Part shown: one piece after another, positions 1-35,793 of the stretch | Layout of the letters: the number at the start of each line of letters is the position of its first letter | Numbering within the stretch: the stretch's first letter is position 1 | From: Gammaproteobacteria bacterium | Lineage (GTDB): Bacteria; Pseudomonadota; Gammaproteobacteria; SZUA-152 | Assembly (NCBI GenBank): GCA_024276955.1 | Contig: JAJRWE010000107.1 | Span: forward strand, 1 to 35,793 | Length of the DNA stretch: 35,793 nt | Direction of reading: 5' to 3' | The notes under the pieces: generated by a model | Told to the model about the DNA's origin: nothing | The model's database searches: none | Seen by the model: the letters and a program-made list of their open reading frames with translations, nothing else | Translations under genes and position numbers: made by a program

Positions 1-309
1 CTCAAAATAAGGCCGCCGGGTGTCAATGGCGGTCCCGTTGGCCGGGTTCACCCCGGACTCGGTGGACCAATACACCGTGTAGCCCCGGGCCCCGCTCACC
101 CCGCGCCAGCTCAGTTCGTTCATCCGCGTGCCGGCGGTCAGCGTGACGTTTTTCGGTACCGTGCGCGCCGTTGTGTCGTCATCCTGGCCGATGTCACTCC
201 CGCAGGCGCTGAGCAGGGCGAGGAGTGCCACTACCAGGAAAAATCGGTACGGTCGGTACGGGGAGAAGAAAGCGGCGGAGAATGAAACAGGAAGGGGGTT
301 TAAGGACAT
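1..309 (-). CDS. Lipoprotein with fibronectin-III-like domain, C-terminus beyond window
   Basis: The reading frame runs off the left edge; only the first 103 codons are visible. The protein starts with a basic stretch and a hydrophobic segment ending in a lipobox (LLSAC, Cys at about residue 36), then an Asp-rich linker. The next part (VTLTAGTRMNELSWRGVSGARGYTVYW in pieces: NELSW, GYTVYW) looks like the start of a fibronectin type III domain. It is therefore probably an exported, membrane-anchored protein, but its role cannot be told. The start at 309 has AAGG about 9 nt upstream. The gene reads away from the autotransporter gene to its right. Confidence 0.7.
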   Translation of the reverse strand, partial: MSLNPLPVSFSAAFFSPYRPYRFFLVVALLALLSACGSDIGQDDDTTARTVPKNVTLTAGTRMNELSWRGVSGARGYTVYWSTESGVNPANGTAIDTRRPYFE

Positions 310-872
310 GACAGCAGCCTTGCTTGTTGGGTAAGTCCGACCTGAATCCGTGACTTCATGACGGCGCATAGCACAAGCTCCTGATTCCGCTGTGAAACCA
401 ATATCTTGTACTCTGCATCTGCCCTGAAGCCACGGATTCAGATCCGAGAATGACAATCTAAAGGGGAAAATGACCGATATCCAGGGACATTTTCCGTTGA
501 TAAAGCCGGATGGTTGTGCTGTGCCTGATGACCTGTGAAAAAAGTACCGGGCAAGGCTGTATGGCCATCTCAATTGAGGGCGACTCAGTGAGGGAATTCT
601 AACGTATTAACGGCGTTAACAAACAAAGAAACGTCCCCAATTAATGTGAAATATTAACAATTACAGAAATATACCCCGCGTGTCTCATCTGCAATGTTAA
701 TATTCTCGCCAGAAATTAAACTAATACCATGGTACAAGTCCCTCCTAGGTGCAGGAAAAAGAGATATCATCTCAGATGTAAGGCAGGCCATCACGTGATA
801 CAACCCACTAAGATAAAATGCCCGATTAACTCGAATTACGTAAATAAAAACAACGTTAACCGCTATTTTTTT
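310..872. other. Intergenic region between divergent genes, with 11-bp inverted repeat
   Basis: No convincing gene is seen in these 563 bases, which become AT-rich from about 595. An exact 11-bp inverted repeat, CTGAATCCGTG at 342-352 and CACGGATTCAG at 431-441, brackets 78 bases; its role is unknown. TTAACGGCGTTAA-type palindromes occur near 606-619. The region must hold the promoters of the two divergent genes, but no clear -35/-10 pair was found. The autotransporter frame is open from 729, so part of 729-872 could be coding if translation begins earlier. Confidence 0.4.
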
Positions 873-2456
873 ATGGCTTACACTCATGCCGGAGCGGCAT
901 TGGTACTGGCGGTCTTGATGTTATTTCCCGTCTCTGCGCAGGCCAAGCTGAAAGATGTGACGGTTTCAAGCAGGGTAAATCAGGCAATAACACTCAATCT
1001 GTCACAGAGTATTAGCAGTATCAGTAACCCTGTGGTCACGATCCCCTCCCAGCCTGTTTCAGGGGTGGCCACCGTCATTGCATGCAATGACGGCACACTG
1101 CTGTGTGTGGAATACCGGCCTGCGGAAAATTTTGAGGGTCAGGCAAGCTTTAATTATGCGGTGGTTAACGATCAGAATATAACGGAACCCGCGATAATAA
1201 CCGTCAATGTAGGCAGCTTGGCAATCTCTGATGAAGGGAACTCTCCCGGTGCCGTCACAAACAATACGTTAACGAATATTTGTCTGGATCAGGATAGAAC
1301 GGATGACCTGTGTGAACAGTTTCGTGCAGCAACCAGTTCGGGTGTAACAGCGGATTTGCGCGAATTTATCGATGCCACATCACCCACCAATGTCGGTGCG
1401 CAAAGCGCCCTGAACGATGAGTTGACCAAGGAGCAGTTATCCAATATCAGTCGCCGCTTGACCTCGTTACGGCGTGGCCAGAATTTAACACTGCTCAGTG
1501 GCCTGACCCTTAATTTTGGCAATGAAACCATCACGGGTGACATGCTTGACCCATTACTGCAAGGTCATTTATTACAAGGGAATGCCAGCGGCGGCAGCGC
1601 GGGATCGGGATTCGGCAACAACTGGAGCTGGTTTGTCGGTGGTAAGGTCGGTGGGGGTGCACAGGATGAAACGATCTATGAAACCGGGTTTGAATTTGAT
1701 AACTATGCCCTGACCATCGGCTCTGACTACCGCTTTGACAATAAAGGGTTAATGGGATTAGCCCTGGGTTATGGGCAAACGGATATGGACATAGACTACC
1801 AGGGAGGTGGCATGGATGTGGGGAATTTCAGCGGTACGGTCTATGGCAGTTACTATCCTTCCGATAACAGCTATATCGATGCCATTGGTGTTATTAATCT
1901 CAGCAATTATGATATGCGGCGGCGCGTGGTATTTGGCACCACCGACGAAACGGCAAAAAGCAGTACGGACAGTACCGGCTATGCCATAAGTCTGGGGGGT
2001 GGATACGACCTTGTGTATCGGGGTTTTACCTCAACCCTGAATGCACGCTTGGACTACCTGAACACCGCCATCGATGGGTACCGGGAAACCAGCGCAGGTT
2101 CTTATAATTTTGCCATAAACAAACAGCAGGTGTCTCAACTGGTTTCCACCCTGGGTGCGCAATTCCGCTATGCCTTCAGTTATTCCTGGGGCGTGTTGGT
2201 GCCTCATGTCAATGTCTCGTGGCTGCACCAGTTTCAAGGCAATGCCGAAAATGTGAAAGGGTATTTTCTTATCGACCCGAATGCCCAGTTTAGTTTTGAA
2301 ACTAACGATCCGAGTTCCAACTATTATGTGTTAGCCCTGGGTTCTTCGGCTACGTTTGCCGACGGCGTATCTTCTTACATTCAATACGAAACCAGCGTGG
2401 GCCAGGAAAATTTGACGATCTGGAATTTGGCCGCAGGGCTCAGGTTTGAATGGTGA
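873..2456 (+). CDS. Autotransporter-domain outer membrane protein
   Basis: The 527-residue protein begins with a signal peptide (MAYTHAGAAL..., ending VSAQA). It continues with a roughly 90-residue Ig/cadherin-like segment containing a CNDGTLLC cysteine pair, then a helical linker. The C-terminal 250-odd residues have alternating Gly/aromatic beta-strand patterns typical of an autotransporter beta-barrel (WSWFVGGKVGG, GSDYRF, LALGYGQ) and end in LRFEW, an outer-membrane C-terminal signature. The passenger is short, so this may be a small surface-displayed adhesin-like protein; that is inference. The frame is open from an ATG at 729, but those extra 48 residues look non-secretory, so I prefer the ATG at 873. 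No good ribosome site precedes either start. Confidence 0.8.
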   Translation: MAYTHAGAALVLAVLMLFPVSAQAKLKDVTVSSRVNQAITLNLSQSISSISNPVVTIPSQPVSGVATVIACNDGTLLCVEYRPAENFEGQASFNYAVVNDQNITEPAIITVNVGSLAISDEGNSPGAVTNNTLTNICLDQDRTDDLCEQFRAATSSGVTADLREFIDATSPTNVGAQSALNDELTKEQLSNISRRLTSLRRGQNLTLLSGLTLNFGNETITGDMLDPLLQGHLLQGNASGGSAGSGFGNNWSWFVGGKVGGGAQDETIYETGFEFDNYALTIGSDYRFDNKGLMGLALGYGQTDMDIDYQGGGMDVGNFSGTVYGSYYPSDNSYIDAIGVINLSNYDMRRRVVFGTTDETAKSSTDSTGYAISLGGGYDLVYRGFTSTLNARLDYLNTAIDGYRETSAGSYNFAINKQQVSQLVSTLGAQFRYAFSYSWGVLVPHVNVSWLHQFQGNAENVKGYFLIDPNAQFSFETNDPSSNYYVLALGSSATFADGVSSYIQYETSVGQENLTIWNLAAGLRFEW

Positions 2457-2475
2457 GCAGACGGTGTGAAGTAAA

Positions 2476-2497
2476 GCCTGAATCTGCGGATTCAGGC
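2476..2497 (+). terminator. Stem-loop after the autotransporter gene
   Basis: A perfect 9-bp stem (GCCTGAATC / GATTCAGGC) with a TGCG tetraloop starts 20 bases after the stop codon. There is no T-run, so if it ends transcription it is not a classical intrinsic terminator; it may instead stabilise the mRNA 3' end. Confidence 0.4.
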
Positions 2498-2652
2498 AGG
2501 AATCATAACGGTAAATAGCTATCATGTTTTGTTGTGGGGGCCGCACTTTGGTTGTCCGTCGCTGGTATCTGGGCACCGCAGACACTTGATCCTGGCAGCG
2601 CTATCCCTTATATCTGCTATGGTACGGCACTGCCACTGACAAGGAGGGGCCG

Positions 2653-3390
2653 GTGTTTCCCCTGCATGATTCCGTTCCAACGCGTTTCCCGTCGTTTGCC
2701 GTGTGGTTTCTGGTCTTCAGTAGTGCCCTGGTCTTTGTCTTCGAGCTGGGCATGTCGGAACGGGAGATACAGGGCTTCTTTTATCTCTTCGGCCTGGTGC
2801 CAGCGCGCTACACTCACCCCGAGTGGGCGCAGACCGTGGGCTTTCCCGTCGGCGATTACTGGCCCTTCATTACCAGCATGTTCCTGCACGGTGGCTGGAT
2901 GCACATCATTGGCAACATGTGGTTCCTGTGGTTGTTCGGTGACAACGTCGAGGATCGCATGGGCAGCTTCCGCTTTTTGCTGTTCTACGTTACCTGCGGC
3001 CTGGTGGCTGCGCTGGTGCAGATTCTGGTCAATCCGGATTCCACCCTGCCCACGATCGGCGCCTCGGGGGCCATCGCTGGTGTGCTGGGGGCCTATTTCG
3101 TCATGTACCCCCGCGCACAGGTGGTGGTGATGATCCCTATTCTGTTCTATCCGTTTATCTTTGCCCTGCCCGCAGCGCTGTTTCTCGCCTTCTGGTTTCT
3201 GATGCAGTTTCTGTCCGGCACCTCTGCCCTGTTTCAATCGACTGAGGTGGGCGGTGTTGCCTGGTGGGCGCATGTCGGTGGTTTCGTCGCGGGTGTGGTG
3301 TTGCATCGCCTGTTTTTCTCAGCGGCGAGAATCCGGCGCTTTCATGAGGACGAGATCGCCTATCGCAGCGCTTGGAAACGGCGTTTGTAA
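2653..3390 (+). CDS. Rhomboid family intramembrane serine protease
   Basis: The 245-residue multi-pass inner-membrane protein has the rhomboid fold signatures. These are the GASG motif with nucleophile Ser138, the catalytic His207 in AWWAHVGGF, and the HGGWMHIIGN segment (His79, His84, Asn88) that forms the oxyanion region. Rhomboids cleave transmembrane segments of other membrane proteins; the substrate is not evident. The start is GTG at 2653, set by a strong AAGGAGG at 2641-2647, five bases upstream. It stands alone between the autotransporter and the phage remnant. All residues expected for activity are present. Confidence 0.92.
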   Translation: MFPLHDSVPTRFPSFAVWFLVFSSALVFVFELGMSEREIQGFFYLFGLVPARYTHPEWAQTVGFPVGDYWPFITSMFLHGGWMHIIGNMWFLWLFGDNVEDRMGSFRFLLFYVTCGLVAALVQILVNPDSTLPTIGASGAIAGVLGAYFVMYPRAQVVVMIPILFYPFIFALPAALFLAFWFLMQFLSGTSALFQSTEVGGVAWWAHVGGFVAGVVLHRLFFSAARIRRFHEDEIAYRSAWKRRL

Positions 3391-3512
3391 AACCTTTCCA
3401 ATGATCCGGTCTCTCCGGGTTGGGTTCCCCGTTGCTCGCCTCAGGCGCCTGCTTTCGCCTCAGGGCGCCTACTTTTGGTGGTGTGGCGAAATCATTTTAT
3501 TGCTCTGAACAA

Positions 3513-3586
3513 TTGTAGGAGCGGACCCTTGGGCCGCGATGGTTTTCCCACCCTTGGCATCGCGGCCCAAGGGTCCACTCCTACAA
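3513..3586. repeat. REP-type palindrome (GTAGGAGCGG family)
   Basis: Two near-perfect arms beginning TTGTAGGAGCGGACCC and ending with the reverse complement enclose a short loop. The GTAGGAGC/GTGGGAGC head is typical of REP sequences mobilised by RAYT (REP-associated tyrosine) transposases. Relatives in this window are at 19499, 24223, 29514, 31031, 32036 and 33601. The rest of 3391-3746 holds no gene. Confidence 0.8.
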
Positions 3587-3680
3587 CACGATACCCCGTA
3601 GCGTGGCTCACCCAGCAGGTGAAGTAGTAAATCGATGTCAATAGCTTCCATATCAATAAGTTAGCATCAGAATGGCGCGG

Positions 3681-3703
3681 TCAACTGAGGATTCTAGGAT
3701 AAT
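3681..3703. mobile_element. Solo right terminal repeat of the MITE family, with flanking ATAAT
   Basis: TCAACTGAGGATTCTAGG at 3681-3698 is the same terminal repeat as the complete MITE at 4353-4447, followed by the AT-rich pentamer ATAAT. No matching left end is visible in the preceding 300 bases, so this is a lone end of an otherwise lost or diverged element. Confidence 0.65.
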
Positions 3704-3746
3704 ATAAGAGTGCAAGTCTGTTTTGCCTTCCTGCCTCCATAGGTCG

Positions 3747-4488
3747 CTATTCGTCCTCCCGCTTTGGCCAGACGACTTCACCCGTGTTGGGATCAAACAC
3801 TTGTTTGGTGCGCTGGATCATTGGTGGGCGTGGGCCGGTGTAGCGTGATGCGGGCATGCGGTAGCGGGTCTGGCTGTCGGATTTGTTGCCAGACGTGGCC
3901 GGCATGACGACGATCAGATAACCGGCCTTGTGCAGGTAATTGATATAGTTTTTGGCATCGGCGTGATTGATGATGACGTCGTCGGTGCTGGCATGAGAGG
4001 CGAGCTCTTTGGCCGAGAAGTCGCGCAGGATGCGCATGGCATGCCACATGTTTTCTCGGCCAAGACCCCGAGTGATACATTTTCCACCACGTGTGACACG
4101 TGGTGCGTCCACGCCGATGTCGTTGATCAGCTGCCAGCGGTTAGCGACAAATCTATAGTCGACCTTTGCGCGGTGGTGATGCTTTGCGCGCTTTAGGTAG
4201 CCGGCCTTGGTAAGTCCAAGGATGTAGATCTTGATGCTGTCGTGGCTGATGAGGGTTTTGTCCTCGATCTCGGAGATGCTGAATTCGCGCAGGTCTCGGA
4301 TGGCAGACCAAATGGCATCGCGATGGGTGGCATGGCCGTGACGGTGTTTAATCCTAGAATCCTCAGTTGAACGACAGTGCAATTAAGAATTTCAATAGTT
4401 TCATGATGTTATTACATATCTATAAGCGATCAACTGCGGATTCTAGGTTAATGCCAATGGGCTGACATTTTGTTTTTTTCGCGGCCAT
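3747..4488 (-). pseudogene. Mu-like phage winged-helix-type protein gene, interrupted by a MITE
   Basis: The 3' part encodes two similar helical repeats (AIWSAIRDLREFS...GYLKRA and NMWHAMRILRDFS...GYLIVV) that resemble paired winged-helix DNA-binding units, followed by a proline-rich tail. I do not recognise a named family; genes of this kind lie near the transposition genes of Mu-like phages. The natural start appears to be the ATG at 4488, preceded by AAGAGAA. That frame reads MAAKKTKCQPIG and is then broken by the MITE at 4353-4447. Removing the MITE plus one TTAAT copy (100 bases) joins QPIG to IKHRHGH in frame and gives a 213-codon gene. A TTG at 4382 could still start a shorter product whose first residues come from MITE sequence. 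Confidence 0.75.
4353..4447. mobile_element. 95-bp MITE with 18-bp terminal repeats and TTAAT target duplication
   Basis: The left terminal repeat CCTAGAATCCTCAGTTGA (4353-4370) and the right one TCAACTGCGGATTCTAGG (4430-4447) match in 17 of 18 positions. They are flanked by identical TTAAT pentamers (4348-4352 and 4448-4452). The AT-rich 59-bp interior has no coding capacity. Ends beginning CCTAGA and 5-bp AT-rich target duplications recall the IS1380 family (ISEcp1 ends begin CCTAGATTC), so an IS1380-type transposase acting in trans is a reasonable guess. Related ends occur at 3681, 10228 (decayed) and 35655. Confidence 0.85.
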
Positions 4489-4656
4489 CAGGTTCTCTTT
4501 TGCTATGCTCCGTGCCCCGTCGGCCAGGGCGGCCCCACAGGCTGTGGCGTGTCGAACAGGCCGGGCACATGAATCCCTGATCCCCCTGACCGCTGTCTAA
4601 ATCTCTCCCTCATTACAGGCATTGTCTCTATTCGGTGTCGTGCTACACTTTTTATT
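4489..4656 (-). other. Short non-genic stretch in the phage remnant
   Basis: This leftward region between ner and the interrupted phage gene holds an open frame of 61 codons at 4503-4688 with no recognisable domain. It overlaps the 3' end of ner. In an intact Mu-like phage the transposase genes follow ner, so this is probably the scar of their deletion. Confidence 0.35.
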
Positions 4657-4962
4657 TTAGGTGCGCGTGTTAGGTCCGCATGATCCACTATTGCGCGTAC
4701 GTCTACGGCGGCTATTTGGCTGGCCGTCTGTGTAGCGGCTTGGCCAGATATCTTCAGGCCCTATGCCCATGCATTCGGCAATCATCTGCTCGGCGCGGGG
4801 GTATGGCCTATGCAGGGCATGCTTTGCCATCCAGGCGCTATACCCATGCGCTATGGATAAACGGCGTAATGTCGTGCCGGTCTTGCGGATGCCGGCAACG
4901 ATATCTGCGGGATGCCAGTCTTCAGTGAGCGTGGCCTTTATTGACGGTATGTGCGTACTCAT
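4657..4962 (-). CDS. ner: Ner-like (Nlp family) phage DNA-binding regulator
   Basis: The 101-residue protein carries the Ner/Nlp helix-turn-helix: DWHPADIVAGIRKTG, then TLRRLSIAHGYS and a recognition-helix region ending in CMGIGPEDIWPSRY, followed by a basic tail. In Mu-like phages Ner represses early transcription and the repressor promoter at the switch to the lytic pathway. It is divergent from the repressor gene, as in Mu. I chose the ATG at 4962 because the protein domain begins there and because a near-consensus promoter places the transcript start right at that codon. The frame is open further upstream to 5046, but that part overlaps the promoter. Confidence 0.82.
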   Translation of the reverse strand: MSTHIPSIKATLTEDWHPADIVAGIRKTGTTLRRLSIAHGYSAWMAKHALHRPYPRAEQMIAECMGIGPEDIWPSRYTDGQPNSRRRRTRNSGSCGPNTRT

Positions 4963-4969
4963 GGGGCAA

Positions 4970-4998
4970 AAGATAGACGCTATGCGGTGCCTTGTCAA
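4970..4998 (-). promoter_or_regulatory. Sigma-70 promoter for ner, probably leaderless
   Basis: On the minus strand a consensus -35 box TTGACA (4993-4998) is separated by exactly 17 bases from TATCTT (4970-4975). Transcription would start near 4963, at or next to the ner ATG at 4962, leaving no room for a ribosome site. Confidence 0.65.
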
Positions 4999-5095
4999 CA
5001 CCATAAACGGTGTTCGATGCCGTTCCCTTTTTTTGGTCAGGCGCAACTTATGTAATCATGTGAAATATAAGGATAATTATTAAAAGTGCGACATC

Positions 5096-5638
5096 ATGAC
5101 TGACGACAACGACAAGGGTCACACTTTGATTAATGCAGGTGTGACACTGAATTCAGGTATATCCGATAGACTAAAAAGGGTCAGGAAGGCTGTTGGGGTG
5201 TCACAGAAAGAAATGGATCCATTGTTTGGGCTCGGAAAGCGATCGTGGCAACGCTACGAAAGTGGGAAGAATGTTCCTGGCAGCAAAGTGATTGCCGAAC
5301 TTGCGCAAAGAGGATTTGACGCCAACTGGATCCTGACGGGGAAAGGGGAGATGCAGAGGCCAGACGCCGCCGGGTATGTGCAGAATCAGCCTCCAGGTTA
5401 TGTATTGCGGGATGCAATCGACCCACTGCCCGACATCGAGGCGAAAAATGAGGCCGTATTCTCGCGGCTAAGACAGATAAGCCACACCCTGCAAAAGATG
5501 GAGCACGAAGCCGGCTGGAAGCCACCCGTGTACTGGCACGAGCTGATCAAGACGCTGATGTATGTCCACGGGCTTGATGAGTCGGGTGCGGCAAGGCTTT
5601 TAGATGCCCTTCAATCGCATTTAAACGTGGATGTTTAA
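5096..5638 (+). CDS. Mu-like phage repressor, XRE-type helix-turn-helix
   Basis: The 180-residue protein has an XRE helix-turn-helix at about residues 21-62 (ISDRLKRVRKAVGVSQKEM, KRSWQRYESGK, VIAELAQRGFDANWILTGKG). The phrase ANWILTGKGEM is typical of phage repressors. The C-terminal half is helical and probably mediates oligomerisation; there is no LexA/S24 self-cleavage domain. It is divergent from ner, matching the immunity region of a transposable phage. It may be kept because it silences the remaining early promoter or gives immunity; that is inference. The ATG at 5096 has no clear ribosome site. Confidence 0.85.
   Translation: MTDDNDKGHTLINAGVTLNSGISDRLKRVRKAVGVSQKEMDPLFGLGKRSWQRYESGKNVPGSKVIAELAQRGFDANWILTGKGEMQRPDAAGYVQNQPPGYVLRDAIDPLPDIEAKNEAVFSRLRQISHTLQKMEHEAGWKPPVYWHELIKTLMYVHGLDESGAARLLDALQSHLNVDV
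5118..5145. promoter_or_regulatory. Operator-like inverted repeat inside the start of the repressor gene
   Basis: GTCACAC (5118-5124) and GTGTGAC (5139-5145) form an exact 7-bp inverted repeat, and a related GTGTCAC lies near 5194. The position just inside the repressor gene suggests autoregulation, but this is only a pattern. Confidence 0.3.
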
Positions 5639-5833
5639 TAGGCCAGGAGCCTGTCCGGGAATAGAAGCTGTCGCGAAGAGACGTCATTTTGAGCGCGGTA
5701 GGGGTGACGACTGCATGGATGCAGGAGATAGGGCGACGCAGGATGCCAAAGCCGAGGGACGAACCCCAGCGTAGATGGTGGAATGCCGTGCCCATGTTGG
5801 GGTTCGCAAAAAACGCCCACCCCTACGTGACCA
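5639..5833. other. Spacer between convergent repressor and ilvA genes
   Basis: No gene is seen. A palindrome CTGCATGGATGCAG lies at 5711-5724. An A-run at about 5809-5814 between C-rich and G-rich stretches could act as a weak terminator for ilvA on the minus strand. Confidence 0.3.
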
Positions 5834-7348
5834 TCAGCCGAGAAACAACCGGTAGGCCGGATTGTCCGTCTCGTCCCAGTGTTCGTAGCCCAGGTTGTCG
5901 AGGAATGACTGGAAGTCGTCACTGTCCCCCGGCGGCACCTGGATGCCGCAGAGGATGCGGCCGTAGGCGGCGCCGTGGTTGCGGTAGTGGAACAGGCTGA
6001 TGTTCCAGCGTCCGCCGATGTGTTGCAGAAAGCGTAGCAGGGCGCCGGGGCGTTCCGGGAACTGGAAACGAAACAGGTGTTCGTTGTCGGCCCCCTGGCT
6101 GTGGCCGCCGACCAGATGGCGGATGTGCAGCTTGGCCATCTCGTTGTCGGTGAGATCCAATACGGAATAACCGGCCTCACTCAGCTCGCGGATCAGGGCA
6201 TCCTTTTCCGCGTCGCCACCGTGCATCTGCACGCCGACGAAGATGTGCGCCTGGCTGGGGTCGGCGTAGCGGTAGTTGAACTCGGTGATGCCGCGCAGGC
6301 CGATCATTTCGCAGAACCGGCGGAAGCTGCCGGGCCGCTCGGGGATGGTGACGGACAGCAGGGCCTCGCGGCGCTCACCCAGCTCGGCGCGCTCGGCGAC
6401 GTGACGCAGGCGGTCAAAGTTCATGTTGGCGCCGGAGTCGATGGCCACCAATTCCTCGCCGCTGATGCCTTCGCGGGCGACGTATTTCTTTGCCCCGGCC
6501 ACCGCCAGGGCGCCGGCGGGCTCAGCGATAGAGCGGGTGTCGTCGAAGATATCCTTGATGGCGGCGCAGATCTCGTCGGTGCCGACCAGGATCACCTCGT
6601 CCACCGTCTCGCGGGCGATGCGGAAGGGCTCCTTGCCCACCTGGCGTACGGCCACGCCGTCGGCAAAGATGCCGACCTGATCCAGTACCACCCGCTCACC
6701 GGCCTTGAGCGCTGCGTGCAGGCAGGGGGCATCGTCGGGCTCCACGCCGATGATCTTGGTCTCCGGACGCAGGGCCTTCACATAGGCGGCGATACCGGCA
6801 ATCAGCCCACCGCCGCCGACGGGGACGAAGATGGCGTGGATGCCACTGCTGTGCTGGCGCAGGATCTCCATCGCCACGGTGCCCTGGCCAGCGATCACGT
6901 CCGGGTCGTCGTAGGGCGGGATATAGGTCATGCCGCGCTTGGCCACCAGTTTGCCGGCGTGCTCGCAGGCGTCGTCGTAGGTATTGCCATGCAGTACCAC
7001 CTCGGCGCCCAGACGCTGCACCGCCTGCACCTTGATGTCCGGTGTGGTCTTGGGCATCACAATGAGTGCATTCAGCCCCAGCTCGCGCGCTGCCAGCGCC
7101 ACGCCCTGGGCATGGTTGCCGGCGGAGGCGGTGATGACGCCCAGCTGTTGCTGTTCCGTGCTGAGCCGGGAGATCTTGTTGTAAGCTCCGCGTAACTTGA
7201 AGGAAAACACGGGTTGCAGATCCTCGCGCTTCAGCCACAGGTGGTTAGCGAGGCGCAGAGAGAGGGTTTCGGCCAGCTCCAGCGGGGTCTCTCTAGCGAC
7301 CTCGTAGACGCGGGCATTGAGTATCTTTTTGGTGTAGTAATCCAGCAT
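5834..7348 (-). CDS. ilvA: Threonine ammonia-lyase, biosynthetic
   Basis: This 504-residue enzyme deaminates L-threonine to 2-oxobutanoate, the first step of isoleucine synthesis. The PLP lysine is Lys51 in SFKLRGAYN; SAGNHAQG (75-82) and the glycine loop GGGGLIAG (from 178) hold the cofactor and its phosphate. Two ACT-like regulatory domains follow (about 325-400 and 420-492, each containing ERPG: TIPERPGSF and QFPERPGAL), as in the isoleucine-inhibited form. Its length matches the E. coli enzyme. The reading frame is open far upstream across rpiA, but homology begins at MLDYYTKK, so the ATG at 7348 is used. It is divergent from rpiA. Confidence 0.97.
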   Translation of the reverse strand: MLDYYTKKILNARVYEVARETPLELAETLSLRLANHLWLKREDLQPVFSFKLRGAYNKISRLSTEQQQLGVITASAGNHAQGVALAARELGLNALIVMPKTTPDIKVQAVQRLGAEVVLHGNTYDDACEHAGKLVAKRGMTYIPPYDDPDVIAGQGTVAMEILRQHSSGIHAIFVPVGGGGLIAGIAAYVKALRPETKIIGVEPDDAPCLHAALKAGERVVLDQVGIFADGVAVRQVGKEPFRIARETVDEVILVGTDEICAAIKDIFDDTRSIAEPAGALAVAGAKKYVAREGISGEELVAIDSGANMNFDRLRHVAERAELGERREALLSVTIPERPGSFRRFCEMIGLRGITEFNYRYADPSQAHIFVGVQMHGGDAEKDALIRELSEAGYSVLDLTDNEMAKLHIRHLVGGHSQGADNEHLFRFQFPERPGALLRFLQHIGGRWNISLFHYRNHGAAYGRILCGIQVPPGDSDDFQSFLDNLGYEHWDETDNPAYRLFLG

Positions 7349-7406
7349 GCCGGCTAAGTTAACAGCTTGCCGCAGTGCTGTCAGGCGCAGCGCTGGGCGC
7401 TTGCGG

Positions 7407-7412
7407 TATACT
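7407..7412 (+). promoter_or_regulatory. Possible -10 box for rpiA
   Basis: TATACT lies 45 bases before the rpiA start in the 108-bp divergent spacer. No matching -35 hexamer is evident at the usual distance, so this is tentative. Confidence 0.3.
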
Positions 7413-7456
7413 GCCGGCAACCCTGTACCGAGCAACCAGTAAAACGGGAAACAATA

Positions 7457-8113
7457 ATGAATCAAGACGAAATGAAAAAGGCAGTGGCCAAGGCGGCCAT
7501 CAACTACATCAAGCCCGGCATGACGGTGGGTGTGGGCACCGGCAGCACGGCCAATTATTTCATCGACGAACTGGCCAAAATCAAGGGCCGGATCGAGACC
7601 ACGGTGGCCAGTTCCGAGGCCTCGGCCGAGCGCCTCAAGGGGCATGGCATTCCGGTGGAAGAGCTGAATATGGTGAGCGTGATCGATGTGTACGTGGACG
7701 GCGCCGACGAGTCCAACAAGTATCTGCACCTGATGAAAGGCGGTGGCGGCGCGCTGACGCGCGAAAAGATAGTCGCGGCGGTGTCGAAGCAATTCGTTTG
7801 TATCGCCGACGAATCCAAGTTGGTGGACATCATGGGCGAATTCCCACTGCCCATCGAGGTGATTCCCATGGCGCGCAGTTATGTCGCCCGTGAGCTGGTG
7901 AAGCTGGGTGGCCAGCCGGCCTACCGCGAGGGCTTCATCACCGATAACGGCAATGTCATCCTCGACGTGCACGGCCTGCAGATCATGAACCCGGTGGAGC
8001 TGGAACAGACCCTGAATAACATCGCCGGCATCGTCACCAACGGCCTGTTCGCCATGCGCCCGGCGGATGTGTTGCTGCTCGGCACCCCAGATGGCGTTAA
8101 GACCATTACCTGA
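7457..8113 (+). CDS. rpiA: Ribose-5-phosphate isomerase A
   Basis: This 218-residue cytosolic enzyme interconverts ribose 5-phosphate and ribulose 5-phosphate in the pentose phosphate pathway. Family signatures are present in order: [13 protein letters not shown] (substrate phosphate loop), [22 protein letters not shown] and ADESKLV. Length equals that of E. coli RpiA. The ATG at 7457 has GGGAA a short distance upstream; the frame extends further 5' but without family similarity. The divergent ilvA-rpiA pair is common in gammaproteobacteria. Confidence 0.97.
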
Positions 8114-8164
8114 CACCTCTGGCCACGGGGCGGATTTTTTCGCCCTGCGGCAATCTTAGCCACA

Positions 8165-8371
8165 ATGAATCTTCCGCGCCTGCTCATCGGTTTGGGTATC
8201 TTCTTACTCGCCATGGGCCTGCTGTGGCCCTGGTTGCTGAAGCTGGGGCTCGGTCGCCTGCCCGGCGATATCGTCATTGAGCGCGGCAATGCGCGTTTTT
8301 ATTTTCCGTTGACCACCTCCATTATTGTCAGCCTGTTGCTCTCTTTGCTGTTCTGGCTGCTGCGAAAATGA
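8165..8371 (+). CDS. DUF2905 family small membrane protein
   Basis: The 68-residue protein consists of two hydrophobic segments joined by a conserved loop (GRLPGDIVIERGN) that marks the DUF2905 family. Function is unknown. Its stop overlaps the start of the following gene (ATGA), so the two are probably translated together. Confidence 0.85.
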   Translation: MNLPRLLIGLGIFLLAMGLLWPWLLKLGLGRLPGDIVIERGNARFYFPLTTSIIVSLLLSLLFWLLRK

Positions 8372-9150
8372 ACGGTAGCGGGCAGCTCCGCCTGTTGCGA
8401 ATTCTGATCCTGCTGCTGGTGTTGCTGGCGGTGGCGGCGAACAGCCTGCTCACCTGGCTGCGTACTACCGACTGGGATCGGCCACTGGTGGTGGCCCTCT
8501 ACCCCATCAATGGCGATGGCAGCCGGGTCTCGGCGGACTACATTGGACGTCTCGATCTGGACGGCTTTGCCGATATCGAGTCGTTTTTCGATGAAGAGGC
8601 CGAGTATTATCATCTGCCGCTGAAGAAACCCTTCGAGCTGGTGCTGGGGCCGGTGCTGGACGAACTGCCACCGCAGCCGCCGCTGCAGCCCGGTGTCATT
8701 GGCAACATGGTGTGGAGTCTGAAGATTCGTTACTGGGCCTGGCGCGTGGCGCGCGATGTCGGGCCGCCGGCGGACATCCAGATGTTCCTGCTGTATTTCG
8801 ACCCGCAGGGACACCCGACGTTGCGCCACTCGCTGGGCCTGCAGAAGGGCCTGCTGGGCATGGTCAACCTGTCCGCCACCCGGCGCATGGCGGGCACCAA
8901 TCGGCTGGTCATCGCCCATGAGCTGCTGCACACCGTTGGTGCCAGCGACAAGTATGACCCGGTCACAGACCTGCCTCTGTATCCCATTGGCTATGCCGAA
9001 CCGGACCGTCAGCCGCTGTTGCCGCAGGAACTGGCGGAGATCATGGCCGGCCGTATACCGATTACGCCGGGGAAGGCGGTGCAGGCGCGCAGTCTCGCTC
9101 AGGCGCTGATCGGCCCGCAGACGGCGCGCGAGATCTACTGGGTTGAATGA
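8368..9150 (+). CDS. Membrane-anchored putative zinc metalloprotease
   Basis: The 260-residue protein has an N-terminal hydrophobic helix (about residues 8-28) that would anchor it in the inner membrane with a periplasmic body. It carries HELLHTVGASDKYD at residues 184-197: an HExxH zinc motif (His184, Glu185, His188) followed by G and acidic residues as in metzincin-like peptidases. I do not recognise a named family. Translational overlap with the DUF2905 gene suggests a shared envelope role. A decayed, internally deleted copy of this gene lies at 10672-10725, about 2 kb downstream. Peptidase activity is inferred from the motif only. Confidence 0.75.
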   Translation: MNGSGQLRLLRILILLLVLLAVAANSLLTWLRTTDWDRPLVVALYPINGDGSRVSADYIGRLDLDGFADIESFFDEEAEYYHLPLKKPFELVLGPVLDELPPQPPLQPGVIGNMVWSLKIRYWAWRVARDVGPPADIQMFLLYFDPQGHPTLRHSLGLQKGLLGMVNLSATRRMAGTNRLVIAHELLHTVGASDKYDPVTDLPLYPIGYAEPDRQPLLPQELAEIMAGRIPITPGKAVQARSLAQALIGPQTAREIYWVE

Positions 9151-9186
9151 TGTTTTTTATGAACCCGACAGCAATACAGGTTATGT

Positions 9187-10023
9187 TCAGTCAGCGTGGT
9201 CTGTTGAGCGCGTTGATTTTGCGATTTGCCACATGATGACAAGCCCGACGCTGAGGTTTTCGGAGCGCTCTACCAGCGGGCTATCCATAAAGACGGCATT
9301 CGATAATATGTCATAGCGAACCAGACCGATGAGTGACAGTTTGTTGAAACGTTTATGGATCACTAGCGTGATTCGGCTGCCACTGTAACCTTTACCGGCA
9401 TTGTATGCTGGCCGTGTTGAGAGTGAATCTTCCGTTGATACGTCGTAAAAATAGCCATGATAACGCTGTGTTGCGTAGATGGGGCCCAGTGAAAGTTCCC
9501 ATCTTGAATGATTGTAGTGGTGTTTTATATTGATGAATGGTGCAAATGTCCAGCCGTGATCACCGAGAGACAAATCATCCTCATTGATGGAAAAGGCGGC
9601 TCGCAGGGGAAGTTCCAATGACAGGTGAGTCTTTTTGTTTTCTGATTCCCATAACCGGCTAATGAGTGATGGGCCGATTTCGAATGTCGGGTCTAATCGT
9701 GACATCCCCCTCCGAGCACTATTATCATCCGGACTGGCGGGTAGGCTGGCGGCAAGACTAAAATCGAGTGTGACAGTTTTGGAGGTATAGAGAAATCCTT
9801 GTATACGTCCATCGCCAACCTTGAGGCGCTCGCCTCGGTATATTATTGCGGGAAAGGGGAGCGCAAGCGTACTGTAGCTATTGGAACCACGGTAGTGGGG
9901 GAGTCGCATGCCTGCAAGGCCTGCGCTAACCTCCCAGACAGGCAGGTGTTCGGCCCGCGCAAAAGGGGTATTGATGAAGAATATAAATAGCAATAAAAAG
10001 AATGGGCTGAATTGTTGTTTCAT
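9187..10023 (-). CDS. MipA/OmpV family outer membrane protein
   Basis: The 278-residue protein has a cleavable signal peptide (ending PFARA) and then the MipA/OmpV start pattern (EVSAGLAGMRLPHYRGSNS, in which the YRGS and PAIIYRG motifs are typical). The rest alternates as beta strands of an outer-membrane barrel. MipA of E. coli is linked to murein synthesis and hydrolase scaffolding, OmpV to adhesion; which applies here is unknown. It is convergent with the metalloprotease gene and stands alone. Confidence 0.85.
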   Translation of the reverse strand: MKQQFSPFFLLLFIFFINTPFARAEHLPVWEVSAGLAGMRLPHYRGSNSYSTLALPFPAIIYRGERLKVGDGRIQGFLYTSKTVTLDFSLAASLPASPDDNSARRGMSRLDPTFEIGPSLISRLWESENKKTHLSLELPLRAAFSINEDDLSLGDHGWTFAPFINIKHHYNHSRWELSLGPIYATQRYHGYFYDVSTEDSLSTRPAYNAGKGYSGSRITLVIHKRFNKLSLIGLVRYDILSNAVFMDSPLVERSENLSVGLVIMWQIAKSTRSTDHAD

Positions 10024-10254
10024 TATTCAATCGCTGGAGGTTTAATTTCCCGCAGTTCGCCACAAACGCCTACTTTTGGTGCTGCTAACGCCGTCTTCCG
10101 GCATGTTTTTAGCCGGATTCCAGGGGATACCTGATTGCGATATCCACTTCACCGCTTTCTGGCAGTTGCATCCTGGCTTTCAGGTGAATTCGTTGATGAC
10201 CATACACTTAGACTTACCTCGAAGCGGTCAACTGATTAATCTAGGTTTAAGGGT
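10024..10254. other. Non-coding stretch with a decayed MITE end
   Basis: No gene is supported. At 10228-10245 the sequence TCAACTGATTAATCTAGG is a degraded version of the MITE right terminal repeat, followed by AT-rich TTTAA. The TetR remnant begins about ten bases later, so the insertion probably removed its 5' end. CGCCTACTTTTGGTG at about 10068 also occurs near 3466. Confidence 0.4.
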
Positions 10255-10676
10255 TTGAACGGTCTTCTAACGACGATTGCCGCACGAGGATACCAGGCAC
10301 TTACCGAAACCATGATCGAAGAGTGCGAAGCAGCCCCGTCACCGATCCACATGCGCGCCTTGTTGTCATTTGCAATGGCTACCTACGGTTTGTGCAGGAG
10401 AATGAGTCGTTGTTCGATCTCATGTTCTTGGCCAAAGAGCTTTGCTACGATGACCCCGAACGGCAGCGAGAATCGGCGCTTGCTCGCCAGGTGCTTCACG
10501 AGGGTTGTGCTCCGTTTAAACACGGCTCAGCCGGAAATAAAGGAACAGAAATTATGATCTGGGCATTGGTCCATGGCTTTGCGGGCATTTTGCGCAAACG
10601 CCGAGTCCGAGCCGATAATCACCCTGCCAAAAACATTTTCTTTGAGGATATCTTACCCCACCTCGATCACGGATGA
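10255..10676 (+). pseudogene. TetR-family regulator remnant (C-terminal ligand domain only)
   Basis: Two adjacent reading frames together spell the C-terminal domain of a TetR regulator of the WHG type: LLTTIAARGYQALTETM in the first frame, then VTDPHARLVVICNGYLRF, ESLFDLMF and MIWALVHGFAGIL in the second. The frame changes near 10315-10335. The N-terminal DNA-binding domain is absent; the left boundary sits next to the decayed MITE end. It cannot function as a regulator. The last codons run into the metalloprotease-gene fragment. Confidence 0.6.
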
Positions 10677-10734
10677 AGAGGCCGAGTACTACTATCTACC
10701 GCTGTACCCCATTGGCCATGCCGAATGGGATTGA
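10672..10734 (+). pseudogene. Deleted second copy of the metalloprotease gene
   Basis: Bases 10672-10704 match 8590-8622 with 4 differences, and 10705-10725 match 8980-9000 with 2. In protein terms DEEAEYYYLPL is joined directly to YPIGHAE, corresponding to residues 75-85 and 205-211 of the intact gene, so 119 codons including the HExxH motif are deleted in frame. A stop follows at once. It is a scar of a former paralogue. Confidence 0.7.
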
Positions 10735-10859
10735 ATGCTGTGACTCCGGATGTATCTGGATACATTCGGATACAATGTTGATGCCAGTGGCTATTTTATT
10801 TTGCATCAGGATGTCAGAGTATGTGCGCATGCGAATGGGCCGGTTGAGGTGGGGAACGG

Positions 10860-11573
10860 ATGTCAGCAGAACAGGTGGGCGGCGGCGATGGAAATTTTTT
10901 CGTTGCTGCACGAGGCTGGCGGCATCCGGCCTGGGTGGAAAATTTCTATCCCGAGGGCCTGCCGGCAGACTGGCAGTTGTCCTACTATAGCAACGAGTTT
11001 CGCGCCGTGGTGGTGCCGGCGGATGAGTGGGCGAGCGTCGATGCACTGGACATCGTGCGCTGGCAGGAAGACACCGACGAGGCATTCCGGTTTTTTCTCG
11101 AAGTGGCCGATCTGCGTACCGGCTGGGCGGATTTCAAGGCATTGGTGGCGCCCCTGGCGGAGCAGATCGGTGGCATCCTGTTGCGGCCCGCGCACTGTGA
11201 TACCGATCTGACACAACTGGAATTGTCCCTGCAACGGGCACGGCAACTGGCCCCGGTGACGGTGATTCTGCCGTCGGGGCTGGTGCTCAGCGACACGGGT
11301 CGGCAACGGCTGCTGGATGACGGCATCGCCTCGCCCTGGAACATCGACCAGGGGGCACCGTGCTGGACGCCGGGCACACTGGCATTGGCGTGCACCGATG
11401 CCACCGTGCGCACACCGCGCCAGTGGCGCAAGGTGGTGGAGAATTGTCTGAGTTTCGGTGTCGATAGTGACACCGTTTTATTGATGCTGGAGGGCGAGGC
11501 CCCGGATATCGAGGCCCTGCGAGTGACCATGATGATTGCTGACATGCTGCCTGCCACCGAGACGCTGCGTTGA
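10860..11573 (+). CDS. DUF72-like protein of unknown function
   Basis: The 237-residue protein opens with GWRHPAWVENFYPEGLPADWQLSYYSNEF in short pieces (HPAW, FYPEGLP, YYSNEF), the pattern that begins DUF72 TIM-barrel-like proteins. The rest is diverged. No catalytic residues can be named. Its stop is followed within 33 nt by the mlaF ATG and overlaps an alternative mlaF TTG start, so it is the first gene of the mla operon as far as visible. The ATG at 10860 follows a purine-rich GAGGTGGGGA. Confidence 0.65.
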   Translation: MSAEQVGGGDGNFFVAARGWRHPAWVENFYPEGLPADWQLSYYSNEFRAVVVPADEWASVDALDIVRWQEDTDEAFRFFLEVADLRTGWADFKALVAPLAEQIGGILLRPAHCDTDLTQLELSLQRARQLAPVTVILPSGLVLSDTGRQRLLDDGIASPWNIDQGAPCWTPGTLALACTDATVRTPRQWRKVVENCLSFGVDSDTVLLMLEGEAPDIEALRVTMMIADMLPATETLR

Positions 11574-11605
11574 ACACAGAGCCATTGAATACGGAACAAC
11601 CATCG

Positions 11606-12412
11606 ATGCCGGAAGCCTGGGTGCGTATCCGTGGTCTGCGCTACGCGCGTGGCGAACAGGTCATCTTCGAGGGTGTCGACATGGACATCCCGCGTGGCCG
11701 ATTGACCGCCATCATGGGCCCCAGCGGCACCGGTAAGACCACCCTGCTGCGCCTCATCGGCGGCCAGTTGCACGCCGACGCCGGTACGGTGGAGGTGGCC
11801 GGAGAGAATGTCGCCGCCTTGCGCAGCAAGGCGCTGTACCGCCTGCGCAAGCGCATGGGCATGTTGTTTCAGAATGGCGCCCTGCTGACGGATCTGTCGG
11901 TGTTCGATAATGTGGCCTTTCCGCTGCGCGAGCACACCCGTCTGCCGGAACGCATGATCCGCGACCTGGTGCTGATGAAACTGCACGCGGTAGGCTTGCG
12001 CGGTGCGCGCGAGCTGATGCCGGCGCAGCTCTCCGGTGGCATGGCGCGGCGCGTGGCGCTGGCGCGGGCCATTGCCCTGGACCCGCAGATGGTGCTGTTC
12101 GACGAGCCCTTTACCGGCCAGGATCCCATTTCACTGGGTGTGTTGGTGAGCCTGTTGCGCAGCCTTACCGATGCGCTGGGGCTGACGTCAGTGGTGGTGT
12201 CGCACGATGTCCAGGAAAGCCTCTCCATCGCGGATTATGTGTATGTGATTTCCGAGGGCCGGGTGGTAGAGCACGGCACACCGGAGGCGCTACGTCAGTC
12301 TACCTCGCCGTGGGTGCAGCAATTCCTGCAGGGGCAGAGCGATGGCCCGGTGCCGTTCCATTATCCGGCGCCCGATTATCGTGCCGACCTGCTGGCGGAT
12401 GACCGCCCATGA
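11606..12412 (+). CDS. mlaF: Phospholipid ABC transporter ATP-binding protein MlaF
   Basis: This is the ATPase of the Mla inner-membrane complex, which moves phospholipids between the inner membrane and the periplasm to keep outer-membrane asymmetry. It has Walker [10 protein letters not shown] (about 38-46), the signature LSGGMARR, Walker B MVLFDEPF and the switch histidine in VVSHD. With the ATG at 11606 the protein is 268 residues, close to E. coli MlaF. A TTG at 11570 overlapping the previous stop is an alternative start. It overlaps mlaE by 4 nt. Confidence 0.95.
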
Positions 12413-13191
12413 TGGATTTTCTGCAGCGCCTGGGTGCGACGGCCTTGGGTGTTACTGAACGTATCGGGCGTGGCCACCTGTTCCTGCTGTATGTGCTGGG
12501 TGGTTTCCCGGGTCTGCTGCCGCGCTTTGGCTTGGTGATAAAACAGATTTACGCCAGCGGTGTCTTATCCCTGCTGATTATCGCCGTATCCGGTCTGTTC
12601 GTCGGCATGGTGCTGGCCCTGCAAGGCTACAATACGCTGGTCGATTTTGGTGCTACCGAGTCGCTGGGTGTGGTGGTAGCGCTGTCGCTGGTGCGTGAGT
12701 TGGGGCCGGTTGTGGGGGCACTGCTGTTTGCCGGCCGCGCCGGCTCGGCATTGACTGCTGAGATCGGCTTGATGAAGGCCACGGAACAGCTCTCGGCGAT
12801 GGAAATGATGGCGGTGAATCCGCTGCATCGGGTGGTGGCACCGCGCCTGTTGGGCGGCATCATCGCCATGCCGTTGCTGGCCGCCATCTTAAGCGCGGTG
12901 GGTATTATCGGCGGTTACCTTGTTGCCGTGGGCCTGCTGGGCGTGGACGAGGGCGCCTTCTGGTCGCAGATGCAGGCCAAGGTGGATCTGTTCGATGACG
13001 TGGCCAGTGGTGTTATCAAGAGTGTGGTATTCGGTTTCGTCGTGACCTGGATCGCGCTCTTCGAGGGCTATGATGCGGTGCCCACATCCGAAGGGGTGAG
13101 CCGTGCCACCACACGTACGGTGGTACATGCTTCGCTGGCGGTGTTGGCACTGAACTTCATCTTGACCGCACTGATGTTTGGGGATGACTGA
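12409..13191 (+). CDS. mlaE: Phospholipid ABC transporter permease MlaE
   Basis: The 260-residue multi-pass protein is the MlaE permease. Family hallmarks include [36 protein letters not shown] (in segments) and the MEMMAVNPL motif. Its start overlaps mlaF (ATGA). It forms the membrane core with MlaD, MlaF and MlaB. Confidence 0.96.
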
Positions 13192-13275
13192 TGTTTGGAG
13201 CATTTGCAGGATTTAGGTCATTACCAGGAAGGAGTACCCATATGAGGAGCGAGGATAAATGTTGGGGATGAGCAA

Positions 13276-13737
13276 ATGATGCAATCACGCGGTGTACAGA
13301 TATGGGTGGGCCTGCTTGTTATTGCGGGCATGGCGGCATTGCTGATGTTGGCCATGAAGGTGAGTAATATTCGTGTCTTTAGTGCTGAAAATGGCTATGC
13401 AGTCAGCGCCAATTTCGAGAACATTGGTGGCCTTAAGGTGCGTTCGCCAGTGACCATGGCCGGGGTGGTGGTGGGTCGGGTGTCGGAAATCGGTTTCGAC
13501 AGTGAGATCTACGAGGCCGTGGTAACGATGAATATCGACCCGCGCTACGACAACCTCCCCGAAGATACCTCGGCCAGCATTTTCACCTCCGGTCTGCTCG
13601 GTGAGCAATACATCGGCCTGGAGGCCGGTGGTGCGGAAAGCTATCTACATGATGGTGACCGTATCCAGCTGACCCAGTCGGCGATCGTGCTGGAGAAACT
13701 CATCGGCCAGTTCCTGGTCAGCCAGGCGGATAAATGA
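13276..13737 (+). CDS. mlaD: Phospholipid ABC transporter MCE-domain protein MlaD
   Basis: The 153-residue protein has one N-terminal membrane helix (residues about 9-28) and a single MCE domain (about 40-118) with VSANFENIGGLKVRSPVTMAGVVVG in pieces (FENIGGLK, SPVTMAGV) and the GLLGEQYIGLE motif. MlaD forms the periplasmic hexameric ring that binds lipid. A GGGGA about 9 nt upstream supports the ATG at 13276. An 84-bp gap separates it from mlaE. Confidence 0.95.
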   Translation: MMQSRGVQIWVGLLVIAGMAALLMLAMKVSNIRVFSAENGYAVSANFENIGGLKVRSPVTMAGVVVGRVSEIGFDSEIYEAVVTMNIDPRYDNLPEDTSASIFTSGLLGEQYIGLEAGGAESYLHDGDRIQLTQSAIVLEKLIGQFLVSQADK

Positions 13738-13738
13738 C

Positions 13739-15106
13739 ATGGCTTCCCGCCTGACCCTGCTGCTGTTGCTTGCCCTGCTGCCCCTGTCCCGGGGTCAGGC
13801 CGAGACCGTGGTGCTGGATCTGCAACAGGCGGTCGATCGTGCCCTGCAGGTGGACCCACGTATCACCGAGAAAGAACGCCACGTGGATCTGGCGCGTGCC
13901 CAGCTGCGCGAGGTACGCGGTGCCGATGGCTGGAGCCTGGATCTGAACACCTTCCTGGGTTTTGCACCCAAGGTGCGCGGCGGTATTTTCGAGACCACCA
14001 ATGCGGACGGTACGAAAAGCATTGGTGTTCCCTCGGACGCCTTTGATATCAACGGTCTGTCACCGTGGTATTACCTGCAGATGAGGCTCGTCAAACCGCT
14101 GCACACTTTTGGCAAGATCACGCACTATTCCAAGGCCGCAGCGGGCAATATTCAGGTCAAGCGCGGCGATATCCAGCTGGCGCGTGCGCAGACACGGATG
14201 GACATTGCCAAGGCCTATTTCGGCTACCTGGCGGCGCGCGACAGCCGGCGGATGCTCGACGATATGCTCGACAAGCTGCAGGCCGCACTCGACCTGTTGC
14301 AGGGCTGGGTGGACGACGATGAGGGCGATGCCAAGCAGTCCGATCTGTTCGCCCTGCAGACCGGTATGGCGCTGGTCAGGCGCTATCAGGCCGAGGCGCA
14401 GGGCTATGAGCGCATCGCCCTGGAAGGTCTACGCATCCTCACCGGCGTGGGCCCGAACAATGACGTGCAGGTGGCGGACAAACGCCTCAAGCCGCTGCCC
14501 CTGCCGGAGGGTGACCTGAAGGCGTTAACCGCCCTGGCTATGACACGTCGACCCGAGGTGCGGCAGCTGGCGACGGGGCTGGATGCGCGCCGGGAATACA
14601 TGCTGGCCAAGCGCAGCGAGTCCCTGCCGAATATCTATGCCGGTCTGGCGGGCTCCATTTCCTACGCGCCGGGGCGCAAGGATTTTACCGACGTCAGTAT
14701 TTACGATCCCTTTTACTTTGCCGGCATGACGCCCGTCATCGGTCTCAAGTGGGACTGGAACAGCGGCCGTCAACCGGCGCAGGTGGCGCAGGCCAAGGCC
14801 GAGCTGGATGCCACCCTGGCGCTGCGGGATCAGGCGCGTATGGGTATTCCCTTTCAGGTCTCCGAGCAGTACCACACCGTGCACAGTCATCACGAGATGG
14901 TGCAGCAACTGTATGAGGGCAGTCGCTCGGGGCGCCGCTGGCTGATCAGCACCTATGCGGATTTCGAGGCCGGCGTGGAAGAGACGGATAAGTTGGTGTT
15001 GGCCTTTCAAGGCTATGTGGCGGCCTATAGTGATTACCTCAAGGTGGTAAACGCCTACAACATGCATGTCGAACGCCTGCGGGTAGTGACAGGGGATATT
15101 CAATGA
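13739..15106 (+). CDS. TolC family outer membrane protein within the mla operon
   Basis: The 455-residue protein has a signal peptide (ending RGQA) and the TolC/OEP pattern: two long helical hairpin repeats (LQQAVDRALQVDPRI at the start of repeat one; LTALAMTRRPEVRQLATGLDARR of repeat two in pieces ALAMTRRPEV) with beta segments ending in GLKWDWNSGRQ. TolC proteins form outer-membrane channels. The gene starts one base after mlaD and overlaps mlaC by 4 nt, so it is clearly part of the operon. Canonical E. coli mla lacks it. A channel or tether role in lipid trafficking is inference. Confidence 0.85.
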   Translation: MASRLTLLLLLALLPLSRGQAETVVLDLQQAVDRALQVDPRITEKERHVDLARAQLREVRGADGWSLDLNTFLGFAPKVRGGIFETTNADGTKSIGVPSDAFDINGLSPWYYLQMRLVKPLHTFGKITHYSKAAAGNIQVKRGDIQLARAQTRMDIAKAYFGYLAARDSRRMLDDMLDKLQAALDLLQGWVDDDEGDAKQSDLFALQTGMALVRRYQAEAQGYERIALEGLRILTGVGPNNDVQVADKRLKPLPLPEGDLKALTALAMTRRPEVRQLATGLDARREYMLAKRSESLPNIYAGLAGSISYAPGRKDFTDVSIYDPFYFAGMTPVIGLKWDWNSGRQPAQVAQAKAELDATLALRDQARMGIPFQVSEQYHTVHSHHEMVQQLYEGSRSGRRWLISTYADFEAGVEETDKLVLAFQGYVAAYSDYLKVVNAYNMHVERLRVVTGDIQ

Positions 15107-15735
15107 AACGGATAAAGTTTTGGCGCGGGGCCGGCAGGATGGTGCTGTTGTCGATGCTGCTGTGGCTGCCGCTGCCACTGATGGCGGCCCAGTCTCCGCA
15201 GGAGCTGGTGATAGAGACCACCGACAGGATCATCAAGGCCCTCAAGGCCGAGCAGGCGGAAATCAAGAAAAATCCCGCACGGCTGTATGAGATCGTCGAC
15301 GAGATCGTCCTGCCGCATTTTGATTTCCGCCGCATGTCCAGCTGGGTGCTGGGCAAACACTGGCGCAAGGCCAGTCCGGCCGAGCGCGAGCAGTTTGTGA
15401 AGGAATTCCGCGCCCTGCTGGTGCGCACCTATGCCGCGGCCCTGAATGACAATTACGACCAAGAGATCGACTTTTTGCCATTGCGCGCCAAGAAAGATGC
15501 CACGGAGGTCACCGTGCGCACCGAGGTGCAGCTGGATGCCGGTTTCCCCATACCGATCAATTACCGCATGTATCGCACCGAGGATGGTGAATGGCTGGTG
15601 TTCGATGTGAACATCGATGGCGTCAGCCTGGTGACCAATTACCGCAGTTCCTTCTCCAAGGAAATCCGCCAGGGTGGGCTGCCCAAGCTCATCGCCAGGC
15701 TCTCCGAACGCAACCAGCGGGCGATGCATGACTGA
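15103..15735 (+). CDS. mlaC: Phospholipid-binding periplasmic protein MlaC
   Basis: The 210-residue protein has a signal peptide (ending LMAAQ) and the MlaC/Ttg2D fold pattern (LYEIVDEIVLPHFDFRRMSSWVLGKHWRKA in pieces: VLPHFDF, SWVLGKHW; then FRALLVRTYAAAL and VFDVNIDGVSLVTNYR). MlaC ferries phospholipid across the periplasm between the MlaA side and MlaFEDB. Its start overlaps the TolC-like gene and its end overlaps mlaB. Confidence 0.94.
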   Translation: MKRIKFWRGAGRMVLLSMLLWLPLPLMAAQSPQELVIETTDRIIKALKAEQAEIKKNPARLYEIVDEIVLPHFDFRRMSSWVLGKHWRKASPAEREQFVKEFRALLVRTYAAALNDNYDQEIDFLPLRAKKDATEVTVRTEVQLDAGFPIPINYRMYRTEDGEWLVFDVNIDGVSLVTNYRSSFSKEIRQGGLPKLIARLSERNQRAMHD

Positions 15736-16033
15736 GGTACGTCTCGAAGCGGTCTCTCCCGGGTATTACCGGCTTATTGGCGAGCTGGATTTTGACAGCG
15801 TGCCGGCGCTGGCGGGGCATGGCCGGGAGCTGTTCGGCGCGGCCGGCGACGTGCAGGTGAGTCTCGATGCGGTCGAGCGCGGCAACAGCGCCGGCCTCGT
15901 CCTGCTGGTTGACTGGCTGCGCGAGGCTCGCCGTCGCCAGCGGCGGATTCGCTTCACCGGCGTGCCGGCGCAGATGTTGGCGCTGGCCCGGGTCAGCGGC
16001 GTCGATGAGCTGCTTGCACTCGAAGGTCGTTAG
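15728..16033 (+). CDS. mlaB: STAS-domain protein MlaB
   Basis: The 101-residue cytosolic STAS protein carries the NSAGLVLLVDWL segment, whose serine sits where the regulatory Ser/Thr of STAS proteins lies. MlaB binds MlaF and is needed for assembly and ATPase activity. The ATG at 15728 overlaps the end of mlaC by 8 nt; an earlier in-frame start would overlap more and adds no family sequence. Confidence 0.9.
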   Translation: MTEVRLEAVSPGYYRLIGELDFDSVPALAGHGRELFGAAGDVQVSLDAVERGNSAGLVLLVDWLREARRRQRRIRFTGVPAQMLALARVSGVDELLALEGR

Positions 16034-16120
16034 TCGCACGCTACGCCCCCCAATCCCCGTTTCGACGTTTTCTTTCATAAAGCACCTTTTGGTGAAGCCC
16101 TTTTTTTGACAAAAAATGCC

Positions 16121-17044
16121 ATGACCAGCGCCATTTCCATCCAGCAGGTGCACAAGCGCTTTGCTTCCCTGCAGGCCCTCAAGGGCATCTCGATGGAGGT
16201 GCCACAAGGGTCTTTCTTTGGCCTGCTGGGCCCCAACGGCGCCGGCAAGTCCACCCTGATCAGCATCATGGCCGGGCTGGCACGGGCCGATGCGGGCGCT
16301 ATCCGCGTCATGGGGCACGATGTGGTATCGGCCTGGCGCCAGTCGCGCCACGCCCTCGGTGTGGTGCCGCAGGAGCTGGTTTACGATCCCTTCTTTTCCG
16401 TGCGCGAGGTGCTGCGCCTGCAATCGGGCTATTTCGGCCGCGGGCGTGAGAATGACGCCTGGATCGAGGAGCTGCTGGAGACCCTGTCCCTGTCGGACAA
16501 GGCCGACGCCAACCTGCAGGACCTCTCCGGCGGCATGAAGCGCCGCGTGCTCATCGCCCAGGCCCTGGTGCATCGCCCCGAGGTGGTGGTGCTCGACGAG
16601 CCCACCGCCGGTGTCGATGTGGAGCTGCGCCAGTCCCTGTGGCGCTTTGCCCGCCGCCTGCACCGCGAGGGCCACACCATCCTGCTCACTACCCACTATC
16701 TGGAGGAGGCCGAGTCCCTGTGCGACGAAATCGCCATTCTCAATCACGGCGAGCTGGTGACCCGGGACAGCAAGCAAAACCTGCTGGCGCGTTATCCCTG
16801 GCGCACTCTGCATATCAGCGTGGATCGCTCGACCTTTCAGCTGCCGGAGGCACTGGTGTCGCTGCTGACCAGCGCCGATGACAACTGCCTCACCTTCCGC
16901 CTGCACCGCGAACAGGACACCATTGGCGAGGTGCTGGCGGCGCTGCAGTCGGCGGGCCTCACGGTGGTGGATCTGAGCACCGAGGAAGTGGGGCTGGAGG
17001 AGGTCTTTCTGCGCCTTACCGGCCAGTCGGGAGAGGGCGCATGA
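16121..17044 (+). CDS. ABC-2 type exporter ATP-binding protein (YadG-like)
   Basis: The ATPase has Walker A GPNGAGKS, signature LSGGMKRR, Walker B VVVLDEPTAGVD and the H-loop TTHYLEEAE, all typical of ABC-2 exporters of the YadG kind. A C-terminal regulatory segment follows. It is translationally coupled to the permease (ATGA overlap). The substrate is unknown. The ATG at 16121 is chosen over a TTG at 16106. This pair between mla genes and ibaG-murA is a common arrangement in related bacteria. Confidence 0.93.
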   Translation: MTSAISIQQVHKRFASLQALKGISMEVPQGSFFGLLGPNGAGKSTLISIMAGLARADAGAIRVMGHDVVSAWRQSRHALGVVPQELVYDPFFSVREVLRLQSGYFGRGRENDAWIEELLETLSLSDKADANLQDLSGGMKRRVLIAQALVHRPEVVVLDEPTAGVDVELRQSLWRFARRLHREGHTILLTTHYLEEAESLCDEIAILNHGELVTRDSKQNLLARYPWRTLHISVDRSTFQLPEALVSLLTSADDNCLTFRLHREQDTIGEVLAALQSAGLTVVDLSTEEVGLEEVFLRLTGQSGEGA

Positions 17045-17814
17045 ACGCCGGTTTTAACGCCCGCGGGTTTTACACCCTGTTCGCCAAGGAGGTGCGGCGC
17101 TTTCTCAAGGTGACGGTGCAGACCGTACTCACACCCATGGTCACGGCGCTGCTGTACCTGCTGGTGTTCGGCCAGGCGCTGGAGGCGCATGTCGAGGTGT
17201 ACGCGGGTGTCAGTTACTCGGCCTTTCTGGTCCCCGGGTTGATGATGATGTCGATTATTCAGAATACCTTCGCCAATAGCTCCTCCAGCATTATTCAGTC
17301 GAAGATGACCGGCAACCTGGTGTTCGTGCTGCTGGCGCCCATTTCCAGCCTGGAATTCTTCGCCGCCTTTGTGCTGGCGGCGGTGGTGCGCGGCCTGCTG
17401 GTGGCGCTGGCGGTGTACGCGGTGGCGATCCTGTTCGTCGACCTGCCCCTGGCTCATCCCTGGGCGATTGCCGTGTTCGCGGTGATCGGCAGCGCCACCC
17501 TGGGTGCGCTGGGGGTGATCGCCGGCATCTGGGCCGACAAATATGACCAGCTGGCCGGCTTTCAGAATTTCTTCATCCTGCCCCTGTCCTTTCTCAGTGG
17601 GGTGTTCTATTCCATCCATGCCCTGCCGGGGGTATGGCAGCAGATCTCGCACTTCAATCCCTTCTTTTATCTCATCGACGGCTTCCGTTGGGGTTTTTTT
17701 GGCCAGGGCGATGCCAGCGTGGCGCTGAGCCTATCGGTGTCACTGGGGTTTCTGTTTTTGCTTACTGGCCTGGGTCTGTATCTGCTGCTCAAGGGTTACA
17801 AAATCAGGCGCTAG
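17041..17814 (+). CDS. ABC-2 type exporter permease (YadH-like)
   Basis: The 257-residue protein has about six membrane segments and the ABC-2 permease signature (LVPGLMMMSIIQNTFANSS in part, LSGVFYSI, PFFYLIDGFRWGFFG). It pairs with the preceding ATPase to form an exporter of unknown substrate, possibly a lipid or envelope component given its neighbours. Confidence 0.93.
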   Translation: MNAGFNARGFYTLFAKEVRRFLKVTVQTVLTPMVTALLYLLVFGQALEAHVEVYAGVSYSAFLVPGLMMMSIIQNTFANSSSSIIQSKMTGNLVFVLLAPISSLEFFAAFVLAAVVRGLLVALAVYAVAILFVDLPLAHPWAIAVFAVIGSATLGALGVIAGIWADKYDQLAGFQNFFILPLSFLSGVFYSIHALPGVWQQISHFNPFFYLIDGFRWGFFGQGDASVALSLSVSLGFLFLLTGLGLYLLLKGYKIRR

Positions 17815-17872
17815 GCGGTATCCTACGCGCCTGATTAATGGCGGCTTTACGCCGTTTGATGGCGGAGTGAAG

Positions 17873-18133
17873 ATGGAAAACAGTGAAGTCGAAAAACTGA
17901 TTGCGGACGGTCTGTCCGGCGCTGAGGTCACCGTCAGCGGTGGAGACGGTCATTACGAGGCGCGGGTGATCTGGTCGGAATTTGATGGTAAACCACCCGT
18001 GGCGCGTCAGAAGATGGTCTATGCGACCCTGGGTGAGCACATCACCAGCGGCGCACTGCATGCCCTGACCATCAAGGCCTATACCCCGGAACAGTGGGTG
18101 CAGGCCAGCAAATTTCAGGTGGGTTCCGCCTGA
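17873..18133 (+). CDS. ibaG: BolA family protein IbaG
   Basis: The 86-residue protein has the BolA fold with the class signature VSGGDGHYEARVIWSEFDGK in pieces (GHYEARV, EFDGK) and the C-terminal HALTIKAYTPEQW. IbaG-type BolA proteins bind iron-sulfur clusters with monothiol glutaredoxins. Placement just upstream of murA is conserved. GGAG five bases upstream selects the ATG at 17873 over the GTG at 17867. Confidence 0.93.
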   Translation: MENSEVEKLIADGLSGAEVTVSGGDGHYEARVIWSEFDGKPPVARQKMVYATLGEHITSGALHALTIKAYTPEQWVQASKFQVGSA

Positions 18134-18157
18134 ACGGGGCTGTATCGGGCGACGACA

Positions 18158-18181
18158 GCCACCCCTTCCGGTGGCTTTTTT
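18158..18181 (+). terminator. Intrinsic terminator between ibaG and murA
   Basis: A GCCACC / GGTGGC stem with a six-base loop is followed by six T residues. It lies 25 bases after the ibaG stop, so murA probably needs either read-through or its own promoter in the remaining 20 bases. Confidence 0.8.
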
Positions 18182-18198
18182 GCTTTGTAAGGTAGTAA

Positions 18199-19461
<1,263 letters not shown>

Positions 19462-19498
19462 GGGGCGGTATCTGGCTGGATGTGGTAACTAATTAACC

Positions 19499-19561
19499 GT
19501 GGGAGCGGCTTCAGCCGCGATAGCTGTCGCAACAATGCTTCGCGGCTGAAGCCGCTCCCAC
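19499..19561. repeat. REP palindrome (GTGGGAGCGG family) between murA and hisG
   Basis: Perfect 22-bp arms, beginning GTGGGAGCGGCTTCAGCC, with a 19-base loop. Same family as the elements at 31031, 32036 and 33601. It can form a strong hairpin in RNA. Confidence 0.9.
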
Positions 19562-19595
19562 AGAGTGATTTATTGCTGAGTGTTAGTATTGAACC

Positions 19596-20249
19596 ATGAG
19601 TAAACCCGATAACAACGCGCTGGTGATCGCTCTCTCCAAGGGGCGCATTTTCAAGGAGACGCTGCCGCTGCTGGCGCATGCCGGCATCACGCCGACGGAC
19701 GACCCCGAGAGCAGCCGCAAGCTGATCCTCGACACCAGCCGTGACGACGTGAAGCTGCTGATCCTGCGCGCCACCGACGTGCCCACCTTCGTGCAATACG
19801 GTGCCGCTGATCTCGGCGTGGCGGGCAAGGACGTGCTGATGGAGCATGGCGGTGAGGGCCTGTACGAGCCCGTCGATCTCAATATTGCCCGCTGTAGGCT
19901 GATGACCGCCGGGCGCGTGGACGACAGCGGCATCAATGGCCGCCGCCTGCGCGTGGCCACCAAGTTCGTCAATTGCACGCGGCGTTTCTATGCCGAACGC
20001 GGCGAGCAGGTGGAGATCATCAAACTTTATGGCTCCATGGAGCTGGCGCCGCTGGTGGGCCTGGCCGACCGTATCGTCGACGTGGTGGACACCGGCAACA
20101 CCCTGCGCGCCAACGGACTCGAACCCCTGGAACACATTGCCGACATCAGCTCACGGCTGATCGTCAACAAGGCCTCGATGAAAATGAAGCACGACCGCGT
20201 CAAGGCCGTTATCGACGACATCGCCGAGGCGGTGGCGCAGCAGGGCTGA
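19596..20249 (+). CDS. hisG: ATP phosphoribosyltransferase, short form
   Basis: First enzyme of histidine synthesis, joining ATP and PRPP. At 217 residues it is the short form lacking the C-terminal regulatory domain, so it needs a HisZ partner encoded elsewhere; none is in this window. Motifs: [28 protein letters not shown], and the PRPP loop [18 protein letters not shown] (segments). It opens the his cluster. Confidence 0.95.
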
Positions 20250-20257
20250 GCAAGGGA

Positions 20258-20408
20258 TTTCAACGCAAAGGGCGCAAAGAATGGATGTTTGTCTGCTGCG
20301 GCGTTTGGGGCGTGTCAGGATGGGCGCTCATATGCCGGTATCTGAGAAAACTTACTAAAAACTTTGCGATCTTTGCGTCTTCGCGCCTTTGCGCCTTTGC
20401 GTTGAAAA
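20258..20408. repeat. CGCAAAGG-type palindromic repeat between hisG and hisD
   Basis: The spacer starts with TTTCAACGCAAAGGGCGC and ends with the near reverse complement GCGCCTTTGCGTTGAAAA. A second member of the family sits between hisF and hisI (26111-26262). Confidence 0.8.
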
Positions 20409-20440
20409 TCTTTTCAATCACCAAAAACAGTATTCAAACC

Positions 20441-21736
20441 ATGAACATCACACGCCTCGATACCACCGCCGACGATTTCTGGCCCCGCCTGGAGCAGATG
20501 CTCGCCTGGGAGGGTGTCTCCGACGATGCCGTCAACGACATCGTCAAGGAGATCATCCAGGCTATCCGTGCCCGCGGCGATGCCGCCCTGGTGGAGTACA
20601 CCAACCGCTTCGACCGCATGTCGGTGGACGGCATGGCCGAGCTGGAAATCGCCACCGATCGCCTGCACGCGGCCCTGGACGGCCTGCCCACGGAACAACG
20701 CAGCGCTCTGGAGCTGGCCGCCGAACGGGTGCGCCGCTACCATGAGCGGCAGCGTCAGGAGAGCTGGAGCTACCGCGAGGACGATGGCACGGTGCTGGGC
20801 CAGCAGGTGACGCCGCTGGATCGTGTCGGCCTGTATGTGCCCGGGGGCAAGGCGGCCTATCCCTCCTCGGTGCTGATGAATGCCATCCCCGCCAAGGTGG
20901 CCGGTGTCGAAGAGCTGATCATGGTGGTGCCGACCCCGGACGGCGAGGTCAACCAACTGGTGCTGGCCGCTGCCGCCGTGTGTGGCGTGGATCGCGTGTT
21001 CGCTGTGGGCGGTGCGCAGGCCGTGGCGGCCCTGGCCTATGGCACCGAGACGGTGCCGCAGGTGGACAAGGTAGTCGGTCCCGGCAATATCTACGTTGCC
21101 ACCGCCAAACGCTATGTGTTTGGCAGCGTTGGCATCGACATGATCGCCGGGCCGTCGGAGATTCTGGTGATCTGCGACGGCGACACCGATCCCGACTGGA
21201 TTGCCATGGATCTGTTCTCGCAGGCCGAACATGACGAGGATGCCCAGTCGATGCTGCTTTCTCCCGACGCCGGTTTCATCGAACGTGTTGCCAACAGCAT
21301 CGAAAAGCTGTTACCGACCATGGATCGCGCCGAGATTATCCGCAAGTCGCTGGGCGACCGCGGCGCCCTGATTCACGTACGCGACATGGACGAGGCCATC
21401 GAAGTGGCCAACTTCATCGCCCCCGAGCACCTGGAGCTGTCGGTGGAAGACCCCGGGGCCCTGGTGCCGCGCATCAAGCATGCCGGTGCGATCTTCATGG
21501 GTCGCTACACCTCTGAGGCCTTGGGCGACTATTGTGCCGGCCCCAACCACGTATTGCCCACCTCGCGCACGGCGCGCTTTTCCTCACCGCTGGGCGTGTA
21601 CGATGTCCAGAAGCGCTCCAGTCTGATCTCCTGCTCCGCCGACGGCGCTTCCGAGCTGGGCAAGGTGGCCTCCATCCTGGCGCGCGGCGAGGGCCTCGAT
21701 GCCCATGCACGCTCGGCGGAATACCGCATCAAGTAG
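20441..21736 (+). CDS. hisD: Histidinol dehydrogenase
   Basis: This 431-residue zinc enzyme carries out the last two NAD-dependent oxidations, histidinol to histidine. Signatures: [39 protein letters not shown] and FIAPEHLEL, the last holding the catalytic Glu-His pair. The frame stays open back to 19973 through hisG, but homology begins at MNITRL, so the ATG at 20441 is used. Confidence 0.96.
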
Positions 21737-21746
21737 GCCGTTGTTC

Positions 21747-21821
21747 GCCACAGAGACACAGAGGGCACGGAGAAAAGATTTTCAATAAAAAGAATCTCTG
21801 TGTTCTCAGTGCCTCTGTGGC
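21747..21821. repeat. CACAGAG-type palindromic repeat between hisD and hisC
   Basis: Begins GCCACAGAGACACAGAG and ends with the approximate reverse complement (GCCTCTGTGGC). Same family as the outer arms of the repeat between hisA and hisF. The right arm reaches to within 30 bases of hisC. Confidence 0.8.
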
Positions 21822-21850
21822 CAATGAATTTCGCGAGTAATGACAATTTG

Positions 21851-22924
21851 ATGTCCGACAAGATCACCGACTGGATCCGCCCCGAGATCCGCGCTCTGTC
21901 CGCCTATCATGTGCCGGATCCGGGCGAGTGCATTAAGCTGGACGCCATGGAAAACCCCTACACCTGGCCCGAGGAGATGGTCGATGAATGGCTGCAACGC
22001 CTGCGCGGCGCGGCCCTGAACCGCTATCCCGACCCAGCCGCACGCGTGCTCGCAGATCGTCTGCGCGAGGCTATGGCGGTGCCCGCGGGACAGGCGCTGA
22101 TGCTCGGCAATGGTTCCGACGAGCTGATCCAGATCATCGCCCAGGCCGTGGCCGCACCCGGCCGGGTGATCATGGCCCCCGAGCCCAGCTTCGTTATGTA
22201 CCGCATGATCGCTACCTTCTGCGGCATGGACTACGTGGGTGTGCCGCTGCGTGAGGACTTCTCCCTCGACTGCGAGGCCATGCTGGCGGCCATCGCCGCG
22301 CACCGTCCGGCGGTGGTGTTTCTCGCCTACCCCAACAACCCCACCGGCAACCTGTTCGATGAGGCCGACGTGCGCGCCATCATCGAGGCGGCCCCCGGGT
22401 TGGTGGTGGTGGACGAGGCCTATCACGCCTTCGCCGATGCCAGTTTCATGTCGCGCCTGGGCGAATTCGACAATCTGCTGGTGATGCGCACGGTGTCGAA
22501 GATGGGCCTGGCCGGCCTGCGCCTGGGTCTGCTGGCCGGCCCGAGCGCCTGGCTGAGTGAATTCGACAAGGTGCGCCTGCCCTACAACATCAACGTGCTG
22601 ACACAAGTGAGCGCCGACTTCGCCCTGGAGCACCGCGAGGTGCTGGAGGCGCAAACGCAGCAGATCACGCGGGATCGTGAAACCCTGTGGCAGGCACTGA
22701 ACGCGCTGTCAGGCGTCATGCCATATCCCAGCCGCGCCAACTTCATCCTGTTCCGCGTCGCGGGCGATGCCGACGCCGTGTTCGCCGCGCTGAAGGCGAG
22801 CGGCGTGCTGATCAAGAACCTCAACCCCGTCGGCGGCGCGTTGGCGGGTTGCCTGCGCGTCACCGTCGGCCGGCCCGAGGAAAACAGCGCATTTCTGCAA
22901 GCCCTTCATTCAGCTATCGCTTGA
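21851..22924 (+). CDS. hisC: Histidinol-phosphate aminotransferase
   Basis: The 357-residue PLP enzyme converts imidazole-acetol phosphate to histidinol phosphate. Family motifs: [38 protein letters not shown] and the PLP lysine in [13 protein letters not shown]. The ATG at 21851 gives the normal family length; an upstream ATG at 21827 is possible but lies next to the palindromic repeat. Confidence 0.95.
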
Positions 22925-22962
22925 CGTTATGCTTGCCCGTTCCACAGCAGGAGAATCTCCCC

Positions 22963-23556
22963 ATGGCTGACCGCAAGGCCACAGTGAACCGCGACACCCT
23001 GGAGACGCAGATCAGTGTCAGCGTCAATCTCGACGGCACCGGCACGTCGAAGCTGGATACCGGCGTGCCCTTTTTCGACCACATGCTGGACCAGGTGGCG
23101 CGTCACGGCCTCATCGATCTGGATATCAAGGCCACGGGCGATCTGGAAATCGACGCCCACCACACGGTGGAGGACGTCGGTATCACCCTCGGTCAGGCCA
23201 TCGCCCAGGCGCTGGGCGACAAGAAGGGCATCACTCGTTACGGCCACGCCTACGTGCCGCTGGACGAGGCCCTGTCGCGTGTGGTGATCGACTTTTCCGG
23301 GCGCCCGGGGCTGGAGAACCGCGTCGAGTTTCCGCGCGAGCGCGTCGGCGATTTCGACCTGGAGCTGGTGCACGAGTTTTTTCAGGGCTTCGTCAATCAC
23401 GCCAACGTCAGCCTGCACCTCGACAACCTGCAGGGCCGTAACGCGCACCACATCGCCGAGACCGTGTTCAAGGCCTTCGGTCGTGCGCTGCGCATGGCGA
23501 TGACGCGCGATCCACGCTTGGGCGACATCCTGCCCTCGACCAAGGGCGCGCTGTAG
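22963..23556 (+). CDS. hisB: Imidazoleglycerol-phosphate dehydratase
   Basis: The 197-residue protein is the monofunctional dehydratase, without the phosphatase domain of enteric HisB. Metal-binding motifs [11 protein letters not shown] and [12 protein letters not shown] and the [13 protein letters not shown] segment are intact. AGGAGA upstream supports the ATG at 22963. The histidinol-phosphatase must be encoded elsewhere. hisH follows after 3 bases. Confidence 0.96.
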
Positions 23557-23559
23557 GCG

Positions 23560-24210
<651 letters not shown>

Positions 24211-24222
24211 TCCGGTTATTAG

Positions 24223-24293
24223 GTAGGAGCGGGCCATGCCCGCGATGAATATGCTTTCGGGCATCGATAATCGCGGGCATGGCCCGCTCCTAC
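24223..24293. repeat. REP palindrome (GTAGGAGCGGGCC variant) between hisH and hisA
   Basis: Perfect 23-bp arms beginning GTAGGAGCGGGCCATGCC with a 25-base loop. A single arm of the same variant follows yggX at 29514. Confidence 0.9.
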
Positions 24294-24346
24294 GGAACCC
24301 CAACCAACATTGGGTAGATAGACAAACGAGTAACGAGGAAAAGCAC

Positions 24347-25090
24347 ATGCTCCTGATCCCCGCCATCGATCTCAAGGACGGCAAGTGTGTCCGTCTCAAG
24401 CAGGGCCGCATGGAAGATGACACGGTCTTCTCCGACGATCCCGTCGCCATGGCGCGACGCTGGGTGGAGGCCGGCGCACGCCGCCTGCATCTGGTGGATC
24501 TCAACGGCGCCTTCGAGGGCAAGCCCGTGAACGCCGGCGTGGTGCACGAGATCGTCGAGGCCTGCCCCGATGTGCCGGTGCAGATCGGCGGCGGCATCCG
24601 TGACGAAGAGACGGCGGCGACTTACCTGAATGCCGGCGTCGCCTACGTCATCATCGGTACCCGTGCGGTGACGGCGCCGCATTTCGTCTCCGACCTGTGC
24701 CTGAGCTTCCCCGGCCACGTCATCGTCGGTCTTGATGCGAAGGACGGCAAGGTGGCCATCGACGGCTGGTCCAAGTTGTCCCACCATGATGTCATCGACC
24801 TGGCCCAACATTTCGAGCAGGATGGGGTCGAAGCGATTATCTATACCGACATCTCCCGCGATGGCATGATGAATGGCGTCAACGTAGAGGCCACGGCGAA
24901 GTTGGCACAGGCCATCCACATCCCGGTCATTGCCTCCGGCGGCATTACCAATCTCGACGACATCCGCGCCCTGGCCGTGGTGGCGGATGAGGGCATCACC
25001 GGTGCCATCACCGGGCGGGCGATCTACGAAGGCACACTGGACTTCGTCGAAGGCCAGAAACTGGCGGACGAGCTGGCGGCAAAGGGCTGA
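24347..25090 (+). CDS. hisA: ProFAR isomerase
   Basis: The 247-residue (beta-alpha)8 barrel opens the ring of ProFAR to PRFAR. It shows [17 protein letters not shown] with the catalytic Asp near the N-terminus, GGGIRDEE and the second Asp in [15 protein letters not shown]. Two half-barrel phosphate sites (GGGI and ASGGITN) are present. GAGGAA precedes the ATG at 24347. Confidence 0.96.
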
Positions 25091-25100
25091 GACGGATTTT

Positions 25101-25278
25101 TGCCACAGAGGCACGGAGGACACAGAGAAAATCTATTATTGACTCGTCATTCCGGACACAGCGCAGCGAAGATCCGGAATCCAGAGTATACGCTCAAATA
25201 CGACTGGATTCCGGCATGCGCCGGAATGACGGAATAAATGAAATTCTTTTTCTCTGTGTCCTCCGTGCCTCTGTGGCA
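25101..25278. repeat. CACAGAG palindrome with a second repeat nested inside, between hisA and hisF
   Basis: The outer arms are exact 31-bp inverted repeats (starting TGCCACAGAGGCACGG). Inside, 25146-25230 is a separate palindromic element bounded by GTCATTCCGG and CCGGAATGAC, with inner CCGGAATCCAG / CTGGATTCCGG. This indicates one mobile palindrome inserted into another. Confidence 0.9.
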
Positions 25279-25316
25279 AACAAGTTTTTTAGTTATTAAT
25301 TCATAGAGAACAATCA

Positions 25317-26084
<768 letters not shown>

Positions 26085-26110
26085 TGGCTTTCCTTCATCA
26101 CAGGATTCTT

Positions 26111-26262
26111 TTTCAACGCAAAGGCGCAAAGGCGCAAAGGGCGCAAAGCTATAAATGCAAAAGACCAGTGACGTTTTGGTTCGCCACTGAGATATTGGAA
26201 GCACGGAACCCGCATAAAATTTTTAATGGTTTTTCTCTGCGTCCTTTGCGCCTTTGCGTTGG
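26111..26262. repeat. CGCAAAGG-type palindromic repeat between hisF and hisI
   Basis: Left arm TTCAACGCAAAGGCGC with an extra tandem GCGCAAAGG unit; right arm CCTTTGCGCCTTTGCGTTG. Second copy of the family found between hisG and hisD. Confidence 0.8.
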
Positions 26263-26302
26263 ATTTTTCCCTTCCCGATACCGCTGAGAGGAACACCCTG
26301 GC

Positions 26303-26686
26303 ATGAGCGACTGGCTGGATGAGATCAAGTGGGATGCCGACGGCCTGGTACCGGCCATCGCCCAGGATGCCGGCAGCGGCCGGGTGCTGATGTTCGCGTG
26401 GATGAACCGCGAATCCCTGCGCCTGAGCGCGGAGGAGGGCCGGGCGGTATACTGGTCGCGCTCGCGCGGCAAGTTGTGGCGCAAGGGCGAAGAGTCCGGC
26501 CATGTGCAGCGGATTAAAGAAATGCGTCTGGACTGCGATGCCGACGTGGTTTTGTTGTCCATAGAACAGGTAGGTGGCATTGCCTGCCACACGGGCCGCG
26601 AGAGCTGTTTTTACCGCCGCTTCGAAGATGGTCGCTGGATCGAGGCGGATGCCGTCCTGAAGAATCCGGATGAAATCTACGCATGA
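26303..26686 (+). CDS. hisI: Phosphoribosyl-AMP cyclohydrolase
   Basis: The 127-residue zinc enzyme hydrolyses phosphoribosyl-AMP. Motifs: [24 protein letters not shown], the acidic metal site DCDAD and the cysteines of [12 protein letters not shown]. It is separate from hisE, unlike the enteric fusion. GAGAGGAA precedes the ATG and the end overlaps hisE. Confidence 0.96.
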
Positions 26687-27018
26687 GTGACGAGCCGCAA
26701 CAGGAAGTGCTGCAACAGCTGGCCGAGGTGCTGGAGTCCCGCAAGGGTGCATCGCCTGATAGTTCTTACGTGGCCAGCCTGTATGACAAGGGCCTGGACG
26801 CCATTTTGAAGAAGATCGGCGAAGAGGCCACCGAGACCGTGATGGCGGCAAAAGACGGCGATGCCGAAAAGATCGTGTACGAAGTGGCCGATCTGTGGTT
26901 TCATTCCATGATATTACTGGCCCAGCAGGGATTGGGGCCGAAACAGGTACTGGATGAATTGCAGAGGCGTTTCGGTCTCTCCGGACTAACGGAGAAGGCA
27001 CAGAGGAGCAAGTCATGA
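26683..27018 (+). CDS. hisE: Phosphoribosyl-ATP diphosphatase
   Basis: The 111-residue MazG-like helical enzyme removes pyrophosphate from phosphoribosyl-ATP. The metal-binding EEATE and YEVADLWFH motifs are intact. It overlaps hisI and hinT by 4 nt on each side. Confidence 0.95.
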
Positions 27019-27353
27019 GCGATTGTCTGTTCTGCAAGATCGCCGCGGGAGAGATCCCCGCCGACATCGTCTTCGAAGACGAACAGGTGGTGGCATTTAA
27101 GGACATCTATCCCAAGGCCGCTGTGCATTTGTTGCTGATTCCGCGTCAGCACATTGCCAGTCTCAACGAACTGGAGCCGGCGCACGATGCGCTGATCGCG
27201 CACATGATGAATTTATTGCCGAAACTGGCAAAGGATCAGGGGCTGGACGATGGTTATCGCACCATCGTCAATACCGGCCCCGGCGGCGGGCAGGAGATCT
27301 TTCATTTGCATCTTCATCTGCTCGGCGGTGGACACCTGCCGGGTTTTAGGTAA
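27015..27353 (+). CDS. hinT: HIT-domain nucleotide hydrolase HinT
   Basis: The 112-residue histidine-triad protein has CLFCKI at the start and the triad HLHLHLLGG near the C-terminus. HinT proteins hydrolyse nucleoside phosphoramidates and acyl-adenylates. Its position between hisE and tatA is conserved in many beta- and gammaproteobacteria. Translationally coupled to hisE. Confidence 0.94.
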
Positions 27354-27393
27354 TAACATCGCTGGCTAACAACCGGCATCGGAGAGAGAAGGT

Positions 27394-27630
27394 ATGGGAA
27401 TCAGTATCTGGCAGTTGGTGATTATTCTGGTCATCGTGTTGCTGTTGTTCGGCGCCAAGCGGCTGCGCAATGTGGGCGGCGATCTGGGCTCCGCCATCAA
27501 GGGCTTCAAGTCGGCGATGAAGGAAGAAGAGAGCAAGCCCGATGATACCGTGCGCATCGACAAGGGCGCCGACGTGATCGAAGGCGAAGTCGCTTCCAAA
27601 ACCACCACCAAGGAACAAGACAAGGTCTGA
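27394..27630 (+). CDS. tatA: Twin-arginine translocase subunit TatA
   Basis: The 78-residue protein has a short N-terminal membrane helix ([15 protein letters not shown]), the hinge [21 protein letters not shown] in parts and a charged tail. TatA polymerises to form the pathway for folded twin-arginine proteins. Confidence 0.95.
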
Positions 27631-27716
27631 TCGGCGGCCAGCTGGGGCGGGTGACAACGAGGCTTCGGCTTTCTTTGCCGGCACGCTCTGGCCGTTTGAT
27701 GACCCTGTAGTGCATC

Positions 27717-28163
27717 ATGTTCGATATCGGTTTTTGGGAACTGGGATTGATCGGCGTCGTGGCCCTGTTGGTCATCGGCCCTGAGCGTCTGCCCGGCGTG
27801 GCGCGCTCTGCGGGCATGTGGATCGGCCGTGTAAAGCGCTTTGTCAGCACCACCCAGGCCGAAATCACCCAGGAACTCGGCAAGGCCGATGAACTCAAGC
27901 GCCTGCTGGAAGAACAGACCCGGATCAAGTCCGCGCACGAGATTATCGAACAGACCGCCAACGAAGTGCGCGAAAGCCTGTCCGTGCCGAGTCTTAAGCC
28001 GGATTTCCTGCTGAAGACAGAAGACGGAGACGATCGTGATGAAACCCTGCCATCGCAGACGACGGATGCCACAGCTGCTGCTTCGCCCTCCGCGAAGGCC
28101 GCGCCGTCATCTTCCCATGAACCGCTGAAGGCCGACGACGTAAAGCATGACCGATCCGCGTGA
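27717..28163 (+). CDS. tatB: Twin-arginine translocase subunit TatB
   Basis: The 148-residue protein starts [26 protein letters not shown] in pieces ([16 protein letters not shown]), the diagnostic TatB N-terminus, then an amphipathic helix and an Ala/Ser-rich acidic tail. It forms the receptor complex with TatC. It overlaps tatC by 17 nt. Confidence 0.95.
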
Positions 28164-29229
28164 GCCGCCGCCGCTATCTGAGCAGCCCTTTGTCAAACAC
28201 CTGATCGAACTGCGCGACCGCCTGCTGCGGGTGGTGCTGGTCATCGTGGTGCTCTTTATTGGCTTGTTTCCCTTCTCCAACGACCTCTATTACTTTCTTG
28301 CTGAGCCCCTGATGCGCCACATGCCGGCCGGCACCAGCATGATCGCCACCGAGGTCGCCTCGCCCTTCCTCACGCCCTTCAAGCTAAGCCTGGTGACGGC
28401 CATGTTCGCCGCCGTGCCCTTCATCCTTTACCAGGCCTGGGCCTTCATCGCCCCCGGTCTGTACCAGCGTGAGCGTAAGCTGGTATTTCCGCTGTTGTTT
28501 TCCAGTACCTTGTTGTTCTATGCCGGCATGGCCTTCGCGTACTTCGCCGTTTTCCCGCTGGTGTTCGGTTTCCTGACCGGCGTCGCCCCCGAGGGCGTGG
28601 CGGTGATGACCGATATCAGCCGTTACCTCGACTTCGTGCTCAAGATGTTCTTTGCCTTCGGCCTTGCTTTCGAGGTGCCCATCGCCACCATCCTGGTGGT
28701 GTGGAGCGGCATGAGTACCGCCGAGGCCCTGGCCCAGAAGCGCCCCTACATCATCGTCGGCGCCTTCGTCTTCGCCATGCTGCTGACGCCGCCGGACGTG
28801 ATTTCGCAGACCTTGCTGGCGATACCCATGTGGATACTGTTCGAGCTCGGGTTGATCTTCTCCCGCTGGTATACGCGTGACAACGATGATGAAACAACGG
28901 AAAACAGCATCGGCGGGGCAGCGCCAGCGGCCGCCACGGCAATGGCGGCCGCCAGCACAGCCGCAACGGCAGGCAGTGCGGCCACGGTTGCAGCGACGGT
29001 GGACGATGTGGTTCCGGCGCAGGATGAGCCCGTCCCAGACTATGGCGAGGAGGAAGACGCCAACGACTCCGGGCACGGCGAGTATGAACCCCTCACCGAG
29101 GAAGAAATGGATGCCGAGCTGGATCGCATCGAAGCCGAAGACGCGGCCACCGATACAGACAGTACCGAGCATCAGGATAGTGACGACACGAAAAACGACC
29201 CCGATGGGTCCGAGGAGAAAAAGCAATGA
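28147..29229 (+). CDS. tatC: Twin-arginine translocase subunit TatC with long acidic tail
   Basis: Residues about 1-245 are a normal six-helix Tat[15 protein letters not shown], the periplasmic [12 protein letters not shown], and the conserved Glu in [11 protein letters not shown]. TatC recognises twin-arginine signals. The protein is 360 residues, roughly 100 longer than usual. The extra part is an Ala/Thr-rich stretch followed by a very acidic, Asp/Glu-rich segment, expected to be cytoplasmic and disordered. It overlaps both tatB and yggX. Confidence 0.95.
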
Positions 29230-29510
29230 GCAGAATGGTGGAATGCGTGGTGCTGAAACGGCAGGCCGAAGGCCTGGAAAGCGTCCCGCACCCTGGTGAG
29301 CTGGGTCAGCGCATCTTTGAGAGCGTATCGCAGGAAGGCTGGCAGCAGTGGCTGCAACGCCTGGCCATGATCATCAACGAGAACGGCCTCAGCACCGCAG
29401 ATCCGGCCAGCATCGAAATCATAGAAAGCCACATGCGTGGTTTTTTCTTCGGTGAGGGCAGCATGGGCGGCACCCCCGACGGCTACCAAGCACCGGGCTC
29501 ACCGAAGTAA
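29226..29510 (+). CDS. yggX: Fe(2+)-trafficking protein YggX
   Basis: The 94-residue protein matches YggX across its length: the N-terminal VECVVLKRQAEGLE with the conserved Cys7, PGELGQRIFESVSQEGWQQW in pieces, and MIINENGL. YggX protects iron-sulfur enzymes from oxidative damage. It overlaps tatC by 4 nt; the usual partner mutY is not here. Confidence 0.92.
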   Translation: MSRMVECVVLKRQAEGLESVPHPGELGQRIFESVSQEGWQQWLQRLAMIINENGLSTADPASIEIIESHMRGFFFGEGSMGGTPDGYQAPGSPK

Positions 29511-29513
29511 ATC

Positions 29514-29539
29514 TGTAAGAGCGGGCCATGCCCGCGATG
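29514..29539. repeat. Single REP arm after yggX
   Basis: TGTAAGAGCGGGCCATGCC and its continuation match one arm of the REP at 24223. The second arm is missing. Confidence 0.65.
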
Positions 29540-29585
29540 CTTTTCCCCTGCACAGCACGGGGCTCGTTGTTCCGTAAATGATTGT

Positions 29586-29688
29586 GAACTTGTGACACCG
29601 CTCTGCGGTGTCACACATCCTGTGGCGCTCAGCGCCACCTCCATCTCGGCAGGCTAGCTTGGCTTTCCTTGCGTCACACCGCAGAGCG
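29586..29688 (+). repeat. 105-bp palindromic element, left copy (bracketing the cassette island)
   Basis: Starts GAACTTGTGACACCGC. It contains a hairpin TGTGACACCG / CGGTGTCACA (29591-29615), a second GTGGCGC / GCGCCAC hairpin (29622-29638), and ends with GTCACACCGCAGAGCG, the inverted form of its start. A second copy in the same orientation is at 33460-33565. The remaining bases to 29837 show no gene and no recognisable attC site. Confidence 0.8.
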
Positions 29689-29837
29689 CAGGTAATGGGC
29701 TCATCGCTTTTTTCTGAAGACCGCCGCTGGCAAACCCTAATCGCAGTTGTCGCGCCATAATGGAATAAATGTAGTAGCAGGTATGCAAAGTCAAGCAATG
29801 ACCCCTTTCTGGTGCTTGCTGGTGACGCGTACGGTAG

Positions 29838-30314
29838 CTATGAAGGCTGATCTAGGATTTGATGCTCAATAACTTCAAGCCTTTCGCCTAACACCTTTAC
29901 CTTATAAAACCCCTCACTCAAATTTATCCAAAAATAATACTTAAACTCTTTCACCTTACCGTTGCTATCAATTTTTAATTCATAAAAACAGGAATCTTGA
30001 CTATTACAACCTTCTGATGTTGCCCATAAATTAAATTCTTTATCATACCAATCAAACTTGGTTTGATGGTTTTTACCAAAGATGTATAAGCCATCGCTGT
30101 CATTTAAGCAAAACACTTCCAAAACAGATAGTTCTCCATTGGTATACAAATTTGAGCAGGTTTCAATATCTGGCAATATGTACTCCCTATCTGATTCATG
30201 GATTTTTTTATATCCCAGTTTTTGATAACCTTCGTTAGTGGTTAGCGTGGCACACGAGGCCAAGAGGAATATAAAAAACAGAGGCAGAACGAATAATATT
30301 CTAGGATTCATCAC
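29838..30314 (-). CDS. Small lipoprotein, possible immunity protein
   Basis: The 158-residue protein has a signal peptide with lipobox LLASC and a mature part rich in Lys, Tyr and Asp; Cys pairs occur at TCSNLY, VFCLND and GCNSQDSCF. No family is recognised. Base composition is clearly AT-richer than the flanking chromosome. The start overlaps the stop of the M23 peptidase gene (ATGA), so the two form a unit. A periplasmic lipoprotein paired with a peptidoglycan hydrolase that lacks its own signal peptide resembles effector-immunity pairs; this is inference. Confidence 0.7.
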   Translation of the reverse strand: MMNPRILFVLPLFFIFLLASCATLTTNEGYQKLGYKKIHESDREYILPDIETCSNLYTNGELSVLEVFCLNDSDGLYIFGKNHQTKFDWYDKEFNLWATSEGCNSQDSCFYELKIDSNGKVKEFKYYFWINLSEGFYKVKVLGERLEVIEHQILDQPS

Positions 30315-30745
30315 ATTATTCCAGGCAGCATTGTCTTTGGGTCAACTATCAAGTTATTTCTTCTTACTTCCAGATGAATATGATTTGTAATTCCCGGGTA
30401 TTTTCTTGTCAATTCTTGCGCGGCCCCTATTTTGTCACCCGCAGATACATTAGAACCAATAACTGATGCTAAAGGACTCATGTAGAATATTTTAACTGAA
30501 ATTCCTGCATGATCACCCGTCCCTTCAATAAGAACACCTGCGTAACTTAGATCCTTAGCATAAGGAAACGACCTTCTTACAACCTTACCATTCACTGGAG
30601 ATAAAACATCTTGCCCATTAATAGCTGTTATATCTATTCCGTTATGCTTTCGTGAGCCTCTTGGCGCACCAAAACTACCGCTCCCCCATTTGTCAGTCTT
30701 TCTAATGGTTCCATTTTTAATAGGGTTCACGAATTGAGTATTCAT
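30311..30745 (-). CDS. M23-family metallopeptidase domain protein without signal peptide
   Basis: The 144-residue protein is little more than a LytM/M23 peptidase domain. His34 and Asp38 of HNGID and the His122/His124 pair of HIHLE match the zinc-binding and catalytic positions. The middle motif, usually Y-x-H, is FYMS here, so one conserved histidine is missing. M23 enzymes cut peptide cross-links in peptidoglycan. No signal peptide is seen, so another export route would be needed. The start lies 18 bases from attC-like site A. Confidence 0.8.
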   Translation of the reverse strand: MNTQFVNPIKNGTIRKTDKWGSGSFGAPRGSRKHNGIDITAINGQDVLSPVNGKVVRRSFPYAKDLSYAGVLIEGTGDHAGISVKIFYMSPLASVIGSNVSAGDKIGAAQELTRKYPGITNHIHLEVRRNNLIVDPKTMLPGIM

Positions 30746-30762
30746 CTCTAATTTTCCCTTTT

Positions 30763-30822
30763 AATTAATGACCACAATAGCTGGACCGTTGCGGAGGTGG
30801 GTCCGAGTTGATTGTGCTTGTG
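30763..30822 (-). other. attC-like recombination site A, broken by an intron fragment
   Basis: Imperfect inverted arms 30773-30787 (CACAATAGCTGGACC) and 30800-30816 pair except for two extra bases, both on the arm that is 5' on the minus strand. This is the attC arrangement for leftward-reading cassettes. The outer edge near the M23 gene reads CATTAAT, one change from a GTTRRRY-type core. The other edge is replaced by the 5' end of a group IIC intron. Confidence 0.6.
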
Positions 30823-30939
30823 TATGTCCAGCATGGGCATGAACTAATGAGGTGAAAGTCCTCTGTAGGAAGATCACCGTCGAACACCGTGTGTTAGTAG
30901 ACGATAACTACTAGCGAATGGCAAGGGCCAACCCGCGAG
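30820..30939 (+). mobile_element. Group IIC intron 5' fragment, copy A
   Basis: Starts GTGTATGTCCAGCATGGG and continues through AGGTGAAAGTCCTCTG and GGCAAGGGCCAACC, landmarks of domain I in group IIC introns. It stops before the CTGAAGGAAGCCGG element present in copy C. No reverse-transcriptase gene or domain V/VI follows. It lies on the strand opposite to the cassette genes. Confidence 0.75.
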
Positions 30940-31205
30940 CGAGTAGAGGATCAGTTCTCGCATCGCAACATTGGGCGAAATTGGATATCTTCCTGGAGCA
31001 TGAGCGGTTCTTCAAAATATGCCGGAAGAGTTTTGTGGGAGCGGCTTCAGCCGTGAAGGAATAAAGGGAACAGGTCTTGCAGGCAACCGACCACAATCTG
31101 CGTGATTGCAAGACTTGACCCCATGCTCTTGCGTGATTGCAAGACTTGACCCCATGCTCTTGACCCCATGCTCCGTGCTCCGCAAGACTTGACCCCATGC
31201 TCCGT
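30940..31205. repeat. Shared spacer module (copy A) with REP half and GCAAGACTTGACCCC repeats
   Basis: From about 30953 to 31128 this block is nearly identical to 31958-32130. It includes a single REP arm (31031-31058) and ends in GCAAGACTTGACCCCATG. Here that unit recurs, whole or in part, four times up to 31203, directly against the toxin stop codon. No gene is supported. Confidence 0.75.
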
Positions 31206-31469
31206 TCATTCGTAGTGCGTCCACAAGCGGATAATCTTAATGGCATGCTCTTCTTCATAAACTTGATAGACAAGCCTATGTTGAATATTAATTCTTCGTG
31301 AATACGCACCGGACAGATCACCCACCAGCCTTTCATATGGGGGTGGGGTTTGATATGGGTTTTCTTTCATCACTTCTAGAAGCATCTTAGCCTTCTTATT
31401 TAACCCAGACGCGGACAGCTTTTTAGCGTCTTTTTGTGCTTGTTTGGTATACAGCAACTCCCAACTCAC
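31206..31469 (-). CDS. Txe/YoeB-type toxin (mRNA endoribonuclease)
   Basis: The 87-residue protein matches the YoeB/Txe branch of RelE toxins: WELLYTKQAQKDAKK, NPYQTPPPYERLVGDLSGAYSRRIN in pieces, HRLVYQVYEEE and the C-terminal HY pair. YoeB-type toxins cleave mRNA in the ribosomal A site. The GTG at 31469 overlaps the antitoxin stop (GTGA); a TTG at 31472 is the alternative. Confidence 0.92.
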   Translation of the reverse strand: MSWELLYTKQAQKDAKKLSASGLNKKAKMLLEVMKENPYQTPPPYERLVGDLSGAYSRRINIQHRLVYQVYEEEHAIKIIRLWTHYE

Positions 31470-31708
31470 CAATCAAGCTCCTTAGAAGATTCTGATAACT
31501 CTTCCTTCATTCCCTCTTTTATTGACTCCCTCATTCCGGGCACAGAGAGCAAGTGGAGAGTTTCAGCAATAGCGTTCCAATCGTCTTCAGAAACGAGGAC
31601 TGCATTCCCTCTTTTCCCTGTAATTACAATGGGTTGATGTGTCTCTGTAGTCTCGTCAATTAGGGTGTATAGCTTAGAGCGAGCTTCTGTAGCATTCAAG
31701 ATAGTCAT
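31466..31708 (-). CDS. Phd/YefM-family antitoxin
   Basis: The 80-residue protein has the YefM pattern: NATEARSKLYTLIDE, PIVITGKRGNAVLVSEDDW in pieces, and an acidic C-terminal tail that would bind the toxin. It normally also represses its own operon. A strong AAGGAGG lies just upstream of the ATG at 31708; the frame is open further 5' without family sequence. Such modules are frequent in integron arrays, where they stabilise cassettes. Confidence 0.93.
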   Translation of the reverse strand: MTILNATEARSKLYTLIDETTETHQPIVITGKRGNAVLVSEDDWNAIAETLHLLSVPGMRESIKEGMKEELSESSKELDW

Positions 31709-31767
31709 GGTTAAGTTCCTCCTTGATTTAGCGTACGATAAAGCGTACGCAATATCAAGGGCTATTC

Positions 31768-31858
31768 TGAACGCTATGCTCAGCGGCAATTCGAAGTGGT
31801 GCGTTTTTGCGATAGCAAAATAAGTGATGCATTGAATTGTCCGCTGGTGCTAATTGTG
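31768..31858 (-). other. attC-like recombination site B, broken by an intron fragment
   Basis: Arms 31778-31792 (containing CAGCGGCAATTC) and 31834-31850 (containing GAATTGTCCGCTG) pair exactly except for one unpaired base, on the arm that is 5' on the minus strand. The edge facing the antitoxin gene reads GCGTTCA on the minus strand, a degenerate core. The other edge is cut by intron copy B. The antitoxin start is 60 bases away. Confidence 0.65.
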
Positions 31859-31952
31859 TACGCCCAGCATGGGCATGAACTAATGAGGTGAAAGTCCTCT
31901 GTAGGAAGATCATCGTCGAACACCGTGTTGTTAGTAGATGATAACTACTAGC
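31856..31952 (+). mobile_element. Group IIC intron 5' fragment, copy B
   Basis: Starts GTGTACGCCCAGCATGGG and is nearly identical to copies A and C, but ends earlier, after the CTACTAGC hairpin segment. It contains no coding sequence. Confidence 0.75.
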
Positions 31953-32136
31953 TGATAAGTTCTCGCATCGCAACATTGGGCGAAATTGGATATCTTCCTG
32001 GAGCATGAGCGGTTCTTCAAAATATGCCGGAAGAGTTTTGTGGGAGCGGCTTCAGCCGCGAAGGAAATAAGGGAACAGGTCTTGCAAACAACCGGCCACA
32101 ATCTGCGTGATTGCAAGACTTGACCCCATGTGTGCA
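31953..32136. repeat. Shared spacer module (copy B)
   Basis: Near-identical to 30953-31128, including one REP arm (32036-32064) and one GCAAGACTTGACCCCATG unit. It abuts the stop codon of the 178-residue protein gene. Confidence 0.75.
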
Positions 32137-32673
32137 CTATTTAATATAAGTTTTAGTAACAATCTCATTAATTATTTCACGAGGAAGGTTTTTAGAAGTA
32201 ACCTCCACGACGACATCAATGGATTTAGAAATAATATATATTGTAATATGTACTTTCATTTCGTGAACAAAGAATTCAAGATCATTTATGTCATAATATG
32301 ACCTCTTTTCAACTCCTCTAACACCATCAATGAATGAACATTCCGTTATGTCTTGTGGGTTAGTAAAAGAACTTTTAAAGAAACTATAAGGTGATTTTTT
32401 TGACCCAATAAATTTGACTTCATTCTTGTCTATCACTCTATAAGAAACATATGAATCACCAGATACCATTATAACGACAGGCCCTTTATCAACGATGATT
32501 TCTTTTTCATCTATAAGCTTTGGGAGCCACAATGTGTTAGCAATAGTCAACCCATTTTCTACAGAATAGTCCAAAGAGACAGCATCTCTACTCTCTTTGT
32601 ACTGAATTGATTTACAAGCCGCATTTACAGGTGAACTCATAATAAATATTATCAACCATACAAACTTCAACAT
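32137..32673 (-). CDS. Secreted protein of unknown function (cassette-encoded)
   Basis: The 178-residue protein has a clear signal peptide (MLKFVWLIIFIMSSPVNA) and a mature part starting ACKSIQ. Two cysteines (mature N-terminus and TECSF) could form a disulfide. The rest is rich in Ser, Val and Lys with beta-type alternation; no family is recognised. Codons are AT-rich compared with the flanking core genes. AAGGAG-like sequence precedes the ATG. It starts about 41 bases from the core-like edge of attC-like site C. Confidence 0.7.
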   Translation of the reverse strand: MLKFVWLIIFIMSSPVNAACKSIQYKESRDAVSLDYSVENGLTIANTLWLPKLIDEKEIIVDKGPVVIMVSGDSYVSYRVIDKNEVKFIGSKKSPYSFFKSSFTNPQDITECSFIDGVRGVEKRSYYDINDLEFFVHEMKVHITIYIISKSIDVVVEVTSKNLPREIINEIVTKTYIK

Positions 32674-32713
32674 AAGAACTCCTTATTTTTCAAATTCAGG
32701 CTCAAGCCCAAGA

Positions 32714-32807
32714 GCTAACGACCCACATCAGTGGCAATCAAAAGTGGCGCGACTTTTGCAGAAGCAAAACCGTGACGCTTTTGACTGTCCGCTGGATGTG
32801 CTTTGTG
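32714..32807 (-). other. attC-like recombination site C, broken by an intron fragment
   Basis: Arms 32724-32744 (CACATCAGTGGCAATCAAAAG, 21 bases, split here as CACATCAGTGG and CAATCAAAAG) and 32778-32800 are imperfect inverted repeats. The two extra bases lie on the arm that is 5' on the minus strand. The edge facing the downstream gene reads CGTTAGC on the minus strand, a good attC core. The other edge, GCTTTGT, runs straight into the intron 5' end, the kind of target reported for IIC-attC introns. Confidence 0.7.
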
Positions 32808-32972
32808 TACGCCCAGCATGGGCAAGAACTAAATGAGGTGAAAGTCCTCTGTAGGAGGATCACCGTCGAACACCATGTTGTTAGTAGATGATAACTACTA
32901 GCGAATGGCAAGGGCCAACCCGCGAGGGGCGGTCTGAAGGAAGCCGGACGCACCAACAGTAGGCCCCATGAG
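32805..32972 (+). mobile_element. Group IIC intron 5' fragment, copy C (longest)
   Basis: Starts GTGTACGCCCAGCATGGG and reaches further into domain I than the others, including GGTCTGAAGGAAGCCGGACG. The order of landmarks (GTGTGCCCGGCATGGG-like start, GTGAAAGTCC, GCAAGGG, CTGAAGGAAGCCGG) is that of the Oceanobacillus iheyensis group IIC intron. No reverse transcriptase or domain V follows. Confidence 0.8.
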
Positions 32973-33023
32973 AAACAACAGGGAAACAACAGGGAACAGA
33001 CCACGATTTCTCCCTAGAGATTA

Positions 33024-33269
33024 TTACTTTTTCGTTTCTGGGGCGCAAAGACACTCAATCAACCGCTGTATCTGTCTTTTGCAACAGCCGATTCCATCTG
33101 TAGCGTAGGTTTGTTTTTGAACTTCTTCCACTGTTTTAGCCCCATTTACGATAGCATTGATAATATCTATCTTAAGAACATCATTACATGTACATAGATT
33201 TTCGTCTAAATCCTTCTTAAGAATAGGTGGAAGTTTATCCAGGGGATTTTTATCAGGATCAATTTTCAT
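33024..33269 (-). CDS. BFD-like [2Fe-2S]-binding protein (cassette-encoded)
   Basis: The 81-residue protein resembles bacterioferritin-associated ferredoxin domains: Cys26-x-Cys28 in LCTCNDV, a helix (KIDIINAIVNGAKTVEEV in pieces), then GIGCCKRQIQRLI with Cys62 and Cys63. The usual final CxxC is CC here, and an extra CLC follows at 73-75, so cluster ligation may differ. Such domains bind a [2Fe-2S] cluster and often serve as small electron carriers or regulatory modules. It begins 25-30 bases from attC-like site D. Standalone with an acidic/proline N-terminal lead. Confidence 0.75.
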   Translation of the reverse strand: MKIDPDKNPLDKLPPILKKDLDENLCTCNDVLKIDIINAIVNGAKTVEEVQKQTYATDGIGCCKRQIQRLIECLCAPETKK

Positions 33270-33293
33270 AAAAATAGTTCATGTTCGTTTTAC

Positions 33294-33414
33294 ACATAAC
33301 GTTGCGGGTAAGCGGACGGCCAACACTGAGCTTTCCAAGTACGAAAAGCTTTAATTATCTATTATTTCCCAAAAACACCGCAGTAGGCCGGTCCGCTTAC
33401 CCGCCTTATTATGC
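33294..33414 (-). other. attC-like recombination site D, intact
   Basis: Arms 33304-33321 and 33386-33404 (GCGGGTAAGCGGAC-type) pair over 18 bp with a single unpaired base, on the arm that is 5' on the minus strand. The outer edges read GCATAATAAGG and AACGTTATGTG on that strand, each about one change from the RYYYAAC and GTTRRRY attC cores. A 64-base variable loop lies between. Length (121 bp) fits large chromosomal-integron attC sites. Confidence 0.75.
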
Positions 33415-33459
33415 GGCTATTCGCACGTACTTTCATGGCAAGGATTGTTTTTTGTTTTT

Positions 33460-33565
33460 GAACTTGTGACACCGCTCTGCGGTGTCACACATCTCGTGGC
33501 GCTTAGCGCCACCTCGGCAGATTATTCTGGCTTCTTTGCGTCACACCGCGGAGCGGTGTGACGAG
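33460..33565 (+). repeat. 105-bp palindromic element, right copy
   Basis: Second copy of the element at 29586-29688, same orientation. It has the same two hairpins and ends in a complete GTCACACCGCGGAGCGGTGTGAC palindrome (given in parts: GTCACACCGC, GCGGTGTGAC). It lies just outside attC-like site D. Confidence 0.8.
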
Positions 33566-33600
33566 ACAAGGTATGGCTAGTCTTTGGCAATATGCCGGAA

Positions 33601-33675
33601 GAATTTTGTGGGAGCGGCTTCAGCCGCGAAGAGGTTGGCGCGTCATTCGCGGCTGAAGCCGCTCCCACAAAATTC
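33601..33675. repeat. REP palindrome with 30-bp perfect arms
   Basis: Arms begin GAATTTTGTGGGAGCGGCTT and mirror exactly across a 15-base loop. The preceding ATATGCCGGAAGA also precedes the REP halves in the two spacer modules, so those modules carry a cut-off version of this element. Confidence 0.9.
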
Positions 33676-33709
33676 AACAAATGATCATTCTCGCGGCCTC
33701 GGCCCGCTG

Positions 33710-34654
33710 CTACGACTCCTGATTTTCCATCGCATTCAGCGCCACCAGGCGCGGTTCGCTAGCGCCATTCAGGGGCAGGGCGGCGAAGTCGCGGCTGGCG
33801 ATCATGCGCTGGACTTCGCGCACGTAGTCTTCGCCGCGCTGTGAGTAGCGTTGCAGATGGGCGGCCAGTTGCAGCGGGCCGGGTGTCTGGCCGGCGGCGC
33901 GCAGGCGGGCGCGGGTGTCGCGCAGGTCTTCGTAGGCGTGGCCGATGTTGAGGTTGTGTAGGTAGGCGCGCACCGAGGCCTGCAGGTTGGGGAAGGCCTT
34001 GACCGAGTGGGTGGCGTCTTCGGCGCGGTTTTCCGGGGTCAGGCCACCGGTCTTTTTGTAGGTCCACTGGCCGAACAGGCTGTTGCCTTCCAACGCAAAG
34101 CGGGAGGTGCCCCAGCCGGATTCGAGGGCGGCCTGGGCAAGGGTCAGGGCACTGGGGATTTCGTCCAGCCTTTTCAGTAGTTCGACACGGTTCTCCACCG
34201 TGCGCAGGTCGCCGCGGATGCGGTACTCGCGGGCCGTACCGGTCAGCCATTTCTCCAGTTTTCCATCGGCCAGCGGTGGATTGTCCAGCAGCAGTTGCAC
34301 CAGCCGGCGCCGTTCACGCAGGCGGCGGTTTTCCGCCAGTACGATGGGCAGCAGGGTGCGCAGGAACAAGTGTTTGCGGGCGGTACTGCTGCGGATGTCG
34401 GCGAAGTCCGGCGGTAGGCGCTGCAGGGCGATGGCAGGTACCTGGTCACCCGGTGGCCAGCGGTAGCCCAGCCGGTCGAAGAACACCTTCAGTTCGGCGG
34501 CGCTGTCGACGGTGAGGGGCTGCAGGTGTTCACTTTCACTGTGACGTAGCGGTTCGGTTTGGGCCGGCTGGCTGCGGGTGGCCATGCCGGTGGCGAAAAG
34601 CAGGGTGAGGATCAGCAGGCTGAATCCGGTCAGGGTATGGGGGTTAGTACGCAT
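33710..34654 (-). CDS. Bax-like glucosaminidase-domain protein
   Basis: The 314-residue protein has an N-terminal membrane or signal segment (residues about 8-26) and a C-terminal glucosaminidase domain of the Bax/FlgJ type. Key features are the catalytic Glu in QAALESGWGTSRFA, then NSLFGQWTY and AFPNLQASVRAYLHNLN in pieces. These enzymes cut the glycan strands of peptidoglycan in the periplasm. The cellular role of Bax proteins is not well defined. It follows the AEC transporter gene on the same strand after 54 bases. Confidence 0.88.
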   Translation of the reverse strand: MRTNPHTLTGFSLLILTLLFATGMATRSQPAQTEPLRHSESEHLQPLTVDSAAELKVFFDRLGYRWPPGDQVPAIALQRLPPDFADIRSSTARKHLFLRTLLPIVLAENRRLRERRRLVQLLLDNPPLADGKLEKWLTGTAREYRIRGDLRTVENRVELLKRLDEIPSALTLAQAALESGWGTSRFALEGNSLFGQWTYKKTGGLTPENRAEDATHSVKAFPNLQASVRAYLHNLNIGHAYEDLRDTRARLRAAGQTPGPLQLAAHLQRYSQRGEDYVREVQRMIASRDFAALPLNGASEPRLVALNAMENQES

Positions 34655-34708
34655 TACTGTCTTTGTTTGTCGTTGGGCTGGCGGGTAGTTTACCCTGTTT
34701 CCAGGTCG

Positions 34709-35623
34709 TCACAGCAGCAGGCCGGACCATAGCGGCAGGGTGAGCAGGCTGAGGGCGGTGCCGAGGGTGACGGTGACGGCGTAGAGGCCGGTGTCGAGGC
34801 CGAAGCGGTCGCACAGTACCATGCCCAGCACCATGCTGGGCATGGCGGCTTCGAGCACCACGCCGGCGAGGATGTCGCCACTCAAGCCCATGGCCCCGCC
34901 CAGCCCCCACACCAGTAGCGGCATGAGGGCCAGCTGGATCAGTAACACCGGCACCACCGTCGGCAGGCGGCGCGCCGCGCCGGGGTCCCAGCGCAGGCTG
35001 AGGCCGAGGGCGAACAGCATCAGCGGGATCACCGCGCTGCCGGTCATCTCCAATAGGCCTCCCAGCCATTCGGGGCGTGGCACCTCGCCGAGGTTGAGGG
35101 CGATGGCCGCCAGCGCCGCCCACAGCGGGGGGACTTTCAACAGGGTCTGCCACACCGGGCCGGTTTCTTCGTGATTGCCATAACTGCGCGCCAGCAGGAT
35201 ACCGGCACTGAGCAGCAGCGGGGTACAGGCGAACAGGTCGTACTGGATGGCGATGCTGCGCGCCCACGGGCCGAAGGTGTGTTCCAGCACCGGCAGGCCG
35301 AGGTAGGTGGCGTTGGGGAAGCCGGCGGCGAGGATCAGGGCCCCGGCGCTTGGCCGTGGTGTGCTGCGCCAGGCGTACCACAGGGCGGCCAGCAGCAGCC
35401 CGGCCAGCACGCCGGCCGCGGCGCTGCCGGCGATGCGCAGGCTGTTCAGCCCCAGTGGCGCCGACCACAGCACCGACAGCACCAGTGCCGGCAGCAGCAG
35501 AAAGTAGACCAGGTCGCCGATGGCGCGGCGCACCAGTTGTGGATCCTGCCCGCCGATGCGGAAGGCATTCCACAGGGTGCCGGCGAGGATCAGCAGGGCG
35601 GCCTGGGTGAGGATTTCGGTCAT
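34709..35623 (-). CDS. AEC family (auxin efflux carrier-like) transporter
   Basis: The 304-residue hydrophobic protein has about ten membrane segments in two halves. It shows AEC-family features: AAGFPNATYLGLPVLEHTFG in pieces (GFPNATYLGLP) in the first half, and PLMLFALGLSLRW and EAAMPSMVLG in the second. AEC proteins export or exchange organic anions, malonate or malate for example; the substrate cannot be inferred here. Confidence 0.88.
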   Translation of the reverse strand: MTEILTQAALLILAGTLWNAFRIGGQDPQLVRRAIGDLVYFLLLPALVLSVLWSAPLGLNSLRIAGSAAAGVLAGLLLAALWYAWRSTPRPSAGALILAAGFPNATYLGLPVLEHTFGPWARSIAIQYDLFACTPLLLSAGILLARSYGNHEETGPVWQTLLKVPPLWAALAAIALNLGEVPRPEWLGGLLEMTGSAVIPLMLFALGLSLRWDPGAARRLPTVVPVLLIQLALMPLLVWGLGGAMGLSGDILAGVVLEAAMPSMVLGMVLCDRFGLDTGLYAVTVTLGTALSLLTLPLWSGLLL

Positions 35624-35649
35624 GGGATATCCGGCTGGGATGGGCGGGG

Positions 35650-35793
35650 ATTATCCTAGAATCCTCAGTTGGATGGGGTGAAGTGTGCGTTTGCGGTGAC
35701 GCAGGGCAAGGCGCAATGACGCGGAATAGTTGTTCTATTCCAAGGAGTTGCAACGCAGCCATGCATCACCGCAAGCGTGCAATTCACCCCGTA
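35650..35793. mobile_element. Palindromic MITE-family element running off the right edge
   Basis: CCTAGAATCCTCAGTTG at 35655-35671 is the same terminal repeat as the MITE at 4353, preceded by AT-rich ATTAT. Inside, 35673-35706 and 35759-35793 form imperfect long arms (GGGGTGAA ... TTCACCCC) around a hairpin GGAATAG-TTGTT-CTATTCC at 35723-35741. The right terminal repeat should lie just beyond the window. Confidence 0.7.

Follow-up and report, generated by a model that had tools for sequence, protein, structure and literature searches.

The locus and the inserted element

The window analysed here, i.e., the whole stretch of 35,793 nucleotides, is an entire contig (C25) in the 3.16-Mb assembly of a gammaproteobacterium, which comprises 251 contigs and is 86.5% complete. 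Three genes of a Mu-like remnant lie within it. The first, a regulator on the minus strand, has a main piece (3747..4347) that is open over 199 codons, includes two winged-helix domains in a structure model, matches the PHROG 2030 'transcriptional regulator' family (hmmscan 7.6e-55, with 133 phage records matched) and is 82% identical to the same-genus copies. The second, also on the minus strand (4657..4962), encodes a Ner-like transcriptional repressor (HTH_35, 9.6e-24; PHROG 769, 2.4e-26), and the third, on the plus strand and divergent from Ner (5096..5638), is a phage-repressor-like gene (HTH_19, 6.6e-8; PHROG 2328 and PHROG 4).

The regulator gene is split by a MITE of 95 bp (4353..4447), which has inverted ends of the IS1380 type, lacks a coding gene of its own and is represented by further copies in the genome. 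The left terminal inverted repeat, CCTAGAATCCTCAGTTGAACG (4353..4373, plus strand), and the right one, CCTAGAATCCGCAGTTGATCG (4427..4447, minus strand), match at 17 of 18 positions and are complementary at 19 of 21 (90%) when extended, and the element is flanked by the two copies of a target-site duplication, TTAAT (4348..4352 and 4448..4452). At this length, and with its inverted repeats and target duplication, the element falls within the range of bacterial MITEs (about 30-300 bp). The ends and the perfect duplication, which had been proposed in a sequence-only reading of the window (a 95-bp element with 18-bp ends and a TTAAT duplication), were confirmed, and were compared with 30 simulations of the window under a first-order Markov model of its composition. 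No inverted pair of 18 nt (at most one mismatch, span 60-300) appeared in any of these simulations, whether flanked by a 5-bp repeat or not, and the real window contains exactly one such pair with a 5-bp flanking repeat. A short ORF inside the MITE, MKLLKFLIALSFN, was discarded as too short.

The 5' piece severed from the gene, MAAKKTKCQPIG (4453..4488, minus strand), begins with an ATG at 4488, continues into INLESAVDRL and terminates at a stop codon within the MITE. When the flanks were joined by a script, with the MITE and one copy of the repeat removed, 642 nt were recovered in frame, which correspond to 213 codons and a stop, as the sequence-only reading had anticipated. The good ribosome site that it also described proved less convincing, given that AAAAGAGAACCTG-ATG is only moderate and is weaker than the GGAGGAGAGTCTG-ATG of a phage relative (L196).

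Uninterrupted homologues, for which that reading had proposed a search in related Mu-like phages, were found, and they start like the severed piece, either with MAATKTKRQPV, which the piece itself matches (MAATKTKRQPVSIKQRHGH in L196 and MAATKTKRQPVDNQLRHGY in L197), or with MAATKNKRQPV (MAATKNKRQPVHHKLRHGH in L205). No homologue examined, either in Mu-like phage contigs or in related bacteria, starts in the MITE sequence. The empty target site is preserved in two sister genomes, as AGCATTAAGCG in G003 and AGTATTAAGCA in G005, each with a single ATTAA on the gene strand. In G003 (L202/L213), the ATG frame of the regulator is shifted just past the start, at a run of eight A, and an in-frame GTG lies four codons ahead of the conserved RHRH part; the shift may be genuine or may stem from an error in the assembly.

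MuA and MuB precede the regulator, in that order, in the phage contig L196, and Rhodovulum phage P1 has its regulator after the genes for the Mu transposase and the DNA transposition protein. By its sequence, the split gene can be identified as the PHROG 2030 regulator that follows MuB in Mu-like phages.

Expression of the interrupted regulator

The most likely consequence of the insertion is that the regulator would be silenced through the loss of its start. The remaining piece can be entered through an in-frame TTG inside the MITE (first base at 4382, minus strand), from which a frame of 211 codons leads into the regulator, but no ribosome site was visible before this TTG on inspection and the MITE RNA has a strong hairpin fold (z = -5.2), both of which make silencing more likely. 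Nor was a MITE-borne promoter detected, as no promoter-like site above chance was present in the region.

The alternative that this TTG provides a new start, and thus yields a regulator of 211 residues with a swapped, disordered N-terminus, is unlikely, although it accounts for several observations. Its frame is open into the regulator, and no stop codon has accumulated in the regulator piece. The sister regulators of G005, G001 and G002 appear to start with MSIKHRHGH or MNTKRHHGH, at the insertion point, so that the regulator can probably do without the severed residues; these genes lack the residues, and yet their dN/dS is about 0.17-0.20 among themselves. Moreover, the structure model of the TTG-started form retains two winged-helix units, and its first 15 residues are predicted to be disordered (mean pLDDT 75.5, from only 5 sequences). 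On the other hand, TTG is a weak start that is preceded by no Shine-Dalgarno-like sequence and lies in the region of a stable hairpin, and the absence of a promoter-like site above chance also counts against a new start. In a branch test for relaxed selection following the insertion, the excess of amino-acid changes on the branch of the interrupted regulator (16 to 10, compared with 39 to 38 on the other branches) is not significant (p = 0.37). Silencing is the preferred reading, and given both the absence of the severed residues from some sisters and the 211-codon frame opened by the TTG, some residual expression may persist.

The Mu-like remnant in the chromosome

A repressor, a divergent Ner and a PHROG 2030 regulator belong to the early region of a Mu-like phage, and all three were found in the window. 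No significant match was obtained in the window to MuA or MuB, which in such a region lie between Ner and the regulator, and since both are missing the locus is a remnant rather than a prophage. The attribution of the split gene to a phage in the sequence-only reading therefore holds for its Mu-like origin, but the gene now resides in an inherited remnant without A or B and not in a live phage. The Mu-like phages used for comparison (Rhodovulum phage P1, NC_031059, and Pseudomonas aeruginosa phages such as JBD24) share with the remnant the Ner-like gene, the two-winged-helix regulator of PHROG 2030, which follows MuB in the phages, and the repressor divergent from Ner. They differ from the remnant in that it has lost A, B and the late genes and consists of three genes left in the chromosome of several species.

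The repressor-Ner-regulator cassette (3747-5638 in the window; L213-L216 in the relatives), without A and B, is common to five species of the genus. A rhomboid gene and ilvA flank the three genes in G003, and in G005, which has no rhomboid match, they are flanked by an autotransporter gene and ilvA. The cassette of G002 adjoins the rhomboid gene on a contig stretch that stops short of ilvA, that of G001 occupies a 3.1-kb contig alone, and G004 has the rhomboid gene and ilvA with no cassette. An intact MuA or MuB is absent at the cassettes of G001, G002, G003 and G005, and a MuA relic of 54 residues persists in G005. Two of the cassettes, L215 (G002) and L216 (G001), have the repressor-Ner pair in two tandem copies.

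The synonymous divergence between this genome and G003 is 0.34 for the regulator, 0.22 for the repressor and 0.27 for ilvA, and the similarity of the cassette to ilvA fits descent with the chromosome. The pairwise dN/dS within the genus ranges from 0.17 to 0.33 for the regulator, from 0.13 to 0.44 for the repressor and from 0.5 to 1.1 for Ner. These pairwise rates suggest a shrunken Mu-like prophage in which the repressor and the regulator stayed under selection while Ner decays. A further step, in which the host would have adopted the repressor and the regulator as a control module of its chromosome that selection maintains in several species, with the regulator read here from a start supplied by the MITE, is improbable. 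Among the first ten titles that the literature yielded on domesticated Mu-like remnants, none was a specific match.

The MITE family and its link to IS1380

A DNA search of this genome with the element returned 30 matches, mostly to its ends, and a degenerate pattern of the ends identified 47 of them, compared with none in the reversed control. Six intact elements, with sizes of 95-286 bp, have a perfect 5-bp duplication: one of 95 bp (TTAAT), one of 238 bp (TTGAA), three of 237 bp (TTGAA, TTCAA and ATAAT) and one of 286 bp (ATAAT). The family is thus multicopy and has no transposase gene, as is expected of bacterial MITEs. In an alignment, the 95-bp form corresponds to the 238-bp form minus its middle, retaining 11 nt from one end and 84 nt from the other, and the most similar of its other copies show 79-82% identity over 84 nt. 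A DNA pattern for the left part of the element had no match in a genome-contig collection that may omit records close to this genome.

Other members of the family are also present in the window. A second MITE, of the 237-bp type (3588..3698, minus strand), is truncated, with an exact end, CCTAGAATCCTCAGTTGACCG, at 3678-3698 and the 5' part missing; a palindromic repeat, formed by GTAGGAGCGGACCCTTGGGCCGCGATGG and its inverse (3515-3590), stands where this copy has lost sequence. A third MITE type, which has many copies in the genome, is represented by one end, CCTAGATTAATCAGTTGACCG, at 10225-10245 and upstream, and a matching left end was not found there. The contig itself terminates within a copy of the 237-bp type (35655-35793). 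Among 278 genomes, MITE-type ends are patchy, with 30 in G008, 31 in G023, 17 in G201 and few or none in most. In G201 (C11:2309-4071), two MITE-sized pairs of ends lie about 1.3 kb apart, and a composite unit resembling a cassette could be bounded by the outer ones.

A transposase gene of the PF13701 type was not found in this genome, which is 86.5% complete and the contigs of which often break at repeats, and a profile built from 13 transposases had no match in it either. Given this, the element is classed as a MITE that has IS1380-type ends and not as a member of IS1380. The sequence-only reading had pointed to an IS1380-type transposase with such ends, which was found in the genomes of relatives and not in this one. 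For example, a Legionellales MAG (G073, locus L116) contains an element of 1703 bp with the ends CCTAGAAACCGCAGTT...GGTCAACTGCGGTTTCTAGG, adjoining TTAAT, and a transposase of 519 aa, and the right end of the MITE agrees with that of L116 in 16 of 17 positions. With L116, 80 transposase loci from many phyla were retrieved. An automatic end search of about 70 of these recovered CCTARAAA..GCAGTT-type ends for most and a perfect 5-bp duplication for 28. The sequence CCTAGAAACCGCAGTTGA is an example of the ends in relatives that have a transposase of the DDE_Tnp_1_4/IS1380 type. The ends of the MITE agree with those of L116, L117, L126 and L181 at 15-16 of 17 positions, and the 5-bp AT-rich duplication follows an N-T-N-A-N rule (T in position 2 and A in position 4) in 28 of 28 IS copies and in all six intact local MITEs. 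Two PF13701 loci of same-genus genomes (L066 and L067) were also considered as partners, but their ends are not of the MITE type, and they are not obvious partners.

Two relative transposases tested against PF13701 exceed its cut-off (59 vs 34.7 bits), and the best NCBIfam model for the three tested transposases is NF033539 (IS1380), at 124-137 bits against a cut-off of 180, which suggests that these relatives are a distant IS1380 subgroup. The low NCBIfam scores, together with the lack of a partner transposase in this genome, leave some room for a transposase family other than IS1380 with similar ends (CCTAGAATCC), although such a family is very unlikely, because the MITEs have both the end sequence and the N-T-N-A-N rule in common with the IS1380-type elements, and no pair of ends 1-3 kb apart was recognised to enclose another kind of transposase among the matches listed for the 278 genomes. 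An annotated IS1380 element, from Aliarcobacter, likewise has CC-starting ends (CCC) and a 5-bp duplication (ATAAT). The resemblance to IS1380 put forward in the sequence-only reading for the ends and the 5-bp AT-rich duplication is supported, as the transposases of the relatives carry closely similar ends and the same kind of duplication, and the assignment would now be refined to a distant subgroup.

Many MITE copies lie 100-215 bases from contig ends, including that at 35655 in the window, and many contigs end inside them, which suggests that the assembly is broken by the family itself. That a misassembly of this repeat-rich genome, with its 251 contigs, placed the MITE in the gene is scarcely credible, given that a perfect target duplication, together with an empty site in the sister genomes, is what marks a real insertion, and that an element of only 95 bp, the nearest copies of which are 79-82% identical, can be spanned by a single read.

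Origin of the insertion and its meaning

An IS1380-kind transposase, acting in trans, would have inserted the non-autonomous element of 95 bp, which is an internally deleted form of a MITE of approximately 238 bp, at an AT-rich N-T-N-A-N site, with the duplication of TTAAT. The target is the regulator gene of a Mu-like remnant that has lost A, B and the late genes and is found in several species of the genus, entered 12 codons from its start. The start codon and the first 12 codons are thereby parted from the two winged-helix domains, with the original frame stopping within the MITE, and production of the regulator in useful amounts has most likely ceased. This explanation as a whole, i.e., the in-trans insertion of the MITE into the regulator of the remnant and the probable end of its useful production, is very probable. 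The element, its duplication, the shared locus, the empty site in relatives and the family of the ends were shown by the sequences, and mobilisation in trans and the loss of expression are inferred.

Compared with the IS1380-family elements of the distant subgroup (from Legionellales, Dechloromonas, Accumulibacter, Nitrospira, Polaromonas and others), the MITE shares the CCTA... ends, is alike at 15-16 of 17 end positions in its best relatives and has the same 5-bp AT-rich N-T-N-A-N duplication. It differs in that it measures 95 bp and not about 1.6-1.7 kb, lacks a transposase gene and has no autonomous copy that could be found in its genome. Features of MITEs and other partner families have been described (PMC4133298, PMC11578231). 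One of these elements, MITEPye1, which is related to IS1182 (PMC11578231), is also short and hairpin-forming, with IS-like inverted ends, target duplications and no transposase gene, whereas the MITE described here is related to IS1380-type elements, has many copies in several internal-deletion sizes and sits within a gene. Among the openly licensed papers listed by full-text searches, none was recognisable as an account of an IS1380-derived MITE.

The kinds of element involved (MITEs, IS1380 elements and prophage remnants) are all known, and the insertion is real, well explained and ordinary in kind. It provides a clean case of MITE insertion, the empty site of which is kept in sister species, and it connects a MITE family of patchy distribution with a distant subgroup of IS1380 that has a strict N-T-N-A-N target rule. 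Finally, the three-gene Mu-like remnant, in which the repressor and the regulator appear to have been kept by selection in the genus, raises the question of the use that the host may make of them.

Follow-up and report, generated by a model that had tools for sequence, protein, structure and literature searches.

The palindrome at positions 33294-33414 stands at the edge of a gene cassette cluster, and the question it raises is whether it is a working attC site, a worn one, or a hairpin of another origin. The window, meaning the whole 35,793-nucleotide stretch of DNA that was analysed, makes up a single contig of a draft genome that totals 3.16 Mb in 251 contigs and is 86.5% complete. The named relatives of one flanking gene are uncultured Gammaproteobacteria, two of which are labelled Chromatiales. 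In a working attC site the integrase binds the folded bottom strand, picks that strand by the extrahelical bases on the 3' arm, and cuts in the R' box.

The palindrome is real, single-copy and far beyond chance. An earlier note on this DNA had placed it at 33294-33414, which is exact, and had described its arms as nearly perfect, which was confirmed. The 18-nt arm at 33304-33321 pairs with the 19-nt arm at 33386-33404, and the one extra base is a G on the 3' arm (Table 1). Single-strand folding, proposed in the same note, was run as DNA with 200 shuffles and gave a structure far more stable than the shuffles on both strands (z = -5.46 on the minus strand and -5.30 on the plus strand, with 0/200 as good on either). 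The structural score of 18.5 was reached in 0/60 dinucleotide shuffles of 29400-33760. BLAST found one copy of the palindrome in the host genome, and the exact stem pattern was present in 1/24 family genomes, namely the host. Thus the palindrome is not scattered genome-wide in non-cassette contexts, an outcome that the note had named as fatal to its view.

Table 1. Coordinates of the palindrome, its parts and the neighbouring elements in the window.
Feature	Position	Strand	Basis or remark
R' box ACATAAC	33294..33300	+ (bottom strand)	6/7 to RYYYAAC; cassette boundary at R' box; sequence, scored
Central spacer, left, GTT, unpaired	33301..33303	+	Fold, arm comparison
L' arm GCGGGTAAGCGGACGGCC	33304..33321	+	Identical in homologue G001:C660
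Variable terminal loop, 64 bases	33322..33385	+	Recognisably common to G001:C660 and G018:C75
L'' arm GGCCGGTCCGCTTACCCGC	33386..33404	+	Inner extra G kept; outer extra base of both homologues lost
Central spacer, right, CTT, unpaired	33405..33407	+	Fold, arm comparison
R'' box ATTATGC	33408..33414	+	ATT in place of GTT; intron target TTGT/T absent (target as given in PMC7923331)
Cassette ORF adjoining the site, BFD-like [2Fe-2S] protein	33024..33269	-	Pfam PF04324; cassette starts at R' box
attC of next cassette	32713..32804	+	41.2 bits; R'' interrupted by intron fragment from ~32805
Second intron-interrupted attC	31766..31855	+	45.7 bits
Third intron-interrupted site, badly worn	30763..30819	+	Only 5.1 bits; intron start 30820
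Interspersed repeat closing the cluster on the site's side	33453..33565		Second copy at 29579-29688 closes the other side

A mechanical hairpin scan was rejected as an attC detector, as two repeat palindromes outranked the site on the plus strand. Because the scan could not separate attC sites from repeats, a covariance model was built, a search that had also been proposed in the note. The model was trained on 23 attC sites from other genomes, none from the window, at loci with an integrase gene or an intron. In the training sites 85.9% of cells were paired, compared with 67.6% after shuffling, and the covariation score was 0.445 compared with 0.127. Slid versions all gave far lower values. 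The whole window contained exactly three matches to the model, all on the plus strand: 31766-31859 (45.7 bits), 32713-32812 (41.2 bits) and 33294-33414 (29.6 bits, E = 1.1e-4). With filters off, the palindrome scored 29.6 bits on the plus strand and 12.8 bits on the minus strand. Among 26 control loci (120 kb) there were only two matches, both in L023, which overlaps the window, and the 25 loci outside the array (~117 kb) gave none. The model match, the place in the array and the control loci without matches uphold the view that an attC-type site lies at the edge of the cassette cluster.

At genome scale the score of 33294-33414 is borderline. Its E value is ~0.01 when scaled to the genome, and in a whole-genome search at E 0.01 it was not among the nine host matches listed. 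This borderline score, in a region rich in palindromic repeats, would fit an unrelated hairpin, such as a terminator or interspersed repeat, that resembles attC by chance. Such an origin is extremely unlikely given that the palindrome is single-copy with the correct place and strand, that none of the 60 shuffles reached its structural score, that the ~117 kb outside the array gave no model matches, and that its homologues, which largely refute the idea, themselves score as attC. These homologues came from a BLAST search with the site on contig C660 of genome G001, which found 33294-33414 (80% identity) and a third copy on contig C75 of genome G018, from another genus (82%). The homologues in G001 and G018 score 33.7 and 27.6 bits against the model, respectively, and contig C1 of genome G013 holds a half copy. 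The attC identity of the palindrome is settled by these two homologues and by its position at a cassette boundary: the R' box starts the cassette of the ORF at 33024-33269, and more attC sites lie beyond. The palindrome belongs, as a site of the attC type, to the chromosomal integron of the host lineage.

It resembles the attC sites of sedentary chromosomal integrons (the two homologues and L094:3635-3750) in its R' box, short unpaired spacers, long L arms, variable loop, location at a cassette boundary, and bottom strand opposite to the cassette ORFs. It differs from them in its R'' box, its missing outer extrahelical base and its longest uninterrupted first helix, which has 13 pairs, whereas the 117 other sites of the family have at most 8. 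In one attC subtype, represented at L235 1515-1637, L236 386-509 and L238 1483-1540, the loop sequence is conserved across two genera. The loops of attC sites are usually variable, and a conserved loop is unusual for this type of site. The subtype may mark the recent spread of one cassette lineage.

The site forms the upstream end of a cassette array without an integrase, the ORFs of which are on the minus strand between yggX and a gene with a glucosaminidase domain. The cargo, as classified with Pfam, consists of an ORF without a match, lipoprotein-like by our reading, together with an M23 peptidase; a YoeB/YefM-like toxin-antitoxin pair; an unknown ORF; and the BFD-like [2Fe-2S] ORF. In two relatives, G004 and G009, the outer genes point towards each other across no more than ~100 bases with no cassettes between them, and the array is therefore an insertion. 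In G006 about 1 kb separates the outer genes, and the covariance model gives no score there. The repeats that bracket the array are ~110 bases long, lie in the same orientation and have 47 matches in the genome. The array could have moved in by recombination between repeats, or the two copies could flank it by chance in DNA that is poor in genes. Beside the cluster, at 33601-33675, there is also a perfect inverted repeat of 30 bases of the GTGGGAGCGGCTTCAGCCGCGAA type, and parts of it recur inside two intron-and-repeat segments.

Eight integrase-family matches were found in the genome, none of them in the window. Only one exceeded the cut-off, a full-length integron integrase on contig C209 (427.8 bits against a cut-off of 265). 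The array is like a CALIN in that several cassettes and attC sites occur in the window without an integrase, the full-length integrase being on another contig. It differs in that the genome is a draft, so the array could still be linked to the integrase elsewhere.

The condition of the site was judged against 118 family sites, which are the 130 model matches minus 12 second-strand matches of sites already counted; by coordinates, at least 6 of the 118 are also among the 23 model sequences. The palindrome forms an imperfect hairpin with unpaired central spacers and L arms, and its 3+3 spacer is the commonest size (54/118). The earlier note had put both outer edges about one base from the attC core. 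That is true of the R' box, which holds the cut site on the bottom strand and is one base off RYYYAAC; a score of 6 was found in 68/118 sites, this one included. It is not true of the R'' box, which matches GTTRRRY at 5/7 positions, and one of the two differences is the first G of GTT. R'' starts with GTT in 110/111 other intron-free family sites, a figure biased towards GTT because the 23 model sequences were hand-picked from a scan requiring GTT in R''. Both homologues have kept GTT, whereas the window copy has ATT.

The second loss concerns the extrahelical bases. An attC site is expected to have two of them, both on the 3' side of the bottom strand, and here one is left. The outer base is a G in the G001 homologue and a T in the G018 homologue and is absent from the window copy, which has retained the inner one. 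In 105/117 other sites the 3' arm carries 2 or 3 extrahelical bases. By the same measure 10/117 have one or none, including the high-scoring L167:2254-2369 of the host genome, so a lone extrahelical base is uncommon but has parallels, and the loss of one need not kill a site.

The note's description of the site as intact does not stand, given an R'' box without GTT and an outer extrahelical base lost relative to both homologues. One could still regard it as an undamaged attC in full working order, from an unusual subtype whose perfect stem is long, since the R' box, spacers, arms and one extrahelical base are all present and the subtype is complete in three genomes of two genera. With the GTT and the outer base gone, we regard this as improbable. 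The long stem could also have arisen by a template switch (quasipalindrome correction), in which one arm copied the other and the extrahelical base was erased. Compared with G001 alone the case looked strong, as there are two clustered differences, a lost G and a G to C change, each of which restores pairing. It became weak when G018 was added. That genome, although from another genus, already has ACCC in the arm, so most of the pairing is older; what is left is a one-base deletion, for which simple slippage suffices, and arm copying is very unlikely.

On contig C57 of G001 a 14-base match to the arm has the same neighbouring gene as in the window and was at first taken for what is left of the site at this locus. 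This reading was rejected: the model gives the match no meaningful score, and the sequence is part of a different repeat that also occurs at G005:C67 and G001:C321. This second dispersed repeat of the genus (also L054 ~1720-1830) carries CCGTCCGCTCACCCGC or nearly so, which is almost identical to the attC arm, and shows no attC features.

We conclude that 33294-33414 is very probably a decayed attC, the recombination hairpin that ends an integron gene cassette, left behind by an upstream cassette that is gone. The homology to attC, the position, the strand and the two lost features are established by the comparisons above. Between R'' and the repeat at 33453 there are only ~40 bases. When 65 bases from 33409 were searched in 24 genomes, nothing above the level of repeats or chance was found except the window itself. 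From this short and matchless remainder we infer that the upstream cassette was lost. The site's own cassette would have extended towards 33415-33710 and disappeared except for the ~40 bases, and the site would now serve only as the upstream limit of the BFD-like cassette.

According to PMC3053210, integrases make contact with two extrahelical bases, and the identity, spacing and side of these bases govern excision. PMC8946536 adds that strand choice depends on the imperfections of the hairpin, with the bottom strand recombined about a thousand times more efficiently. In 33294-33414 the plus strand is the recombinogenic bottom strand. The R' box, spacer, arms and one extrahelical base remain, and the integrase encoded elsewhere in the genome could recombine it occasionally. 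With the outer extrahelical base and the GTT of R'' gone, the site should be weaker and its strand choice blunted. Given the nearly perfect stem and the published role of the extrahelical bases, recombination is expected to be less efficient and less selective; the site is probably recombined poorly, with weakened strand choice. A bolder proposal, to which we give little credence, is that this is a natural strand-blind attC, either strand of which can be used by the integrase thanks to the nearly perfect stem, and that the changed R'' also makes it immune to the attC-specific introns that disabled its neighbours. If the strand-blind proposal were true, the site could invert cassettes or capture them in both orientations.

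The neighbouring attC sites are interrupted at R'' on the bottom strand by group II intron fragments. The earlier note had called 33294-33414 the only site without an intron. This holds for the recognisable sites of the window, as the other two model matches carry an intron start and a fourth site, before 30820, scores only 5.1 bits; it fails for the genome and family, where 112/118 sites, this one included, are intron-free. The further claim, that it preserves the form of the others prior to invasion, is not supported. The sites at 31766 and 32713 are of a different type by sequence, whose 3' arm has two or three extrahelical bases, and 33294-33414 is also without the TTGT/T used by the introns. 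Since the neighbours are of a different attC type, their uninvaded look is shown by intact sites of their own kind in the host genome, such as C69:13753-13868 and C180:219-318. Intron-invaded sites were found by the intron alone, and those with a recognisable R' have the same kind of extrahelical bases.

Group IIC-attC introns target TTGT/T at R'', as stated in PMC7923331. The neighbours agree with this description in carrying the intron start at R'' on the bottom strand; 33294-33414 differs in reading TTAT/T and in being intron-free. TTG directly precedes the intron start in 27/31 listed junctions, which agrees with the target. The change of GTT to ATT in R'' has thus removed the intron target. 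That this explains the escape from invasion is consistent with the data but unneeded, as TTGT is present in 87/111 other intron-free sites.

The literature (PMC7923331 among it) already knows attC sites, integrase-less arrays and introns in attC. The site at 33294-33414 is one more, worn, member of the known kind, and nothing out of the ordinary in this field. It is a modest case, useful chiefly as a small example of attC decay in nature. The window copy and its two homologues share the same loop and arms and form a natural set, one lineage of which has lost two attC features. Such a set would allow the weight of the outer extrahelical base and of the R'' GTT to be measured on a natural background. 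It also serves as a warning that very long perfect arms can signal the decay of an attC rather than its integrity.

The introns were also examined with Rfam. At gathering scores there was no match in the window. With E up to 1, the sole relevant match in 29400-33760 was to a fragment of a group II intron at 32916-33042 and stayed below the threshold (22.2 bits against 32). The group-II-D1D4-3 family scored above its cut-off in 5/8 family loci searched, with a lower score in one of the five. One locus, L113 in genome G003, also matches the group II domain V family. The same intron there (contig C8, L113 1499-2210), with both the D1-D4 and domain V matches, spans only ~700 bases, and from this length it is probably a copy without its own protein. 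In the window three successive attC sites carry intron fragments (30820-31125, 31856-32130 and 32805-32960) in which only the 5' part is kept. That the 3' end is the part lost is opposite to what ordinary truncation during reverse transcription does. Two of the three fragments share a near-identical downstream segment fused to other repeats.
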